Below, in pieces: positions 1-64,000 of a DNA stretch of 64,000 nt. Both the position numbers and the translations under genes were made by a program. This DNA is from Prosthecobacter algae. GTDB lineage: Bacteria > Verrucomicrobiota > Verrucomicrobiia > Verrucomicrobiales > Verrucomicrobiaceae. Each line of letters opens with the position of its first letter. Within the stretch, counting starts at the first letter, position 1. The DNA lies in the NCBI RefSeq assembly GCF_039542385.1, contig NZ_BAABIA010000003.1, positions 248,001-312,000 of the forward strand, read 5' to 3'. The notes under the pieces were generated by a model that had not been told where the DNA came from, did no database searches, and was given only the letters and a program-made list of their open reading frames with translations.

Positions 1-995
1 CGCTGCATTTCCGGGCCGAGACGGATCTGGCAGCCCGGGCCGTGCGGGATGAATGGGTGCCGCCCTTGCGCCGCTGGCTGGCGGAAAAAGTGGGGGGCGA
101 AGGCGGCTACACGATGGATCACCTCGCCGTGGCTTCCCACATTCCCAGTGGGGATGGACTGACCCAAAAGTTCCTGCTGCGCCTCCAGGATGGGCAGGAG
201 ATCGAAACGGTGATCATGGGCTACACCGGGCGTCACACGGTGTGTGTGAGCACCCAGGCGGGCTGCGCCATGGGCTGTGTGTTCTGTGCCACCGGGCAAA
301 TGGGTTTTGTTAGGCACCTGCGGCCCGGTGAGATCGTGGGCCAAGTGCTGCATGCCCAGCGCATCCTGCGGGCCAAAGGCGAGCGGCTGCGCAACATCGT
401 CCTCATGGGCATGGGCGAGCCGCTGCATAACTACGACAACGTGATGAAGGCCCTGGACCTCATCAGCGACACGCGCGGCTGCAACATCGGGCCCAGCAAG
501 ATCAGCGTCAGCACCGTCGGCGTGGTGCCGGGCATCCTGCGTCTGGCGGCGGAAAACCGCCCCTACAACCTCGCCATCAGCCTGCATGGCAGCACCGAGG
601 CCGAACGCGCCGCCTTGATCCCCGCCAATCAACGCTGGCCCCTGGCCGAGCTCATCGCCGCCTGTCACACCTACGGGCAGCAGACTGGCCGCCGCATCTT
701 CTTTGCCTGGACTCTCATCGCAGGGGTTAATGACACGCCCGAGCACGCACATCGCGTCGCCACTCTCCTTGCGGGACTCGATGCCCACGTAAACCTCATC
801 CCTCTCAATGAAACCGCCGGTTACAGCGGACGCGAAAGCGCCGGGAGTTCCGGCGATGTTTTCCAGGCCATCATTCAGGAAGCAGGTATCCCCTGCACCG
901 TCCGCCAGCGCCGCGGTATCGATGTCGCCGCAGGTTGTGGCCAGCTCAAGGCCGAGAAACAAAAGAACCGCCGCCTCCAGCCCACATCAGCCTAA
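1..995 (+). CDS. rlmN: 23S rRNA/tRNA adenine-C2 methyltransferase RlmN, 5' end outside the window
   Basis: Radical-SAM enzyme that methylates C2 of an adenine in 23S rRNA and in some tRNAs, using a protein methyl-cysteine intermediate. The frame is open to the left edge, so the gene starts outside; a GTG at 42 is unlikely to be the start because RlmN proteins are longer and have an N-terminal domain. The cluster motif CAMGCVFC binds the 4Fe-4S centre; its first Cys codon is near 264. Near the C-terminus, GIDVAAGCGQL carries the conserved methyl-accepting cysteine. The stop TAA at 993-995 lies inside one copy of the recurrent GCCTAAC/GTTAGGC heptamer. A second copy at 309-315 encodes Val-Arg as GTT-AGG. 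Identification is firm; only the N-terminus is missing. Confidence 0.95.
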   Translation, partial: LHFRAETDLAARAVRDEWVPPLRRWLAEKVGGEGGYTMDHLAVASHIPSGDGLTQKFLLRLQDGQEIETVIMGYTGRHTVCVSTQAGCAMGCVFCATGQMGFVRHLRPGEIVGQVLHAQRILRAKGERLRNIVLMGMGEPLHNYDNVMKALDLISDTRGCNIGPSKISVSTVGVVPGILRLAAENRPYNLAISLHGSTEAERAALIPANQRWPLAELIAACHTYGQQTGRRIFFAWTLIAGVNDTPEHAHRVATLLAGLDAHVNLIPLNETAGYSGRESAGSSGDVFQAIIQEAGIPCTVRQRRGIDVAAGCGQLKAEKQKNRRLQPTSA

Positions 996-1460
996 CCGAA
1001 AGTTTGCTACCCCTGTTATCGCAGGATGCATCCTCCAGCAGAAAGGCCAAGCCGCGCAGCAGGCAAAGCCAAAGTACTCCAGAGCTTCAGCTCGCCCAAT
1101 CTCCGCTACAGATTCGACCCGTTCCTTCAGGTAGGCATAACCCGCCTGATATCCGATGAATTAAAACCAATCGCTCCCAAGGGATATTGGAAAAGGTCGC
1201 CCACCCCTAGATCGTGAGATGACAGACAGGCCCGAGAGGAGTGCGGAGACTCTTCTCCGCCGTCATAACCCAGCGGCATAGCCGCCAAGATTCCTCCCTG
1301 AACTAACGAAAACCTCACGCCCCCTAGAATCTGAAAAGGATTGAGCCCGACAGTTCCTAAATCCACCCCTTGCCAGTATAACCAACAGTCAGACAAACGA
1401 ACGTGATTCAAAGTCCCGCAAGGAATGGGACAGAAAGCCCCACTCCTTGTCAAAGTCCGC
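996..1460. other. Intergenic region with one short palindromic repeat
   Basis: Gap of 465 bases between convergent rlmN and the DUF1080/dehydrogenase gene. No convincing coding sequence was seen. It contains a GAGAGGAG-type hairpin repeat at 1234-1260. No clear terminator for either gene is visible. Confidence 0.6.
1234..1260. repeat. Short hairpin repeat, GAGAGGAG family (divergent copy)
   Basis: The sequence starts GAGAGGAGTGCGGAGACTC and ends in CTCCGC. It resembles copies at 3589-3615, 18493-18516 and 17055-17080 (opposite strand). The approximate consensus is GAGAGGAG, then YGTGGGCACTC, then YTGCCCGC. This copy is the least conserved of the four. Confidence 0.5.
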
Positions 1461-4400
1461 TCAATTCGTCCCGCGCAGAAACGCCAGCAAATCGGCCATT
1501 TGCTCTTTGTTGATCGCGCCTTCCAGGCCCGGAGGCATCAGGCTCTTGTCCGTGCTCACCATCTTTTTGATCTGGCTGCGCTGAATGGTTTCACTCAGGC
1601 CACCCATCATTTTCAGCGTCACACTGTCGGCGGATTCGGCGGAGATGAGACCGCTGAGAGCACGCCCGTCCTGCGTCTCAATGGTGTAGGCGCACCAGCG
1701 TGCTTCCACCATGCGGTTGGGGTCCAAGATGTCGGAGAGCAGCGCTTCCGGTGGCTTGGCCTTCACATCGGAAAGCGGAGGGCCGACCTCCACACCAAGA
1801 TCGCCATGTTTGTGGCAGGTAATGCAGATCATCGCAAAGACCTGCTGGCCTTTTTTCGCATCCCCTTTTGCATGGGTGCTGTCCATGTAGTTGGCGATGA
1901 CGGCGGCACGGTCCTCGCTCGGCTGGCCGAAGAGTTTCACGGCCAAATCACGCAGCTCACCCGTGCCACGCTGGTAGCGCCAGCGCGTCTCTACATCCAC
2001 CAGCGCCGGGGAGAACTCACCCTTTTCCATGCGCTTGAAGAGGTCCAGCGCCGTCTTCGCATTCGAGGTCAGCAGCGTCACCAGATCCCGCCGCACAGTG
2101 GGCCCTGCAGCAGGTAGCAGGTCATAAATAAGTGGGGAGGCTTTGTCCGCCCCGTATTTCTTCAGCACGGCCAGTGCAGCCGTTTGCAACTCAGTGGGCT
2201 GGCCTTCCGCCAGCAGCTTGCGCAGCACCGGCTCCGCCTTGTTCCAGGAACGCTGAGCTAACAAAGGCATGACAGCAAGCCGCTGATCAAGAGGCGCCTT
2301 GCCATCCCCCATGACGGCATCAACCTGAGTCAGCAGCGCATTGATCTCCACGGCTGCTTTCTCCTGGCCTGCGGGAGGCTGGCTGACAAAGGCAGCCAAG
2401 GTTTTCGCCCCGAGCTTGCCCCCCGATTTGGGCAATCCTTCCGCGAGACCTTGCAGCACGGCAGGCTTCCACCAAGTGAGCTGGCCAGCCTGCGTCTCCA
2501 CAGCTTTGAGAGCCGAGGTGAAATCACCTTTTTCACCACCGGCCGCCGCAGCACTGGCCAGGGCGCGCAGTGTATCCATGCGCTGGGCAGAGTAGGTCTT
2601 GGTCACCGCACCTTTTTCGATCACCCTGTTCAGCACAGCTCCGGCTGAATGGCTGCTGGCACTCAGCACGGCCCGCATCACCCAGACATCTTCCGGAGCT
2701 TTGCTGATGGCACTTGCTCGAGCCTCAATGACACCAGCTTCTGACGCGGTATCCTTGTCCGGCTGATTCAGAATCTGGAAAAAGGTCTCGCGATTTTTCC
2801 CCACTACCTCGGCTTTGCCGCCGACTGATTTTCCCTGCTCCACCAGCAGCCGCTGTGCCGTCTCGCGCTGCCAGGCGTTCTCATGCCCCAACCAGGCCGT
2901 GAGCTTTTCAATCTCTGTCGGTGCGGCCTCAATCTTCGGCACTTTCTGCCCTTTCTTCACGATGCGCCAGATGCGGCCTTCGTTCTCGCCCTGACGCATG
3001 TCATGCGTCTTCACGAACTCCTCCGGGAAGAAGCGAGCGTGGTCAATCCAGCGACGATAGATGTCGCAGATGTACATCGCGCCATCGGGGCCAGTGGTCA
3101 TGTTGACCGGGCGGCTCCACTCATCGCTGCTGCGGAAGAACTCGGTGCGGTCGCCCACACGGGTGGCCTTCAGCGAGGCCCCGTTCGGCTCCACCTTGTA
3201 ACGGGTCACAAGCTGCCCCGTCGGATCCGGCACAAAGACATTGTTCTTCAGTTCCGGCATGAGGTGTCCGCGATACACGCCCAGGCCGCTACAGGCAGTG
3301 TTGGTTCCCGCATGCGCATCTGCCGTGGTATGCGTGATCTTCAGCGGATAAACTCGCGTCTCAGCTCCAGGCGGGGCGATGTCTTCGTGGCCCTGGCTGA
3401 TGCCAGCATGGGGATTGCGCATGACAGCCTCGTAAGGCATGACGGCAAACATCACGGGGTTGCGGTTCGAGCAGAAAAAGTGATGCCCATAGTCATCGAA
3501 GGCACCGCCGTATTGGCCATAACCGCTAGTGGGCTCGATCTTCCCGGTCTTCGGGTCCCAGCGGAAATTAAACCGGGCGACGTTGGCTGAGAGGAGCGTG
3601 GGCACTCCTGCCCGCTGCTTTTCCCCCGCGCTTGGCGCGCTGGTTTCTGAGGACGACACGAACCCTCTCTCGTCGGGGTAGATCTCCTTGGCGTCCAGAC
3701 CGTTGTTGAAATACACTTTGTTATCCAGCCCCCAACGAGGGGCGCTGACCTGGAGCTGGCTGTGACGCGGATTGAAGCCCTTGATCAGCGGCTCATTAAT
3801 GTCCGCCTTGCCATCGCCATTCGTGTCCTTGAGAAAGAGAATCTGCGTGCGGGTGGTGGCGATGAGCCCCCCATTGTAGGGCAGCAGGCCCTGCACATGA
3901 TCCACGTGGTCGGCAAAGGTCACCGCTTTGTCCATGCGGCCATCGCCATTTTCATCGGAGAGAAGCTGGATGCGGGACAGGGCAGGCTTGCCCGGCTCTG
4001 GGCCGAGGGGGTAATCACGCATGTCCGCTACATACAGACGGCCTTGCGCATCCCAGGTGACTTCCACGGGATCGAGAACCAGGGGCTCCGCCGCCACAAG
4101 CTGCGCCTCATAGTCACCATCCAGTTGGATGGATTTCAACGACTCCTCAGGAGACAGCGCTGCAGTCTGGCCATCGCGCACACTGACATCGCTGCCGCCG
4201 CTGGCCTGGATAGGATTCCACTTTTCCTTGAACTGGCCTAACGGATGAAGTTCATAACGTCGCACGATCATCTCCGCCGCTTCGGTCTGGATGCAGATGC
4301 GACCTTCGGCAGGCTTGCAGTCAAACGCCTCATTTACCAGTAGGCCGTTGACGAAGTATTGCAGAGTGTCGCCTTTGGCGATGACTTCCATGCGGTTCCA

Positions 4401-5030
4401 TTCGCCCACGGGGGAATCCGGATCATCCTTGCCACGGAAGTTGATCTTGTCCGCCCAGTCTTCGTCGCGCTTTTCCCAGTTGATGCGGCTGGTGGTCGTG
4501 ACCGTCTGGCGCGGCGCCCCTTTCTTCCAACGCTTTTCCTTATCGCGATCCAGCTCGATCTCAGCAGTCACGCTGGTGGTCAGCGTCGTCCCATCCGCCA
4601 GTTTGGGCGAAAGCACCAGGATGTCACCGATGCCGCCTTCAATGATCTGAGCCTCAATGCTGGCCATCCAAGTATCACCCACGGTGCCGTGAGGTCCATA
4701 GGCATGAACGAGGATGCCGTTGTCACGAGCACGGTCCACACGCTTACCCCAAGTTTTTGCCCCCCACTTGAACTCCACCACCAGATGGTAGTCCTTGAAG
4801 CTTTCCTTCGTCACCATGTAGCCATAGCCCTTGCCACTGATGTGAAGCTCGTTGCCCTTGAGCTGAAAGACCTGATCCGCCGGATCATGGAAGTCTGCCT
4901 TGGGATTGATGTGGTATTCCACAGCCCCCGATTTCATGAGATCCAGCACATCCAACTTTTGAGTGACGGGCTGTGCCCCAAACAGGGCGGAACCGAATGC
5001 AAGGACACAAAGTAAAGTGGAGCGCATCAT
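1461..5030 (-). CDS. Secreted fusion: DUF1080 domain + PVC-type membrane-bound dehydrogenase + c-type haem domain
   Basis: Multidomain exported protein of about 1189 residues. Start taken at the first of two adjacent ATGs (5030), where a signal peptide (MMRSTLLCVLAFGSALFGAQ) begins; the open frame continues 45 codons upstream with no signal-like sequence. Order: DUF1080 (3-keto-disaccharide hydrolase-like, about residues 20-275); a beta-propeller matching the PVC-type dehydrogenase family (about 300-720) with NGDG-type loops; helical HEAT-like stretches (about 730-1000); and a C-terminal haem-binding domain with CITCHKH at about residue 1069. The family is typical of Planctomycetes and Verrucomicrobia and is thought to oxidise sugars or glycans in the periplasm; the substrate is unknown. 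The DUF1080 part is about 85% identical by eye to the product of the next gene upstream (5187-6014). A palindromic repeat (3589-3615) lies inside the coding sequence and adds an in-frame peptide. Confidence 0.88.
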   Translation of the reverse strand: MMRSTLLCVLAFGSALFGAQPVTQKLDVLDLMKSGAVEYHINPKADFHDPADQVFQLKGNELHISGKGYGYMVTKESFKDYHLVVEFKWGAKTWGKRVDRARDNGILVHAYGPHGTVGDTWMASIEAQIIEGGIGDILVLSPKLADGTTLTTSVTAEIELDRDKEKRWKKGAPRQTVTTTSRINWEKRDEDWADKINFRGKDDPDSPVGEWNRMEVIAKGDTLQYFVNGLLVNEAFDCKPAEGRICIQTEAAEMIVRRYELHPLGQFKEKWNPIQASGGSDVSVRDGQTAALSPEESLKSIQLDGDYEAQLVAAEPLVLDPVEVTWDAQGRLYVADMRDYPLGPEPGKPALSRIQLLSDENGDGRMDKAVTFADHVDHVQGLLPYNGGLIATTRTQILFLKDTNGDGKADINEPLIKGFNPRHSQLQVSAPRWGLDNKVYFNNGLDAKEIYPDERGFVSSSETSAPSAGEKQRAGVPTLLSANVARFNFRWDPKTGKIEPTSGYGQYGGAFDDYGHHFFCSNRNPVMFAVMPYEAVMRNPHAGISQGHEDIAPPGAETRVYPLKITHTTADAHAGTNTACSGLGVYRGHLMPELKNNVFVPDPTGQLVTRYKVEPNGASLKATRVGDRTEFFRSSDEWSRPVNMTTGPDGAMYICDIYRRWIDHARFFPEEFVKTHDMRQGENEGRIWRIVKKGQKVPKIEAAPTEIEKLTAWLGHENAWQRETAQRLLVEQGKSVGGKAEVVGKNRETFFQILNQPDKDTASEAGVIEARASAISKAPEDVWVMRAVLSASSHSAGAVLNRVIEKGAVTKTYSAQRMDTLRALASAAAAGGEKGDFTSALKAVETQAGQLTWWKPAVLQGLAEGLPKSGGKLGAKTLAAFVSQPPAGQEKAAVEINALLTQVDAVMGDGKAPLDQRLAVMPLLAQRSWNKAEPVLRKLLAEGQPTELQTAALAVLKKYGADKASPLIYDLLPAAGPTVRRDLVTLLTSNAKTALDLFKRMEKGEFSPALVDVETRWRYQRGTGELRDLAVKLFGQPSEDRAAVIANYMDSTHAKGDAKKGQQVFAMICITCHKHGDLGVEVGPPLSDVKAKPPEALLSDILDPNRMVEARWCAYTIETQDGRALSGLISAESADSVTLKMMGGLSETIQRSQIKKMVSTDKSLMPPGLEGAINKEQMADLLAFLRGTN
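3589..3615. repeat. GAGAGGAG hairpin repeat inside a coding sequence
   Basis: The left part, GAGAGGAGCGTGGGCACTCC, matches the intergenic copy at 18493-18512 base for base. The right part (TGCCCGC) matches the copy at 17055-17080. On the minus strand it is read in frame as part of a Ser/Ala-rich peptide (AGEKQRAGVPTLLSA) between propeller blades of the dehydrogenase. Confidence 0.65.
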
Positions 5031-5186
5031 GATGGGGAGTACTACGATAGATACGGAACCAACCTTCCGGTGCTCAGCCTGAATGGCACCGGAGGTGGTG
5101 TTTTTGTGATTCAGAGGCAGCCTCCCAAAAGAAGGCAGTCGGCATGTTCCCATTCCGGCTGCCATTCATGAGACCGCAAAATGCCT

Positions 5187-6014
5187 CTACTTGCCAGTCG
5201 TCCACTTTTCCTTGAACTGGCCTAACGGATGAAGTTCATAACGGCGAACGATCATCTCTGCGCCTTCTGTCTGGATGCAGATGCGGCCTTCGGCAGGCTT
5301 GCACTCAAAGGCGGCATTGACGAGTTGACCGTTGACGAAGTATTCCAGCGTGTCGCCTTTGGCGATGACTTCCATGCGGTTCCACTCACCCACTGGCGAG
5401 TCCGTATCGTTCTTGCCCCGGAAATCAATCTTGTCCGCCCAGTCTTCGTCGCGCTTCTCCCAGTTGATGCGGCCTTTGGTCACTTCCTGGAGAGGAGCGC
5501 CTTTTTTCCAGCGCTTCTCCTTGTCGCGGTCCAGTTCAAATTCGGCCTTCAGGCTGGTGGTCAGTTCGGTGCCATCGGCCAGTTTGGGAGAAAGAACCAA
5601 GATGTCGCCAATGCCGCCTTCGATGATCTGCGCCTCGATACTGGCCATCCAAGTATCGCCAAAAGCGCCATGCGGTCCGTAGCTGTGGACCAGAATGCCA
5701 TTGTCGCGGGCACGGTCCGCACGCTTGCCCCAGGTCTTCGGACCCCATTTGAAATCCACCACCAGGTGGTAGTCCTTGTACCCTTCCTTGGTGACCATGT
5801 AGCCGTAGCCTTTGCCGCTGATGTTCAGCAGGCCGTCCTTGAGCTGAAAGACTTCGCTAGCGGGATCATGAAAGTCAGCTTTCGGATTGATGTGGTATTC
5901 CACCTCGCCGGCTTTCATGAGGTCCAGCACATTGATGGTTTGGGTGACTGGTTCGGCGGCGAACAGCGAGGAGGCGGCCAAAGCGGCACAGAGATGTAGA
6001 AGGCGCATATTCAT
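5187..6014 (-). CDS. Secreted DUF1080 protein (3-keto-disaccharide hydrolase-like)
   Basis: Stand-alone DUF1080 protein of 275 residues with an N-terminal signal peptide (MNMRLLHLCAALAASSLFAA). DUF1080 proteins have a concanavalin-like jelly-roll fold; some members hydrolyse 3-keto-glycosides made by sugar 3-dehydrogenases of the Gfo/Idh/MocA family, three of which are encoded in this window. Its sequence is nearly collinear with the N-terminal domain of the neighbouring 1461-5030 product, down to the shared ending HPLGQFKEKW. This indicates a tandem duplication with fusion of one copy to the dehydrogenase. The two genes lie in the same direction 156 bases apart. The exact substrate cannot be read from sequence. 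Confidence 0.9.
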   Translation of the reverse strand: MNMRLLHLCAALAASSLFAAEPVTQTINVLDLMKAGEVEYHINPKADFHDPASEVFQLKDGLLNISGKGYGYMVTKEGYKDYHLVVDFKWGPKTWGKRADRARDNGILVHSYGPHGAFGDTWMASIEAQIIEGGIGDILVLSPKLADGTELTTSLKAEFELDRDKEKRWKKGAPLQEVTKGRINWEKRDEDWADKIDFRGKNDTDSPVGEWNRMEVIAKGDTLEYFVNGQLVNAAFECKPAEGRICIQTEGAEMIVRRYELHPLGQFKEKWTTGK

Positions 6015-6116
6015 TCGGGGAGGGTGTCAGAGATACCAACGCCCTCTTGCAGCCCCCTCCTCCGCCCGAATGAAACCGGTGGTGATGCTTTTGTGATAGG
6101 GTCGTCCCACCCCATT

Positions 6117-6149
6117 AAAAAAACAGCCGGAACGTTTCCGTTCCGGCTG
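6117..6149 (-). terminator. Rho-independent terminator of rpiB-glyA
   Basis: Perfect 11-bp stem (CAGCCGGAACG with CGTTCCGGCTG) and a 4-base loop. On the minus strand it is followed by seven T. It lies just downstream of the rpiB-glyA stop. Confidence 0.9.
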
Positions 6150-6175
6150 CGAGGAGAGGTTTCGACTAACAGAGG

Positions 6176-7885
6176 TTACGGCAGCGGGAAGCGCTCGTTC
6201 ACGCTGGCGATCTCGGCGCGGATGGAGGCAAGGACTTCGGCGTTGTCCTTGTTGGTCAATGCGCGGTCGATCCAGTTGGCGATCTGCACCATCTCGGCTT
6301 CCTTCATGCCACGGGTGGTGACAGCCGGCGTGCCAATGCGGATACCACCACCGAGGGTGATCTTCTCGGTATCAAACGGGATGCCGTTCTTGTTCACCGT
6401 GATGCCGGCGTGGTCCAGGGTTTCGCTGGCCACTTTGCCATTCAGTCCGCGAGGGCGCAGGTCCACCAGCATGAGATGGTTGTCCGTGCCACCGCTGACG
6501 ATGCGGTAGCCGAGCTCCGCCAGACGAGCAGCGAGGGCGCGGGCGTTTTTGACGACCTGCTGGGTGTATTCAACAAACTCAGGCTTCAGGCACTCGCCGA
6601 AGCACACGGCCTTCGCCGCGATGACGTGCATGAGAGGGCCGCCCTGAACACCTGGGAAAACCTGGCTATTGATCTTTTTGATGAGGTCTTCGTTGTTCGT
6701 CAGCACGATACCACCGCGAGGTCCGCGCAGGGACTTGTGCGTGGTGCTGGTGACGAAATCCGCGTATTCCATCGGGTTCGGGTGCTGGCCACCAGCGACA
6801 AGACCGGCGATGTGAGCCATGTCCACGAAGAGGTAAGCACCGACGCTCTTGGCGATCTCGCTCATCTTTTTGAAATCAATGATGCGCGGGTAGGCGGAGG
6901 CCCCGGCAGTGATCATCTTCGGCTGCTCGCGCTTGGCGACTTCGGCGAGTTCATCATAGTCAATGAGCTCATTGTCCTGACGGACGCCATACTGGCAGAA
7001 GTTGTAGAAGCGGCCGGAGAAGTTGGCCGGATTCCCGTGGGTCAAGTGACCGCCGTGGGCGAGGTTCATACCCAGCACCTTGTCGCCGGGCTGCAGCACG
7101 CTGAAGTAAACGGCGGCATTGGCCTGGGAGCCGGAATGCGGCTGCACGTTGGCATACTTGGCACCGAAGAGTTTGCAGACGCGGTCAATGGCGAGCTGCT
7201 CCACCTTGTCCACCTCTTCACAGCCGCCGTACCAGCGCTTGCCGGGGTAACCCTCAGCATACTTGTTGGTGAGGCAGGAGCCTTGCGCAGCCATCACCGC
7301 TTTGCTGGTGAAGTTCTCGCTGGCGATGAGCTCGATGTTGTTCTGCTGGCGATGCTGCTCACCGCGCACGATTTCGGCGACGGCTGGATCAGCGGTTTCA
7401 AGGATGGTGAGGGGGTGGAGTTGGGGCTGGGTGTTCATTTTGGCGACTCGGCGTCCGTGGCGGCCTCCGGCAAAGGGCGTCTTCAACCAGGCGTTGAGGA
7501 TGTCTTTGGTGGTGGCTTCGGAAGTGGTTTTGGCAGCAAGGCACAGGACATTGGAGTCATTGTGCTCGCGGGTGATGGCGGCGGTTTCAGCATCGCTGAC
7601 GAGGCTGGCCTGGATGCCAGGATGGCGATTGGCGGCGATGCTCATGCCGATGCCTGTGGTACAGACGAGGATGCCTGCATCGGCATCACCCGAAAGGACG
7701 CTCTGGGTGACCAGTTCAGCGTAATCCGGGTAGTCCACGGAATCGGCCGAATGAGTACCGAAATCCTGAACGGCATAACCGCTGCTTTGGAGATGGGCGA
7801 CGACGGCGTCCTTCAGGCCCAGACCGCCGTGGTCGGAACCAATGGCGAGTTTCTGGGGCAGGTCTGAGGCGGTGGATGTGCTCAT
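6176..7885 (-). CDS. Fused ribose-5-phosphate isomerase B / serine hydroxymethyltransferase
   Basis: One reading frame of 569 residues joins two enzymes usually encoded separately. Residues 1-149 are RpiB: SDHGG at 17-21 and the active-site loop with Cys75 ([13 protein letters not shown]). Residues 150-569 are a complete GlyA: the PLP lysine is Lys384 in [11 protein letters not shown] and the length is normal for the family. The junction runs [11 protein letters not shown] with no stop, and I see no Shine-Dalgarno sequence before the internal ATG, so I infer a real fusion rather than two overlapping genes. The start at 7885 was chosen because upstream codons do not resemble RpiB. RpiB interconverts ribose- and ribulose-5-phosphate; GlyA makes glycine and methylene-THF from serine. 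The LMW phosphatase lies just upstream, as in the Bacillus ywlE-rpiB-ywlG-glyA cluster. Confidence 0.93.
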
Positions 7886-8024
7886 GGAGATGATTGGCGA
7901 AAAAGAGGGGGTTTTGAAAATGAAAAGATCGAATACAAAAATGAAGAAATCGAATGATGGACAGGGTGCGGCAGGAGGATGAATCACGGGAAAAGGCCTC
8001 GTTAAAGATGCCCTTTCCCCCGCT

Positions 8025-8522
8025 CTAATCCCCCTGCGTGCGACCTCGGCCGGCCTCCGCTTTCCAGGTTTGCTCGATGTAGGCGAGGACGCTGGGCAGC
8101 ATCTTTTCCAGATGCTCCAGGGTCTCGCGATACTCGGAAAGATCACCTCCAAAAGGGTCGCTCAGGTCACGGCCACGTAGGCTATCTTCGGCCGTGAATT
8201 CGGAGACGAGGTACACTTTATCCTCCGCCTCCGGGTGGTTCATGAGGATGGCTGCCAGATGGCTGCGGCTCATGGCAAAGATGTGGGTGGCCTTTTCCAC
8301 CAGATCCACGGTGACAGCCCGGCTTTTGTGCTTCGAAAGGTCCAGGCCCTTTTCCTTGGCCAGAGCGACGCTGCTGCGGCTGGCGGGATGACCTGAATAG
8401 GCACCGACACCGGCACTGCTGACGTGGTAATCGGCTAGGTCCTTCGTCAGGTCACGGAACAGCACCTCAGCCAGAGGGCTGCGGCAGGTGTTTCCAGTGC
8501 AGACGAAGAGGACGTTTTTCAA
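8025..8522 (-). CDS. Low-molecular-weight protein tyrosine/arginine phosphatase
   Basis: Protein of 165 residues with the LMW-PTP active-site loop at the N-terminus (VCTGNTCRS; nucleophile Cys8, Arg14) and the acid loop DLSDPFGG with the general-acid Asp near residue 121. Cytoplasmic; removes phosphate from phosphotyrosine or, in the Bacillus YwlE branch, phosphoarginine. The neighbouring rpiB-glyA matches the YwlE setting, which weakly favours that branch, but the sequence alone does not decide. Same direction as rpiB-glyA, 139 bases upstream, so possibly co-transcribed. Confidence 0.92.
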
Positions 8523-8638
8523 AAGGCGCGTGGGTTTCAGAGACTACGCCCCACCGGGCTGGCGGGATGGCAGAGTGCCGCGCAGGGGCGTTTTGTCAAA
8601 AGGGGAGTGGCCCCGGAAACCGACTTTGAAGGTAAAAC

Positions 8639-9994
8639 TCAGATCCGCCGTGCCTCCCGCACCTCCAGTTTGACGATCTTCCACTCCGATTTCACCGGGG
8701 CGACGGTCACCTGAGCGGTGTAGCGGTTCACCCGCGTATGGGCGTGGCCCCAGTGCCCGACGGTCCCGAGGGCCGTCCATTGGCAGTCGGTGACGAAACC
8801 TGCCCCGGCGGGATTTTCCTTCACGGCCATGACCTCGGCGCTGAATTCGGTGATGGTGACTCGGGTGCCTTCCCTGCCCTCCAGTGTCAGGGCCTGAAGG
8901 GTCTCCAGATAGAGCTGACGCAGCAACTCGCCATCCACGCTGCGGGCGAGGGTATCATAAATATCGGATTCAGAACGGTAATCGAAGGCGCGATACACAT
9001 TCCGAAGCAAGGGGGACAGAATGGCCTCGGCAGCAGCCGTTTCATTCACCGGGGGCGCGGCCAAACCACGGGGGACCTTGACGACAAAGAGGGGCCAGGT
9101 CAGCAAAGCACCCAGCAACCAAGCCCCCAAAAAAGCGACGGCCCCACCCGGCAGACGATGGCCGCGAAGTTTCACCCACAGGAAAAAGACCAATCCGCCC
9201 GTGAACCAGATGAGGCTGGCAGCAGGGACCTGCCAGGGTGGCAAGAGGCTGATCTTGGGCACGGCGGCAAGAGGACCCGGCATGGGAAGCTTGCCTTTGG
9301 CCCGCCATCTGAGCGGAGGGCCGCCGATTGCGGCCTCGACGGTTTCGCTCTTGGTCCCGTAAAAAATGCGGATGGGCAGAGAGAATTGATTCAGGGTTCC
9401 GCTCCACTGAATGAGGACTTCATCCGGAGCCGGAGGCAGGGGAAACTCCCAGATCAGACCGACCATGGCTTCCCGGACGGGCAGGGCTGTCCCTTCTTCA
9501 AAAGGCAGGGTGGCTCCAGGCTTCCCCTTGATGATGGAGGCCCCCAGAAAAGTGCCTTTGCCAAGTTGGGCCGTCCCGAGACGGCACCATTCCTCAGACT
9601 TGGCCGCGAGTGCGTCTGTGAGGGCCTTTTGTGAAGCTGCATCCAAGGAGGCCGGGATGGGCTGTTTTGCCCAAGCCAGGACGGTGGCTGCATCATACAG
9701 CACCTCGAAACGCATTTGGTTAGGCTCCAGGTACAGGTAACCTTGGGAGATGGTTTCCACCGGCGCGACCGGAGGGGCCGAGGGAATGACCTGGCTCAAG
9801 ATTTTGCCTGGATCGAGCTGCAAGGTCTGGCCCTGAAGCAGGCAGGCGAACAGCAGGCAGGTGAGCAAAGGGACAAAAATACCGTTCCCCCAGCCCGGCC
9901 TTATGGCCGGAACAGCGGTGTGGCAGCCGCCCGTGTGAACGGACGGACTATGATCAGGAAAAGCTTTCCTCACAGAACCCACGGTTTCCTCCAT
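8639..9994 (-). CDS. Hypothetical membrane protein
   Basis: Up to 451 residues; no family recognised. The first 55 or so residues end in a hydrophobic stretch (FVPLLTCLLFACLLQG) that looks like a signal peptide. A beta-rich extracytoplasmic part follows, then two transmembrane segments in the middle (around LIWFTGGLVFFLWVKL and AVAFLGAWLLGALLTWPLF). A C-terminal alpha+beta region of about 140 residues ends the protein. The start is uncertain: the ATG at 9994 overlaps the preceding gene by 25 bases, and GTG codons at 9982 and 9973 are alternatives, the last giving a GTGA stop/start overlap. The overlap suggests translational coupling to the Gfo/Idh/MocA gene upstream. Confidence 0.7.
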   Translation of the reverse strand: MEETVGSVRKAFPDHSPSVHTGGCHTAVPAIRPGWGNGIFVPLLTCLLFACLLQGQTLQLDPGKILSQVIPSAPPVAPVETISQGYLYLEPNQMRFEVLYDAATVLAWAKQPIPASLDAASQKALTDALAAKSEEWCRLGTAQLGKGTFLGASIIKGKPGATLPFEEGTALPVREAMVGLIWEFPLPPAPDEVLIQWSGTLNQFSLPIRIFYGTKSETVEAAIGGPPLRWRAKGKLPMPGPLAAVPKISLLPPWQVPAASLIWFTGGLVFFLWVKLRGHRLPGGAVAFLGAWLLGALLTWPLFVVKVPRGLAAPPVNETAAAEAILSPLLRNVYRAFDYRSESDIYDTLARSVDGELLRQLYLETLQALTLEGREGTRVTITEFSAEVMAVKENPAGAGFVTDCQWTALGTVGHWGHAHTRVNRYTAQVTVAPVKSEWKIVKLEVREARRI

Positions 9995-11385
9995 TCCTTC
10001 GAGAGCAGCTTCGAGGCAGCTTCATTGCCCTCAATTTTCTCGGTCTGCGGATTCCACTTCAGGCCGGCGCTGCCCGTGCGAAGGGCGATGTTGGCCAGAT
10101 GGGCCACGGTGATGCTGCGGTGGCCAATCTCCACCGGCGTGGCGGTGGGCTTGCCATCATAGATGCAGCTCAGGAAGTTATCGGTGTGGTCCTTGCTCTC
10201 GTAGAGGTGAATTTCTTCGGCACCGATCTTCTCGCGAAGGATGGCCGGATCGCTGGCGGTGATTTTGCCCCGGTTCACATAGATCCATTTGCCAGCATCG
10301 CCTTCGAACAGGACGCCCACGTGGTCGAAGGCTTTTTTGCCTGCGGGGATCTTCATCGCCGCATCGACTTCCGGCATCAGCTTGTGATCGGGGCTGGCGA
10401 CCTGCATGATGACGCCATTGTCATAAACGCACTCAAAGGCGAAGGCGGTAGCCGTGTTGTACAGGGCGTCATTGTTGAGGGTGCCGGAGACAGCGCGGAG
10501 TTCCACGGGGCCGGTGTGCTCCGTGCCCATGCCCCACTGGGCGATGTCAATGTGGTGGGCCCCAAAGTCGGTGATCATGCCGCCACTGAAGTTGAAGTTG
10601 TGCCGCCAGTTGAGCGGCAGCAGGGCCGGGCGGTACTCCATCTGTTCGGCCGGTCCCAGCCAGAGCTCATAATTGAAGTCGGCAGGCACAGGCGCGACCT
10701 CCGTTTTATCAGCCATGCCGTTCCAGTTGGAATGGCCGCCGGGGAGACCGACACGCACACGCTTCAGCTTGCCGATGCGGTTGTTACGGACCATTTCGCA
10801 GGCCATGCGGAAGTAGATGTCGCTGCGCTGCTGGCTGCCGGTCTGCCAGGTGACGCCGGCCTTGGCGACTTCATCCGCCATGAGGCGGCCTTCACCGATG
10901 TTGAGCGCGAGAGGCTTCTGACCATAGACGTGCTTGCCTTTGCGGGCGGCATAAACTGCCATATAGGCATGCCAATGATCCGGAGTGGAAACCTGGACGG
11001 CATCCAGATCTTCCTGCTCCATCATTTCGCGGAAGTCCTCATAGGCGGTGCAGGTCTTCACATTCTTGTTGGCGGCCTGGGAGTAGTGCTGGTCAATGAT
11101 CTTGCGACCCGCCTCACGGCCCCCGGTTTCCTTGCCATCGTAACCGTAATGCCCGTATTCCTTCATGGGATCGGCCACGGCGATGACCTGGCATTTTTCG
11201 TTGTTCAAAAACGAGGGTGTCCAGTCTCCGGCGATGGTTCCCCAGCCGATGCAGCCGACGGTGATGCGCTCAGACGGAGCAGGGCGACCGGATTTACCAA
11301 AGACGCTGCTAGGCACAATGGTCGGAAAGCCGAAGGCGGCGGCGGTGCTGGCGAGAAAGTGACGGCGAGAAAAACGAAGGGGCAT
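9970..11385 (-). CDS. Gfo/Idh/MocA-family oxidoreductase with Tat signal
   Basis: About 471 residues. Start placed at 11385, where MPLRFSRRHFLASTAAAFG gives a twin-arginine signal; the frame is open 39 codons further upstream without signal features. A Rossmann NAD(P)-binding motif follows (VGCIGWGTIAG), then the catalytic-domain signature with GKHVYGQKPLALN (family Lys-Pro motif) and DFGAHHIDIAQWGMG (active-site His/Asp region). Such exported members use a tightly bound nicotinamide cofactor and act on sugars or glycosides in the periplasm; the substrate is not predictable. It overlaps the following membrane-protein gene. Confidence 0.93.
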   Translation of the reverse strand: MPLRFSRRHFLASTAAAFGFPTIVPSSVFGKSGRPAPSERITVGCIGWGTIAGDWTPSFLNNEKCQVIAVADPMKEYGHYGYDGKETGGREAGRKIIDQHYSQAANKNVKTCTAYEDFREMMEQEDLDAVQVSTPDHWHAYMAVYAARKGKHVYGQKPLALNIGEGRLMADEVAKAGVTWQTGSQQRSDIYFRMACEMVRNNRIGKLKRVRVGLPGGHSNWNGMADKTEVAPVPADFNYELWLGPAEQMEYRPALLPLNWRHNFNFSGGMITDFGAHHIDIAQWGMGTEHTGPVELRAVSGTLNNDALYNTATAFAFECVYDNGVIMQVASPDHKLMPEVDAAMKIPAGKKAFDHVGVLFEGDAGKWIYVNRGKITASDPAILREKIGAEEIHLYESKDHTDNFLSCIYDGKPTATPVEIGHRSITVAHLANIALRTGSAGLKWNPQTEKIEGNEAASKLLSKEWRKPWVL

Positions 11386-11550
11386 GGGCGGATTGTAACG
11401 GAAACGCCGTCCCGGCGGCAACAGTGAAGTCATGGGAGCTTGAGAAAAGCTCCAAAGAGAAAGGGGATTTAGGCGACGCGGATTCCATTTACCTCCGACC
11501 AAAGGCGAAGGATGCGATTGAGCGTGATGGATAGGTGAAATGGCGGCTAT

Positions 11551-11650
11551 TCGGGCGTCGCGCTGCGACGCGATGAGAGAAAGCGGTGTGCAGCCAAAAC
11601 CGCGCCTTGAAAGGCGCGGCTAAGATACGGACGCCGCTCTGCGGCTGGGG
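11551..11650 (+). repeat. Dispersed intergenic repeat, copy 1
   Basis: The core of 50 bases (11601-11650, beginning CGCGCCTTGAAAGG and ending CTGCGGCTGGGG) matches 16960-17009 on the opposite strand at 48 of 50 positions. Similarity continues more weakly upstream (GGGCGTCGC, then ATGAGAGAA). The core contains a small palindrome, CCGCGCCTTGAAAGGCGCGG. Confidence 0.85.
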
Positions 11651-11802
11651 AAAGAGGCATCGGGATGCGTATCAGGTTCAGGAGTCCTGAAGCTTGATTC
11701 AACCAGTGTGGCTAAATCGTATGGCCGGGGATGAGGATGAATTTCAAATTTTCCCCATTTGGGGATTTTCATGCACATCACGTTGATTATCAGATGATTA
11801 AC

Positions 11803-11832
11803 GATGGGGATATTTTCCCCATCCGGGGATGG
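11803..11832. promoter_or_regulatory. Mutually exclusive hairpins
   Basis: GATGGGGA (11803-11810) pairs perfectly with TCCCCATC (11816-11823). The same CCCCATC can instead pair with GGGGATGG (11825-11832). Three alternating arms are the arrangement seen in attenuators and other RNA switches, but no transcript is known here. Confidence 0.3.
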
Positions 11833-12007
11833 CTGGGGGATTTGGGGGAATCTCGCCGGGGCTGACAAAATCCTAAAATGGATTATGTTTAACATTATTT
11901 TACAATACTCGAAATATGAAGCACATGCAAGTGAGGCTGCTTGGGGTACGGGACCCGGAAGATGAAGGGCTTTTGGTCAGCAGACTGTGCGGCCCCTCAT
12001 TTCGACA

Positions 12008-12319
12008 TCAGCCTTTGGCCGCCTCGGCACAGATGGCCTTGAGGTAGTCGTAAGTGTAGAGGCCAGTGTTGTGCCCGTCGGAGAAGTCAAACTGGATGGC
12101 GTAACCACCGATGGTGCGCCAGCCGCGCACCGTGACGCCAGGGAAGGTTTTTTGGTCGGTACCGCCGTATTTGCGCCCGAGCAGGTCGCGCTCGCCGGTG
12201 TTTTCGGCGCTGGGAGACCAGGCACGGAGACGCTCGCAGGGAATGTAGTCCTCCGATTGATCTGACCAGCGGATGGCGAGTTCAGGACCGATGACTTCGA
12301 GGTGTTCGGGGGTGATCAT
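12008..12319 (-). CDS. DUF971 (gamma-butyrobetaine hydroxylase N-terminal-like) protein
   Basis: Small protein of 103 residues matching DUF971, the zinc-ribbon-like domain also found at the N-terminus of gamma-butyrobetaine hydroxylases. Family features visible: ELAIRWSDQSEDYIPCERLR near the start, GWRTIGGYAIQFDFSDGHNTGLYTYDYLKAI near the end. Stand-alone bacterial members have been linked to iron-sulfur protein maturation, but the role is not established. It stands alone, about 380 bases downstream of rpsD and beyond that gene's terminator, so it probably has its own promoter. Confidence 0.85.
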   Translation of the reverse strand: MITPEHLEVIGPELAIRWSDQSEDYIPCERLRAWSPSAENTGERDLLGRKYGGTDQKTFPGVTVRGWRTIGGYAIQFDFSDGHNTGLYTYDYLKAICAEAAKG

Positions 12320-12499
12320 GAGAAGAGGGCGGGCGGAAAATCAAGTGAGGGTGCGGAACGTCTCTCATCCTATGGATGGGGCGTGACAGTGATATAATGT
12401 GCCTATTCAAGTTTTCGAGAGCGAACATCTGATAGCAACTCACGAAAAGAATATCCGGAAAGCCCTAGAGGCGCAGCCCCCTTCGCTGAGACGCTGCTG

Positions 12500-12574
12500 C
12501 CATCCCTACCGGGATGGTGCCTTGACCAGGCAGGATCGGCATCACGACCAGGGGCGCGCTACGCTTACCCCTGG
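12500..12574. repeat. Double-hairpin, REP-like intergenic element
   Basis: Two perfect 7-bp stems in a row: CCATCCC-tacc-GGGATGG (12500-12517) and CCAGGGG (12548-12554) with CCCCTGG (12568-12574). Paired palindromes of this look recur in intergenic DNA of PVC genomes, but only one copy is in this window, so calling it a repeat is partly inference. Confidence 0.45.
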
Positions 12575-12639
12575 CTACCGGCTGTGATACCTCCGGCATC
12601 CAAGGTGGTTGATGAGAATTCGAACATGAATTCTGAAAA

Positions 12640-12670
12640 CAAAAAAAGGGACGCCTTGCGGCGTCCCTTT
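12640..12670 (-). terminator. Terminator of the rpmJ-rpsM-rpsK-rpsD operon
   Basis: Perfect GC-rich stem (GGGACGCC with GGCGTCCC, extended by AAA/TTT) and a 4-base TTGC loop. On the minus strand a run of seven T follows the stem. It is 28 bases beyond the rpsD stop. Confidence 0.92.
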
Positions 12671-12697
12671 GAAAAGGCGGTCTGTGAGACTTCCGGA

Positions 12698-13309
12698 TTA
12701 ACGGGAGTAGAGTTCGACCACGAGCTGCTCATTGGCAATCGGGTTGATCTCGTCACGGATCGGAGCGCGGTTGAACACGCCGGACATCTTGTCGCGATCC
12801 ACGGTCACCCAATCAGGGGAAGGATTGCCGAGGGTCATTTCCAGGAAACGACCGACCAACTGCTGGGAGCGGGGGCTGTTCTTGGCAGCGATGACGTCGC
12901 CGGCTTTCACCTGATAGCTGGCGATGTTGACGATCTTGCCATTGACGGTGATGTGGCGATGGCTGACGAGCTGGCGGGAAGCGAAGCGAGTGTTCGCGAA
13001 ACCGAAGCGGTAAACCACGTTGTCGAGACGGGACTCGAGCATCTGAAGCAGGTTTTCACCGGTCACGCCCTTGCGACGCTGAGCTTCGGCGAAGGTGAGG
13101 CGGAACTGCTTTTCAAGCACGCCATACTGGAAACGCAGCTTCTGCTTTTCGATCAGAGCGACCGCGTAGTCAGAGTTTTTGCGGCGGGAATTCTTAACGC
13201 CGTGCTGCCCAGGTGGGAAGTTGCGGGTTTCGAGGGATTTGGAAGGACCGAAAAGCGCGACGCCAAAACGACGGGCGATCTTTTCGCGGGGACCTGTGTA
13301 ACGTGCCAT
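12698..13309 (-). CDS. rpsD: 30S ribosomal protein uS4
   Basis: Primary 16S rRNA-binding protein of the small subunit body, 203 residues, normal length. Begins MARYTGPREKIARRFG. The S4 RNA-binding domain is visible in the middle (LESRLDNVVYRFGFANTR, then HRHITVNGKIVNIASYQVKAGD). In many bacteria S4 represses its own operon through an RNA pseudoknot near rpsM; I did not see a clear copy here. It is the last gene of the operon: the usual followers rpoA and rplQ are missing and a strong terminator comes instead. Confidence 0.97.
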   Translation of the reverse strand: MARYTGPREKIARRFGVALFGPSKSLETRNFPPGQHGVKNSRRKNSDYAVALIEKQKLRFQYGVLEKQFRLTFAEAQRRKGVTGENLLQMLESRLDNVVYRFGFANTRFASRQLVSHRHITVNGKIVNIASYQVKAGDVIAAKNSPRSQQLVGRFLEMTLGNPSPDWVTVDRDKMSGVFNRAPIRDEINPIANEQLVVELYSR

Positions 13310-13336
13310 ACGGGTAAAATGCGGAGAGAAACGGGA

Positions 13337-13903
13337 TTAGACGCGGCGAGCCTTCGGTGGGCGGCAGCCATTGTGAGGGATCGGGGTAGCGTCCTTGATC
13401 ACGGTGACTTCGATGCCCATGGCCTGGACGGCACGGACAGCGGACTCACGGCCGGAGCCTGGACCACGGAGACGGACTTCGACTTCGCGGAGACCATGAC
13501 CCATGGCCTGACGGCAGGCGTCCTGGGCAACGACCTGGGCAGCATAGGCGGTGCCTTTGCGGGAGCCACGGAAGCCCATCTTGCCAGAGGTGGACCAACC
13601 GATGAGGTTGCCCACGCGGTCCGTGATGGAGACCATGGTGTTGTTGAAGCTAGAACGGACGTGGACGATGCCAGCGTGGACGTTTTTGGAACCCTTGGCC
13701 TTGATGACCTTGGCGGTTTCAGTGCCGTCGCCGCCACCGATTTCGAGCCAGACGCTCTGGGAAACGGCACGGTCGCCGCTGGTTGGCGCTTTGTCAGCGG
13801 CCGGTGCACCGGGAGCTGCAGGCGCTGCTGGGGCCGGAGCTGGAGCGCCTTCTGGGGCGGCAGCTTCAGGAGCCACTGCCGGAGTTGTTGTTTCTTCTGC
13901 CAT
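13337..13903 (-). CDS. rpsK: 30S ribosomal protein uS11 with Ala/Pro-rich N-terminal extension
   Basis: Small-subunit platform protein. The C-terminal 120 residues are a standard S11 ([18 protein letters not shown], then [14 protein letters not shown] and the end [13 protein letters not shown]). The protein is 188 residues, about 60 longer than usual, because of an N-terminal extension made almost wholly of Ala, Pro, Glu and Gly (residues 3-40), followed by an acidic linker. The extension has no recognisable domain and is probably disordered. No internal ATG lies at the start of the S11 core; the initiator at 13903 has a purine-rich upstream (AGGA near 13913). Confidence 0.96.
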
Positions 13904-13938
13904 AATACGAAAGGATAGGAGCCTGGGTTCTTGCCTGA

Positions 13939-14322
13939 TTACTTCTTACCAGGCTTGCTCTGCGCGCCGACAGTCTTACGAGGACCTTTGCGAGTGCGGG
14001 AATTGGTGTGGGTGCGCTGGCCGCGGACTGGCAGGCCACGACGATGACGGGTGGCGCGGTAGCAGTTGATGCCCAGCAGGCGCTTCATGTGCATGCCCTG
14101 TTCACGACGAAGATCACCTTCGTAAACGATGCTCATGCCCTGGATCACCTGGGTGATGAGAGCAATCTGGTCGTCCGAAAGCTCTCCGGCGCGGACGTTA
14201 GGATCAATGTTGCTGGCGGCAAGAATTTTGCGGCTCAGGGGAAGACCGATGCCATAAATATAAGGCAGGGAATATTCGATCTTCTTTTCGTTCGGGATTT
14301 CGACTCCAAGTAGGCGTGCCAT
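13939..14322 (-). CDS. rpsM: 30S ribosomal protein uS13
   Basis: Small-subunit head protein contacting tRNA and the 50S bridge, 127 residues. Typical start ([26 protein letters not shown]) and the basic C-terminal tail ([23 protein letters not shown]). Second gene of the rpmJ-rpsM-rpsK-rpsD operon, 35 bases before rpsK. Confidence 0.97.
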
Positions 14323-14356
14323 AATCAGTAAGTGCTATGAGTGAATGTGCCTGGAA

Positions 14357-14470
14357 TTAACCCTGACGCTGTTTGTGGCGTGGGTTTTTGCAGACGACGC
14401 GGACCACGCCTTTGCGGCGAATGACGCGGCAGAGTTCGCAGAGAGGTTTGACGGATGTACGGACACGCAT
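14357..14470 (-). CDS. rpmJ: 50S ribosomal protein bL36
   Basis: A 37-codon gene. Its translation begins [20 protein letters not shown] and ends NPRHKQRQG. The zinc-ribbon ligands Cys11, Cys14, Cys27 and His32 are all present, so this is the zinc-binding type. ATG at 14468-14470, stop TAA at 14357-14359. First gene of the operon, 34 bases before rpsM, the standard position for rpmJ. Confidence 0.95.
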
Positions 14471-14660
14471 AAGAGGTCAGCGCCCAGTTAGCGGGCGGGG
14501 GAGTCGGAAGTCCTACCACACCAGATTCGTGACGCAACCCCGTTTTTCACATCTTCAGACTTTTTCACTTGCAGGGATGACAAATTTTTTTCGGAAAGTT
14601 TAACTAATTTGGATGAACAAGTGATACGGTCATAACGACTAACGAGTCACTTACCCAAGT
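14471..14660. promoter_or_regulatory. Divergent promoter region between rpmJ and a lipoprotein gene
   Basis: The 190 bases between divergent genes are AT-rich around 14570-14640. A possible plus-strand pair is ATGACA (-35) and TAACTA (-10), about 18 bases apart near 14577-14606; it is a weak match. The ribosomal operon promoter must lie here on the minus strand, but I could not place it. Confidence 0.35.
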
Positions 14661-14978
14661 ATGAAAACATCAGCACTCTCATTCCTTGCCGCTCTCAGCC
14701 TGGTTTCCTGCGCCACGGGACCCAATGCCCAGACCGGCACAGTCATCGGCGCACTCGGCGGCGCAGCAGCCGGCGGCATCATCGGCAACCAGAGCGGTCG
14801 CGGGCTGGAAGGCGCAGCGATCGGGGCAGGACTCGGTGCCCTGGGCGGCAACGCCATCGGCAATTCGCAGGATCAGCGCAACCAGCAGTACTACGACAAC
14901 CAGCGGTATAACAATCAATACCGTCGCCCAACGGGCTACTATCCAAACGGCCAGCCCTACTACGGCAACCCGTATTGA
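14661..14978 (+). CDS. Glycine-zipper lipoprotein
   Basis: Predicted lipoprotein of 105 residues: signal peptide with lipobox LVSC (Cys17). A glycine-zipper segment follows (residues 27-70; GALGGAAAGGIIG and GAGLGALGGNAIG), a two-helix membrane-associated motif as in Rickettsia 17-kDa antigen/SlyB-like proteins. The C-terminal tail is rich in Tyr, Asn, Gln and Pro. Such proteins sit in the outer membrane or periplasm and often respond to envelope stress; the exact role is unknown. A strong terminator follows. Confidence 0.88.
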   Translation: MKTSALSFLAALSLVSCATGPNAQTGTVIGALGGAAAGGIIGNQSGRGLEGAAIGAGLGALGGNAIGNSQDQRNQQYYDNQRYNNQYRRPTGYYPNGQPYYGNPY

Positions 14979-15010
14979 TCTTTCCTGAGGTCTGAATCCT
15001 CACTCGATCA

Positions 15011-15043
15011 ACGCAGCCGGAATCTCCCGGCTGCGTTTTTTGT
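15011..15043 (+). terminator. Rho-independent terminator of the glycine-zipper gene
   Basis: Perfect 10-bp stem, ACGCAGCCGG (15011-15020) with CCGGCTGCGT (15027-15036), a 6-base loop, then a T run. Confidence 0.92.
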
Positions 15044-15092
15044 TTCTTGTGCTTGAGGGCAAAGGCGGCGTGAGTACTTGCCTCCCGCCCTT

Positions 15093-15596
15093 ATGATTTC
15101 CCAGCTCAGCTCTGCCGCTCACTTTGTCCGCAACAATGACTGGCCCACCATCTTGGCGCATGTGAACTCACGCGACGCGCATCCGCTGATCCAGTTCATC
15201 AAGTATGGGATCTGCGGGCTGGGGGCCTTTATCACGCATCAGGTGATCTGGCTGGCGCTGTCCCTCTGGGCATTTCCCTCAATCGACCCTGAAATCCCGA
15301 AGGAGGTGCGGGCGCTGAACACGACGATCAGCAATTCCATCGCGGTGCTCTTTAGCACGGCGGTGGCCTACGTGACCAACATCCTATGGGTGTTCAAGTC
15401 CGGCAGGCACAGCCGCCTGGTGGAAATCGCCAGCTTCTTTGGCATTGGCGTTATCAGCTTTGGCGGCGGCCTGCTGGCGGGCCCTTACCTGATCCAGATG
15501 TTCGGCATTGATACGCGGCTGGCGCAGGTGAGCATGGCCGTCACCTCCGTCCTGATCAATTTTGTGTGCCGGAAGTTTTTTATCTTCAAGCACTGA
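15093..15596 (+). CDS. GtrA-family membrane protein
   Basis: About 167 residues from the ATG at 15093 (a TTG 15 bases upstream is less likely). GtrA-like proteins have four transmembrane helices and are thought to move lipid-linked sugars across the inner membrane for O-antigen, teichoic acid or cell-wall glycosylation. Visible: FIKYGICGLGAFITHQVIW (first helix), NSIAVLFSTAVAYVTNILWVF (second), two more hydrophobic stretches, and the basic end CRKFFIFKH typical of the family. The 3' end overlaps the convergent DegT-type aminotransferase gene by 11 bases, which fits a sugar-nucleotide/glycan role. Confidence 0.9.
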   Translation: MISQLSSAAHFVRNNDWPTILAHVNSRDAHPLIQFIKYGICGLGAFITHQVIWLALSLWAFPSIDPEIPKEVRALNTTISNSIAVLFSTAVAYVTNILWVFKSGRHSRLVEIASFFGIGVISFGGGLLAGPYLIQMFGIDTRLAQVSMAVTSVLINFVCRKFFIFKH

Positions 15597-16776
15597 GCCA
15601 GCCAGCGATGGCCGCGATGACCTCGTTCCGCTGGGCTGCGGTGAGTTCACCATAAATAGGCAGGCTGATGACTTCTTGCGCCATGCGATGGGAGACTTCG
15701 CAGCCGGTGCGTGAGCTTTCTGGCAAGTGGGCAAAGCAGGGCTGCTGATCGAGCGTGAGCGGGTAATAGATCTCACAGCCAATGCCGACCTTTTGCAGGG
15801 CATCGCGGAACTCATCGCGACGGCCACCGAGGACGCGGACGGTGTACTGGTTCCAGATGTGCGTGTTGTGGCCATAGGCCACGGGAAGTACAAGACGAGT
15901 CCCCTGCCCTGCCAGCGAGGCATCCTGGGTAGCCACACATTTGCAATGGGAGGGATCTGCCTGGACCACGCCGGGGAGCTGGGAAAGAGCCTCGGTATAA
16001 TGAGCGGCATTGGCCTGGCGCTGGGCGGTGTATTCGGCGTAGCGTTTCACCTTCACGCTGAGGAGGGCGCACTGGAGGGTATCCATGCGGAAGTTACCGC
16101 CGACGTAGTGGTGGTAGTACTTGGGCTTGGAGCCATGCACGCGCAGGACGCGGGCGAATTCGGCCAGGGCATCGTCATTGGTGACGAGCATGCCTCCATC
16201 GCCAAAACCGCCGAGGTTTTTGCTGGGGAAGAAGCTGTAGGTGCCAAAGTCGCCCATGGAACCGCAGCCGCGGCCTTTATAGAGGGAGCCGATGGCCTGG
16301 GCACCGTCCTCAATGACACGCAGGCCTTTTTCCTTGGCGAGGGCAAGGATGGGGTCCATATCGGCACACTGGCCGAAGAGATGCACGGGGATGATGGCCT
16401 TGGTGCGGGGGGTGATCTTGGCCCGGGCATCGTTGACATCCAGATTGAAGCAGATGGGGCAGATGTCGGTGAAGACGGGCACAGCACCGAGGCGGGAGAC
16501 GGCACCGGCGGTGGCAAAGAAAGTGAAGGCAGGGCAAAGGACTTCATCACCGGGGCCGATATCCAGGGCCATGAGGGCGAGCAGGAGGGCATCGGTGCCG
16601 GAGGAGATGGCGAGGGCGTGCTTTACACCGACCATCTCCGCGATCTCTTTTTCAAACACTTCCATCTCAGGGCCCATGATGAACCGGCCATGCTGCAGCA
16701 CGCGGGTGAAGGCGGCCTGGAGTTCGGATTCGAGCGGGTGGTTCTGGGCGTTGACGTCGAGAAGTGGGACGGACAT
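15586..16776 (-). CDS. DegT/DnrJ/EryC1/StrS-family sugar aminotransferase
   Basis: PLP enzyme of about 396 residues; start set at 16776, giving MSVPLLDVNAQN, the usual beginning of the family. Substrate-side motifs: SSGTDALLLALMALDIGPGDEV, EDGAQAIG, and the PLP-binding lysine in FFPSKNLGGFGDGG. Family members transaminate keto-sugar nucleotides to build amino sugars for surface polysaccharides. An insertion of about 25 residues rich in Cys/His/Gln precedes the HIWNQYTVRV strand. It is convergent with and overlaps gtrA. The sugar product cannot be deduced. Confidence 0.93.
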   Translation of the reverse strand: MSVPLLDVNAQNHPLESELQAAFTRVLQHGRFIMGPEMEVFEKEIAEMVGVKHALAISSGTDALLLALMALDIGPGDEVLCPAFTFFATAGAVSRLGAVPVFTDICPICFNLDVNDARAKITPRTKAIIPVHLFGQCADMDPILALAKEKGLRVIEDGAQAIGSLYKGRGCGSMGDFGTYSFFPSKNLGGFGDGGMLVTNDDALAEFARVLRVHGSKPKYYHHYVGGNFRMDTLQCALLSVKVKRYAEYTAQRQANAAHYTEALSQLPGVVQADPSHCKCVATQDASLAGQGTRLVLPVAYGHNTHIWNQYTVRVLGGRRDEFRDALQKVGIGCEIYYPLTLDQQPCFAHLPESSRTGCEVSHRMAQEVISLPIYGELTAAQRNEVIAAIAGWLSA

Positions 16777-16959
16777 GGGGGTGGGAAAGTCAGAGGGCAA
16801 GGCGCGGTGGTCAAGGATCAAGACGGCCTGCCGGATGGGAAATCGAGGCTGATGCGTGAGAATTCATCCTTCAAAATTCCAACCGAGGGCTCACGCAAAC
16901 GCGCAAAGAATGAGTTCCTTTGCATCTTTGCATGCTCAAGCGTTGCCTGTGCCCCTTTT

Positions 16960-17080
16960 CCCCAGCCGCAGAGCGGCGTCCGTATCGTAGCCGCACCTTT
17001 CAAGGCGCGTTACCCCCCCGGCCACACCTTCTCTCATAGCGACGCCCAAAATACGCGGGCAAGAGTGCCCACGGTACTCC
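16960..17080 (-). repeat. Composite dispersed repeat, copy 2
   Basis: 16960-17009 is the reverse complement of the core at 11601-11650 (48 of 50 bases). Similarity continues through TTCTCTCAT and GCGACGCCC. Immediately beyond, 17055-17080 is a GAGAGGAG-family copy in reverse (minus strand: GTGGGCACTCTTGCCCGC). So two repeat types are joined here. Confidence 0.85.
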
Positions 17081-17146
17081 CAGTGGTTCCTCCCGCCCGT
17101 CCACGCTACGCGACATGAGATCGCATCACTCTAGCCCCGGTGCACA

Positions 17147-17182
17147 AAACAAAACGCCTGTCCAGAACCTCCGGACAGGCGC
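17147..17182 (-). terminator. Terminator-like hairpin on the minus strand
   Basis: GCCTGTCC pairs with GGACAGGC around a loop of about 9 bases. On the minus strand the stem is followed by GTTTTGTTTTG. The only leftward transcript it could end would start within 17190-17400, where no gene is seen. Confidence 0.55.
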
Positions 17183-17189
17183 ACCCAGG

Positions 17190-17340
17190 AATGGAATCTT
17201 AGCCTAGCCGGGCGGTGGAGTGAGGAGCGATCGGAACCCCCGGACCGCGAGACACACGTCGCCAAACCAACTCGCTTCGTTCTTTTCACCCGGGACTAAT
17301 ATTCGTTCGAGCACAAGGGTTACATTTTCTCTCGATGAGA
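17190..17340 (-). ncRNA. Candidate non-coding RNA of unknown class
   Basis: GC-rich, non-coding stretch directly upstream (minus strand) of a terminator-like hairpin. I compared it by eye with tRNA, tmRNA, 4.5S, 6S and RNase P RNA landmarks and found none. The only support is the orphan terminator and the lack of an open frame. Confidence 0.2.
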
Positions 17341-17398
17341 TGCCCTCCCCATTTCGCCATGGACAGTCGGCGGCCGACACCCCTAAAACAGGCGGTTT

Positions 17399-18352
17399 AT
17401 GATCGAGAAATACAACTTCACAGTGTTTGCAGGCAGCGGCGACGCTTTGACCCCAGAGGTGTCACCGGAGGCCTTTGCGCGGATCAGGCAGGGCATCCCG
17501 GACCTGATCCCGGAGGGGGCGACCTATCTGCCGATGCATCCCACTCCGACGGATGATCCCAGGGTCCTGCGGGTGCTGGAGGCCCTCCAGCAGGCCGGGT
17601 ATGATCTCACCGATCGTGAGCCTTTGCAAAAGGCCGGCATCCACATCCGGAGGACGCGCGAGTATCAGCCCGCAGACCTGACTAACCAGGAGTATGTCCA
17701 GCCCCACCTGCACCTCTATGTGGGGGAGCCGCTGTATCCGCAGACCTACGATGACGCGGGCGTGCCGCATCTGAAGGCACCCATCACGCCGAAGAGCCGT
17801 GAATGTGGCATGCTCTCCAACACGTCTGCGATGCTGGTGCGCGGGAAGGTGAAGGCTGCCCTGGAAAAGTCGGGCCTCACAGGCCTGCGCCTGGCCCGCC
17901 CGGTGGTGACTGGGAAAAAGCCGGTGCCGGAGAGTGAAATGGCCTGGGTGGTGTGGAGTGACATGACCCTGCCGCCGATGCTGAACCTGTGCAAGAGCGG
18001 TCGCGACCTCTACCGCTATGATCCCGCCACGGCGCGGCCCCGGGAATGCCTGCCGTATCAGGGATTCCTCAGCCCGGCGGAGATGCACTACCGGCGCAGC
18101 GACATGCTGGCGGCAGGGGCCCCCGATGTCGGGATCACCCTGGAGAAACTGGGCGGAGGCTCCACCATGCACCGCATCCTCTTCAGCCGCCGCTGCGTGG
18201 CCTTCTTCCGCGATGAACTGGGCATCTCCCTGGATGGGCAGCCGGTGCGTCTCGTGGACGGCTCAAACCCGCCCATCCCGTGGGTAGGCGTCTTACCAGA
18301 TCCCCAGGACCCGCGCAACCAACGCCCCGCTTGGCTGCAGGCGATGGTCTAG
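17399..18352 (+). CDS. Hypothetical protein
   Basis: 317 residues, no signal peptide or transmembrane segment, family not recognised. Begins MIEKYNFTVFAGSG and is rich in Pro, Arg and Leu. The centre has HLHLYVGEPLYP and a Pro/Asp-rich WVVWSDMTLPPMLN segment. The C-terminal third (LFSRRCVAFFRDELGISL, then QPVRLVD) faintly recalls the end of some Imm11/DUF1629-like immunity proteins, but no toxin gene is adjacent and the resemblance is too weak to use. Codon use matches the neighbours. Upstream is the repeat-rich gap, downstream a MITE-like element. Confidence 0.75.
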   Translation: MIEKYNFTVFAGSGDALTPEVSPEAFARIRQGIPDLIPEGATYLPMHPTPTDDPRVLRVLEALQQAGYDLTDREPLQKAGIHIRRTREYQPADLTNQEYVQPHLHLYVGEPLYPQTYDDAGVPHLKAPITPKSRECGMLSNTSAMLVRGKVKAALEKSGLTGLRLARPVVTGKKPVPESEMAWVVWSDMTLPPMLNLCKSGRDLYRYDPATARPRECLPYQGFLSPAEMHYRRSDMLAAGAPDVGITLEKLGGGSTMHRILFSRRCVAFFRDELGISLDGQPVRLVDGSNPPIPWVGVLPDPQDPRNQRPAWLQAMV

Positions 18353-18439
18353 GGGAATCACGGGTTGCACAGAAAGTTCAAAAACCACGGATGAGTCGGA
18401 TAGCATGGATGGTATCTCTTTGCTCCGATAAATTGTCTC

Positions 18440-18561
18440 TAGAGCATATTAAATAGCACACAACCGATCCGATTGGTTGCTGAAGAAAGCGAGAGAGGAG
18501 CGTGGGCACTCCTCTCAATGCGCTTCCTCGATAGGCTGCAAAATAATTTAAAAATGCTCTA
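18440..18561. repeat. MITE-like element with terminal inverted repeats
   Basis: The ends are TAGAGCATATTAAAT (18440-18454) and ATTTAAAAATGCTCTA (18546-18561), which are near-perfect inverted repeats. Inside are CAACC/GGTTG (18461-18479) and the perfect hairpin GAGAGGAG (18493-18500) / CTCCTCTC (18509-18516). It occupies most of the gap between the unknown gene and the convergent peroxidase gene. Confidence 0.6.
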
Positions 18562-18563
18562 AA

Positions 18564-19583
18564 TCAGGCCTTGGGGGTCTTGGGGCCGCTCTCGGGCAGC
18601 TTGGGCTGCGCGATGTAGTCCTTGGGAATTTCGCCTTTCAAGGATTTCAGGAAGGTGACGATGCTGCCAGCTTCTTCATCCGTCAGCGTTTTGCCCAACT
18701 GATGCTCGGCCATCATCTTCACCATCTGATCGAGGGTTTTGACGGAACCATCGTGGAGGTAAGGGCCGGTTTCAGTGACGTTGCGCAGGCTGGAGACCTT
18801 GAAGAAATGCTTGTCGCTTTCCACCTTGGTTGCTTCATAACGGCCGAGGTCTTTCAGTTCGGGCCAGGCTTTCACGAGGCCGAGCTTGTGGTACATGGCA
18901 CCGCCGATGGCGGGGCCGTTGTGGCAGGTGGCGCAGCCGGCTTTGGCAAAGGTTTCGTAGCCCTTCTGTTCCTCGGCGGTGAGGGCCTCCTTTTTACCTT
19001 TCAGGTAGTCGTCCCAGCGGGAGGGGGTGACGAGTTTGCGCTCGAAAGCGCCTACAGCCTTGCCGAAGTTGTTGTAATTAATGGGGTCTGCTTCACCAGG
19101 GAAGGCGGATTTGAAGGCGTCCACATAACCGGGAATGGACTTGAGCACGTCCACCACAAAGTCTGCGCTGGGCATGCCCATTTCGATGGGGTTCAGCACC
19201 GGGCCTTTGGCCTGCTCTTCCACGGTGGGGGCGCGACCGTCCCAAAACTGGGCGATGTGGAGGGCGGCATTGTAAACGGTGGGGGAACTGCGGCCGCCCA
19301 GCTTGCCTTCGTGACCGGGGGAGAAGGGGAGGTTGTCCTGGCCGTATTTGTCCAAGACGTGGCAAGTGTTGCAGGACATCTGGCCGTTTTTGGAGATGCG
19401 GGTCTCGTAATAGAGCATGCGGCCCAGATTGATCTTGGCCTCGGTGAGTTCGTTGTCTGCGGCGGGAGCTTCCGTCGGCAGGGGTTTGAACATGGCGAGG
19501 TAGGAGTCTGAGAGGGCATCTGCACAAGCTGGGGAGGCGAGCAGGGCCAACAGGGAGGTGGTGAGGAGGAGGGTGTTTTTCAT
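18564..19583 (-). CDS. Di-haem cytochrome c peroxidase (CcpA/MauG family)
   Basis: Exported di-haem protein of 339 residues. Signal peptide MKNTLLLTTSLLALLASPAC ending before ADA. Two haem c attachment sites: CNTCH (residues 71-75) and CATCH (217-221). Other family marks: FWDGRAPTVEEQA, KGPVLNPIEMGMP, and SLRNVTETGPYLHDGSVKTLDQMV. The enzyme reduces H2O2 in the periplasm with electrons from small cytochromes; some members instead oxidise other substrates. It stands alone; the nearest upstream gene is divergent. Confidence 0.94.
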   Translation of the reverse strand: MKNTLLLTTSLLALLASPACADALSDSYLAMFKPLPTEAPAADNELTEAKINLGRMLYYETRISKNGQMSCNTCHVLDKYGQDNLPFSPGHEGKLGGRSSPTVYNAALHIAQFWDGRAPTVEEQAKGPVLNPIEMGMPSADFVVDVLKSIPGYVDAFKSAFPGEADPINYNNFGKAVGAFERKLVTPSRWDDYLKGKKEALTAEEQKGYETFAKAGCATCHNGPAIGGAMYHKLGLVKAWPELKDLGRYEATKVESDKHFFKVSSLRNVTETGPYLHDGSVKTLDQMVKMMAEHQLGKTLTDEEAGSIVTFLKSLKGEIPKDYIAQPKLPESGPKTPKA

Positions 19584-19802
19584 TGTTTTCTCGGGGAGGA
19601 AAACCAGGGCCTAGCCTACGCAGAGATTCACCTGTTGGTTGCAGACAATGTGCAATGAATGCCGGGAAAAACAGAACGCTCCGCCTGGGTTGCGAAAAAC
19701 GGAGTTTGCATTGGCCCTCGACGACTTGGCTATTGCCAAAAGGCGGCACTTGGCAGGGCCTTTCCCTTGCCTGGCGGGGAGGTGGCCTTATGATGAAGGT
19801 GC

Positions 19803-20492
19803 ATGTTGTTCAGCCGCATCTTCCCACTTCTATTTGTGTTGGTTCCGGTGCTTTGCGCCCAGGAAAAACCTTCCGAGGAAGTGCGCAAGAAGCTGGAGGA
19901 AACCTTCCGGCTGCAGGAGGAGAAACGCTATGCCGAGGCCCTGGCGAAGCTGGATGAGATCGAGGCCGAGGCCCCGAACCTTTCCGACCTGTATAATATG
20001 CGAGGAGCCATCTACCTGACGCCGGGTTTGCGTGACTTTGACAAGGCGGGGCCGCTTTTAGACAAGGCGGAGGAACTGGCACCGCAGGCGCTGGCACCGA
20101 AGTTTAACAAGGCGGAGATGTTCTTCATCAAACATGACTGGGAGGCTGCCGCCGCCGCGATGCAAAAGCTGCTGGATGATTTCCCCAAACTGGCGCTGCA
20201 GCTCCGCCATCTCACGATCTACAAGCGACTGATCTGCGAGGTGAAGCTGGAGAAATACGAGGTGGCGGAGAAGACGCTGAAGGAGCATTTCACCTTCATG
20301 GACGATACCCCGGCCTACTATTATGGCCATGCGGCCATCGCCTTTGGGAAGAAGGAAGCGGCAGCAGCCAAGGACTGGCTGGCGCGCGCCCAGGGCATCT
20401 TTAAACCCGCGGAGGCATCCGCCTACCTGGATGCGCTGATGGAGAGCCGCTGGGTGGACAACATCGGCCTGCCACCCCTGAAGGAAATGTAG
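19803..20492 (+). CDS. Secreted TPR-repeat protein
   Basis: 229 residues with a signal peptide (MLFSRIFPLLFVLVPVLCAQ). The remainder is helical with TPR-like repeats, e.g. EEKRYAEALAKLDEIEAEAP and FDKAGPLLDKAEELAPQAL, which usually mediate protein contacts. It ends 3 bases before the 5-oxoprolinase-like gene, so the two are almost certainly co-transcribed, though no functional link is evident. Confidence 0.85.
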   Translation: MLFSRIFPLLFVLVPVLCAQEKPSEEVRKKLEETFRLQEEKRYAEALAKLDEIEAEAPNLSDLYNMRGAIYLTPGLRDFDKAGPLLDKAEELAPQALAPKFNKAEMFFIKHDWEAAAAAMQKLLDDFPKLALQLRHLTIYKRLICEVKLEKYEVAEKTLKEHFTFMDDTPAYYYGHAAIAFGKKEAAAAKDWLARAQGIFKPAEASAYLDALMESRWVDNIGLPPLKEM

Positions 20493-20495
20493 GCC

Positions 20496-23400
20496 ATGTG
20501 GAGAATCGCAACGGATACCGGCGGCACATTTACCGATGCCTTTGCCCGTGATCCCGAGGGACGTGAGACACGCTGCAAGGTACTCTCCACCGGGATCATG
20601 CGGGTGCGGGTGACAGGCTGCATGGCCGAGGGCACCTGGCAGGTGCAGGGGCTGCCGCCGATGCCGGATGGCTTTTACCGTGGCTTCCGGGGGGCTGTGA
20701 TCGCGGAGGTCGGATCGCCAAATACGCCCGTCCGAGTCCTGGACCATCGGCACGTTGCAGCCTCATCGGACGCAGCGGAACATAGCCTGCTGAGGGTGGA
20801 GCCGGGCTGCAACGGGCCTTTGCAGCCGCCATTTTTGCTGGACCTTTCCACCGGGGAGGAGGCACCGGTGCTGGCGGTTCGACTTTTGACAAACACCCGG
20901 TTAGGCCATAACTTTCCACCTTTGGAACTGAGGCTGGCCACTACCCGTGCGACAAATGCGCTGCTGGAGCGAAAGGGGACACGGACGGCGCTTTTTATCA
21001 CGACCGGATTTGGCGATCTGCTGCACATCGGCGACCAGCGACGTGCGGACCTTTTTGCCCTTCGGCATGAGGCGCGTCCGGTTTTCTTTGAGGCGGTGTG
21101 CGAGGTGCCGGAACGGCTGGCGGCCGATGGGCAGGTGCTGCTGGCCCTAGACGAAGCGGCGGTGGAGGCCGGGGCCCTGGGGCTGGTGCGTGAGGGCATC
21201 CGTCATGCGGCGGTGGCGCTGCTGCACAGCCACGTCTGCCCGCTGCATGAGCTCCGCCTGCGGGAGCTGCTGCTTCGAGCGGGGTTCGAGCATGTGTCGC
21301 TTTCGAGCGAGATCGCCCCGTTTACCAAGATCCTGCCACGGGCGCAAAGTGCGGTGGCCAATGCCTATCTCACGGGGCCGGTGACAGCCTTTGTGCAAGG
21401 GGTGGCGAGGCCGCTCGAGACAGCGAAAGGGGAACCGGAAACCCGGCTGCTGATTCTCAATTCGGCGGGCGGACTGGAATCCACGACGACGGTGAAGCCA
21501 AAGGACCTGCTGTTGAGCGGTCCGGCGGGTGGTGCCCTGGGGGCGGCCAATGCGGCGGCGGCCCTGGGCTACCCTCGCATCCTGACGCTGGACATGGGCG
21601 GCACCAGCACGGATGTGGCGCGCATTGACGGGAGGCCGGAGTATCGCTTCAGCCAAAACGTGGCGGGCATGCAACTGCTGGCTCCCTGTGTGGCGATCGA
21701 AACGGTGGCCGCAGGCGGGGGCTCGATCTGCCACTGGTCCCCGCAGGGGCTGGCCGTGGGGCCGGAGAGCGCGGGCTCGAATCCCGGCCCAGCCTGCTAT
21801 GGGCGCGGAGGGCCGCTGACGATCACCGATGTCAATCTTTTGTTAGGCCGTTTTGATCCGGCGCGTGCGCCGATTCCCCTGGATGTAAAGGCCGCACAGC
21901 AACGGCTGGAGGAGCTATTTTTGCAGAGTTCCGGCTTCCAGACGGAAGAGGAACTGCTGAAGGCTTGCCTGAATCTGGCAGTTGAGCACATGGCGGATGC
22001 GATACGCCGCATCTCGGTGGCGGAGGGGTACGACCCGGCAGACTATGCCCTGCTGGCCTTTGGCGGAGCTGGGCCGCAGCATGCGTGTGCGGTGGCGGAA
22101 AGGCTGGGCATGCGCACCATTCTGGCCCCACAACACGCGGGCATCCTGAGTGCCGTAGGACTGCACCAAGCGGTGCCGGAAAAGTTTGCCCAGCGGCAGG
22201 TGCTGCGGGCGCTGGACGACTGTCTGGAGGAGGTGGAGACGTGGGTGGCTGAACTGATCTCCGAAGCACAGGCCGCGCTGCGCGGGATGCAGACGGCGGC
22301 GGAGCCTGAGGAAAACGAAAATTTGGTTTCGAGGTTGGCCGAACTGCGGCTGCGCGGGCAGGACACGCCGATCCAGGTGAAGTTTGAACAGGCGGCCGAA
22401 CTGCCTCAGCGCTATCGCCAGGCCTATGAACGTCTTTTTGGTTATGCACCGTCTCAGCAGCGGGTCATCGAGCTGGTGAGCTTGCGAGTGGTGGTGGCGG
22501 CGGGCAGCGAAAGGGCCGGAGAAATGGCAGCGGCCAGGATTGATGAGCCCACGGCAACCGGGCCGATGCTGATTCAGGATGCCTTCAGTACGCTGGTGGT
22601 CAATGCCGGGTGGGAGGTGCGGCATGTGCCCGGCCATGCCCATGTGCTGACGCGACTAGAAGATGCAAGTTCGGCCTCGCATGCACGTCCGCAGGAGCTT
22701 TCGCGGGATCTCATCCGCCATCGTCTGCACAGCATCGTGACGGACATGGGAGCCCTGCTTTGCCGAACCTCCATCTCCACGAATATCCGCGAGCGACTGG
22801 ATTTTTCCTGCGCCCTGCTGGATGACCTGGGGCGGTTGATTTCCAGCGCGCCGCATATCCCGGTGCATCTGGGGGCGCTGGGCGTGTGTGTGCGGGAGGC
22901 GACGCGCAATTTTGACCTGCGGCCTGGCGATACCTTCATCACCAATCATCCGGCCTTTGGCGGATCCCACCTGCCGGATGTCACGCTCATCACGCCTGTG
23001 TTTGACAGGCACGGTATCCGGCTCGGCTTTGTGGCCAATCGGGCGCACCATGCGGAGATCGGCGGCATGACGCCGGGCTCCATGCCTGCCACGGCACGGT
23101 GCCTGGCCGAAGAAGGGGTGGTGATCGTGCCACAGCACCTCGTGCGCGGTGGGGAATCCTGTTTTGATGAAGTGGCTGCGCTGCTGACCCGTGCCCAGCA
23201 TCCCACGCGAAATCTGGCCGACAATCTGGCGGATCTTCACGCGCAGTTGGCGGCGAACCTGCATGGGGTGGAACGATTCCGTGAACTCGCAGGAGATGCG
23301 CCTGAAATCTTGCGCGGCCATCTGCAGGCGATCCTGGAGCACAGCGCGGCGGTGATGCGGCGGCAGATTTCCAGCATCCAGCCCGGCCACGCGGTGCAGA

Positions 23401-24218
23401 CTTTGGATGATGGGTCGCAGATCTGCGTGCAGGTGTCGCATCCAGAGGCGGAGGTCCTGCGGCTGGATTTTACCGGCACCTCACTGGTGCATGCCGGGAA
23501 CCTGAATGCCACTCGTGCCATTGTGAGCAGTGCGGTGCTGTATGCCCTGCGACTGCTGCTGCAGGAAGACCTGCCGCTGAATGAGGGCCTGCTACAGCCG
23601 GTGGAGATGCTGCTGCCGGAAGGCACGCTGCTGAACCCGACCTTCACCGGCGATGCCACGCGCGACCCAGCGGTGGTGGGCGGCAATGTGGAGGTGAGCC
23701 AGCGTCTGGTGGACACCCTGCTGCTGGCATTCAAACTGCAAGCCTGCAGCCAGGGAACGATGAACAACTTTTTGTTCGGCAATGACCGCTTCGGTTATTA
23801 CGAGACCGTCGCCGGCGGAACGGGGGCCGGGCCGGGGCATGACGGAGCAGACGCCCTGCACAGCCACATGACCAATACGGCGATCACCGACCCGGAAATC
23901 CTGGAGCAGCGGTACCCGGTGCGGCTGCGCCAGTTTTCGATTCGCCGGAATTCCGGCGGCCAGGGACACTGGAAAGGGGGCAACGGGGTGGTGCGTGAAT
24001 TTGAGTTTCTCGCGCCCCTCACCGTTTCCCTGCTGACGCAGCACCGGCAGTCGCCGCCCTATGGGATGGAAGGCGGCAGTGCCGGGGCTGAAGGACGGCA
24101 AGTTCTGCTGCGGGGTGGCGTGGCGACTCCCCTGCCCTCCAGCACCAGTTTCACAGTGGCTGCGGGGGACCGGGTGAGGATGGAAACTCCCGGCGGCGGT
24201 GCCTGGGGTGCCCTGTAA
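20496..24218 (+). CDS. 5-oxoprolinase / hydantoinase, HyuA-HyuB fusion
   Basis: 1240 residues, close to the length of single-chain 5-oxoprolinases. N-terminal ATPase-type HyuA part: TDTGGTFTDAFA at residues 6-17, ATTRATNALLERKG, and the second phosphate loop LDMGGTSTDVARIDG. The C-terminal half is HyuB: RDLIRHRLHSIVTDMGALL, NHPAFGGSHLPDVTLI, RAHHAEIGGMTPGSMP, and GGTGAGPGHDGADALHSHMTNTAITDPE split across the active-site region. Predicted to hydrolyse 5-oxoproline or a hydantoin with ATP, in the cytoplasm. The start at 20496 gives the family's usual N-terminus. It follows the TPR gene by 3 bases. Confidence 0.92.
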   Translation: MWRIATDTGGTFTDAFARDPEGRETRCKVLSTGIMRVRVTGCMAEGTWQVQGLPPMPDGFYRGFRGAVIAEVGSPNTPVRVLDHRHVAASSDAAEHSLLRVEPGCNGPLQPPFLLDLSTGEEAPVLAVRLLTNTRLGHNFPPLELRLATTRATNALLERKGTRTALFITTGFGDLLHIGDQRRADLFALRHEARPVFFEAVCEVPERLAADGQVLLALDEAAVEAGALGLVREGIRHAAVALLHSHVCPLHELRLRELLLRAGFEHVSLSSEIAPFTKILPRAQSAVANAYLTGPVTAFVQGVARPLETAKGEPETRLLILNSAGGLESTTTVKPKDLLLSGPAGGALGAANAAAALGYPRILTLDMGGTSTDVARIDGRPEYRFSQNVAGMQLLAPCVAIETVAAGGGSICHWSPQGLAVGPESAGSNPGPACYGRGGPLTITDVNLLLGRFDPARAPIPLDVKAAQQRLEELFLQSSGFQTEEELLKACLNLAVEHMADAIRRISVAEGYDPADYALLAFGGAGPQHACAVAERLGMRTILAPQHAGILSAVGLHQAVPEKFAQRQVLRALDDCLEEVETWVAELISEAQAALRGMQTAAEPEENENLVSRLAELRLRGQDTPIQVKFEQAAELPQRYRQAYERLFGYAPSQQRVIELVSLRVVVAAGSERAGEMAAARIDEPTATGPMLIQDAFSTLVVNAGWEVRHVPGHAHVLTRLEDASSASHARPQELSRDLIRHRLHSIVTDMGALLCRTSISTNIRERLDFSCALLDDLGRLISSAPHIPVHLGALGVCVREATRNFDLRPGDTFITNHPAFGGSHLPDVTLITPVFDRHGIRLGFVANRAHHAEIGGMTPGSMPATARCLAEEGVVIVPQHLVRGGESCFDEVAALLTRAQHPTRNLADNLADLHAQLAANLHGVERFRELAGDAPEILRGHLQAILEHSAAVMRRQISSIQPGHAVQTLDDGSQICVQVSHPEAEVLRLDFTGTSLVHAGNLNATRAIVSSAVLYALRLLLQEDLPLNEGLLQPVEMLLPEGTLLNPTFTGDATRDPAVVGGNVEVSQRLVDTLLLAFKLQACSQGTMNNFLFGNDRFGYYETVAGGTGAGPGHDGADALHSHMTNTAITDPEILEQRYPVRLRQFSIRRNSGGQGHWKGGNGVVREFEFLAPLTVSLLTQHRQSPPYGMEGGSAGAEGRQVLLRGGVATPLPSSTSFTVAAGDRVRMETPGGGAWGAL

Positions 24219-24355
24219 AAGGAGCCCCGAAGAGAGTCCGGCCGTTCGCGCACGCCGGGATATCCGTCACTTTTCACCAAAGTTTCGTCATTCTTCTCCC
24301 CGCGTCTCCACTTGCACGGCCCCCTGCCCAGTTTTAAAGCACCCCTTCAACCGCC

Positions 24356-25480
24356 ATGCCCACCACGTATCACGTCCTGCCTACTGCCGCTCACAATGAC
24401 CTCGTCCGCGCTGCCTATGTGCATCGCGGCTACACCGCAGCGGAGGCCGAAGACGCCGCCCGCTTTTGCGAGATGGCTTCCGCCCACGGCATTCGCACGC
24501 ACAACGCCATCAAGGCGTTGCACCTGGACCATCTTTTCGGCAGTGCCACGGGCGGCTGCAAACCTGGGGCGGAAGTGAAGGTCATCGAGAAAAAATTTGC
24601 CGCTAGCGAGGTGTGGGATGCGCAGCTGAAGCTGGGCCAGAGCGTGGCCTTCAGTGCCATGGAGCGCTGCATGGAGATGGCCGACAAGTACGGCATCGGC
24701 CAAGTGAGCGTAGACAATGCCTTCCATTATCTCTGGGGCGGCGGTTACGTCATGGATGCGGCCAAGAAGGGCTACATCGCCTACACCAACTGCACCTCCA
24801 CGCTGGGCGAAGTGGTGCCATTCGGCGGCAAGTTTCCCGTGCTGGGCACCAACCCGCACTCCTGGGGCCTGCCCACGCAGGATGCCTGTGGCTATCCCAT
24901 CGTCATTGACTGGGCCACCAGCACCGTGGCCATGGGCCGTGTGCAGCAGCTGAAGCGCGAAGGCAAACCGCTGCCTCCCGGAGCCGCCGTGGATGCGGAA
25001 GGCAACCCGACCACCGATGCCAACGCGGCCCAGTGGCTGCTGCCCTTCGGCGCGCACAAAGGTTACGGCCTTTCCCTCCTCATCGAGGTCATGGGTGCCA
25101 TGATTGGCGGTTCTCTGCCGACGCTGCGCGGTGGCGGTGCCCACCCGGACATCAAGGGCAAGCCAACGCCTGCGGGCGAAAAGCGCACCAGCAGCTTTTA
25201 CTTCCAGGTGATCCACCCCGATGCCATCAGCAGCGGCCTGTTCGCCCAGGGACGTGACTTTGCTGGCAACATGAAGGCGGTCATTGATGACATCCTCGGC
25301 CACGGCAACGAAGGCTGCATGCTGCCAGGCCAGCCTGAAGCCCAGAACGCCGCCCACACCGCGAAAGCAGGTGGACTGCTGTTCAGCACAGCCGAAGTGG
25401 ATGCACTGAACGAAATTGCCGATGAAGTCGGCGCGGCCCGGTTTGATGCCGCCAGCCTGCCGACCTACGACACGCCGTAA
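24356..25480 (+). CDS. Ldh-family NAD(P)-dependent 2-hydroxyacid oxidoreductase
   Basis: 374 residues of the malate/L-lactate dehydrogenase-like (Ldh_2) family, which is unrelated to classical LDH and includes ureidoglycolate, sulfolactate and piperideine-carboxylate reductases. Motifs: the catalytic His in ASAHGIRTHN, TNCTSTLGEVVPFGG, LGTNPHSWGLPT, and PFGAHKGYGLSLLIEVM (cofactor binding). The substrate cannot be assigned. It lies between the oxoprolinase gene and uppS on the same strand; the gap to uppS is only 12 bases. Confidence 0.9.
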   Translation: MPTTYHVLPTAAHNDLVRAAYVHRGYTAAEAEDAARFCEMASAHGIRTHNAIKALHLDHLFGSATGGCKPGAEVKVIEKKFAASEVWDAQLKLGQSVAFSAMERCMEMADKYGIGQVSVDNAFHYLWGGGYVMDAAKKGYIAYTNCTSTLGEVVPFGGKFPVLGTNPHSWGLPTQDACGYPIVIDWATSTVAMGRVQQLKREGKPLPPGAAVDAEGNPTTDANAAQWLLPFGAHKGYGLSLLIEVMGAMIGGSLPTLRGGGAHPDIKGKPTPAGEKRTSSFYFQVIHPDAISSGLFAQGRDFAGNMKAVIDDILGHGNEGCMLPGQPEAQNAAHTAKAGGLLFSTAEVDALNEIADEVGAARFDAASLPTYDTP

Positions 25481-25492
25481 CCACGGCCCGCC

Positions 25493-26221
25493 ATGCCTGC
25501 TGCCTCCCACGCCGACGACCTGAAGTCCATCCCACGTCACATTGCCATCATCATGGATGGCAATGGGCGCTGGGCCAAAGAACGTGGACTGCCACGTACC
25601 GAAGGTCACCGCGCCGGTGCTGATACCGTGCGCCGGGTGACCGAAGGCTGTGGCGAACTGGGCGTGGAGTACCTCACGCTCTATGCTTTTTCCTCCGAAA
25701 ACTGGAAGAGGCCCAAGCGCGAAGTGGATGCACTGATGAAGCTGCTGGAGCAGTTCCTGCGCACCAAGACAGCCGAAATGAAGGAGCAGAACATCCGTTT
25801 ACAAGCCATCGGACGGCTCAACGATTTGCCGAAGTCCTGCCAGGAGCAGCTTCACCGGTCCATCGAGGCCACGGCCCAAAACAATGGTCTCACCCTCATC
25901 CTCGCGCTTAGCTACGGGGGCCGGGAGGAGATCATTGATGGTGTGAAAAGCCTGCTGGACAGTGTGGAGCGCGGCCACCTGGACAAGGGCATGATTGATG
26001 GCGATGTCTTCAGCAAGCATCTCTACACCCGGTACTATCCAGACCCGGATCTGCTGATCCGCACCAGCGGCGAGATGCGCATTTCTAACTTCCTGCTCTG
26101 GCAGCTCAGCTACACTGAGTTTTTCGTGACGCAGAAACTTTGGCCCGATTTCGGTCAGGATGATCTCAAGGAAGCCATCCGCGAATATGGCCGTCGGCAG
26201 CGCCGCTTTGGTGGCGTGTGA
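25493..26221 (+). CDS. uppS: Isoprenyl transferase (undecaprenyl diphosphate synthase)
   Basis: Cis-prenyltransferase of 242 residues making the C55 lipid carrier for peptidoglycan and other glycans. Conserved MDGNGRWA (catalytic Asp22), GHRAGADTVRR, LTLYAFSSENWKRP, and the C-terminal DPDLLIRTSGEMRISNFLLW block. In many bacteria uppS precedes cdsA/dxr; here it ends a group with an Ldh-type gene and converges on a lipoprotein gene. Confidence 0.96.
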   Translation: MPAASHADDLKSIPRHIAIIMDGNGRWAKERGLPRTEGHRAGADTVRRVTEGCGELGVEYLTLYAFSSENWKRPKREVDALMKLLEQFLRTKTAEMKEQNIRLQAIGRLNDLPKSCQEQLHRSIEATAQNNGLTLILALSYGGREEIIDGVKSLLDSVERGHLDKGMIDGDVFSKHLYTRYYPDPDLLIRTSGEMRISNFLLWQLSYTEFFVTQKLWPDFGQDDLKEAIREYGRRQRRFGGV

Positions 26222-26292
26222 GGGCCAGTGTGCGGTGTTCGGTTTTCAGTAGGCAGGCACTGAGATTTGAGGCTGACGCCTTCATGCTGGCC

Positions 26293-27060
26293 TCAGGTGC
26301 CGGGTTTCACCCAGGGTGCGGGCGGGGCGTCGGGCTGCAGCAGGGCTTCGCCCCGGTGCTGTTGAAGCACGGCTTCGGCCTCGGCGGCTTTCAGCATTTC
26401 CTCACGGATATTCTGCGGTACCGATTCTTCGCTCAAGGCGGGCAGCAAGGGATTTGGGCCTTCGGTCCAGGCTCCCAGTTCGGAAGCACCCGCCATCATG
26501 GAGTCTGGGTTAGTCACGCGATGCAGGCCAATGACCCGCAGACGGGTGCCGAGGAAATAAAAGACCGTGTCATCGGCGAGGCCTTCAATGATGGTGCCGC
26601 CGCGTTGTAGGATGGGTTTCCCACGCAGCACGGCTTCGTCGCCATTGATGTAGGCCTCCTGGCAGAGGATTTTTGCGGAATCGTCCGCCCCTGTTTCGAG
26701 GTACACTTTGCCCTTGGCGCGAACTTTTCTGGGCCGGCCTTCCTTGTCCGCCTTCACCACCTCGATGCTTTCTGCCGCTACACGACCGTTAGGTCCTAAG
26801 TCCAGACTTTTACCGGTCAGGGTGGTGGCCTCCGCGTAGTTCATCGTGAGGAGAAAGGCGAGATCCACGGGGGAGGTATCGGTGCCGACAGCCGCATCTC
26901 CAGGGGTGGCGACCACATTGGAAACCTGGGCTTCCGTATTGCCCTCGACCGTCTTCAGCTTTTCCAAAGCGGGCACCTTGAACCCTTCACAGCCAGCCAA
27001 TAGAAGCCCCAGCACGGGCAGTGTGCAGAGCAAAAGGCGGTGAATGAAGAGGGGTGGCAT
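26293..27060 (-). CDS. Lipoprotein with possible OstA/LptC-like domain
   Basis: 255 residues. Signal peptide with lipobox LAGC (Cys24). The middle part contains beta-strand repeats with VRAKGKVYLETG, AYINGDEAVLRGKP and GGTIIEGLADDTVFYFLG, resembling the OstA/LptA-LptC barrel-like fold that handles lipopolysaccharide; this assignment is tentative. The C-terminus is helical and acidic. Downstream neighbour uppS is convergent. Confidence 0.75.
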   Translation of the reverse strand: MPPLFIHRLLLCTLPVLGLLLAGCEGFKVPALEKLKTVEGNTEAQVSNVVATPGDAAVGTDTSPVDLAFLLTMNYAEATTLTGKSLDLGPNGRVAAESIEVVKADKEGRPRKVRAKGKVYLETGADDSAKILCQEAYINGDEAVLRGKPILQRGGTIIEGLADDTVFYFLGTRLRVIGLHRVTNPDSMMAGASELGAWTEGPNPLLPALSEESVPQNIREEMLKAAEAEAVLQQHRGEALLQPDAPPAPWVKPGT

Positions 27061-27216
27061 GGACCAGATCTATAAAACAGACTGTGGAAATCGGCACGTG
27101 AAATGATACGTCTGCCGAGGACGAAGCACGGGTAAAGAATACACGTATCCGGGCTTTCTCCGCCATAGCCTTTGCCGAGCAGCCTCCTTTTACGCGTCGC
27201 TCCCCTTCCTCTCCCC

Positions 27217-28689
27217 ATGCGCCCACTTCTTCTTGCCCTCCTTTCCTTGGCCTGCCTGCAAGCCTGGGCGCAGACGGCGGTGCCCCTGCCCGCCCGAGAA
27301 CTGCGCGGAAGCTGGATCGCCACCGTTCACAACATCAACTGGCCCAGCGAGCCGGGCCTCCCTGCAGCGCGACAGCAGGAGCAGCTCAAGCGCCTGATCC
27401 AAAGCGCGCATGACCACGGACTGAACTGCCTCATTTTCCAGGTGCGGCCCGCCGGCGATGCGATGTATGAGTCCAAACTGGAGCCGTGGTCCCCCTACCT
27501 CAGCGGCCTGATGAGCCTGCCGCCATCCCCCAAGTGGGATCCGCTGGAGTTCGCTATTCAGGAGGCGCACAAACTGGGCATGGAACTGCATGCGTGGTTC
27601 AATCCCTTCCGGGCCCTGGCAGGGGACAAGCACAACCCGAGCGCGGACCACATCCGCAGACAGAATCCTGAATGGACCGTCAAGTATGGCCGTGACTGGT
27701 GGATGAATCCGGGCATCCCAGAAGTCCGGCAGCGCGCCGTGGAGGTGATGCTGGATGTGACCCGTCGCTATGACGTGGACGGCATTCACCTGGATGATTA
27801 CTTTTACCCCTACCCCACCACGGGGGCGGACAAGCAAGCCGTCCCCTTCAATGATGCGGAGGCCTTTGCCAAATCCCAGCCCCTGGGAGGCGTGCCCCTG
27901 AGCCTCACGGCCTGGCGTCGCCAGAATGTGGATGAAGTGGTGCGGACCACCTATACGGGGATCAAGGCCATCAAGCGCACGGTCAAGTTTGGCATCAGCC
28001 CCTTTGGCCTGTGGCGGCCCAACCATCCTGAGGGCACGGGTGGCGGCCTGGACCCCTACGAGGATCTGGGAGCCGACAGCCGCAAGTGGCTCCAGGAGGG
28101 CTGGCTGGACTATCTCACCCCGCAGCTTTACTGGACGATCGACCGGCCGAAGCTGGGCTTCACCACCTACTACGACTGGTGGTTGAATGAAAATACGTTA
28201 GGCCGCCACATCTGGCCGGGCATGAACTCCAGCAAGATCGGCGATGACCGCAATGCTGGCGAAATCCTCAAGCAGATCAGCGTTCTGCGGGAGCGGGGGC
28301 TGCGCATGACACCGGGCCACTTTCACTGGAACTTTGGCGCGCTGGACAAGAACCTGGGCAAACTCGGCAGCCTAGCCAAGGAGCGCGCGTATAACATCCA
28401 TGCCCTGCCTCCGGCCAGCCCGTGGCTGAGCAACGTGGCGCTGCCTGCACCGCTGATTGAAAAACTGGCCGAGGGCAAACGCCTGCGCTGGGGTTTCAAA
28501 GATCCGCGTTGGGAAAACTACAGCCGCTGGTGGGTGATCCAGGCCCAAATCGAGGGCAAATGGCAGACGGTGGAAGTCACCTTTAAAGACCAGCATGAAC
28601 TCGACTGGCCGAAAAAGGCCACCGCTGTCGCCGTGCGTGCGGCAGGCAAATCCTGGGAAATCGGTCAAGCCGGCGTGGTAGCCCGATAG
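27217..28689 (+). CDS. Secreted glycoside hydrolase-like protein (GHL10/DUF187 family)
   Basis: About 490 residues from the ATG at 27217, which begins a signal peptide (MRPLLLALLSLACLQAWAQT); a TTG 45 bases upstream is less likely. The TIM-barrel family mark is at the start of the mature protein (ELRGSWIATVHNINWPS). Other barrel strands: GLNCLIFQVRPAGDAMYES, LHAWFNPFR, and YDVDGIHLDDYFYPYP with the paired acidic residues. These enzymes act outside the cytoplasm on glycans, some on peptidoglycan. The substrate is unknown. Confidence 0.9.
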   Translation: MRPLLLALLSLACLQAWAQTAVPLPARELRGSWIATVHNINWPSEPGLPAARQQEQLKRLIQSAHDHGLNCLIFQVRPAGDAMYESKLEPWSPYLSGLMSLPPSPKWDPLEFAIQEAHKLGMELHAWFNPFRALAGDKHNPSADHIRRQNPEWTVKYGRDWWMNPGIPEVRQRAVEVMLDVTRRYDVDGIHLDDYFYPYPTTGADKQAVPFNDAEAFAKSQPLGGVPLSLTAWRRQNVDEVVRTTYTGIKAIKRTVKFGISPFGLWRPNHPEGTGGGLDPYEDLGADSRKWLQEGWLDYLTPQLYWTIDRPKLGFTTYYDWWLNENTLGRHIWPGMNSSKIGDDRNAGEILKQISVLRERGLRMTPGHFHWNFGALDKNLGKLGSLAKERAYNIHALPPASPWLSNVALPAPLIEKLAEGKRLRWGFKDPRWENYSRWWVIQAQIEGKWQTVEVTFKDQHELDWPKKATAVAVRAAGKSWEIGQAGVVAR

Positions 28690-28699
28690 GGAGACCCGC

Positions 28700-30352
28700 T
28701 CAGATCCCGGAAGGTTCCTGCAGGGGGATGTCCAGCACACAGGGACTGTGGTCCGAAAGGCGTAGCGTCAGCCCCTCCATCATGCCGGTGAGGGTCTCGC
28801 CGAAATGCGGGGCCAGGCGATAACTGTTCTTGCCCTCTGGCTGGGCTGAAGGCGGGGCCTTGACGAAGATCCAGTCGAGGCGCGAACGGCCGATGGGGCC
28901 GATGGGCCGCTGCACCCGGAAGGTGGGAGTCTGGCCTTTGATCGCCTTTTCATTGGAGTTGGCAAGCTTGGCCGAAGAGCGGTTGATGGAGCGTTCCTTG
29001 TCACCCCGGAAGTCAAAGGCCCCGCCATCGGCAAAACGAAACTCTTCGATTCGGGCAAAGAGACCACGGGTCTTGTTAGGCAGCACCACAGGAATGTGCA
29101 AGGCCATGGGGCTGTGAAAGTTCTTGGCGGTGTTGAGGATGACGCGTCCGGAATTCACCGCCGCAGGTGCCGCCATGAGGACATCCATGCCCAAGCCTAA
29201 CCAAGTTTGAGGATTGGATGTGGTGCGTGAAAAGATGCGGGTGACGGAGGTCGGGCTTAGATCGGCATGGGCCGAATTATGGTCGCCCGCCATGACCACC
29301 GTGTGGGGCACATCCCGGATGTAAGAGAGAATCTCTGCCATCTGGGCTTCGCGGTCCCGGGGGCGAGCCTTGATTTCCAGGTGGTTGTTCACCACCGTGA
29401 GCGTATCGCCGGGCATGCCGGGGACATCCAGGTCCACTCGGAAAAAGATACGCCCGCCCACCTTCATCTCCCGCACGATTTCATTTTCAAAGACGATCTC
29501 GGTAGCAATGCGGCGCGCACCTTCAGCCAAATCGGTGCCAGCCTTTTCTCCTGAATGCCAGTCATAGGGCTGGGCCTTGAGCTGAAAGCTCTGGGCACTT
29601 TTAATGGGATAACGTGACAAAATGGCTAGGCCGAAGACGCCTTTGTAGCGTGCCTCATCTGGCTGATGCCGGACCTCCCCGCCACGACCATCCGGGATGG
29701 ACTCCAGCCCAAGGAGCACGGGATCAATCTCCAGCTGCTGGGGTGCGTAGGCATAGTTCATGCCGAGCGCTAAGGCCAGCTCCCGTGCGGCATCGCGATA
29801 ACCGGAACGGCTGATGCCTATGTCCATCTCTTGAAGCACGATCACGTCGGCGGAAGCCAGACGCTCGCGCTCGCGCATTAAATTGGTGTATTTTTCGCTG
29901 CCTTTGGGGGCAGCCTTTGAATCCATGAGACGTTCGAATTCGGCTTCCGACTTCAGCAGAGCGGCGACCTCCTTCATACGGAGGGATTTTTCGACATTCC
30001 AGGTGGCCACGCGCAGGGTTTCTCCCAGGACCGGGTTCACCGCCCGGGTGGGGCGCATGCCACGATAATAGGCCTCATTCGACACGATGGGACGATTCAG
30101 CAGGCGCTGCACTTTAGTCTCCAGTTCACCTCCTGGCTGTGGATTTTTGACCAGCTCCTTCAATTCAGCAAAGCTCAGGAACTGGGTTCCCTGAAAACGC
30201 GTATAACCTCCCGCAAACTGGCTGACAGATGCTGACTTCGAAGAGACCTCGGTATGATGGAGATTCTTCTTCGGCGGGCTGCCGCAGGAGACCAGCAGGC
30301 TAGCAGCGAGGGCTAAAAAGGGGGGGAGACGAAGCTGCATGAAACGACCCAT
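28700..30352 (-). CDS. Lipoprotein of the endonuclease/exonuclease/phosphatase superfamily
   Basis: 550 residues. Lipobox VSCG (Cys23). The superfamily core begins with RVATWNVEKSLRM and VIVLQEMDIG (metal-binding Asn/Glu) and continues with VNNHLEIKARPRDREAQ, MAGDHNSAHADL (conserved DxN) and ending LSDHSPCVLD (catalytic SDH). It probably cleaves phosphodiesters in the periplasm or at the outer membrane. Its ATG directly follows the stop of the efflux lipoprotein gene with no gap, so the two are translationally linked. Confidence 0.88.
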   Translation of the reverse strand: MGRFMQLRLPPFLALAASLLVSCGSPPKKNLHHTEVSSKSASVSQFAGGYTRFQGTQFLSFAELKELVKNPQPGGELETKVQRLLNRPIVSNEAYYRGMRPTRAVNPVLGETLRVATWNVEKSLRMKEVAALLKSEAEFERLMDSKAAPKGSEKYTNLMRERERLASADVIVLQEMDIGISRSGYRDAARELALALGMNYAYAPQQLEIDPVLLGLESIPDGRGGEVRHQPDEARYKGVFGLAILSRYPIKSAQSFQLKAQPYDWHSGEKAGTDLAEGARRIATEIVFENEIVREMKVGGRIFFRVDLDVPGMPGDTLTVVNNHLEIKARPRDREAQMAEILSYIRDVPHTVVMAGDHNSAHADLSPTSVTRIFSRTTSNPQTWLGLGMDVLMAAPAAVNSGRVILNTAKNFHSPMALHIPVVLPNKTRGLFARIEEFRFADGGAFDFRGDKERSINRSSAKLANSNEKAIKGQTPTFRVQRPIGPIGRSRLDWIFVKAPPSAQPEGKNSYRLAPHFGETLTGMMEGLTLRLSDHSPCVLDIPLQEPSGI

Positions 30353-31789
30353 TTAAAATTCACCGCCGAGGGCCAAATGCAAATCTGCCCGGTTGCGCAG
30401 ACGCTGGGCCTGCACGCTAATGAGGGCACTGCGGGCATCAAAGGCGCGCTGGCTGGCATCCAGCAAGGTGAGCACATCCGTCAGCCCCTTTTCATACTGA
30501 CCGAGGGCCAGCGATTCCGAGCGGCCCGCCTCCGTGACAGCCCGGCTCAGGGCCGCCGCCTGGGACTCGAGAAAACGATCTGCCGCTAGGGCTGTTTCCA
30601 CCTCTTGGAAAGCGGTCAGTGCGCGGCTTTTATAAGTGGCCAGCAGTTCCTCATAGCGGCCTCTTTCCAGCTTCACCCCGGCGACCAGACGCCCGCCCTG
30701 AAACAGGGTCTGCACTCCGTTGGCAGCGATGGACCAGATGGCAGAATCGGGTGCCAGGAGGTTATCCATATCTTGTGAAGTGCGCCCGGCCTCACCCGTG
30801 AGGCGGATGCTGGGCAGGAAGGCTTTTTTGGCGGCGCTTTCCCGGCGCAGAGAGGCCTCCAACTGACGTTCGGCAGCACGCAGATCTGGGCGGCGAAGCA
30901 TCAGCTCGGATGGCAGCCCGGCCGGAATCCGGCGCTGGACCGTCGGCAGGCTGCCGATGCCGGACTCCTTCCCCGCCGGGTAGCCGCCCAGCAGCACCTC
31001 GAGCGCACGCTGAGTCTGATCCACAGTCGCCCGCCGCTGCTGGAGGGTGGACTCGGTACGGGCAAGGTCCGCACGGGCCAGGCTGACATCCAGCGCGGCG
31101 CGGTCGGGATCCAGCCCGCGGTCGAGCTGCTTTTCCAAGATGCCCAATTGCACGCGCCGTGTGCGCACATTTTGTTCGGCCAAATTCAGCAGTGCGCGGG
31201 CCTCGGCCAGGGTGGTGGCCGTGCGCACGGTATTTGCTGCAAGGGAAAGACGCGCGGCATGGAAGTCTTCCTCGGCAGCCAGACGACCTGCTTTGGCAGC
31301 GCCGCGCTCATCGGCGATGCGGCCCCAGAAATCGATCTCCCAGGACATGTTAAAAGGCAGGCGGAAGCGATTGTTGATGGGCGTGAGTCCAGGGAAGCGC
31401 TGGTCGCCAGGGCTCTGGGAACGGCTGGCATTGTAACCGGCAGTGAGGGTGGGAAACATGGCCGCGCCGGCCTGGACGGTCTGCGCATGGGCCTGCTGGA
31501 CTCGGGCCCCGGCGGCCTTGAGGTCGGGATTGGCCGTGATAGCCTGTTCCACCAAACGACGGAGTTGGGGGCTGTCAAAATCGGCCAACCAGCCAGTGGA
31601 GGCCTTTTCAGGCAGGGATGGCAATGCAGCCCAGTTTTCTGGGGCCATGGCATGCATGGCATGCACATCCTTTTTCAGGCGACCGCTACCCAAAGGCGGC
31701 AGCAGGCCGCAAGAGACCAAAACTGGCACACACAGGGCCAAAGTTCCCCATCGAAGGGACGACAGAGGCCGGGAGGAGAGAGAACGCAT
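30353..31789 (-). CDS. Outer-membrane efflux lipoprotein (TolC/OprM/NodT family)
   Basis: 478 residues. Lipobox VSCG (Cys27). Two homologous efflux (OEP) halves: LRRLVEQAITANPDLKAAGARVQQAHA in the first and RRPDLRAAERQLEASLRRESAAKKAFLP in the second; FNMSWEIDFWGRIADERGAA is the typical NodT segment. The protein forms the outer-membrane channel of a tripartite exporter, but no inner-membrane pump or adaptor lies next to it; the partner must be elsewhere. It is followed without gap by the EEP-family lipoprotein gene, an unusual pairing. Confidence 0.93.
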   Translation of the reverse strand: MRSLSSRPLSSLRWGTLALCVPVLVSCGLLPPLGSGRLKKDVHAMHAMAPENWAALPSLPEKASTGWLADFDSPQLRRLVEQAITANPDLKAAGARVQQAHAQTVQAGAAMFPTLTAGYNASRSQSPGDQRFPGLTPINNRFRLPFNMSWEIDFWGRIADERGAAKAGRLAAEEDFHAARLSLAANTVRTATTLAEARALLNLAEQNVRTRRVQLGILEKQLDRGLDPDRAALDVSLARADLARTESTLQQRRATVDQTQRALEVLLGGYPAGKESGIGSLPTVQRRIPAGLPSELMLRRPDLRAAERQLEASLRRESAAKKAFLPSIRLTGEAGRTSQDMDNLLAPDSAIWSIAANGVQTLFQGGRLVAGVKLERGRYEELLATYKSRALTAFQEVETALAADRFLESQAAALSRAVTEAGRSESLALGQYEKGLTDVLTLLDASQRAFDARSALISVQAQRLRNRADLHLALGGEF

Positions 31790-31929
31790 CCGCCTGATTT
31801 ACCTGCTTTGGCCGCAGGCTTCAACCTGAACGCAAAGGGAAGCATTCCCCTACCACCCGGCTTTTGGCACCATTTCCAAAACATCCGCCTCGACAAAGCC
31901 AGGGACACCGCATTTTATGCAAGGCGACC

Positions 31930-32982
31930 ATGCCACTCTCCCTAGACGACATCCTTCAATCCGCGGATGACCACCAAGCCAGTGATGTCTTTTTGATGGA
32001 GGGAGAAATCCCCCGCATGAAGATCAACGAGCAGATCATGCTCTTTGGTGACGAACCCATGCAGCTCAACCAAATGGTGGGCCTGTGGCAGGCCTGCGGG
32101 GTGAGCCCTGAAGGAGAAACGGACCGGGATTCCGGGCTCGTTTCAACCAACCGCACCCGTTACCGTGTGAACATGCACAAAGCCCTCGGTCGCCTGGGCG
32201 TGGTGATGCGGCGCATCCGCACGGATCTGCCCGTGCTGGGGAATCTGGGGGTGCCGGATTGGCTGCTGACCAAATGGGCCATGAAAACCCGTGGCCTGAT
32301 TCTCATCACCGGACCTACCGGCATGGGAAAAAGCACCACCATGGCGGGCCTGCTCGGCTGGATGAATGAGACCCTGGCACGCCATATTGTGACCATTGAG
32401 GATCCCGTGGAATTCATTTACCCGAACAAAGGCTGCATGTTCACCCAGCGTGAAGTGGGGCGCGATACCGCAAGCTATGCGCGCGGGGTGCGGGGTGCGA
32501 TGCGACAGGCTCCGGACGTCATCATGGTGGGAGAAATTCGTGACTACGAAACAGCCATCACCACCCTCCAAGCCAGTGAAACAGGGCACCTCGTCCTGGC
32601 TTCCGTACACAGCGACAGCGTGGTGGATGCGGTGGACCGCATGGCACACCTTTTCCCACCCGAGCAGGCAGGGCTGGGCCTGCACCTGCTGTCGCAGCAA
32701 TTGATCGGGGCGGTTTGTCAAAAGCTTATCCCGCGCACCGATGACGGCCTGCATCTGCTGGTGGAACATTTGGAAAACGGCGGTGCCGTGAAGCAGTGGA
32801 TCGCCAAAAAAGAGACGGACCAGGTGCGCAACTACATGCAGCGTGGCAATGACCCAAACTGCATCACCTTCCTGACAAACATCGTCCGCGCCTATGAGGC
32901 CGGCATCATCACGGAAGCTGAAGCTATCACCGCCAGTGGCAACGAGACGGAATTCAAACGCGCGGCACGCGGCATCAGCTAA
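31930..32982 (+). CDS. PilT/PilU-type twitching ATPase (first of a tandem pair)
   Basis: Hexameric ATPase for type IV pilus retraction, about 350 residues from the ATG at 31930; the open frame begins 22 codons earlier without homology, and an AAGG element lies just before this ATG. Walker A GPTGMGKST (residues 128-136), Asp box HIVTIEDPVEF, Walker B DVIMVGEIRD, His box ETGHLVLASVHSDSVVDAVDR. Cytoplasmic, at the pilus base. Another PilT-type gene follows 47 bases downstream. Whether it is PilT or PilU cannot be settled by eye. Confidence 0.93.
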   Translation: MPLSLDDILQSADDHQASDVFLMEGEIPRMKINEQIMLFGDEPMQLNQMVGLWQACGVSPEGETDRDSGLVSTNRTRYRVNMHKALGRLGVVMRRIRTDLPVLGNLGVPDWLLTKWAMKTRGLILITGPTGMGKSTTMAGLLGWMNETLARHIVTIEDPVEFIYPNKGCMFTQREVGRDTASYARGVRGAMRQAPDVIMVGEIRDYETAITTLQASETGHLVLASVHSDSVVDAVDRMAHLFPPEQAGLGLHLLSQQLIGAVCQKLIPRTDDGLHLLVEHLENGGAVKQWIAKKETDQVRNYMQRGNDPNCITFLTNIVRAYEAGIITEAEAITASGNETEFKRAARGIS

Positions 32983-33029
32983 GCCTCCGTTTCTCCAAAA
33001 AACCCTCCCCTTCCCCAGCCCCCTTTCCA

Positions 33030-34130
33030 ATGCGCCAGTACGACCTCATCGAATACCTTTCCATGGCCATGCAGGCCGGAGCCTCGGATCTGCATCTCTC
33101 GCCTGGGGCACCGCCCACGATGCGCCTCCACGGCCGCATGACGCCAGTGACCGATGAGCTTTTTGATGCTCTTGATGTGCGCGAACTCGTCCTCGGCGGT
33201 TTGAAAGACAACCAGCGCGCCAAGCTGGAAGAAGAGTGGGAACTGGACTTTGCCATCGAGGTGGAAAACCTGGGCCGTTTCCGTGGCAACGCTTGTTTTG
33301 CCATGGGGCGCATCGAAGGAAACTTCCGCTACATCCCAGACAGCATCCCCGAACTTTCCCAGTTAGGCCACGGACCGAATGTTCAGGGCATGTGCCAGTT
33401 TAAAGATGGCCTCATCCTCATTACAGGGGTGAGCAACAGCGGTAAAACGACCACGCTTTGCAGCATGACGCAGACCATCGCCCGCGAGCGGTCCTGCAAC
33501 ATCGTCACCATCGAAGACCCCATCGAATTTGTCTTCCAGCACGGCTCCAGTCTGATCCGCCAGCGCCAGGTCGGCTTTGACACCCATGAATTTGCGCGCG
33601 CCATGAAAAGTGCCCTCCGGCAGGATGTGAACGTCATCACCGTCAGCGAGTTGCGGGATCTGGAAACCATGCGCACGGCGCTCACAGCCGCAGAGACAGG
33701 GCACCTTGTCATCAGCACCCTGCACACCATGGATGTGCCCAGCACCATCACGCGTATTCTCGACAGTTATCCGAAAGAGCAGCAGGACTACGTGGCAGCC
33801 CAGCTCAGCCACTGCCTGCGTGGGGTCATCAGCCAGCATCTCATCCGCCGACCCGATGGCGAAGGTCGCGTGATGGCCACGGAAGTGATGATGATGAACA
33901 ATGCCATCTCAAGCTGCATTCGGGACCAGCGCCTGCAACAGCTCCCGAGTTTGATCCAGATCGGCGGACGCGACGGCATGCACACCATTGACGACAGCCT
34001 CATGCACCTGCTGTCCTATGATTTCATCACGATCGACGACTGTCGCGCTCATTGTCGCGACTTCAGTTTTATCCAGGCGGGTTATGAAAAACTGAAGCGT
34101 GACCGAGAACTGGCAGCGAAGAGAAAATAA
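33030..34130 (+). CDS. PilT-type twitching ATPase, second copy, with atypical Walker A
   Basis: 366 residues. The N-terminus reads LSMAMQAGASDLHLSPGAPPTMRLHGRM, the usual PilT N-terminal domain. The P-loop is GVSNSGKTT (133-141) where GPTGSGKST is usual; Lys and Thr are kept, so ATP binding is likely intact. The Walker B reads ITVSELRDLETM instead of VGEMRD, still with Glu. The His box ETGHLVISTLHTMDVP is normal. Together with the first copy it suggests a retraction motor pair (PilT plus PilU-like). Confidence 0.93.
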   Translation: MRQYDLIEYLSMAMQAGASDLHLSPGAPPTMRLHGRMTPVTDELFDALDVRELVLGGLKDNQRAKLEEEWELDFAIEVENLGRFRGNACFAMGRIEGNFRYIPDSIPELSQLGHGPNVQGMCQFKDGLILITGVSNSGKTTTLCSMTQTIARERSCNIVTIEDPIEFVFQHGSSLIRQRQVGFDTHEFARAMKSALRQDVNVITVSELRDLETMRTALTAAETGHLVISTLHTMDVPSTITRILDSYPKEQQDYVAAQLSHCLRGVISQHLIRRPDGEGRVMATEVMMMNNAISSCIRDQRLQQLPSLIQIGGRDGMHTIDDSLMHLLSYDFITIDDCRAHCRDFSFIQAGYEKLKRDRELAAKRK

Positions 34131-34180
34131 GCCATCTCTTTAGCAGACATCAGGCAGATTGCATCCCGGCGGAGGTTGAT

Positions 34181-34201
34181 ATGATTCCTCAATGGGGTTA
34201 G
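34181..34201 (+). promoter_or_regulatory. Six-codon mini-ORF with a good ribosome-binding site
   Basis: GGAGG at 34171-34175 lies at ideal distance from an ATG at 34181. That frame reads only MIPQWG before TAG at 34199-34201. The large surface-protein gene starts at 34192 or 34213, both too far from the GGAGG. The mini-ORF overlaps the first candidate start, which allows re-initiation. Confidence 0.35.
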
Positions 34202-37200
34202 TCATCTGCCTGATGCGTTTTCTATCCCGTTTGTTGGCCTTGGCCATGTGTCTTTCGTGCGTTCATGTTGAGGCCAGCGAACCTGCACGCCGAGTCATCG
34301 GCTTTGATCTGCCTCATTTCTCAATAGCAGGCACGTCTTCTAACTTTCGGCCAGGTCTGGTTGAACAGGGATTCAAGCTCTCCACGCCAGTGGACGGCGT
34401 TTTTGTGCAAGGCCCCCTTTACAATTTTTCTCCGATTAACGGGGGCAATTATGCACGCTTCATTTCAGGAGCAGCAAACTTGAAGATCGCTCACCAGGAC
34501 GGACTGCCGTTCACCCCGCATCAAGTGGACTTGGCAGAATACAGCGTCAACCTCCCCGTGACATTCGTGGGGAGAAAGGCCGATAACAGCACGGTCACCG
34601 TTAGCTATACGATGGACGGGCGCTATGACGGCACAGGCCCTTTGGCAGACTTCCAAACCTTTGTCTTTCCAGAAAGTTTTGCACAGATCGTCGAGTTGAG
34701 CGTGCCCGGAACAGGCTATTATTTGGACAACCTTGCGGTCACTCCCCATGGCATCGAAGCCCCCGAACCACCCCTGCTGACTCCACCACTGGTTTATGAT
34801 ATCAACTGGAACGACCTGCCTCACCGCTTAGATCAGCCAACATCTTTCGGTGGCCAACGATCTCCCAGCACTTCCGTCTTTGGCACCCAATACGTGAGAA
34901 GCCAGATCGGCCCCTTGACCGATAGACCTCTGGAACTTGGGGGTGTGGAAGCGGTTTATGACCAGTTTGGCATGAATATGTCCAGAAGAGCAGAGCGGTA
35001 TGTCCTTGAATTTGACATGACCCAACTCGGCTCCAGTTCACTGGCAGTCTTCATGGATCATACGCATGGGCTGCTGAGAACAGACTTCAACGGCAATGGC
35101 TCGGTGACATTTTATAGCGGGACTTCTAACAACGCTTTCACTGGCATCAATCCAAATTCAAGCTACAGCCCCCGTGCCATCACCCACTGCACCATGGATT
35201 TTGATTTGGGCAATCGACGGGCGCGGATTGACATCAACGGGACCAAAGTCGCCGAATGGGCCATGAACCGACTGCCAGGCTTTGATTTGAGGCAATTCCG
35301 TTTCAGTCTCTCGGGCGCTGACATCGTCGGCATAGATAACATCAAGATCAGCGCTTTCGATGTCTCACCACTTCTGGCAGCTCCCGTTGAGCTTGACTTC
35401 TACACGGTCTCTGTCGGAAGCAGTCAAACTCGTTCCTTCAGTGTCTCCAACATCAGCGATGATGATTTAACGATCACCGGGATGACCTCCAGTTCGAGTG
35501 TTTTCACCCTCGAAACACCCCTCCCCTTGGTCATACCCGCTAGAGGGTCGTCTGTTGTGACCGTCAAGGCGACGCCCACATCAGGGCAAACCTTCACAGG
35601 AGATTTGGCGCTACAGGCTGGGCCACACGTTGTATCGCTTTCAGCCTCAGTCACGGGATATCAGCAGCCGGTACCGGGGACCTTTTCGTTGCATCCTAAA
35701 ACTCAGGTGCTTACCGAGCGTCAGTATGTGACACTATCCTCCATCTATGACGGAACTGGAGTGAGCCATTATGAATGGACCTTTAATGGCATCCCGATTC
35801 CCTCCGCCACTACGCGAAATTACCAAATTGCCTCAGCCACCCCTGCCAAGGCAGGTCTTTACAAAGTGGCTGCTGTTTTAACTAATGGCCAAAGGGTTTT
35901 TTCAAATGCGGCTAACATTGCAGTGGTTAGGCATGAACCCATCAACCGCACCATCCCTTTAGGAGGGCGGGTTGAATTGGTCTGCACGGCTGCTGGCTCG
36001 CCATTGATTTATGAATGGAGGCGCAATGGCGAGTTGATCCAGACAACTTCGGGCCCTGTGGCCGCCAATGGCTCAGTTTTAGTCCTCCATCCCGTCGGGC
36101 TTTCCTCAGAAGGCCATTACACCTGCAATGTCTCTATTGGCACTGTCGGAAGCAGCCAGTCCACCAGTGTGAGAGGCATGGATGCAAACCTGTCGCTTCT
36201 ACTGCCGCCTCGGATTCTGACCGACAAACTCCCGCATTTGCGGGTGGGAGATTACACCAGCTTCCAACTTCGCACGTCTTCACCCTCGACCTTCTTCAGC
36301 GCTTCAGGCTTGCCCCATGGCATCATTCTGGATCCCTGGAGCGGGAGAGTTTTTGGGCAGCCTGCATTAGCCATCACCCTTGATCCTTCACACCCAGATC
36401 GGGCATCCCCTTATCGTGTGACATTCACCGCCTCTAATGAGAGCGGCGCAGGCCCAGCTATGGAACTTGAGTGGTGGATCCATCCGAAACCACAGACCCA
36501 CAACTTTGCGGGACTCATCGCTCGAGAAAAGCTCTCCATGGATCCCCTGGGGCTGGGAGGTCGTTTTACCTTGAGCACCACGGCCAAAGGAACGCTGACA
36601 GGTTCCATGGTCATTGCGGGCAAAGCTTTTCCAGTCATCGGCAACCCAAGCTACAATACCGAAGATGGTGCGCTGGAAGGGGAGCTCCACTTTAACAAAT
36701 CCGCTAAAAGTGAGCCCATCTTCGTGCGCATTCTTCCGAATGGGAGAGTTACCTCGGGATCCGATGGGGTTTTAGAAGGAGGCCAACTCCTGCCCAAAGC
36801 GGCTGCGAAGCAGCATCAAGGCCTGTATCCAGCCGCACTCCTGCCAGAAGTATCCCAAACAGCCCTTGAAGATGATGGCAGCACCCCAGGAGGTCTGGGA
36901 TATCTGTCTTTCAAGGTCAGTCCGACAGGGACCGTCACCTATGCGGGCCGTCTGGGAGATGGCACCCAAGTAACGGGTAGCCATTCCCTGGTCATCCATC
37001 CCGAAGATACCGAAGCGGCGAGGCTTCCGATATACCTGATGCCACAGGCCCAGCGCAGCTTTTTTTCCGGCTGGGTCTCCTATGCTGAAGCTCAGGTGGA
37101 TGGAAATCTGGAATGGGCCAAACAACCGCATGTCAAAAACACCACCTATCGCGAAGGATTTCTCCTCCAGTCTCTTCAAGTCATCGGCAGCCGTCACGTC

Positions 37201-37575
37201 GCACCTGCACCGGGCCAGACGTTGATGAATTTGGGTGACTCCGCCCATGACCTTGAGTTGACCAGCCCAGGTCTTCCAGAACCTGCCATCAAAACGCTGC
37301 AAGTTCAGCCCAATCACCGGGCCGTCATTTCAGGCAAAGGGGTACCCGCTGGCGTGGTGATGACCATTAGCCCCTCCACTTCCTTGTTTAGTGGGAGTTA
37401 TGTCTCTGGAAAATACCGAGGATATCCCATTAAAGCCACCTTCCAGGGAGTCTTCGTCCCGAGGTTGGGACAGGGCGTGGGAACGATCCTGAGCCTATCC
37501 GAAGAGAGTCTGAAACTTAACCTGACGTCTCCTGAATTGGATGTCGGCCAAGTCCGAATCTTCCCAGCGAAGTGA
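34192..37575 (+). CDS. Large secreted Ig-like/autotransporter-like surface protein
   Basis: 1127 residues (or 1120 from the ATG at 34213). A signal peptide runs to about CVHVEA. Residues about 30-390 look like a jelly-roll/lectin-type domain pair. About 395-490 is an abnormal-spindle/choice-of-anchor-like segment (SFSVSNISDDDLTITGM). About 495-670 holds Ig-like domains (LVCTAAGSPLIYEWRRNGEL, then HYTCNVSIG). A putative-Ig motif follows (FFSASGLPHGIILDPWSG). The C-terminal 370 residues are repetitive beta-sheet (GGRFTLSTTAKGTLTG). Base composition is visibly less GC-rich than neighbours, with TTA, ACT and AAC codons common, consistent with acquisition or fast change. Likely an adhesin or glycan-binding protein on the cell surface. 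The downstream terminator is shared with lepA. Confidence 0.8.
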   Translation: MGLVICLMRFLSRLLALAMCLSCVHVEASEPARRVIGFDLPHFSIAGTSSNFRPGLVEQGFKLSTPVDGVFVQGPLYNFSPINGGNYARFISGAANLKIAHQDGLPFTPHQVDLAEYSVNLPVTFVGRKADNSTVTVSYTMDGRYDGTGPLADFQTFVFPESFAQIVELSVPGTGYYLDNLAVTPHGIEAPEPPLLTPPLVYDINWNDLPHRLDQPTSFGGQRSPSTSVFGTQYVRSQIGPLTDRPLELGGVEAVYDQFGMNMSRRAERYVLEFDMTQLGSSSLAVFMDHTHGLLRTDFNGNGSVTFYSGTSNNAFTGINPNSSYSPRAITHCTMDFDLGNRRARIDINGTKVAEWAMNRLPGFDLRQFRFSLSGADIVGIDNIKISAFDVSPLLAAPVELDFYTVSVGSSQTRSFSVSNISDDDLTITGMTSSSSVFTLETPLPLVIPARGSSVVTVKATPTSGQTFTGDLALQAGPHVVSLSASVTGYQQPVPGTFSLHPKTQVLTERQYVTLSSIYDGTGVSHYEWTFNGIPIPSATTRNYQIASATPAKAGLYKVAAVLTNGQRVFSNAANIAVVRHEPINRTIPLGGRVELVCTAAGSPLIYEWRRNGELIQTTSGPVAANGSVLVLHPVGLSSEGHYTCNVSIGTVGSSQSTSVRGMDANLSLLLPPRILTDKLPHLRVGDYTSFQLRTSSPSTFFSASGLPHGIILDPWSGRVFGQPALAITLDPSHPDRASPYRVTFTASNESGAGPAMELEWWIHPKPQTHNFAGLIAREKLSMDPLGLGGRFTLSTTAKGTLTGSMVIAGKAFPVIGNPSYNTEDGALEGELHFNKSAKSEPIFVRILPNGRVTSGSDGVLEGGQLLPKAAAKQHQGLYPAALLPEVSQTALEDDGSTPGGLGYLSFKVSPTGTVTYAGRLGDGTQVTGSHSLVIHPEDTEAARLPIYLMPQAQRSFFSGWVSYAEAQVDGNLEWAKQPHVKNTTYREGFLLQSLQVIGSRHVAPAPGQTLMNLGDSAHDLELTSPGLPEPAIKTLQVQPNHRAVISGKGVPAGVVMTISPSTSLFSGSYVSGKYRGYPIKATFQGVFVPRLGQGVGTILSLSEESLKLNLTSPELDVGQVRIFPAK

Positions 37576-37610
37576 CAAAAAAAGCCGAGATGCTTCTCGC
37601 ATCTCGGCTC
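37575..37610. terminator. Terminator between the surface-protein gene and lepA
   Basis: Perfect 11-bp stem, AGCCGAGATGC (37583-37593) and GCATCTCGGCT (37599-37609). On the minus strand it is followed by a run of seven T, fitting lepA. It could also stop plus-strand transcripts. Confidence 0.85.
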
Positions 37611-37625
37611 TGCATTTGAGGGGAA

Positions 37626-39422
37626 TCAGTTCGTCTTCAGCACTTCGATGAACGCCTCTTGAGGGATGTTCACGCGGCCGATGGACTTCATGCGCTTTTT
37701 GCCTTCCTTCTGCTTTTCCAGAAGCTTGCGCTTACGGGAAATGTCACCGCCGTAGCACTTGGCAGTCACGTCTTTGCGAAGGGCACTGATGGATTCACGG
37801 GCGATCACCTTGCCACCGATGGCAGCCTGGATGGCGACGACGAAAAGCTGCTGAGGAATGACTTCTTTGAGCTTGGCAGCGAGCTGGCGGCCTCGGGCCT
37901 CAGCCTTGCCACGGTGCACGATGCAGGAGAAAGCATCCACGGGCTCGCCTGCGATAAGCATGTCCATCTTCACGAGGTCATCGGCCTTATAGCCAGCATG
38001 CTCATAGTCCATACTGCCGTAACCACGGGTCAGGGACTTGAGCTTGTCATTGAAGTCCACGAGGATCTCATTCAGCGGGATCACGGTGTGCAGCAGCACG
38101 CGGCGGTCATCCAGGGTCTCGGTGTTGTTCACCTGCCCGCGTTTGTCCATGACGAGCTGCATGATGTCACCGATGTATTCGTTCGGGATCATCACGAAAA
38201 CCTTCACGATCGGCTCGCGGATTTCATCAATCTCGTTGGCCGGTGGGAGGAAGCTCGGATTATCCACCAGGATCTCCGTGCCATCCGTTTTGCGGAGTTC
38301 GTAAATGACCGACGGATACGTCGAAATGACGTCCATGTTGAACTCACGACGCAGACGTTCCTGAACGATTTCCATGTGCAACAGACCGAGGAAACCGCAG
38401 CGGAAACCGAAGCCCAGCGCGGCGGAGCTTTCTGCCATGAAGGTGAACGCAGCGTCATTGATCTGCAGCTTACCCACGGCCAGCTTCAGCGCTTCAAAGT
38501 CATCCGTACTGATGGGGTAGATGCCACTGAAGACCAGAGGGTGGATCTCCTTGAAACCGGGCAGCGGCTCGGGCGCAGGCTTGCGAGATTCGGTCAGCGT
38601 ATCGCCGATTTTCACATCTGCCGTCGTCTTCACGTTGGCGATGATGTAACCCACGTCGCCAGCTTCCAGTTTGTCACAAGCGACCATCTTCGGGCGGAAG
38701 GTACCGACTTCCTTGATTTCGGAGTCGTTGCCAGACGCCATGAGACGCACCTTTTGACCACGCACAATGGAGCCGGACATCACGCGGATGTAGCTGATAA
38801 CGCCGCGATAGGGATCGAAAATGGAATCAAAAACGGAAGCGCGCAGGTAGCCGTCGCCGGGTTCTTTGGGTGCGGGAACGAAGGCAACGATGGCCTCCAA
38901 AATGTCTGTGATACCGATGCCCATCTTGGCGCTGGCAGAGACAGCTTCATCGGCTGGAAGCTGAAGGATTTCCTCAAGCTGCTTTTTCACCTTGTCCACG
39001 TCCGCGTTCGGCAGGTCAATTTTATTGATGACCGGGATGACGTGCAGGTTTTGCTGGAGGGCGAGATTCAAGTTCGCCACGGTCTGGGCTTCCACGCCCT
39101 GGCTGGCATCCACCAGGAGGAGGGCGCCTTCACAGGCGGCGAGGGAACGGCTGACTTCATAGCTGAAGTCCACGTGCCCTGGGGTATCCAGCAGGTTCAG
39201 CTTATAGATCAGTCCATCTTTGGCCTTGTAGTTCATGCACACCGGGTGCGCCTTGATGGTGATACCACGCTCACGTTCCAGGTCCATGCTGTCCAAAAGC
39301 TGGTCCTGTTGCTGTCGCTGCGTGATCGTCTGGGTAGCCTCCAGCAGACGGTCGGAAAGAGTGGTCTTTCCGTGGTCAATGTGAGCAATGATGGAGAAAT
39401 TGCGGGTGCGTTCGATGGACAT
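37626..39422 (-). CDS. lepA: Elongation factor 4 (back-translocating GTPase)
   Basis: 598 residues, normal length. GTPase motifs: AHIDHGKTT (G1), [10 protein letters not shown] (switch I), DTPGHVDF (G3), NKIDLPNAD (G4). The C-terminal LepA domain is present ([20 protein letters not shown] and [15 protein letters not shown]). It is a translation-associated GTPase that can move ribosomes backward and aids assembly of initiating ribosomes under stress. No operon partner is obvious. Confidence 0.98.
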
Positions 39423-39578
39423 CAGAAAAGAGTCGGCTGGGGGATATACTCCCTAACCCCGAGTAGCGAAAGGGTCAAGGTCGGCCCGCAGGGAGTGTCG
39501 CAGTCACCTTTCGCCCAAATTTCGCGCCTCTAAACGCTCCACGTTGCTTTCGGATAGCCAGATGCGGCTTCCAATGCC

Positions 39579-39608
39579 TTGACGCACCTCTGTTTTCTCC
39601 GCTAAAAC
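39579..39608 (+). promoter_or_regulatory. Candidate sigma-70-type promoter for the Tm-1-like gene
   Basis: TTGACG at 39579-39584 and TAAAAC at 39603-39608 are 18 bases apart. The -10 box lies only nine bases before the ATG at 39618, so a transcript would be nearly leaderless. Confidence 0.35.
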
Positions 39609-39617
39609 GGCTTCTTT

Positions 39618-40823
39618 ATGGCCACCATCGCCGTTCTCGGCACACTCGATACCAAGGGACAAGAGCACGCCTATGTGGCGGAACTCATCCGTCAACGCGG
39701 GCACCAGCCCCTGCTGATTGATACTGGCAGCGGCAGCGCGCCCACGGTTTCACCCGACATTTCCCGCGAGGAAGTCGCCGCGGCAGGGGCTATTGATCTG
39801 GCGGGAATCCTCACTCGCCAGGATCGGGGGGAGGCCGTGACGGCCATGGCAGAAGCTTCGGCCAAGCTCCTTGCGGGCCTCGTTTCTTCGGGCCGGATTC
39901 AGGGGGTCATCTCCCTGGGCGGTGGCGGTGGCACTGCCATCAGCAGCAGCGCCATGCGCGCCTTGCCCATCGGTTTTCCGAAAGTCATGGTCTCCACCCT
40001 AGCTGCGGGCAATGTCGCCCCCTACATAGGTACGAAGGACATTGTCATGATCCCCAGCATCGTGGATGTCTCCGGCATCAATCGCCTCTCCCGCACCCTC
40101 CTGGCCCGCGCTGCCGGGGCCATCTGCGGCATGGTGGAAATGGAGATCCCGCCTACAGAGGACAAGCCGCTCATTGCCGCCTCCATGTTCGGCAACACCA
40201 CGGAATGCGTGAATGCCGCCAAGACTCTCCTCGAAAAAGCTGGCTATGAAGTTCTCGTTTTCGCCGCCACAGGCACTGGGGGCCGCATCATGGAAAGCCT
40301 CATCGAAAGCGGCCTCATTACAGGCGTGATGGACATCACCACCACCGAATGGGCAGATGAACTCGTCGGCGGGGTCCTCAATGCCGGCCCGCATCGGCTG
40401 GAGGCCGCAGGCAAAACTGGCACCCCGGCCATCGTCACGCCTGGTTGCCTGGACATGGTGAATTTTGGCGAACCTGCCAGCATCCCAGCCAAGTTCAAAG
40501 ATCGTCTTTTCTACCAGCACAACCCGCAGGTCACCCTCATGCGAACCTCGCCGGAGGAATGCGCCGAACTGGGCCGCATCTTGGCCGAGAAGGTCAATGC
40601 CTACACCGGCCTCGTTACCGTGCTTCTCCCGCTGAAAGCCATCAGCGTCATCAGCGCACCCGGCAAACCGTTCCACGATCCGGCAGCGGACACGGCCCTT
40701 TTCACCTCTATCAAATCTCACCTCCGCCCTGAAATTCCGGTCATCGAGATGGACTGTGAGATCAATGCGCCGGAGTTCTCGGAAGCGTGTGTTGGGGCTC
40801 TATTGGCCACTTTGCCAAGATAA
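39618..40823 (+). CDS. Tm-1-like ATP-binding domain protein (UPF0261)
   Basis: 401 residues, homologous to the N-terminal domain of plant Tm-1 and bacterial UPF0261 proteins. Marks: IAVLGTLDTKGQEHAYVAEL at the start, SLGGGGGTAISSSAMRALPIGFPKVMVST, GMVEMEIPP, MFGNTTECVNAAKTLLEKAGYEVLVFAATGTGGRIMESLI. Tm-1 binds ATP and inhibits tobamovirus replicase; the bacterial function is unknown. In many genomes it sits with a TIM-barrel phosphoenolpyruvate-hydrolase-like gene; here that partner is absent. Confidence 0.92.
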   Translation: MATIAVLGTLDTKGQEHAYVAELIRQRGHQPLLIDTGSGSAPTVSPDISREEVAAAGAIDLAGILTRQDRGEAVTAMAEASAKLLAGLVSSGRIQGVISLGGGGGTAISSSAMRALPIGFPKVMVSTLAAGNVAPYIGTKDIVMIPSIVDVSGINRLSRTLLARAAGAICGMVEMEIPPTEDKPLIAASMFGNTTECVNAAKTLLEKAGYEVLVFAATGTGGRIMESLIESGLITGVMDITTTEWADELVGGVLNAGPHRLEAAGKTGTPAIVTPGCLDMVNFGEPASIPAKFKDRLFYQHNPQVTLMRTSPEECAELGRILAEKVNAYTGLVTVLLPLKAISVISAPGKPFHDPAADTALFTSIKSHLRPEIPVIEMDCEINAPEFSEACVGALLATLPR

Positions 40824-40919
40824 ATCTCATTTGGTCTTCACTGCTGCTCGTCCCATCTCCGCGCTTGACGCCCTCTGAGAACTGAGCACTGAGCACTCAG
40901 CCTCTTTTTGCTCTCCACC

Positions 40920-42017
40920 ATGTCCCTCGGCCAACTCCTCCTCACCGGCGTTCCCGGTCCTGAACTCGATTCTGAAACCGCCGCTCGCTTCAAGAAGCTG
41001 CAGCCCGGTGGATTCATTCTCTTTGGCCGCAACATCATCTCGCCCGAGCAGGTGCGGAAGCTGATTGATGATCTGCGCGATCTATCCGACATCGAGCCCT
41101 TCATCACCATCGACCAGGAAGGTGGCCGCGTGTCTCGCCTGCGCCTCATTGGCGAGGAGCCGCCGAATGCCCAGTCCCTGCGTGACAAGGGGGACGTGAA
41201 ACTCATCAAGCAGCATGGCAAACTCACGGGTCAAATTTTGCGCCTGTTCGGCTTCAATCTGGACCTCTGCCCCGTGCTCGACATTTCCTATGACGACACG
41301 GCAGACAACTCCCTCAAAGGACGCTGCTGGGGACGTGATCCGCAGCAGGTCATCAACAACGCAGGCGTCTTCAACCGTGCTATGCGCGGTGAAGGCATCC
41401 TGAGCTGTGCCAAACACTTCCCCGGCTACGGCCCGGCCGAGTGCGATCCGCATGAGTTCCTGCCTGTCATCGGCAAATCCCACCCGGAGATGCTGGAGTC
41501 CGAGCTCCTGCCCTACACCGCCCTGCTGCCGGAGATTGACAGCGTGATGACCTGCCACAGCAACTACACGGCCTACGATCCCGACCGCCCTCGCTGGCCC
41601 GCTAGCCTTAGCCACAATGTGTGCACCAAATTGTTGCGCGATCAGTTAGGCTTCGAAGGCTTGGCCATGACCGATGACCTGGACATGGGAGCCATTCTCA
41701 ATGAAGTGACTTTTGAGCAGGCCATCCAGGAAGCCGTGCGCGCTGGGAACGACCTCGTCATGATCTGCCACCGCCTGGAAATGGTGGAGCTGGCCCGCCA
41801 ACACCTCGAAGGTGTGGAGGCCCCCATCCTCCACGATGCCCTCGTCCGCATCGAGAAGACCAAAAAGCGCCTTGTGGCACCCGATCCGTTCAGCCTTGAC
41901 CGCTTCGCCAAAATCAATCGCGACATCTGGGATCTCCGCGTCGCCACCCTGGGTGAAGAACTCGCCCACAACAAAAGCGTGGAAGACGGCAAGCGCTCTC
42001 CGGTGGAGCTGTATTAA
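40920..42017 (+). CDS. Glycoside hydrolase family 3, beta-N-acetylhexosaminidase type
   Basis: About 365 residues from the ATG at 40920 (a TTG 12 bases upstream is less likely). GH3 catalytic domain: KHFPGYG (165-171) carries the His of the catalytic loop typical for NagZ-like enzymes, and MTDDLDMG (250-256) the nucleophile Asp. No signal peptide, so a cytoplasmic enzyme is likely, as expected for NagZ in cell-wall recycling. The KHFPGxG motif is close to the NagZ form, but the substrate-side His/Asp dyad is partly different, so the name is left open. Confidence 0.88.
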   Translation: MSLGQLLLTGVPGPELDSETAARFKKLQPGGFILFGRNIISPEQVRKLIDDLRDLSDIEPFITIDQEGGRVSRLRLIGEEPPNAQSLRDKGDVKLIKQHGKLTGQILRLFGFNLDLCPVLDISYDDTADNSLKGRCWGRDPQQVINNAGVFNRAMRGEGILSCAKHFPGYGPAECDPHEFLPVIGKSHPEMLESELLPYTALLPEIDSVMTCHSNYTAYDPDRPRWPASLSHNVCTKLLRDQLGFEGLAMTDDLDMGAILNEVTFEQAIQEAVRAGNDLVMICHRLEMVELARQHLEGVEAPILHDALVRIEKTKKRLVAPDPFSLDRFAKINRDIWDLRVATLGEELAHNKSVEDGKRSPVELY

Positions 42018-42049
42018 AGACAGGCACGCAGGACCGGCCGATTCGGTAG

Positions 42050-42077
42050 AATCATGGGTGAATTCGTCCATGATTTT
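42050..42077 (+). terminator. Terminator-like hairpin after the GH3 gene
   Basis: AATCATGG (42050-42057) pairs with CCATGATT (42068-42075) and is followed by TT and AT-rich sequence. Confidence 0.6.
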
Positions 42078-42159
42078 ACCCTTTATTATTTTACCCTCTT
42101 CCCCCTCACATTTCCCTGCAATGTGAGCCCCGTCCCCGTCGTTACCCCAGTCTCTGACC

Positions 42160-43764
42160 ATGATGCGACGAATCCTCCTCACTTGCGCCGGTTTGCTGGC
42201 CACTTCTCTTTCGGCTGCTCCGAAAGGACCGCCGAACATCCTTTTCCTCTTTTCGGACGATCTCGCCTCCCAGGCTATCTCCAGTTATGGCGACGAGCGC
42301 AAGCTGCTTGAGACCCCGGGGATAGATCGCCTCGCCAAAGAGGGCATTCGGTTTAATCGCTGCCTGGTTACAAACTCCATCTGCGGCCCCATGCGCGCCG
42401 TGATCCAGACGGGCAAATATTCGCACCTGAACGGCTTTCACAACAACAGCAACAGCCGCTTCGATGGCAACCAGCAGACCTTCCCTAAGCTGCTGCAAAA
42501 AGGCGGTTATACCACCGCGGTCATTGGCAAATGGCATCTGATGACCGACCCTCAGGGGTTCGACTATTGGAACGTCCTTCCCGGCCAGGGTATTTACTAC
42601 AACCCGCCCATGATCGAAAACGGCCAGGAGGTGAAACACACCGGTTACGTCACTGACATCATCACCGAGCAGGGCCTCAAGTGGCTGGAAGGTCGCGACA
42701 AGACCAAGCCTTTCATGCTGATGCTTCAGCACAAGGCACCTCATCGGGAATGGGAACCGGCTCTGCGCCACCTGGACCACGACAAGGGCCGTGTTTATCC
42801 AGAGCCCGCCACCTTGTTTGACAATTTCGAAGGTCGCAGCAAGGCCGTTAGCGATCACGACATGGGGCTGGACCGCACCATCACCGAGCGTGACATGAAG
42901 CTCGTCGCACCGGCCTCCCTGAATGAGGAGCAGCGCAAAGCCTGGAATGCGTATTACGACCCGATTAACAAAAAGTATAACGAAGCACCGCCCACTGGAA
43001 AAGACCTCATCAAATGGCGCTACCAGCGTTACATGCATGATTACCTGGGATGCGTGAAAGGGGTGGACGAAAGCATCGCCACGGTTCTCGATTACCTGGA
43101 CAAATCCGGCCTCGCCGAAAATACCGTCGTCATTTGCAGCAGTGACCAGGGTTTCTACCTCGGAGAGCACGGCTGGTTTGACAAACGCTGGATCTTTGAG
43201 GAATCCCTCACCACCCCCTTCCTGGTCCGCTGGCCAGGAGTGGCCAAGGCGGGCAGCACCAATGGCAGCATCGTTTCCTTGCTGGACCTTGCCCAGACCT
43301 TCCTGGACATCGCGGGTCAGCCGCAACCTGCGGACATGCAGGGCCATTCCCTGGTGCCGCTTTTCAAAGGCGAGACGCCTGCGGACTGGCGCAAAAGCTT
43401 CTACTACCACTACTACGAGTTCCCCGTGCCCCATCGCGTGCGCCCACACTATGGCGTGATCACCGACCGCTACAAACTCATCCATTACTATGCCCCAGAC
43501 GTGGATGACTGGGAGCTGCTGGACCGTCAAAAGGACCCTCTAGAAACCCAGAGTTTCTACAAAGACCCAGCTTATGCAGACACTGTCAAAGAGCTCAAAA
43601 CCGAGCTCTCACGCTTGCAAACCGAGGTCAAAGAAATCCTGCCTCCCCCACGCCTGACGCATGGCAACAAAGCCTTCGATGGCGAGGTGAATCCCCCAGT
43701 CCCCCAGAATGCCAAAGGCATGGGCAAGGGCAAAGGAAAGGGCAAAAAGAAACAGGCCGAGTGA
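42160..43764 (+). CDS. Secreted sulfatase with CGPMR active-site motif
   Basis: 534 residues, S1-type sulfatase family. Signal peptide MMRRILLTCAGLLATSLSA. Metal-binding FLFSDDL at 30-36. The active-site stretch is SICGPMRAVIQTGKY: Cys75 would be changed to formylglycine, but the fourth position, usually Ser or Ala, is Met. Further marks: GKWHL, APHREWEP, SSDQGFYLGEHGWFDKR. It hydrolyses sulfate esters, probably on glycans, after export. The C-terminal tail is Lys/Gly-rich. It is followed by a long imperfect hairpin. The formylglycine-generating enzyme is not in the window. Confidence 0.92.
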   Translation: MMRRILLTCAGLLATSLSAAPKGPPNILFLFSDDLASQAISSYGDERKLLETPGIDRLAKEGIRFNRCLVTNSICGPMRAVIQTGKYSHLNGFHNNSNSRFDGNQQTFPKLLQKGGYTTAVIGKWHLMTDPQGFDYWNVLPGQGIYYNPPMIENGQEVKHTGYVTDIITEQGLKWLEGRDKTKPFMLMLQHKAPHREWEPALRHLDHDKGRVYPEPATLFDNFEGRSKAVSDHDMGLDRTITERDMKLVAPASLNEEQRKAWNAYYDPINKKYNEAPPTGKDLIKWRYQRYMHDYLGCVKGVDESIATVLDYLDKSGLAENTVVICSSDQGFYLGEHGWFDKRWIFEESLTTPFLVRWPGVAKAGSTNGSIVSLLDLAQTFLDIAGQPQPADMQGHSLVPLFKGETPADWRKSFYYHYYEFPVPHRVRPHYGVITDRYKLIHYYAPDVDDWELLDRQKDPLETQSFYKDPAYADTVKELKTELSRLQTEVKEILPPPRLTHGNKAFDGEVNPPVPQNAKGMGKGKGKGKKKQAE

Positions 43765-43773
43765 TCTCCTGAT

Positions 43774-43880
43774 GGAACAACCACGGAAGACGCTGAAGAC
43801 ACGGAATGTATTCATGAACTGATTTTATGAATTCATTTCCTCTGCCTTCCGTGTGCTCCGTACTTTCCGTGGTTGTTTTC
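43774..43880. repeat. Long imperfect inverted repeat, CCACGGA family, copy 1
   Basis: Left arm 43774-43806 (begins GGAACAACCACGGAAGACGC) and right arm 43847-43880 (begins TTCCGTGTGCTCCG) pair at about two thirds of positions. The right arm is inside the next gene and encodes part of its signal peptide. It is related to the copy at 44631-44715. Confidence 0.7.
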
Positions 43881-44630
43881 CTTCTGAGCACTGCTGCAAA
43901 CGCGTCTGCACCCTTCAAACCCGTAGCCTGCGAAGGGGCTTACCCACGTCACCTCCAAGGCATCTGTACCGATGGTAAAGAGGCCATCTACTGGTCTTGG
44001 ACAGATGCGATCGTGAAGACGGATCTGGAGGGCAAGATTCTCAAAAAAGTCGCCGCGCCCAGTCACCAGGGAGATCTCTGCCATCACGACGGCAAGGTCT
44101 ATGTCGCGGTCAATTTGGGCAAGTTCAACCAACCCGCTGGCGCAGCCGACTCATGGGTCTTCGTCTTCGATGGCGAAACCCTGGCGGAACTCTCTCGTCA
44201 TCCCGTGCCAGAGCTTGTTCATGGAGCAGGAGGCATGGCCTATCGTGAAGGTCGTTTTATCCTCATCGGCGGCCTGCCCCCGGGAACAGATGAAAACTAC
44301 GTGTATGAATACGACGCGAAGTTCCAGTTCATCCAGCGTCACACGCTGACCAGCGGCTACACCCTCATGGGCATTCAAACGGTGGAGTATGCCGACGGTT
44401 CCTGGTGGTTCGGTTGTTATGGCAAACCAGCCGTTTTGCTTCGTGCCGATGAAAACTTCCGCTTCACGGGCAAGTGGGAGTTCAATGCTTCCGTCGGCCT
44501 CGCCCGCATTGGGCCTAACCAGTTTTTGATCGCCGAGAATAAATCCACAAAAGGCATCGGCAATACCGCCAAGGTTCGCCTTGCGCATGCCGATCTTGAT
44601 AAGGGCCTCGTTCTCGACACTCAGCCCTGA
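43827..44630 (+). CDS. Small secreted propeller-like hypothetical protein
   Basis: 267 residues; the family was not recognised by name. Signal peptide MNSFPLPSVCSVLSVVVFLL with an ANA-type cleavage site. Its SVCSVLSVVVF part is encoded by the right arm of a repeat hairpin. The mature protein has a six-fold run of short beta-blade-like units (YPRHLQGICTDGKEAIYWSW, SHQGDLCHHDGKVYVAVN, VHGAGGMAYREGRFILIG), suggesting a small beta-propeller. It lies between two sulfatase genes on the same strand and may act with them on a glycan; that is inference. Confidence 0.75.
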   Translation: MNSFPLPSVCSVLSVVVFLLSTAANASAPFKPVACEGAYPRHLQGICTDGKEAIYWSWTDAIVKTDLEGKILKKVAAPSHQGDLCHHDGKVYVAVNLGKFNQPAGAADSWVFVFDGETLAELSRHPVPELVHGAGGMAYREGRFILIGGLPPGTDENYVYEYDAKFQFIQRHTLTSGYTLMGIQTVEYADGSWWFGCYGKPAVLLRADENFRFTGKWEFNASVGLARIGPNQFLIAENKSTKGIGNTAKVRLAHADLDKGLVLDTQP

Positions 44631-44715
44631 GGAACAACCACGGAGGACACTGAACACACGGAAGGGGATGGCCAGGATTTGAAATTCCGTGTGTTCAGTG
44701 TTTTCCGTGGTTGCC
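44631..44715. repeat. Long near-perfect inverted repeat, CCACGGA family, copy 2
   Basis: The left arm 44631-44663 (begins GGAACAACCACGGAGGACAC) and right arm 44685-44715 (begins TTCCGTGTGTTCAGTG) pair with only about two mismatches over about 29 bases. A T run (CCCTTTTTT) follows, so it may also act as a terminator of the preceding gene. It lies directly before the second sulfatase gene. Confidence 0.8.
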
Positions 44716-44731
44716 CTCCCTTTTTTAATCC

Positions 44732-46342
44732 ATGACCGCATCATTCAAAAAACTCACCTTCGCAGTTCTTGCCTTGGGCATGACGCTCGCAGCCTCGGCG
44801 GCGGACAAACCCAACTTCATTTTCATCCTCTGTGATGATCTGGGTTATGGAGATGTGAAGCATCTCAATCCTGAGGGTAAAATTGCCACGCCCAACATGG
44901 ACCGCATCGCCAAGGAAGGCATGACCTTCACCGATGCCCACACCCCTTCCAGCGTCTGCACCCCCACCCGCTACGGCACCCTCACAGGCCGCTACAACTG
45001 GCGTACCAAATTGCAAAAGGGCGTCCTGGGCGGACTCAGCCCGCACCTGATTGCCACGGATCGCATGACCGTGGCCTCCATGCTCAAAGGGCAGGGCTAC
45101 CACACCGCCATCATCGGCAAGTGGCATCTCGGCATGGATTGGAAGGTCAAAGATGGCCTGAACGTGGCGGAACTGAACATTGAATCCCCCCAGCAGACCT
45201 GGAGTGTGGATTTCACCCAGCCTACCACCCACGGGCCCAACAGCGTCGGGTTCGACCACTACTTCGGCATCAGCGCCTCCCTAGACATGGTGCCGTACTG
45301 CTTCATCGAAAATGACCGCGTCACTGCCCAGCCCACTGAGGATCGCGCCATCGAAATTGTTCAGGGAAAGACTGAAAAATACACCCGCAAGGGCCCTGCT
45401 GCCCCCGGTTTTACCGGCTACGAAGTCCTGCCCACATTCATTGACAAAGCCGTCGCCTACGTCGGCGAAAAATCCGCCGATGCGAAGTCAGGAAAACCCT
45501 TCTTCCTCTATCTACCCCTTGCCTCCCCGCACACCCCCATCCTGCCCAATCCTGAATGGCGGGGCAAAAGCGGCCTAAATCAATATGGCGACTTCGTGAT
45601 GGAAACCGATGCCGCCATTGGACGAGTCCTCAAAGCTCTGGATGACAATGGTCTGGCCGAGAACACCGTCATCGTCTTCACCAGCGACAATGGCTGCTCC
45701 CCAAGTGCCAATTATCCCGAACTGCTGGCCAAAGGCCACAACCCCAGCGCCAAACTGCGCGGCCATAAAGCCGACATCTATGATGGCGGCCACCGCGTGC
45801 CCTTCCTGGTCCGCTGGCCTGCCAAGGTGAAGCCCGGCCAGACAACCAGCCAGCTCACTTGCCTGACGGACTTTTTTGCCACCGCCGCCCACATCACTGG
45901 CGCAACTGCTCCGGAAACTGCCGCCGAAGACAGTTTCAGCTTCCTCCCGACCCTTTTGGGTGAAAGCGGCAAACCCGCCCGTGAATCCCTCGTCCATCAC
46001 AGCATCCAAGGTGTCTTCGCCATCCGCGAGGGTCCCTGGAAGCTCGCTCTCTGCCCAGGCTCCGGCGGCTGGAGCGAACCCCGCCCCGGCACCGAGCCCA
46101 AGGACTCGCCACACGTCCAGCTTTTCAATATGGAAGCCGATCTCGGCGAGCAGACCAACCTCGCCGCCCAGCACCCCGAAATCGTCACTCGCCTCACGAA
46201 GAGACTGGAAACCCTAGTCGCCAGCGGTCGCAGCACCCCTGGAGCCCCTCAAAACAACGACGTCCCCGTCGAAATCTGGAAAAAGCCCGAAGCGACGAAA
46301 AAAGGGGCCAAAAGCGGCAAGGCGAACAAGGGTAAGAAGTGA
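44732..46342 (+). CDS. Secreted sulfatase (arylsulfatase-like)
   Basis: 536 residues. Signal peptide MTASFKKLTFAVLALGMTLA. Metal site ILCDDLGYGD. Active-site stretch SVCTPTRYGTLTGRY: Cys76 to Arg80, a recognised form of the CxPxR signature. Further marks: GKWHLGMD, ASPHTPILPN, FTSDNGCSP and GHRVPFLVRWP. It should hydrolyse sulfate esters outside the cytoplasm after formylglycine formation. The tail is Lys/Gly-rich like that of the first sulfatase. The two sulfatases share clear family features but are not close copies. Confidence 0.95.
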   Translation: MTASFKKLTFAVLALGMTLAASAADKPNFIFILCDDLGYGDVKHLNPEGKIATPNMDRIAKEGMTFTDAHTPSSVCTPTRYGTLTGRYNWRTKLQKGVLGGLSPHLIATDRMTVASMLKGQGYHTAIIGKWHLGMDWKVKDGLNVAELNIESPQQTWSVDFTQPTTHGPNSVGFDHYFGISASLDMVPYCFIENDRVTAQPTEDRAIEIVQGKTEKYTRKGPAAPGFTGYEVLPTFIDKAVAYVGEKSADAKSGKPFFLYLPLASPHTPILPNPEWRGKSGLNQYGDFVMETDAAIGRVLKALDDNGLAENTVIVFTSDNGCSPSANYPELLAKGHNPSAKLRGHKADIYDGGHRVPFLVRWPAKVKPGQTTSQLTCLTDFFATAAHITGATAPETAAEDSFSFLPTLLGESGKPARESLVHHSIQGVFAIREGPWKLALCPGSGGWSEPRPGTEPKDSPHVQLFNMEADLGEQTNLAAQHPEIVTRLTKRLETLVASGRSTPGAPQNNDVPVEIWKKPEATKKGAKSGKANKGKK

Positions 46343-46487
46343 ATTCCCCGTCTTCCGTCTCCCACCCCTACAAAAAACGACGAAAAAAGGTCGTTATCGG
46401 GGGTTTAGGGGCGACTTTTTAACCCGGAGGCCCTATCGTCTCCCTTCACTTTCCCTGCCAAACTCCTTGCCGTTCGTCTGCCCTCTG

Positions 46488-46534
46488 ATAAAAAAGGCCA
46501 TTCGTCTCAAGCAGCAGGCACGCCTTTTTATATG
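46488..46534 (+). promoter_or_regulatory. Hairpin covering the dnaN start
   Basis: ATAAAAAAGGC (46488-46498) is complementary to GCCTTTTTAT (46522-46531), which ends immediately before the dnaN ATG. No Shine-Dalgarno sequence is seen. The fold would hold the start region. Confidence 0.4.
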
Positions 46535-47629
46535 AAGTTCACGATCAGCAAGGAATCTCTCCAGCAGGCCATTCAGCAAGTGCAGCACGTCGTCAGTGCA
46601 CGCACCACTCTGGCCATCCTCTCCAACGTCCTGCTCCGCGCCAAAAATGGCGTCCTGGAACTGACCACAACGGACCTGGATGTCGGCGTGACCTGCAGCG
46701 TTGCTGCCGAGGTCGAGGAAGAAGGAGCCACCACCCTGCCTGCCCGCCGTCTGGCCACGATCATTCGTGAGCTTCCTGCGGAAGACATCCAGATCAGCGT
46801 GGATGAGAAAAACGTGGCTTCCATCCGCAGCGGCCCGTCCTATTTCAAGGTGCTGGGCCTCACCAGCGAGGAATTCCCTGCCCTGCCCCGCTTTGACGAC
46901 GCCCGTGAATTCAAGATTGATCAGCAGATTCTGCGCGATTGCCTGAAAAAGACATCCTATGCCATCTCGACCGACGAAACTCGTTATGTGCTGAACGGCA
47001 TCCTTTTCTCCTTCAAAAACAACACTCTGACCATGGTGGCCACGGATGGCCGCCGTCTGGCCATGGTGGAGCAGGAGCTGGAATTCCCCCAGAGCCAGGA
47101 AGTGGACATCATCGTCCCGACCAAGGCTGTGAACGAACTTGCCCGCCTTTGCGGCGACTTGGGCGAGGTGATCATCCGCGTGACCAGCAGCCAGGTCGGA
47201 TTTGATCTGGGCGACAGCCTGCTCATCAGCAAGCTGATCGACGGCAACTATCCAAACTACCGTCAGGTGATCCCAGGCGAGGCCAAGGAGCGCATCGCCT
47301 TGGAGCGTGAGGTTTTCCTGAAGGCCATCAGCCGTGTGTCCCTCCTCGCTAGCGAGAAGTCGAACTCGGTGAAGTTCCAGTTCACTCCAGGTCAGGTGGA
47401 AATCATCGCCAGCAGCCCGGACATCGGTGAAGCGCGTGAAACCATCCCGCTCAACTACAAGGGAGCCTCCATCACCATCGCCTTCAATCCGGAGTTTACG
47501 ATGGCCCCGCTGCGCAACCTCAGCGCCGATGAAGTGTATCTTCACTTGATCGATGAAATCAGTCCCGGCGTTCTTCGTACCGGCACCAATTTCCTCTATG
47601 TGCTCATGCCCATGCGCGTGAACAGCTAA
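46532..47629 (+). CDS. dnaN: DNA polymerase III beta clamp
   Basis: 365 residues, three-domain sliding clamp. Begins MKFTISKESLQQAIQQVQHVV and ends LYVLMPMRVNS, the typical C-terminal MPxR. Inner motifs LPARRLATIIRELP, FSFKNNTLTMVATDGRRLAM and VLRTGTNFLYVLMP are conserved. In many bacteria dnaN lies beside dnaA and recF; here neither is adjacent, so this is not evidence of the origin. The 5' leader has a hairpin over the start. Confidence 0.97.
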   Translation: MKFTISKESLQQAIQQVQHVVSARTTLAILSNVLLRAKNGVLELTTTDLDVGVTCSVAAEVEEEGATTLPARRLATIIRELPAEDIQISVDEKNVASIRSGPSYFKVLGLTSEEFPALPRFDDAREFKIDQQILRDCLKKTSYAISTDETRYVLNGILFSFKNNTLTMVATDGRRLAMVEQELEFPQSQEVDIIVPTKAVNELARLCGDLGEVIIRVTSSQVGFDLGDSLLISKLIDGNYPNYRQVIPGEAKERIALEREVFLKAISRVSLLASEKSNSVKFQFTPGQVEIIASSPDIGEARETIPLNYKGASITIAFNPEFTMAPLRNLSADEVYLHLIDEISPGVLRTGTNFLYVLMPMRVNS

Positions 47630-47650
47630 AAACCCCCAAAACAAACTCCG

Positions 47651-48160
47651 ATGCAGCGCTCCACGCATCTCCTCATCCTTACAGCGGTCACCGCCTCGCT
47701 CGCCAGTTGCTACGGGCCGGACCCGCGTCCCTTTGCCGGGAATGGCCGGTCACTCGACCAGCCCCCGCGCTATGGCGACCCGAACCGCTACGTGGAGCCC
47801 ATCGCCCCGCCGCCCCCAGGCCAGCCTGTGGGCCCCCAGGTGCCCCCGCCGAATCTTGACCCGACCGCTCCTGTGGTAGATCCAGGGCTGACGGTGGCTC
47901 CTCCAGGGTCACAGCCCACCGTTCCTGGTGGCACCATGACACCTCCGGCCATTACGACACCACCTGTGATCACGACGCCTTCGGTGCCGCCCACCACTCC
48001 TCCGGCTGGCGATGTTCCCTACGCACGTGCGGTTCCTGGCAAACCTGGGTTTGTTTACAGTCCCAAGGATCCCAAGAAAGTCATCAGTGTGGAAGGTCTG
48101 CGCCCCGGCCAAAAGGCCCGCGACCCAGAAACAGGTGACATCTTCCGCGTGCCGTATTAA
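47651..48160 (+). CDS. Proline-rich lipoprotein
   Basis: 169 residues with lipobox LASC (Cys20). Residues 22-125 are Pro/Thr/Gly-rich and probably disordered (runs such as PPPPGQPVGPQVPPP). The C-terminus ends in a folded-looking short segment (PGKPGFVYSPKDPKKVISVEGL). Function unknown. It sits between dnaN and the tyrA group with short gaps on the same strand. Confidence 0.8.
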   Translation: MQRSTHLLILTAVTASLASCYGPDPRPFAGNGRSLDQPPRYGDPNRYVEPIAPPPPGQPVGPQVPPPNLDPTAPVVDPGLTVAPPGSQPTVPGGTMTPPAITTPPVITTPSVPPTTPPAGDVPYARAVPGKPGFVYSPKDPKKVISVEGLRPGQKARDPETGDIFRVPY

Positions 48161-48169
48161 GCCTCGCGA

Positions 48170-49027
48170 GTGATCGTGGAAAGAACCATTGCCATTTTTG
48201 GCCCCGGCTTGCTCGGCGGCTCTCTGGCGCTTGCTGTACAGGAACGGATGCCCGGGACTGTGCTGCGCCTGTGGGCCCGGCGAGAAAGTGCTGAAGCAGG
48301 CATCCGCGCCCGCGGAATCCAGGCGGACTTTTTCACCGATGCCGCAGCGGCCGCCGCAGGAGCTTCCCTGATTATTCTCTGCACTCCTGTGGAGACTATG
48401 GCCGCCCTGGCCGAGCAAATCACCCAAGGCCAACTCGCCGACGATTGCCTGGTCACCGATGTCGGCAGTGTGAAAGGCAGCGTGGTCCGCGCCCTGCACC
48501 CCATTCTGGGCCCACGTTTCATCGGCAGCCATCCCATGGCGGGTTCTGAAAAAACCGGCATTGAAGTGGCCCGGGCAGATCTTTTTCAAAACGCCACCTG
48601 CCTGCTGACTCCTGAAGGCCAAGAAAACGCCGGGCTTCTGCGGCTGCAAAATTTCTGGCAGGCCCTGGGATGCAGGGTGCTGGAGATGTCCCCCGAGGAG
48701 CACGATGAAAAGGTGGCCCGTATTTCCCACCTGCCGCACATGATGGCCGCTGTGACCACCCTGGCAGCCCTGCGCACTGATCCCTCGGCTGTCGCGTGCG
48801 TGGCCAATGGCTTTCGCGACACCACCCGCGTGGCCGGTGGCGACCCAGGTCTGTGGACGGGCATCGCCATGGAAAACCGCCCGGCCCTGGTGGCCCAATT
48901 GCGTGCTGCGGCTGACACTTTGACAGAGCTTCTTGAAATCCTCGACAAGCCGGACGAAGAAGAACTCCGCCGCTTCCTTGCTGAGGCCCAAAGCCTGCGC
49001 AGGACCGTCCCGGCGGCAGTCTCCTGA
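48170..49027 (+). CDS. tyrA: Prephenate/arogenate dehydrogenase
   Basis: 285 residues. Rossmann motif FGPGLLGGSLA at 10-20; NAD-binding enzyme of tyrosine synthesis. Conserved IGSHPMAGSEKTGIEVARADLF (substrate loop) and SHLPHMMAAV (catalytic His). Start is GTG at 48170. No ACT or chorismate mutase domain. The gap to aroA is one base, so tyrA-aroA are translationally linked. Confidence 0.95.
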   Translation: MIVERTIAIFGPGLLGGSLALAVQERMPGTVLRLWARRESAEAGIRARGIQADFFTDAAAAAAGASLIILCTPVETMAALAEQITQGQLADDCLVTDVGSVKGSVVRALHPILGPRFIGSHPMAGSEKTGIEVARADLFQNATCLLTPEGQENAGLLRLQNFWQALGCRVLEMSPEEHDEKVARISHLPHMMAAVTTLAALRTDPSAVACVANGFRDTTRVAGGDPGLWTGIAMENRPALVAQLRAAADTLTELLEILDKPDEEELRRFLAEAQSLRRTVPAAVS

Positions 49028-49028
49028 T

Positions 49029-50387
49029 ATGGCCACTCTGAAAGTCCGAAAGCTCAAATCCTTCCCCGCCGAAATCTCCGTTCCTGGCGACAAAAGCATC
49101 AGTCACCGCGCCGCCATGTTTGCGGGCATGGCCTCCGGCACCACCGTCATTGACGGCTTTCTGCCCAGCGAAGACTGCCTCTGCTCCGTCAAGGCCATGG
49201 AAGCCCTGGGTGCCAAAGTGGAGCCTCTGGAAGAGACTGACGGCATCGGCCTGACCAAGCTGGCCATCACAGGCAACGGCCCCCAGCTCAAGGCCCCTTC
49301 CGGCCCGGTGGATTGCGGTAATTCTGGCACCACCATTCGCCTGCTTTCCGGGATCTTGGCGGGCCAAGCATTCACCACCGAGATGTTCGGGGATGCTTCC
49401 CTTTCCAAACGCCCAATGAAGCGTGTGGCCGACCCGCTCCGCCTCATGGGAGCCCAGGTGGAAGGCCAGGGCGAGAAGATCTGCGCCCCCCTCAAAGTCA
49501 CCGGAGGCTCTTTGCAGGCCATCACTTACACCCTCCCCATGGCGAGTGCTCAGGTGAAATCCGCCATCCTTCTGGCGGGTCTATATGCCCCCGGTAAGAC
49601 CACCGTTGTCGAGCCTGTGGCCACCCGAAATCACACGGAGCGCATCATGTCTCACTTTGGCATCAAGTGGCTGCGTGAGGGCAATGCCATCTCGGTCTAT
49701 GGCGGTCAATCCGCCCGCGCGACGGACATCGTCGTGCCGGGAGACATCTCAAGCGCCGCCTTCTGGATGGTGGCTGCCGCCGCCAGTCCCGGCCAGCAGA
49801 TCACCCTGAAAAACGTCGGCCTCAATCCGACCCGCACAGGTGTGATCAATGTGCTGCTGCGCATGGGCGCTCACATTCACAATTCCGAAGAAACCACCGA
49901 TGGTGAACCTCGTGGCAATGTCACCGTCAAAGGCGGCGACCTCAACGCCACAGTCATCGGCGGTGCCGAGATCCCCAACGTCATTGACGAACTGCCCATC
50001 CTTGCCGTCGCCGCCGCACTGGCCCGTGGCAAAACCCGCATCCAGGATGCGCATGAACTGCGCGTGAAGGAAACGGACCGCATCGCCGCTGTGGCCGAGA
50101 ATCTGCGGCGCATGGGTGTGACTGTCACCGAATTCGACGATGGCATGGAGATCGAAGGCGGTGCCCAACTTCAGGGTGCCACCATCAGCACCTACCATGA
50201 CCACCGCATCGCCATGGCCTTTGCCATCGCCGGCTTGTTTGCTGAAGGCGAAACGGTCATCGAAGGCTCCGAGTGCATCGGCACCAGCTACCCTGGTTTC
50301 GAGCATGACCTTGCCCTGTTCCTGAAGAACGAAAATGGCGAGACGCCCATCCCGGTAATCTCACGCATCCCCCGTAAAGTAGGCTAA
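49029..50387 (+). CDS. aroA: 3-phosphoshikimate 1-carboxyvinyltransferase (EPSP synthase)
   Basis: About 452 residues from the ATG at 49029; the open frame begins 32 codons upstream within tyrA. It makes EPSP from shikimate-3-phosphate and PEP. Conserved GDKSISHR (20-27), VDCGNSGTTIRLLSGILAG, and RVKETDRIAAVAENL near the C-terminus, then DHRIAMAFAIAGL. Gene order tyrA-aroA-cmk recalls the aroA-cmk-rpsA clusters of many bacteria. Confidence 0.97.
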   Translation: MATLKVRKLKSFPAEISVPGDKSISHRAAMFAGMASGTTVIDGFLPSEDCLCSVKAMEALGAKVEPLEETDGIGLTKLAITGNGPQLKAPSGPVDCGNSGTTIRLLSGILAGQAFTTEMFGDASLSKRPMKRVADPLRLMGAQVEGQGEKICAPLKVTGGSLQAITYTLPMASAQVKSAILLAGLYAPGKTTVVEPVATRNHTERIMSHFGIKWLREGNAISVYGGQSARATDIVVPGDISSAAFWMVAAAASPGQQITLKNVGLNPTRTGVINVLLRMGAHIHNSEETTDGEPRGNVTVKGGDLNATVIGGAEIPNVIDELPILAVAAALARGKTRIQDAHELRVKETDRIAAVAENLRRMGVTVTEFDDGMEIEGGAQLQGATISTYHDHRIAMAFAIAGLFAEGETVIEGSECIGTSYPGFEHDLALFLKNENGETPIPVISRIPRKVG

Positions 50388-50432
50388 GCCCTCCCGACAT
50401 CGCCCACCCCCATTCGACGGTTCCTTCTCCCC

Positions 50433-51074
50433 ATGCCTACCTCCAACGTGATCACCATTGACGGCCCTGCCGCCTCCGGCAAAAGCAGCGTCGCACGTAT
50501 CCTGGCCCAGCGGCTGGGCTACATCTACGTGAACACGGGCAACATGTACCGGGCCATGACCTGGGCGGTGCTGCAGACGGGCGTTGATCCGAATGACCAG
50601 GACGCCGTGCGAAATGCGGCTACGGGCATCGTCGTAGATTCGCCTGTCACAGAAGGGCAGACGCAGGTGTCCATCAGCGGTCGCCTCCTCTCCACCGAAG
50701 ACCTCAACAGCGACCCAGTGAATCGCGGAGTCTCTTTGGTCGCCCGGGTGCCGGAAGTGCGCGCACGGCTCGTCGCCGATCAGCGTGCCCTGGCAGCCCT
50801 CGGCCCGCTGGTGATGGAAGGCCGCGACATCGGCAGCGTGGTGTTCCCGGAGAGTCCTCTGAAGTTTTATATCGATGCCAGCGAAGAAGTCCGTGCCGCA
50901 CGTCGCCGTGCGCAGGGGCATACCGATCAGGTCGCGGAGCGGGATCGTCTCGACTCCACCCGCAAGACCTCACCCCTGGTGGTGCCTGAGGGTGCCGTGG
51001 TCATTGATAACAGTCACCTCACGCTGGAAGGTGCCGTGCAAGCGGTGCTCGATCGCCTGCCCCCCACTGAGTAA
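50433..51074 (+). CDS. cmk: Cytidylate kinase
   Basis: 213 residues. P-loop DGPAASGKSSVAR at about 9-21; phosphorylates CMP and dCMP. Conserved YVNTGNMYRAMTWAVL (CMP-binding, where the usual Asp is Asn-Thr-Gly-Asn), EGRDIGSVVFPE, RRRAQG and RDRLDSTRKTSPL. It lies 45 bases after aroA and 2 before plsC. Confidence 0.96.
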   Translation: MPTSNVITIDGPAASGKSSVARILAQRLGYIYVNTGNMYRAMTWAVLQTGVDPNDQDAVRNAATGIVVDSPVTEGQTQVSISGRLLSTEDLNSDPVNRGVSLVARVPEVRARLVADQRALAALGPLVMEGRDIGSVVFPESPLKFYIDASEEVRAARRRAQGHTDQVAERDRLDSTRKTSPLVVPEGAVVIDNSHLTLEGAVQAVLDRLPPTE

Positions 51075-51076
51075 GC

Positions 51077-51688
51077 ATGAACCTTTCCTACCGTATTGGG
51101 CACACCATCTTTCGGGCTGTCGCCCGGAGTTTTTATGACTTTCGGGTCATTGGCGAAGAGAACCTCAAGCTTGCAGGTCCTGCCCTCATCGTGGCCAATC
51201 ACGTCAGCTTTCTAGACCCACCGTTTATTGGGCAGGCCTTTGATGAGCCCCTGTATTTCTTTGCCCGCAAAAGCCTGTTTGATCACCCTATGGCGGGCAA
51301 ACTCCTGCGCAGTTGGCAGACCATTCCGGTGGACAAAGACAAGCCCGATGCCTCCAGCCTGAAGTCCACCATCCGTCTTCTGAAGAGCGGTAAAAAGATC
51401 CTCATGTTTCCAGAAGGCACGCGTAGCCTGGACGGAAAGCCACAAAAGGCAGAAGCCGGCGTGGGACTCTTCATCGCGAAAAGCAGCGCCCCAGTCCTGC
51501 CAGTGCGCATCTATGGCAGCTACGAGGCCTACCCTCGTGGAGCCAAGTTTCTGCGCCCGGCCCAGATTCGCCTCGTCGTCGGCAAACCTTATCAGCCCGA
51601 TCTCAAGGCGCACGGCCAGGAAGGCCGCGATCTTTATCAGGCCCTGGCCGATGAAGTGATGGAACGCATCAGCGAACTGACCCTGTAA
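51077..51688 (+). CDS. plsC: 1-acyl-sn-glycerol-3-phosphate acyltransferase
   Basis: 203 residues. PlsC-family motifs NHVSFLDP (HX4D, 41-48) and FPEGTRS (111-117); transfers an acyl chain to lysophosphatidic acid in the inner membrane. It follows cmk by 2 bases in an order common across bacteria. A GC-rich hairpin lies just after the stop. Confidence 0.95.
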   Translation: MNLSYRIGHTIFRAVARSFYDFRVIGEENLKLAGPALIVANHVSFLDPPFIGQAFDEPLYFFARKSLFDHPMAGKLLRSWQTIPVDKDKPDASSLKSTIRLLKSGKKILMFPEGTRSLDGKPQKAEAGVGLFIAKSSAPVLPVRIYGSYEAYPRGAKFLRPAQIRLVVGKPYQPDLKAHGQEGRDLYQALADEVMERISELTL

Positions 51689-51717
51689 GCAGGCCCGTTG
51701 CCGAACAACGGACCTGC
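51689..51717. terminator. Hairpin between plsC and a convergent gene
   Basis: GCAGG and CCGTTG (51689-51700) pair with CAACGG and CCTGC (51706-51717) with one mismatch. No strong T run on the plus strand. Confidence 0.5.
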
Positions 51718-51736
51718 CTGACAGTCTGCGAAGGCG

Positions 51737-53071
51737 TTACGCGCCCTTCTTTTCCTTCGCCTGGTCTTCAGGCCGCTTCGCTTCTGGAAGCTGGAACTTG
51801 GTAACGCCTGGCATCGGCATAGAAGTGGGCTTGAAGCTGTCCCCCCATTTCAATGTATCAGGCGCCAGATCCTGCGTGCAATCCAGCATCTGCTGCCAGG
51901 TCAGAAGCTGACCTGTGTAGGCGGCCTCGCGACCCATGATCCCCACCAGAGTGGAAAGCATCATGCGATCACCATCATTGATGACCTCGCCTTTGCGGAT
52001 GGCATTGAAGAGAGCTTCATGCTCCAGGTCGTACATGTTTTTGTCCTCGCCTTTGAAGCGCCAGCGCTTCGGCCCGTCAATGAAAGGAACCGAGCCTTTG
52101 CCAATGATGAGAACGCCCTTCTCACCCCGGATGATGTCTTGGTTATGCCCTTGGCAGCCTTTGATCTGGCGGTTGGCCAAGTGGCAGTAGATGCCATTGC
52201 CCCACTCGTAGGCGGCATGAAAGTGGTCAAAAATATTGCCGTCCTCCGCCGGGATCTGGCGCCCGCCAGTGGCAATGCAGCTAAGCGGCGGCTTGTCCCC
52301 CATGGCCCAACACAGTTTGTCCACGCTGTGCACGGCCTGCTCCACGATGCTGTCGCCGCTAAGCCAGGAGAAATTGTACCAGTTGCGCACCTGCCACTCC
52401 ACATCGCTCATTCCTGCTGGGCGACCACTGGCAGGTGGCATCGGCTTCACAGGGCCCGTGTGATAGGTGGCCAAAATACTGGTCACGTCACCGATCTGGC
52501 CTTCTTGCAGCCGTGAAAAGGCTTCCTTGCGGGAGCTGCTGTAGCGCCAGCAGTAGCCAGCCACGATATTCAGCTTCTTTTCCGCCGCTTTCTTCACTGC
52601 GGCCATAGCGAGGTGATAACCGATGGTGTCCACCGCCATGGGTTTCTCGGCAAAGATGTGCTTCCCAGCATCCACTGCCGCCATGAGGTGCAGCGGGCGG
52701 AACCCTGGAGGGCTGGCCAGCAGGACGACGTCCACGCCGGAATCAATGAGCTTCTGGTAAGCATCCAGGCCGATGAACTTCTTGTCCGGCTTCACATCCA
52801 CGCGATCGGGATACTTCTGGGCCAGACTGTTGATGCTGCCTTCGATCTGCTTTTCATCCACATCCGCCATGGCGACGATTTTGGCATTGTAGTCTGCCCC
52901 CAAAGCCTGAGAGGCAGCCCCAGTACCACGGCCGCCACAGCCGACCAGGCCAATGCGGAGGGTTTCACTGGAATCAGCCTTTTGCTGCGCACGCAGCGAG
53001 CTGGCAGTGGTGAGAATGGCGGCGGCCCCAGTGGTCTGGGCGAATTGGCGGCGGGTTAAAATGGAAGTCAT
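51737..53071 (-). CDS. Gfo/Idh/MocA-family oxidoreductase with Tat signal
   Basis: 444 residues. Twin-arginine signal MTSILTRRQFAQTTG. NAD(P) site RIGLVGCGGRGTGAASQAL, GKHIFAEKPMAVD with the family EKP lysine motif, and QAVHSVDKLCWAMGD with the active-site His. Predicted periplasmic sugar dehydrogenase of unknown substrate. Lies 144 bases upstream (leftward) of the PQQ-like gene and far from other Gfo/Idh/MocA genes of the window. Confidence 0.93.
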   Translation of the reverse strand: MTSILTRRQFAQTTGAAAILTTASSLRAQQKADSSETLRIGLVGCGGRGTGAASQALGADYNAKIVAMADVDEKQIEGSINSLAQKYPDRVDVKPDKKFIGLDAYQKLIDSGVDVVLLASPPGFRPLHLMAAVDAGKHIFAEKPMAVDTIGYHLAMAAVKKAAEKKLNIVAGYCWRYSSSRKEAFSRLQEGQIGDVTSILATYHTGPVKPMPPASGRPAGMSDVEWQVRNWYNFSWLSGDSIVEQAVHSVDKLCWAMGDKPPLSCIATGGRQIPAEDGNIFDHFHAAYEWGNGIYCHLANRQIKGCQGHNQDIIRGEKGVLIIGKGSVPFIDGPKRWRFKGEDKNMYDLEHEALFNAIRKGEVINDGDRMMLSTLVGIMGREAAYTGQLLTWQQMLDCTQDLAPDTLKWGDSFKPTSMPMPGVTKFQLPEAKRPEDQAKEKKGA

Positions 53072-53165
53072 GGAACTGGAGTAATCGTGCCTCCCCCTTC
53101 AGTCCTTTCGCGGAACTCGTGACTTGATGTGGGCCGATTGTGACCGCCATCTGCGCCCAAAAAGA

Positions 53166-53196
53166 AAGCGCCCGACCTGCTTGAGGTGGGGCGCTT
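53166..53196 (-). terminator. Terminator of the PQQ-like propeller gene
   Basis: AAGCGCCC (53166-53173) pairs with GGGCGCTT (53189-53196), plus ACCT/AGGT inside. On the minus strand the stem is followed by T-rich CTTTCTTTTT. Confidence 0.8.
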
Positions 53197-53215
53197 AAAG
53201 AAATAAGCAAATCGG

Positions 53216-54445
53216 TTACTTGCCGCTCACGTCAAAGGAGAACAGAAGCTCCTGATCGCGCAGGTAAAGCTTGCCACCGCTCACCACAGGGTGGGTCCAT
53301 ATCATGCCCTTTGGGTTCCGCTGAGTTGTCTGCGGCTGGAGGGTGAAACGACCATGCTCTTCCCAGCCTTTGGGGTTGGCCTCGATAAGCACCACCGTGC
53401 CGGTCTTTTCCTCCAGCAGATACAGCATTCCATCGGCGCTGTGCAGAGCGCCTTTACCCAGCAGCTTTTTCTCGGCCCATTTCACGGCCCCGGTTTTGAA
53501 GTCCAGACAGGTCCAGCCAGCCTTGTCAGAATAACCATAAAGATGACCATCCACCAGCACCATGCCACCGTGATGGTTTACCATGTCAGTGCTCGCATAG
53601 AGTTCTTCGATCTCGTTGCCTGCCTTGACCTTGAAGGATTTGCAGCCCACGCCGTAACCGGCCGCGACAAAGACCTGCCCATCTTGAAAGAGCGGGGTGG
53701 GGATCACGGCTGTTTTGCCAGGAAACTCGGTCTTCCAAAGCAGCTTGCCATCAGCAGCATTCACGCCGGCCACGCTCTGCATGGTGAGCTGAATGAGCTG
53801 GCGTGCGCCATTGTGATCCACCGCAATGATGGAAGAGTACTGCGCAGGGTCAGTCCATTCCGCCGACTGCCAGACTTTTTTGCCTGTGGCTTTATCGAAG
53901 GCAGCCAGCGTGCCTTGCGCACCCCCAGGGGTCACGATGACGAGATCTCCATCGACCAAAGGGCTTTCGCAATAGCCCCATCCTGGCACCTTGCCGCCCA
54001 GGCTATCCATGGTCGTTCTCCAGATTTCCTTACCATCGGCGGCGCTCAAACAAACGAGAGTGCCCTTCCCCCCCATGGCATAAACTTTATCGCCATCCAC
54101 CGTCGGGCTGCTGCGAGGGCCATCGCCCCAGCCATTGGTCAGTAGAGCCCCGGCTTCTGCTGCCCATTTTTCCTTACCGGTTGCCGCATCCACGGCGATC
54201 ACGTACTCCACCACATCGCGTGCCCCGAGCGTATAAACCGTGTCTCCAACCACCGCGAAGCCTGCATAACCAAGCCCCACGTCCTTGTTGAGCCACACCT
54301 GCTTCGGGCCGTTCGACGGCCACTTTTTCAGCAGCCCTGTTTCCGAGGAGATGTCTTTACGGTCAGCCCCACGAAAGGTGGGCCAGTCGGCGGCCTGGGC
54401 AGAAAGGCTGAACAGCAGGAAGGCAGGCAAAACGTAAGGCTTCAT
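53216..54445 (-). CDS. PQQ-like beta-propeller protein, secreted
   Basis: About 409 residues from the ATG at 54445, where a signal peptide begins (MKPYVLPAFLLFSLSAQA); the open frame runs further upstream without signal features. Eight-bladed propeller with repeated blade ends such as DAATGKEKWAAEAGA, SAADGKEIWRTTMD, DKATGKKVWQSAEW. The WPTFRGADRKDIS beginning is typical of PVC outer-membrane-assembly-BamB-like/quinoprotein relatives. No PQQ-dependent catalytic residues can be identified, so it may be structural or a lectin-like dehydrogenase relative. Confidence 0.88.
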   Translation of the reverse strand: MKPYVLPAFLLFSLSAQAADWPTFRGADRKDISSETGLLKKWPSNGPKQVWLNKDVGLGYAGFAVVGDTVYTLGARDVVEYVIAVDAATGKEKWAAEAGALLTNGWGDGPRSSPTVDGDKVYAMGGKGTLVCLSAADGKEIWRTTMDSLGGKVPGWGYCESPLVDGDLVIVTPGGAQGTLAAFDKATGKKVWQSAEWTDPAQYSSIIAVDHNGARQLIQLTMQSVAGVNAADGKLLWKTEFPGKTAVIPTPLFQDGQVFVAAGYGVGCKSFKVKAGNEIEELYASTDMVNHHGGMVLVDGHLYGYSDKAGWTCLDFKTGAVKWAEKKLLGKGALHSADGMLYLLEEKTGTVVLIEANPKGWEEHGRFTLQPQTTQRNPKGMIWTHPVVSGGKLYLRDQELLFSFDVSGK

Positions 54446-54537
54446 AGAAAAGAAAGTAACGGCAATCGCGGCAGAACGTTTCGATTGAGCCGGATAAGAC
54501 CAGGAAATGCGAGCAAAATCTTGGCCACGACCCCTCA

Positions 54538-55587
54538 CTAAGGCTTTTCCCAAACCCCTGCTGCTTTCAAAACGGTTTCATGCAGGGCGATGTCATGCGC
54601 GGCATTCCAGGCCAAGGATTTCTCGCCACGAACAACCTTCGCGAGATCCACAAACTCAAGATCATACCGGCCTTTGGGCACTTCCATTTGGAAGGATTGG
54701 CTGCCTTTTTTATAAGCTCCTCGTGGTTGTTTCAGCGAGAGATTCACCTTGCCCGACTCCAGTGGCACGATCTCCAGGGTTCCCTCCGTTCCCGTCACAT
54801 TGAAGCGGCGACGCGGTCCACCAAAAGGATCAGTGTGATTGCAGCGCACCACCGCCGTGGCCTTCGGATACTGCAAAACGGCCATCTGATTGTCCTTCAC
54901 CCCATCGCTGCCATTCGGGGTCGAAAAAGGCTGCACAGCTTCCGGCTTGCCCAGCAGGGTGACGATGATGTCCATGACATGGCAGCCGAGTTCAAACATC
55001 CCGCCTCCCGGCAGCGAGCCGATGTCCTTGCGCGTAGCGGCATCCGCCAGCTTGCCCATAGCAGCATCGATCTCCGTAATCTCGCCCAGCCAGCCCTCGC
55101 GGACCGCTTTAAAAAGCAACTCAAAGGCCGGATTGTAACGCAGCATGTAGCCCATCTGGACGGTGAGACCGCGCTTTTCGGCCTCCAAGCGCATGGCTTT
55201 GAACTCGGCATGACCCAACGCTCCGGGTTTGTCCAAATGGATGTGCTTGCCTGCCTGAAGACAGCGCAAAGCCACCGCACAGGAAGCCTCCACACGGGTC
55301 TCCACCACGACCGCCTTCAACCCCGGCGCGGCCAGCAGTTCCTCCTCAGGCAAAAGTGGCAGTCCTCCGTAAATGGCTGATTCCTTCACCGAAGTATGCA
55401 GGGAGGCATCAGGCTCCGTCACACCCACCACCTCCCACAGGTCTTTGAGGCTGCGCAGGGCGCTCATCTTGCCGCCGGCATGAGAATGAGTGGTGCCGAT
55501 CTGGCCGATGCGCAAGCGGGGCTCGGCAGCGAAAGCCGAAGTGGCGGCCAAGGCGGAGGCGGTGGTGATGAAGTGGCGGCGGGTCAT
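54538..55587 (-). CDS. Gfo/Idh/MocA-family oxidoreductase with Tat-like signal
   Basis: About 349 residues from the ATG at 55587 (MTRRHFITTASALAATSAFA, twin-arginine). The Rossmann motif is altered to RIGQIGTTHSHAGG, with Thr-His in the usual Gly-rich turn; GKHIHLDKPGALG keeps the DKP motif. The end of the protein shows ELGCHVMDIIVTLLGKP. Substrate unknown; the unusual Rossmann loop suggests a distinct subfamily. The stop lies 92 bases before the propeller gene. Confidence 0.9.
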   Translation of the reverse strand: MTRRHFITTASALAATSAFAAEPRLRIGQIGTTHSHAGGKMSALRSLKDLWEVVGVTEPDASLHTSVKESAIYGGLPLLPEEELLAAPGLKAVVVETRVEASCAVALRCLQAGKHIHLDKPGALGHAEFKAMRLEAEKRGLTVQMGYMLRYNPAFELLFKAVREGWLGEITEIDAAMGKLADAATRKDIGSLPGGGMFELGCHVMDIIVTLLGKPEAVQPFSTPNGSDGVKDNQMAVLQYPKATAVVRCNHTDPFGGPRRRFNVTGTEGTLEIVPLESGKVNLSLKQPRGAYKKGSQSFQMEVPKGRYDLEFVDLAKVVRGEKSLAWNAAHDIALHETVLKAAGVWEKP

Positions 55588-55633
55588 GGTCCGAAAATAA
55601 ACGGCCTCATCGCCGCATCTCTCCCGCAAATCG

Positions 55634-56341
55634 TCACGATTCGTCGGTGGGCTTCGCCGGGCGGATCTTGCCACTGCCCGGCAGGGCGCTGAGAAAGAAG
55701 TAGCGGGGGGAGCGCAGCAGGTCTCCCACCTCCTTCAGGGCTACACGGGAGAGATGGGACAGGAGACGATCCTGGGCATCAGGAAAGCGCTGAAGATGCT
55801 TTTCCAAGAACAGCCGCACGCGGGCATTGGCATTGTACTCCACTGCCAGGGTGCCGATGTTCAGCAGCAGCAGCATGACACAGATAGCGACCAGCCCAGC
55901 CACTGCGAAGCGAGGTGGGAAACGAAGGAAAATCATACCCACCACTCCCAGAAGACCAAAGAAGGGGCCATAGCGGTTCAGCCGGATCACCGTCTGCCGC
56001 CATTTCAGGTCCCCCAGGGCCTCTTCCGTTTGCAGAGCATGGGCGGCCTCATGCAGAGCGATGGCCCAGGCCCCCATGGAGGTGCCACGGGCGACCCGAG
56101 GCTGCAAAAACAGGCGACGGCGGCGCGGATCAAAATAATCAGATGCTATGCCTTCGTGCTCGACGATCTCCACATCGGTCACACCTTCATAGGCGAGGAA
56201 CAGCTTCACCATCTCCGCCCCCGTATGTGCGGTGGGTGCCCGCTCCTTCATCCCCTCCTCCGTCACCTGGGCATATCGGCCCGCTGCCCACTGGCAGACG
56301 CCGAAGCACAGGAGCAGGATGACGATGAAAATCGCAAGCAT
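55634..56341 (-). CDS. Membrane zinc metallopeptidase (YugP family)
   Basis: 235 residues from the ATG at 56341; the frame is open much further upstream only because it is antisense to miaB. N-terminal membrane helix MLAIFIVILLLCFGVC. The zinc-binding HEAAH motif at 97-101. Two more hydrophobic segments follow (GPFFGLLGVVGMIFL, VAGLVAICVMLLLL). YugP-type neutral zinc peptidases are membrane-bound; substrates are unknown. Divergent from miaB. Confidence 0.9.
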   Translation of the reverse strand: MLAIFIVILLLCFGVCQWAAGRYAQVTEEGMKERAPTAHTGAEMVKLFLAYEGVTDVEIVEHEGIASDYFDPRRRRLFLQPRVARGTSMGAWAIALHEAAHALQTEEALGDLKWRQTVIRLNRYGPFFGLLGVVGMIFLRFPPRFAVAGLVAICVMLLLLNIGTLAVEYNANARVRLFLEKHLQRFPDAQDRLLSHLSRVALKEVGDLLRSPRYFFLSALPGSGKIRPAKPTDES

Positions 56342-56449
56342 CGGGCAACGTGGGGGGACTTTGGGCCGGAGGCAAGGAGGAAGGGGACCGTCGGACTTTG
56401 CCAACCGTGGGTTGTCATTGGCGTCTTTCTGGTTAAACTCACCACCCCC

Positions 56450-57808
56450 ATGCCCCGAGTTCACATCAAGACCTACGGCTGCCAGATGAACGAACGCGAT
56501 ACCGAGCAAGTATCGCAGATGTTCGTCGAGCGCGGCTACACCATGACCGCCACGGATACCGATGCGGACGTGGTGCTGATCAATACCTGCTCCGTGCGCG
56601 ACCAGGCAGAACAGAAGGCCATCGGCAAAATGGGGATGGTGCGCCGCCGCCGCGTGCCCCTCGTCACCGGATTCATGGGCTGCATGGCGCAAAGCCGTGG
56701 CAGTGAGCTGGTGGAGAAAACCAAGGTGGACCTCGTGGTGGGCACCCAAAAATACCACCGCGTGGTTGAGTATGTGGATGAAATCATCCGGGCCAAAGAA
56801 GCCAAGATGATGGACGAAGAACGCTTCTCCATCGTGGACATTGAGGAGGAGCAGGCCAGCCAAAACGCCATCCGCGACCACACCCTCAAGGAAAACCAAG
56901 GCTCCGCCTTCGTCAGCATCATGCAGGGCTGCAACATGAAGTGCACCTTCTGCATCGTGCCCTACACCCGTGGCAGCGAGCGCGGCCGCCCCATCGCAGA
57001 CATCACCGAAGAAGTGCGCCGCCTCGCCGACAAAGGCGTGAAGGAAGTCACCTTGTTAGGCCAGATCGTGAACCTCTATGGCCGTCACGAATTCCCAGCA
57101 GTGGATGGTAAAAGCCCCTTCGTGCAGCTTCTGGAAGCCGTGCATGAGGTGCCGGGCATCCAGCGCATCCGCTTCACCAGCCCCCACCCAATTGGCTACA
57201 AGAAGGACCTCATTGAAGCCTTCACCTACCTGCCCAAGCTGGCCGAGCATGTCCATCTGCCCGTGCAGAGTGGCAGTGATGAGATCCTGAAAAGGATGCA
57301 TCGCCCTTACACTTCCGCCAAATTCACCGATCTGGTGGAACGCATCCGCGCCGCCCGGCCGGGCATCGCTGTGACCACGGATGTGATCGTCGGCTTCCCC
57401 GGCGAGACTGAGGAGCATTACCTGCAAACGCGCGAGCTTTTCGACAAACTGAAGTTTGAGAACGCCTTTGTCTTCCGCTACTCCAAGCGCCGTGGCACCC
57501 CAGCGGCTGAAATGGACGATGCCATCCAGCTCAGCGAACAGGTGAAAGAAGCGCGCAACCAAGACCTGCTGGCCCTGGTGAACAAACACGCCTGGACCAA
57601 GTATGAAGAACTGCTGGGCCAGGAGGTGGAAATCCTCTGCGAGGGCACCAGCAAGACGAATGAAAGCCGTCTCATGGGGCGAACACGCACGAACAAGATC
57701 GTGGTTTTTGAAGGCAACCCAGAACGCCACATCGGTGAGATTTTCAATGTGCGCATCAGCCACTATGAAAACTTCACACTCTATGGCGATGTGGTGACGC
57801 GGGAATAA
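56450..57808 (+). CDS. miaB: tRNA-2-methylthio-N6-dimethylallyladenosine synthase
   Basis: About 452 residues from the ATG at 56450, giving MPRVHIKTYGCQMNERD. Two Fe-S clusters: the auxiliary one on Cys11, Cys47 and Cys78; the radical-SAM one on CNMKCTFC (161-168). C-terminal TRAM domain. It adds a methylthio group to i6A37 in tRNAs for UNN codons. Followed by a two-way terminator against uvrA. Confidence 0.97.
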   Translation: MPRVHIKTYGCQMNERDTEQVSQMFVERGYTMTATDTDADVVLINTCSVRDQAEQKAIGKMGMVRRRRVPLVTGFMGCMAQSRGSELVEKTKVDLVVGTQKYHRVVEYVDEIIRAKEAKMMDEERFSIVDIEEEQASQNAIRDHTLKENQGSAFVSIMQGCNMKCTFCIVPYTRGSERGRPIADITEEVRRLADKGVKEVTLLGQIVNLYGRHEFPAVDGKSPFVQLLEAVHEVPGIQRIRFTSPHPIGYKKDLIEAFTYLPKLAEHVHLPVQSGSDEILKRMHRPYTSAKFTDLVERIRAARPGIAVTTDVIVGFPGETEEHYLQTRELFDKLKFENAFVFRYSKRRGTPAAEMDDAIQLSEQVKEARNQDLLALVNKHAWTKYEELLGQEVEILCEGTSKTNESRLMGRTRTNKIVVFEGNPERHIGEIFNVRISHYENFTLYGDVVTRE

Positions 57809-57824
57809 AGTTGAGTAAAACAAT

Positions 57825-57855
57825 GGGCGGCCACCTCAAGTGACCGCCCCTCGTT
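57825..57855. terminator. Two-way terminator between miaB and uvrA
   Basis: GGGCGG-CAC (57825-57834) pairs with GTG-CCGCCC (57840-57849), one mismatch. TCGTTTT follows on the plus strand; T-rich sequence also follows on the minus strand. Confidence 0.8.
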
Positions 57856-57861
57856 TTATAG

Positions 57862-60800
57862 TTACAGGCCCAGGATCCTTTTCAGGAAAGGAGCCGTGCG
57901 ACTGACCTTGTGTTTAGCCACTTCCTCCGGTGTTCCTGCGGCCACGAGCTCACCTCCTTCAGCACCCGCTTCAGGGCCGATATCAATGATGTAATCGGCT
58001 TCGGCAAAGATATCCGGGTGATGCTCGATCACGACCACCGTGTGGCCATCGTCCACCAGCCGGTGAAGGATATCAATAAGGCGGCCCACATCCGTCATGT
58101 GCAGGCCGATAGTCGGCTCCTCAATGAGGTAGAGGTTCTTCTTCATGTTCTTCAGCCCGCGAATTTTCTCCGTGGCCGAGCGCGAAACACCACCGCTGAG
58201 TTCCGTCACCAGCTTGATGCGCTGAGCCTCCCCGCCGCTGAGGGTGGGGCTGGGCTGGCCTAACTGCAAGTAGCCCACGCCGGTATCCGCCAGAAGCTGC
58301 AAAGGTCGTGCGATGCGCTGCTGGTGGGCAAAGAACTCGGCCGCCTCAGTGATGCTCATCTTCAGCACCTGGCCGATGTTTTTGCCATTGTATTCGATCT
58401 CCATGGTGGCGGAGTTGAAGCGCAGGCCGTTGCAGATCTCGCAATGCACCCGTGTGGTGGGGAGGAAGTTCATCTCCACCTTCACATTGCCATTGCCCTG
58501 GCAGGCCTCACAGCGACCACCCTCGGTATTGAAGGAAAACCGCCCCGCGTCATATCCCCTTGCACGGGCCACGGGGACCTGGGCGAAAAGTTTGCGGATG
58601 TCATCCAGCACCCCCACATAGGTGGCCGGGCATGAGCGTGAGGTCTTGCCGATGGGAGACTGATCTACCTCATAGACAAAGCCGAACTGGTCCGCCCCGG
58701 TGATGGAATCCCAAGGCTGGTCGGGTGACTTGCGTTTCTTCTCCTTGCTCAAGAGCGCTTTCATCCCAGGAAAAAGCACCTGATGAAGGAAGGTGCTTTT
58801 CCCACTGCCGCTGACGCCCGTGATCACTGTGAGACGGCCCACAGGAATCTGAACATTGATGTCCTTCAGGTTATTGGCATGGGCACGATTGATCTTCAGC
58901 CAGCCGTCCTTGCTTTTCAACGCCGGCAAGGCACGACGTTTACCTAACAAGGGATGCTTGAACGGATGCCGTAGCCCCTGCCCCGTGACGCTTTTTTTAT
59001 CCTTGAGGATGTGGGCCAGATTTCCCTGGGAAATGACTTCGCCACCAAAATGCCCGGCACCTGGCCCCAGATCAATGATGGTGTCTGCACGGCGCATGGT
59101 GTCATCATCATGCTCCACCACCAGCAGAGAATTCCCCTTGTCACGCAGCGCCACAAGCGTGTCCAGCAGACGTTCGTTGTCGCGTGGGTGCAGGCCGATG
59201 GTGGGCTCATCCAGCACGTAAAGCACGCCGCGCAGGTTACTGCCAAGCTGGGCCGCCAGGCGGATGCGCTGGGCCTCGCCACCACTGAGGGTGTCAGCGC
59301 TACGGTTGAGCTGAAGGTACCCCAGCCCCACTTCCTTCATGAAGTGCAGGCGCTGCTCGATCTCCTTCATGATGTCACGCGCAATGATGCCTTCCGTGCC
59401 CTCGAACTTCAGCTTCTTCACCGACTCCGCCGCCTCAATGGCCGACTGAGCATTGAGGTGTGGCACCGTAAAGTCCTGCAGGCGAACGTAGCGTGCCGTT
59501 TCATTCAGGCGTGAGCCGTGACATTCCAGGCAGAGCACCCGCTCGTTATCTTCCTCATCGTCATCCGCTCCACGTGAAAGGCGGCGCTCCTCCTCCATTT
59601 CAGCCTCCAGTTTCGAGATGTCATCCCGCCTTGGTGTGGCACCGTGTGATGAGACCTTAAAACCGAAACCACGGCAGGTGCGGCACCAGCCGTGCGGGCT
59701 GTTGAAGGAGAACAGGCGAGGGTCCAGCTCCTCAAAGGAGAGGTCGCACTTCGGGCAGCTCATCTCCGTGCTGAGGACCTGTGAGGTGTTCCCAGGCAGC
59801 CAGAGTTTAACGGTGCCCTTCCCCATCTTCAGGGCCTTTTCCAAAAGCGGTCGCAGCTCAATGGCCGATGCGCCTTTTTTCACTTGGCCGACCACGGCAT
59901 CAATGCTGTGCTCCTTGAACCGTTCCAACCGCTTAAAATTCGCTGTCTCACGGAACTGACCATCCACCAGGAGCATCTCGATGCCCTGCTTGGCCGCTGC
60001 TTCGGCCACATCGGTATGGAAGCCTTTGCGCGCCTTGATGAGCGGAGCCAGGATCTGCAACGGGCCTTTTTTAGCGCGGTCCACCACCGTCTGAGTGATG
60101 GCGCTGAGGCTCTGCTTCTGCACGGGCACATCGCACTTGGGGCAGTATTGCGTGCCCAGCTTGGCAAACAGCAGACGAAGGAAGTGATAAACCTCGGTCA
60201 CCGTGGCCACGGTGGATTTGCCTCCGCCGCGAGAGATGCGTTGCTCGATGGCCACCGTCGGCGGCACGCCGCTGATGACATCCACCTCCGGCTTTTCCAT
60301 CTGCTCCACAAAGGTGCGTGCATAGACGGACATGCTGTCTAGGAAACGGCGTTGCCCCTCGGCAAACACGAGGTCAAAGGCGAGGGATGATTTGCCGCTG
60401 CCGCTAAGGCCTGTGACGACCACAAACTGGTCACGCGGAATATCGAGCGAGATGTTTTTGAGATTGTGCTCCCGCGCTCCGCGAATGCTGATGGCATTGG
60501 CGGCGAGGGACTCTCTTGGGGCAGCTTTGCGGGTGGCATACGCCGCCGCCTGTTCAGCCGCCCGTGCTACCGTCCTGCCCTGCCCGAATTTTTCCGCCAG
60601 ATACTTGCCGGTCCAGGAAGCTTCGCAGGCGGCCACCACTTCAGGCGTGCCCGCCACAACCAATTGGCCACCCTGAGATCCCCCATCTGGACCCAGGTCA
60701 ATGACCCAGTCGGCGCACTGGATGACATCCACATTGTGCTCGATGACCAGCAGGCTGTTCCCTTCCTCCACAAGGCGTTGAAGCAACTTCACCAGCAAGG

Positions 60801-63552
60801 CGATGTCATCAAAATGCAGCCCTGTTGTGGGCTCGTCCAATAGCAACAGCGAAGTGCCCGATTCGCCTTTTTCAGAAGCGTTTTCGATCAGGTGGCCGAC
60901 GAGCTTAAGACGTTGTGCTTCACCACCAGAGAGGGTGTTCAGAGGCTGCCCCAGTTTAAGGTAACCGAGACCGGCCTCGACGAGAATGGCGAGCTGTTCA
61001 CCGACCTGGCGGGCTTTGCGAATGAATGAAGCATCGGCGCGCCCAGTCCCGCCCGAAGCCGGAGCCTCCATCTTGGAGAACCATTCCGAGGACTCCTCCA
61101 CTGTCATGCCGAGGACATCGTGGATGCTTTTGCCGTGAAGCTGAATCTTCAGTGCGTGGGGCTGGTAACGCTTCCCTTCGCACTCCGGGCAGGTGACGTA
61201 CAAGTCGCTGAGGAACTGCATCTCGATCTTCTCAAAGCCATTGCCCATGCAGCGTTCGCAGCGGCCTTCGCCCGAGTTGAAGGAGAAAAACCCTGGGGTC
61301 ACTCCCTGGGCCTTGGCATCTTCGCTTTCGGCAAAGAGGGCGCGGATGGCATCAAACGCCCCCACATAAACAGCCGGTGTGCTGCGCGGGGTACGGGCAA
61401 GCGGCGACTGGTCCACCATGATCACCTGGGTGATCTTTTCATGGCCTGTGATGGAGCGCACACGGCCTGGTTCATCCTCACTGACTTCACCACGCAGACG
61501 CTGGAGATTCCGGAACAGGACTTCATGAACGAGTGTGCTTTTGCCGGAGCCGGAGACACCCGTGATGCAGCAGAACACGCCCAAGGGAATGTCCACATTG
61601 AGGTTCTTCAGGTTGTTCTGCCGGGCACCCGTGATCGAAAGAAACGAGGTTGTCCCAATCTCGGCCTTGGCTACGCCTTTCCGCGACTTAGCCGAGACAG
61701 GTGATGGCTCAGCCCCCGGGGGATTCACGGGGCGTCGTACGGCGGGGACGGGAATGCGTTTACGACCAGTCAGGTAATCCGCCGTCAAGGAACCGACCTT
61801 CTTCTCCAGGCCTTCCAACGGGCCATCATAGACCAAGTACCCGCCCTTGTCGCCACGGCCCGGACCGATCTCGATGACATGATCTGCCGCACGCATGACT
61901 GACTCTTCATGCTCCACGACTAGGAGCGTGTTGCCCTTGTCGCGCAGCCCTTCCATAACGCCGATGAGACGGCCGATGTCACGCGGGTGCAGGCCGATGC
62001 TTGGCTCATCAAGAACGAAAAGGGTGTTCACCAGCGAAGCCCCCAAACAGGTGGTCAGGTTGACCCGTTGCAGCTCACCACCGCTTAACGTGCGGGTCTG
62101 CCGATCCAGATGGATGTAGCCCAGGCCTGCGCGCTCCAGGTAGCTGAGACGGCCACAGATTTCATCGCGTAGCATCTGGGTGGCATTGTCCCCAGGGGTG
62201 ACTGGCCAGCTCTGGGCAAAAGGCAGCAGTTCAACGACAGGCAGGTTCCACAGATCGGCGATGGTGCGGCCCGCGATGCGGAAGTTGTAGGCGTCTTTTT
62301 TCAGGCGGCCACCGTCACAGTCCATGCAGGTGGTGTAGGCGCGAAAACGACTGAGGAAGATGCGCACATGCATCTTGTAGGCGCGGCTTTCCAGCCACCT
62401 GAAAAATCCCTTCACGCCATACCATTCGCCATTTTGCCAGGCCTCTTCAGGGTCCGTGCCGGCTCCTTCAATAATCCACTTCTGCTGCGCCTCAGGCAGG
62501 TCGCAGAACGAGGTGTCGAGATCCACCCCTTTCTTTTTGGCCGCACGTTCCAGGTCATCCTGGCTCTCACGATAGGTACTGCCGGTAAAGGCCCGCACCA
62601 GCCCACCACGGATGCTCAGCGATTCATCCGGCATGGCCTTGCGTAGGTCCAGTCCCAGCGTACGGCCAAAGCCCTTGCAGGTGGGGCAGGCCCCGATGGG
62701 GCTGTTAAAGGAAAACAGGCCCGGTGTAGGCGCAGGAATCTGGATATCACAGTCCGCACAGCGCCAGTCGGTGGAAAAAGACAACGTCTCGCTACCCAGC
62801 ACGACCGTCATCTGGCCCTTGCCCAGACGCAGGGCTGCCTCAATGGCTTCGCTGAGGCGCGACTTTTGGTTAGGCTCCAGGGGCAGACGGTCCTGAATGA
62901 TGAGGGCCACGGCGGGCAGCTTGCGTCCCTTCATCGCCTCAGGCTCATCCGTGCGGATGGATTCGCCGTAAAGCCAGACACGCAGGTAACCCTGGCTTTG
63001 GAGGAAAGGGAAAAAGTCGCCCACCTGGGTGTCCTTCGGCACGGGCACACCAAAACAAACGAGGGCCTGTTTGCCCGCATGGACGGCCATCAGCTCATGC
63101 TGGATGCTTTCTGGCGTTTCCGGCTTCACCGGGCGATGGCACTCGGGGCACTGCCCTTCGGCCAGCCGGGGAAACAGCATCTTCAAGTAGTCATTGATCT
63201 CCGTGATGGTGCCCACGGTGCTGCGGGTGGAGCGGATGTTGTTCACCTGCTCAATGGCAATCGCCGGGGGGATGCCGTGGATGGCATCCACCTTCGGTTT
63301 GTCCATGCGCTCAAAGAACTGGCGCGTGTAAGGGGAGAAGGTCTCCACATACCGGCGCTGGCCCTCAGCATAGATCGTGTCGAAGGCGAGGGAGGACTTG
63401 CCCGAGCCGCTTGGACCCGTGACGACACAGAGTTTTCCCAAGGGCAGATCCAAATCAATCCCTCGCAAGTTGTTCTGCCAGGCCCCACGGACCTGGATGA
63501 CATCGCTGGCGGCTTGGGAAGCAGGAGACTTGGCGGCAGGTTTCTTCGGCAT
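57862..63552 (-). CDS. uvrA: Double-length excinuclease ABC subunit A (tandem UvrA)
   Basis: 1896 residues, about twice a normal UvrA (about 940). Four ABC ATPase modules in order: Walker A motifs [27 protein letters not shown] and GVSGSGKST, and four signature motifs TLSGGExQR (ELQR, EAQR, EAQR, EAQR), each followed by DEP or EEP Walker B. Both halves keep the zinc-finger cysteine pairs ([40 protein letters not shown]). It thus looks like two complete UvrA units in one chain: the native dimer in covalent form. Chlamydia UvrA is also double-length, so this is a PVC trait. It recognises bulky DNA lesions and loads UvrB. Confidence 0.95.
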
Positions 63553-63662
63553 GGGGGAACTGGAAAGTAGAGTTACGTCCCATGCAGTTCAAGTGAACGC
63601 TTGTTTTTAGGTGCAATTCTCTTTTTCCCGGGCAGGCTGCCCCTGGATTCTCCAGTGTCGGC

Positions 63663-64000
63663 TCATTCTGTAGGTCGGGGAGGGGCCAGTTTAAGCTGCA
63701 GCAGCTCAGGAACCTGCGCGGCCTCTCCCTCATAGTCGTTGTGCTCGATCAGGGCCAAACATTGAGGGGACTCCCAAAGCCAGCGGGCAACTTTGCGGTC
63801 CGCGCCGGCCGCCGCAGACGTGTTTTTGGGAGCCATGGCCAGTCTCTGCTTCAGGTGTTGGCCTGCCTTGATGAACTTCTCTCTAAATTTGGACGGTTCG
63901 ATGGCTCCAGAATCGCGGCGGTTGTAAAGGGTGATCGTGACCCGGGCAAGCCGCCCGCCCACAAACTCGACGATGGCTTCCTGAGCTTCCATCTGTTTTG
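63663..64000 (-). CDS. C-terminal part of a hypothetical protein, cut by the window edge
   Basis: At least 112 residues; the frame is open to the right edge (the codons before an ATG at 63992 read Lys-Gln). The visible part, EFVGGRLARVTITLYNRRDSG, then LKQRLAMAPKNT, suggests the start lies outside. No family recognised; it may be the end of an exported protein. Same strand as uvrA, 110 bases upstream. Confidence 0.65.
   Translation of the reverse strand, partial: KQMEAQEAIVEFVGGRLARVTITLYNRRDSGAIEPSKFREKFIKAGQHLKQRLAMAPKNTSAAAGADRKVARWLWESPQCLALIEHNDYEGEAAQVPELLQLKLAPPRPTE

Follow-up and report, generated by a model that had tools for sequence, protein, structure and literature searches.

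We analyzed a window of 64,000 nucleotides from Prosthecobacter algae (G000:C3:248001-312000, where G000 denotes the source genome), in which a gene for a predicted exported protein lies between two sulfatase genes and is flanked on either side by an inverted repeat (Table 1). Hairpin 1 has 31-nt arms that are 77% complementary around a 40-nt loop, and hairpin 2 has 29-nt arms that are 93% complementary around a 21-nt loop. Compared between hairpins, the arms are 86-91% alike, in agreement with the preliminary description of this DNA, which had assigned both to one repeat family and had noted that hairpin 2 is nearly perfect and ends just before the second sulfatase. When folded as RNA, hairpin 1 reaches -43.3 kcal/mol (z = -7.2) and hairpin 2 -54.2 kcal/mol (z = -9.4), and 0 of 200 shuffles were as stable as either; Rfam gave no match. 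The motif CCACGGARGACACTGAA, allowing up to three mismatches, has three matches in the window, all of them in arms of these hairpins (0.31 expected).

Table 1. Features of the sulfatase-propeller-sulfatase locus (positions are those of the window)
Feature	Position	Strand	Remarks
Upstream sulfatase gene	42160..43764	+	534 aa; Sulfatase + SGSH_C
Hairpin 1, left (inward) arm = 5' leader of the enclosed gene	43776..43806	+	97% identical in G016
Hairpin 1, loop, holding start codon ATG 43827	43807..43846	+	
Hairpin 1, right (outward) arm, read as SVCSVLSVVV = signal-peptide h-region	43847..43877	+	
Enclosed gene, 267 aa, signal peptide + beta-propeller, without Pfam family	43827..44630	+	
Predicted signal peptide MNSFPLPSVCSVLSVVVFLLSTAANA	43827..43904	+	cleavage site (after ANA or ASA) placed by eye
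Hairpin 2, left arm	44635..44663	+	
Hairpin 2, loop, reverse-complemented in relative G016	44664..44684	+	19/21 inverted vs 6/21 direct
Hairpin 2, right arm	44685..44713	+	
Downstream sulfatase gene	44732..46342	+	536 aa

The right arm of hairpin 1 is part of the coding sequence: it supplies the last base of codon 7 and the whole of codons 8-17. The preliminary description had already recognized this arm as the core of the signal peptide, but had extended it about 3 nt too far, to 43880; residue F18 lies just beyond the arm. Since there is an in-frame stop upstream, ATG 43827 is the sole ATG ahead of the mature protein. Translation beginning downstream of the arm, named in the preliminary description as what would count against the idea, would leave the protein with no signal peptide; the only later start codon, GTG 43869, gives about 13 residues before the mature part. 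We judged the signal peptide from hydrophobicity, a predicted helix and homologues. In an AlphaFold2 model (pLDDT 84.7), the enclosed protein has a single N-terminal helix at residues 9-24 followed by a beta-propeller, whose best matches among solved structures are generic propellers; no family was found in Pfam. Two features weigh against an arm-encoded signal peptide: the n-region in G000 contains no Lys or Arg, and no clear Shine-Dalgarno sequence precedes ATG 43827. With that sequence lacking and the start codon in the loop of a -43 kcal/mol hairpin, the hairpin may also control initiation.

The enclosed gene is matched in 38 of the 68 genomes of the family (G000 counted in), and the closest of these matches record the history of the locus. 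In the protein tree, G000 with its closest relative G016 (90% identical) and G046 with its sister G017 fall into one group with G035. G016 has both hairpins and keeps the arm reading. G046 has relics of both arms of hairpin 1 and lacks hairpin 2; its right arm is one 9-nt unit short and yet codes for LSVVLVFLA. The left arm in G046 is split by an unrelated short insert, TCGCCGCGTCGCGGGACAGG (L027 ~1410-1450), which is absent from G000 and G016. The arm relic in G017 has decayed and is not significant when taken alone (p = 0.31). G035 shows the same synteny with neither hairpin and an unrelated signal peptide, MRFSFALLFTIALLGVTALSA, and more distant homologues carry still other signal peptides, MRLLLFVSVLIGLHGVRAAD being one. 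Between G035 and G000 the flanks are too diverged for a junction to be defined by target-site duplication or empty-site comparison. The states in G016, G046 and G035 and the signal peptides of the distant homologues indicate that hairpin 1 came first, taking the place of the n- and h-regions while sparing the c-region and the start of the mature protein, and that hairpin 2 arrived later, between the genes.

Since hairpins 1 and 2 date from separate acquisitions, the statement in the preliminary description that they bracket the gene holds for their positions alone. Its further suggestion, insertion of a gene cassette between repeats, which would be a movement like that of a composite transposon, would account for hairpins that frame exactly the enclosed gene. 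However, G035, G046 and G017 all hold the propeller gene between the same sulfatases without hairpin 2. The gene and its synteny are therefore older than the hairpins, and we reject the cassette reading, to which we give practically no credence.

A more serious alternative is that the overlap between repeat and gene is incidental, i.e., that a REP- or MITE-like hairpin, perhaps an RNA control or stability element, lies in an untranslated leader and the true start is downstream of the arm. The strong fold of hairpin 1 with the ATG in its loop is what one would expect in this case, as is the conservation between G000 and G016, which is higher in the 5' leader (95%) than in the coding sequence after the arm (89%). 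Against it, no downstream start leaves a signal peptide, the homologues bear signal peptides of other sequence, and the same arrangement is seen in nine other genes described below, some of which retain no hairpin. We thus consider an incidental overlap unlikely.

Hairpin 2 also differs in orientation between the two closest relatives. Over its whole length, arms included (44635-44713 versus L176 of G016), 73 of 79 positions are identical when one copy is reverse-complemented, versus 58 of 79 in direct alignment, and the difference is strongest in the loop (Table 1). Hairpin 2 is thus inverted in place between G000 and G016, which suggests flipping of the element by recombination or strand switching between its arms.

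The arms belong to a repeat family with a longer form. Family arms measure about 27-30 nt, and their consensus AACCACGGANNACACNGANNACACGGA consists of three 9-nt units (CCACGGANN, ACACNGANN and ACACGGA). Measured against the pattern AACCACNRA NNACACNRA NNACACNRA in inverted arms, both arms of hairpin 2 match exactly, the left arm of hairpin 1 is off by one base, and its right arm has diverged. The only other well-matched arms in G000 are at C2:676723-677276 (L001:1498-2052), where the same inverted arms frame a GxxExxY/PDDEXK_3 gene, a member of TIGR04256 (132 bits, cut-off 35) and of PF13366 (PDDEXK_3). This C2 element has a dihydrodipicolinate synthase/N-acetylneuraminate lyase-like gene on one side and a sialidase on the other. 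No such nuclease gene lies between the arms of either window hairpin, so the two can at most be short forms of the element, and we read them as putative short, gene-less forms of a dispersed GxxExxY element.

Across the family, we counted about 119 arms in 67 genomes, and a reversed-pattern control gave none. The repeats are mostly intergenic, and about half of all arms have no partner within 1 kb. An arm followed by ATG occurs in 43 of the 384 genomes of the class, and arms with ATG-Lys occur in genomes of many phyla. Starting instead from GxxExxY genes found independently of the arms, about 27 of 29 loci are flanked by inverted arms with an 8-9-nt period, as assessed by eye, with arm sequences that vary (ACCGCGGAG, ACCATGAAG, ACCACAGAG). 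A set of loci spread across the class (L385-L414) shows this variation from one GxxExxY locus to the next (GCGCGGAG, CATGAAG, CACAGAG), which is suggestive of nuclease and arms varying together. When arms were scored against their own locus and against others, 12 of the 29 loci exceeded the 95th percentile, but this is not a clean test because the arms of other loci also resemble each other. The little-known GxxExxY/PDDEXK_3 family thereby gains a context, as in the loci we read it is nearly always framed by arms, as expected of a mobile element. Literature searches on the repeat sequence, and on GxxExxY combined with inverted repeats, returned nothing relevant.

Two further repeat arrangements came to light. 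The CCACGGAAGATTCGG repeats on contigs C16-C20, which we considered as additional arms and then left aside, appear to be a different, larger mosaic repeat (TTTCAACCACGGAAGATTCGGAAGACACGGAAGGTGG ... GGAGCGGGACTTGCCAAGTCCCG ... ACAGGATTAACAGGAAGTGTGG) that is present in high copy, is concentrated on the small G000 contigs C16, C17, C18 and C20 (L010-L023), and has a CCACGGAAG unit in common with the arm family. In G019 (C65; L090 ~1400-1530), a complete family hairpin is read in frame within a long ORF that carries a DPACGSGAF methyltransferase-like motif.

The preliminary description had proposed co-option of the repeat family as a secretion signal and had asked whether other family hairpins overlap the 5' ends of secreted-protein genes; a second such case occurs in G000 itself. 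The arm adjoining the C2 GxxExxY gene is read in another frame and encodes the core of MLRKSFFLLPCVLCLPWLSLSASE, predicted to be the signal peptide of the sialidase (identified by a BNR domain on the G013 orthologue). In a comparison of 33 sialidase orthologues, the arm is present in 14, decayed in two of them, and the 19 without it carry ordinary signal peptides such as MKSLLCVLLLTAVQLQAADP; the sialidase tree forces at least three changes in the presence or absence of the arm. For both the propeller and the sialidase, then, homologues without the repeat have a different signal peptide, which together with the recurrence supports the co-option proposal. At the sialidase locus of G016, the GxxExxY body is gone and the far arm is reduced to a scrap, with the coding arm 26/27 intact.

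Arm-derived signal peptides are likewise predicted for a LamG protein (L085), a DUF7133 protein (L094), an isomerase/LamG protein (L109), four sulfatases with pairwise identities of only 30-46% (L304, L286, L271, L287) and a heparinase-like lyase (L274), bringing the number of unrelated exported-protein genes to ten with the window gene and the sialidase. We take the mature domains of these ten to be of exported kinds from established knowledge of the families; for the propeller and the sialidase, this also follows from the signal peptides of their homologues. L289 and L310 look like arm fusions, have no Pfam match and were left out of the ten. Also uncounted are GH95 (L185) and LolA (L324), which are ambiguous in that a hydrophobic stretch of their own follows the arm, and a PAS kinase (L177), whose natural start is probably after the arm.

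The fusions are confined to exported proteins as far as our survey reaches. None of the six genes with cytoplasmic Pfam domains that lie outward of arms (DEAD helicase, MoaE, DUF1990, EVE, RuvB and SAICAR synthetase) is fused, their starts being read as after the arm. Over all loci, 10 exported genes are fused and 3 are not, versus 0/6 for cytoplasmic genes (Fisher p = 0.003), and in the family survey alone the counts are 5 and 3 versus 0/6 (p = 0.03); we treat both figures as indicative, because the larger takes in loci that had been selected for an arm with ATG or ATG-Lys, and the starts in both were assigned by eye. Read outward, the arm is free of stops in all three frames, two of which are hydrophobic and rich in Cys, Leu, Val and Ser. 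All ten fused genes use one of these two (PCxLCxPW or SVxSVxSVV) and none the Arg-bearing FRVFRVFRG frame. If the frames were equal and the genes independent, this bias would have a probability of (2/3)^10 = 0.017. Maximum hydrophobicity is 2.1-2.9 for arm-derived peptides and 2.2-3.1 for the arm-free orthologues. Two apparent lines of support did not hold: hydrophobicity in every outward frame is equaled by 10% of base shuffles, and a lone arm at a signal peptide is nothing unusual, since solitary arms are common everywhere.

The contribution of base composition to the hydrophobic outward reading leaves room for the view that Cys/Leu-rich signal peptides resemble the arm by chance, or that the repeat family was born from DNA coding for signal peptides. 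However, the arms at fused genes match 23-27 of 27 specified bases, several adjoin partner arms or GxxExxY remnants, and copies of the repeat lie mainly between genes and occur in many phyla; we regard convergence as very improbable.

The reading that we hold with good confidence is that copies of the GxxExxY element have taken over the front of the signal peptides of exported proteins, repeatedly and in different genes and frames. An element copy would settle over the 5' end of a gene that already codes for an exported protein and supplant its n- and h-regions. Translation would then begin in the interior of the element and read out via the arm, as the h-region, into the old c-region and mature domain. 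Selection for export would retain the arm as the remaining element decays or is deleted, and the same replacement could happen again in other genes and frames. The sequences show which arm is read and in what frame, the recurrence, the differing signal peptides of arm-free orthologues, and a case in which the element body has gone with the arm retained; from these we infer mobility of the element, a driving role for the nuclease and a working arm-encoded peptide in Sec export.

Signal peptides evolve fast, and their sources are rarely visible. Here the donor can be identified, orthologues present the states before and after, and the event recurs, so the question of whether mobile palindromes build secretion signals becomes directly testable. 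A broader idea, to which we give slightly less than even odds, is that a dispersed nuclease-linked palindrome serves as a portable donor of signal peptides, whose outward arms could provide an export signal in either of two frames. On this view, exported enzymes such as sulfatases, sialidases and lyases would have had their N-termini rewritten by it repeatedly in Verrucomicrobia, perhaps in other phyla as well, and this may have aided the turnover or rescue of the secretome.

Several known systems share parts of this arrangement. The window hairpins have the terminal inverted repeats, the short length and the absence of a gene of their own that are expected of a MITE, and the nearest precedent, a single predicted one, is a MITE: in Yersinia, RU-2/YAPL supplies a portion of the signal peptide predicted for YPO1552, whose homologues have unrelated signals (Delihas 2007, PMC2759123; PMC2229807). 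As in that case, the signal peptide predicted for the enclosed gene includes repeat sequence read in frame, and repeat-free homologues carry another signal peptide. However, RU-2/YPO1552 is one predicted locus, in enterobacteria and with another repeat family, whereas here the arm is found in ten unrelated genes and mainly in two frames, some orthologues have it and others lack it, and the element body has been lost where the arm persists. The Rickettsia palindromic elements (RPE), which are palindromic repeats in frame inside protein-coding genes (PMC2229807), are a general precedent for a palindrome that is read in frame. They differ in sequence and host, and here a single outward arm serves as the predicted signal peptide; the whole in-frame hairpin at L090 is nearer to RPE. 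REP/REPIN sequences with RAYT (PMC2817692, PMC3116915) are likewise short dispersed palindromes, often paired and associated with one enzyme family, but RAYT is a tyrosine transposase, whereas the linked gene here is GxxExxY/PDDEXK_3 and the arms have an 8-9-nt period. With the TIGR04256/PF13366 PDDEXK_3 family, the likeness is that the C2 element of G000 encodes a member; our literature search found no paper linking this family to inverted arms. New in the present case are the repeat family, the long form with its nuclease gene, the number of unrelated genes, and the orthologue pairs showing replacement and then loss of the element.
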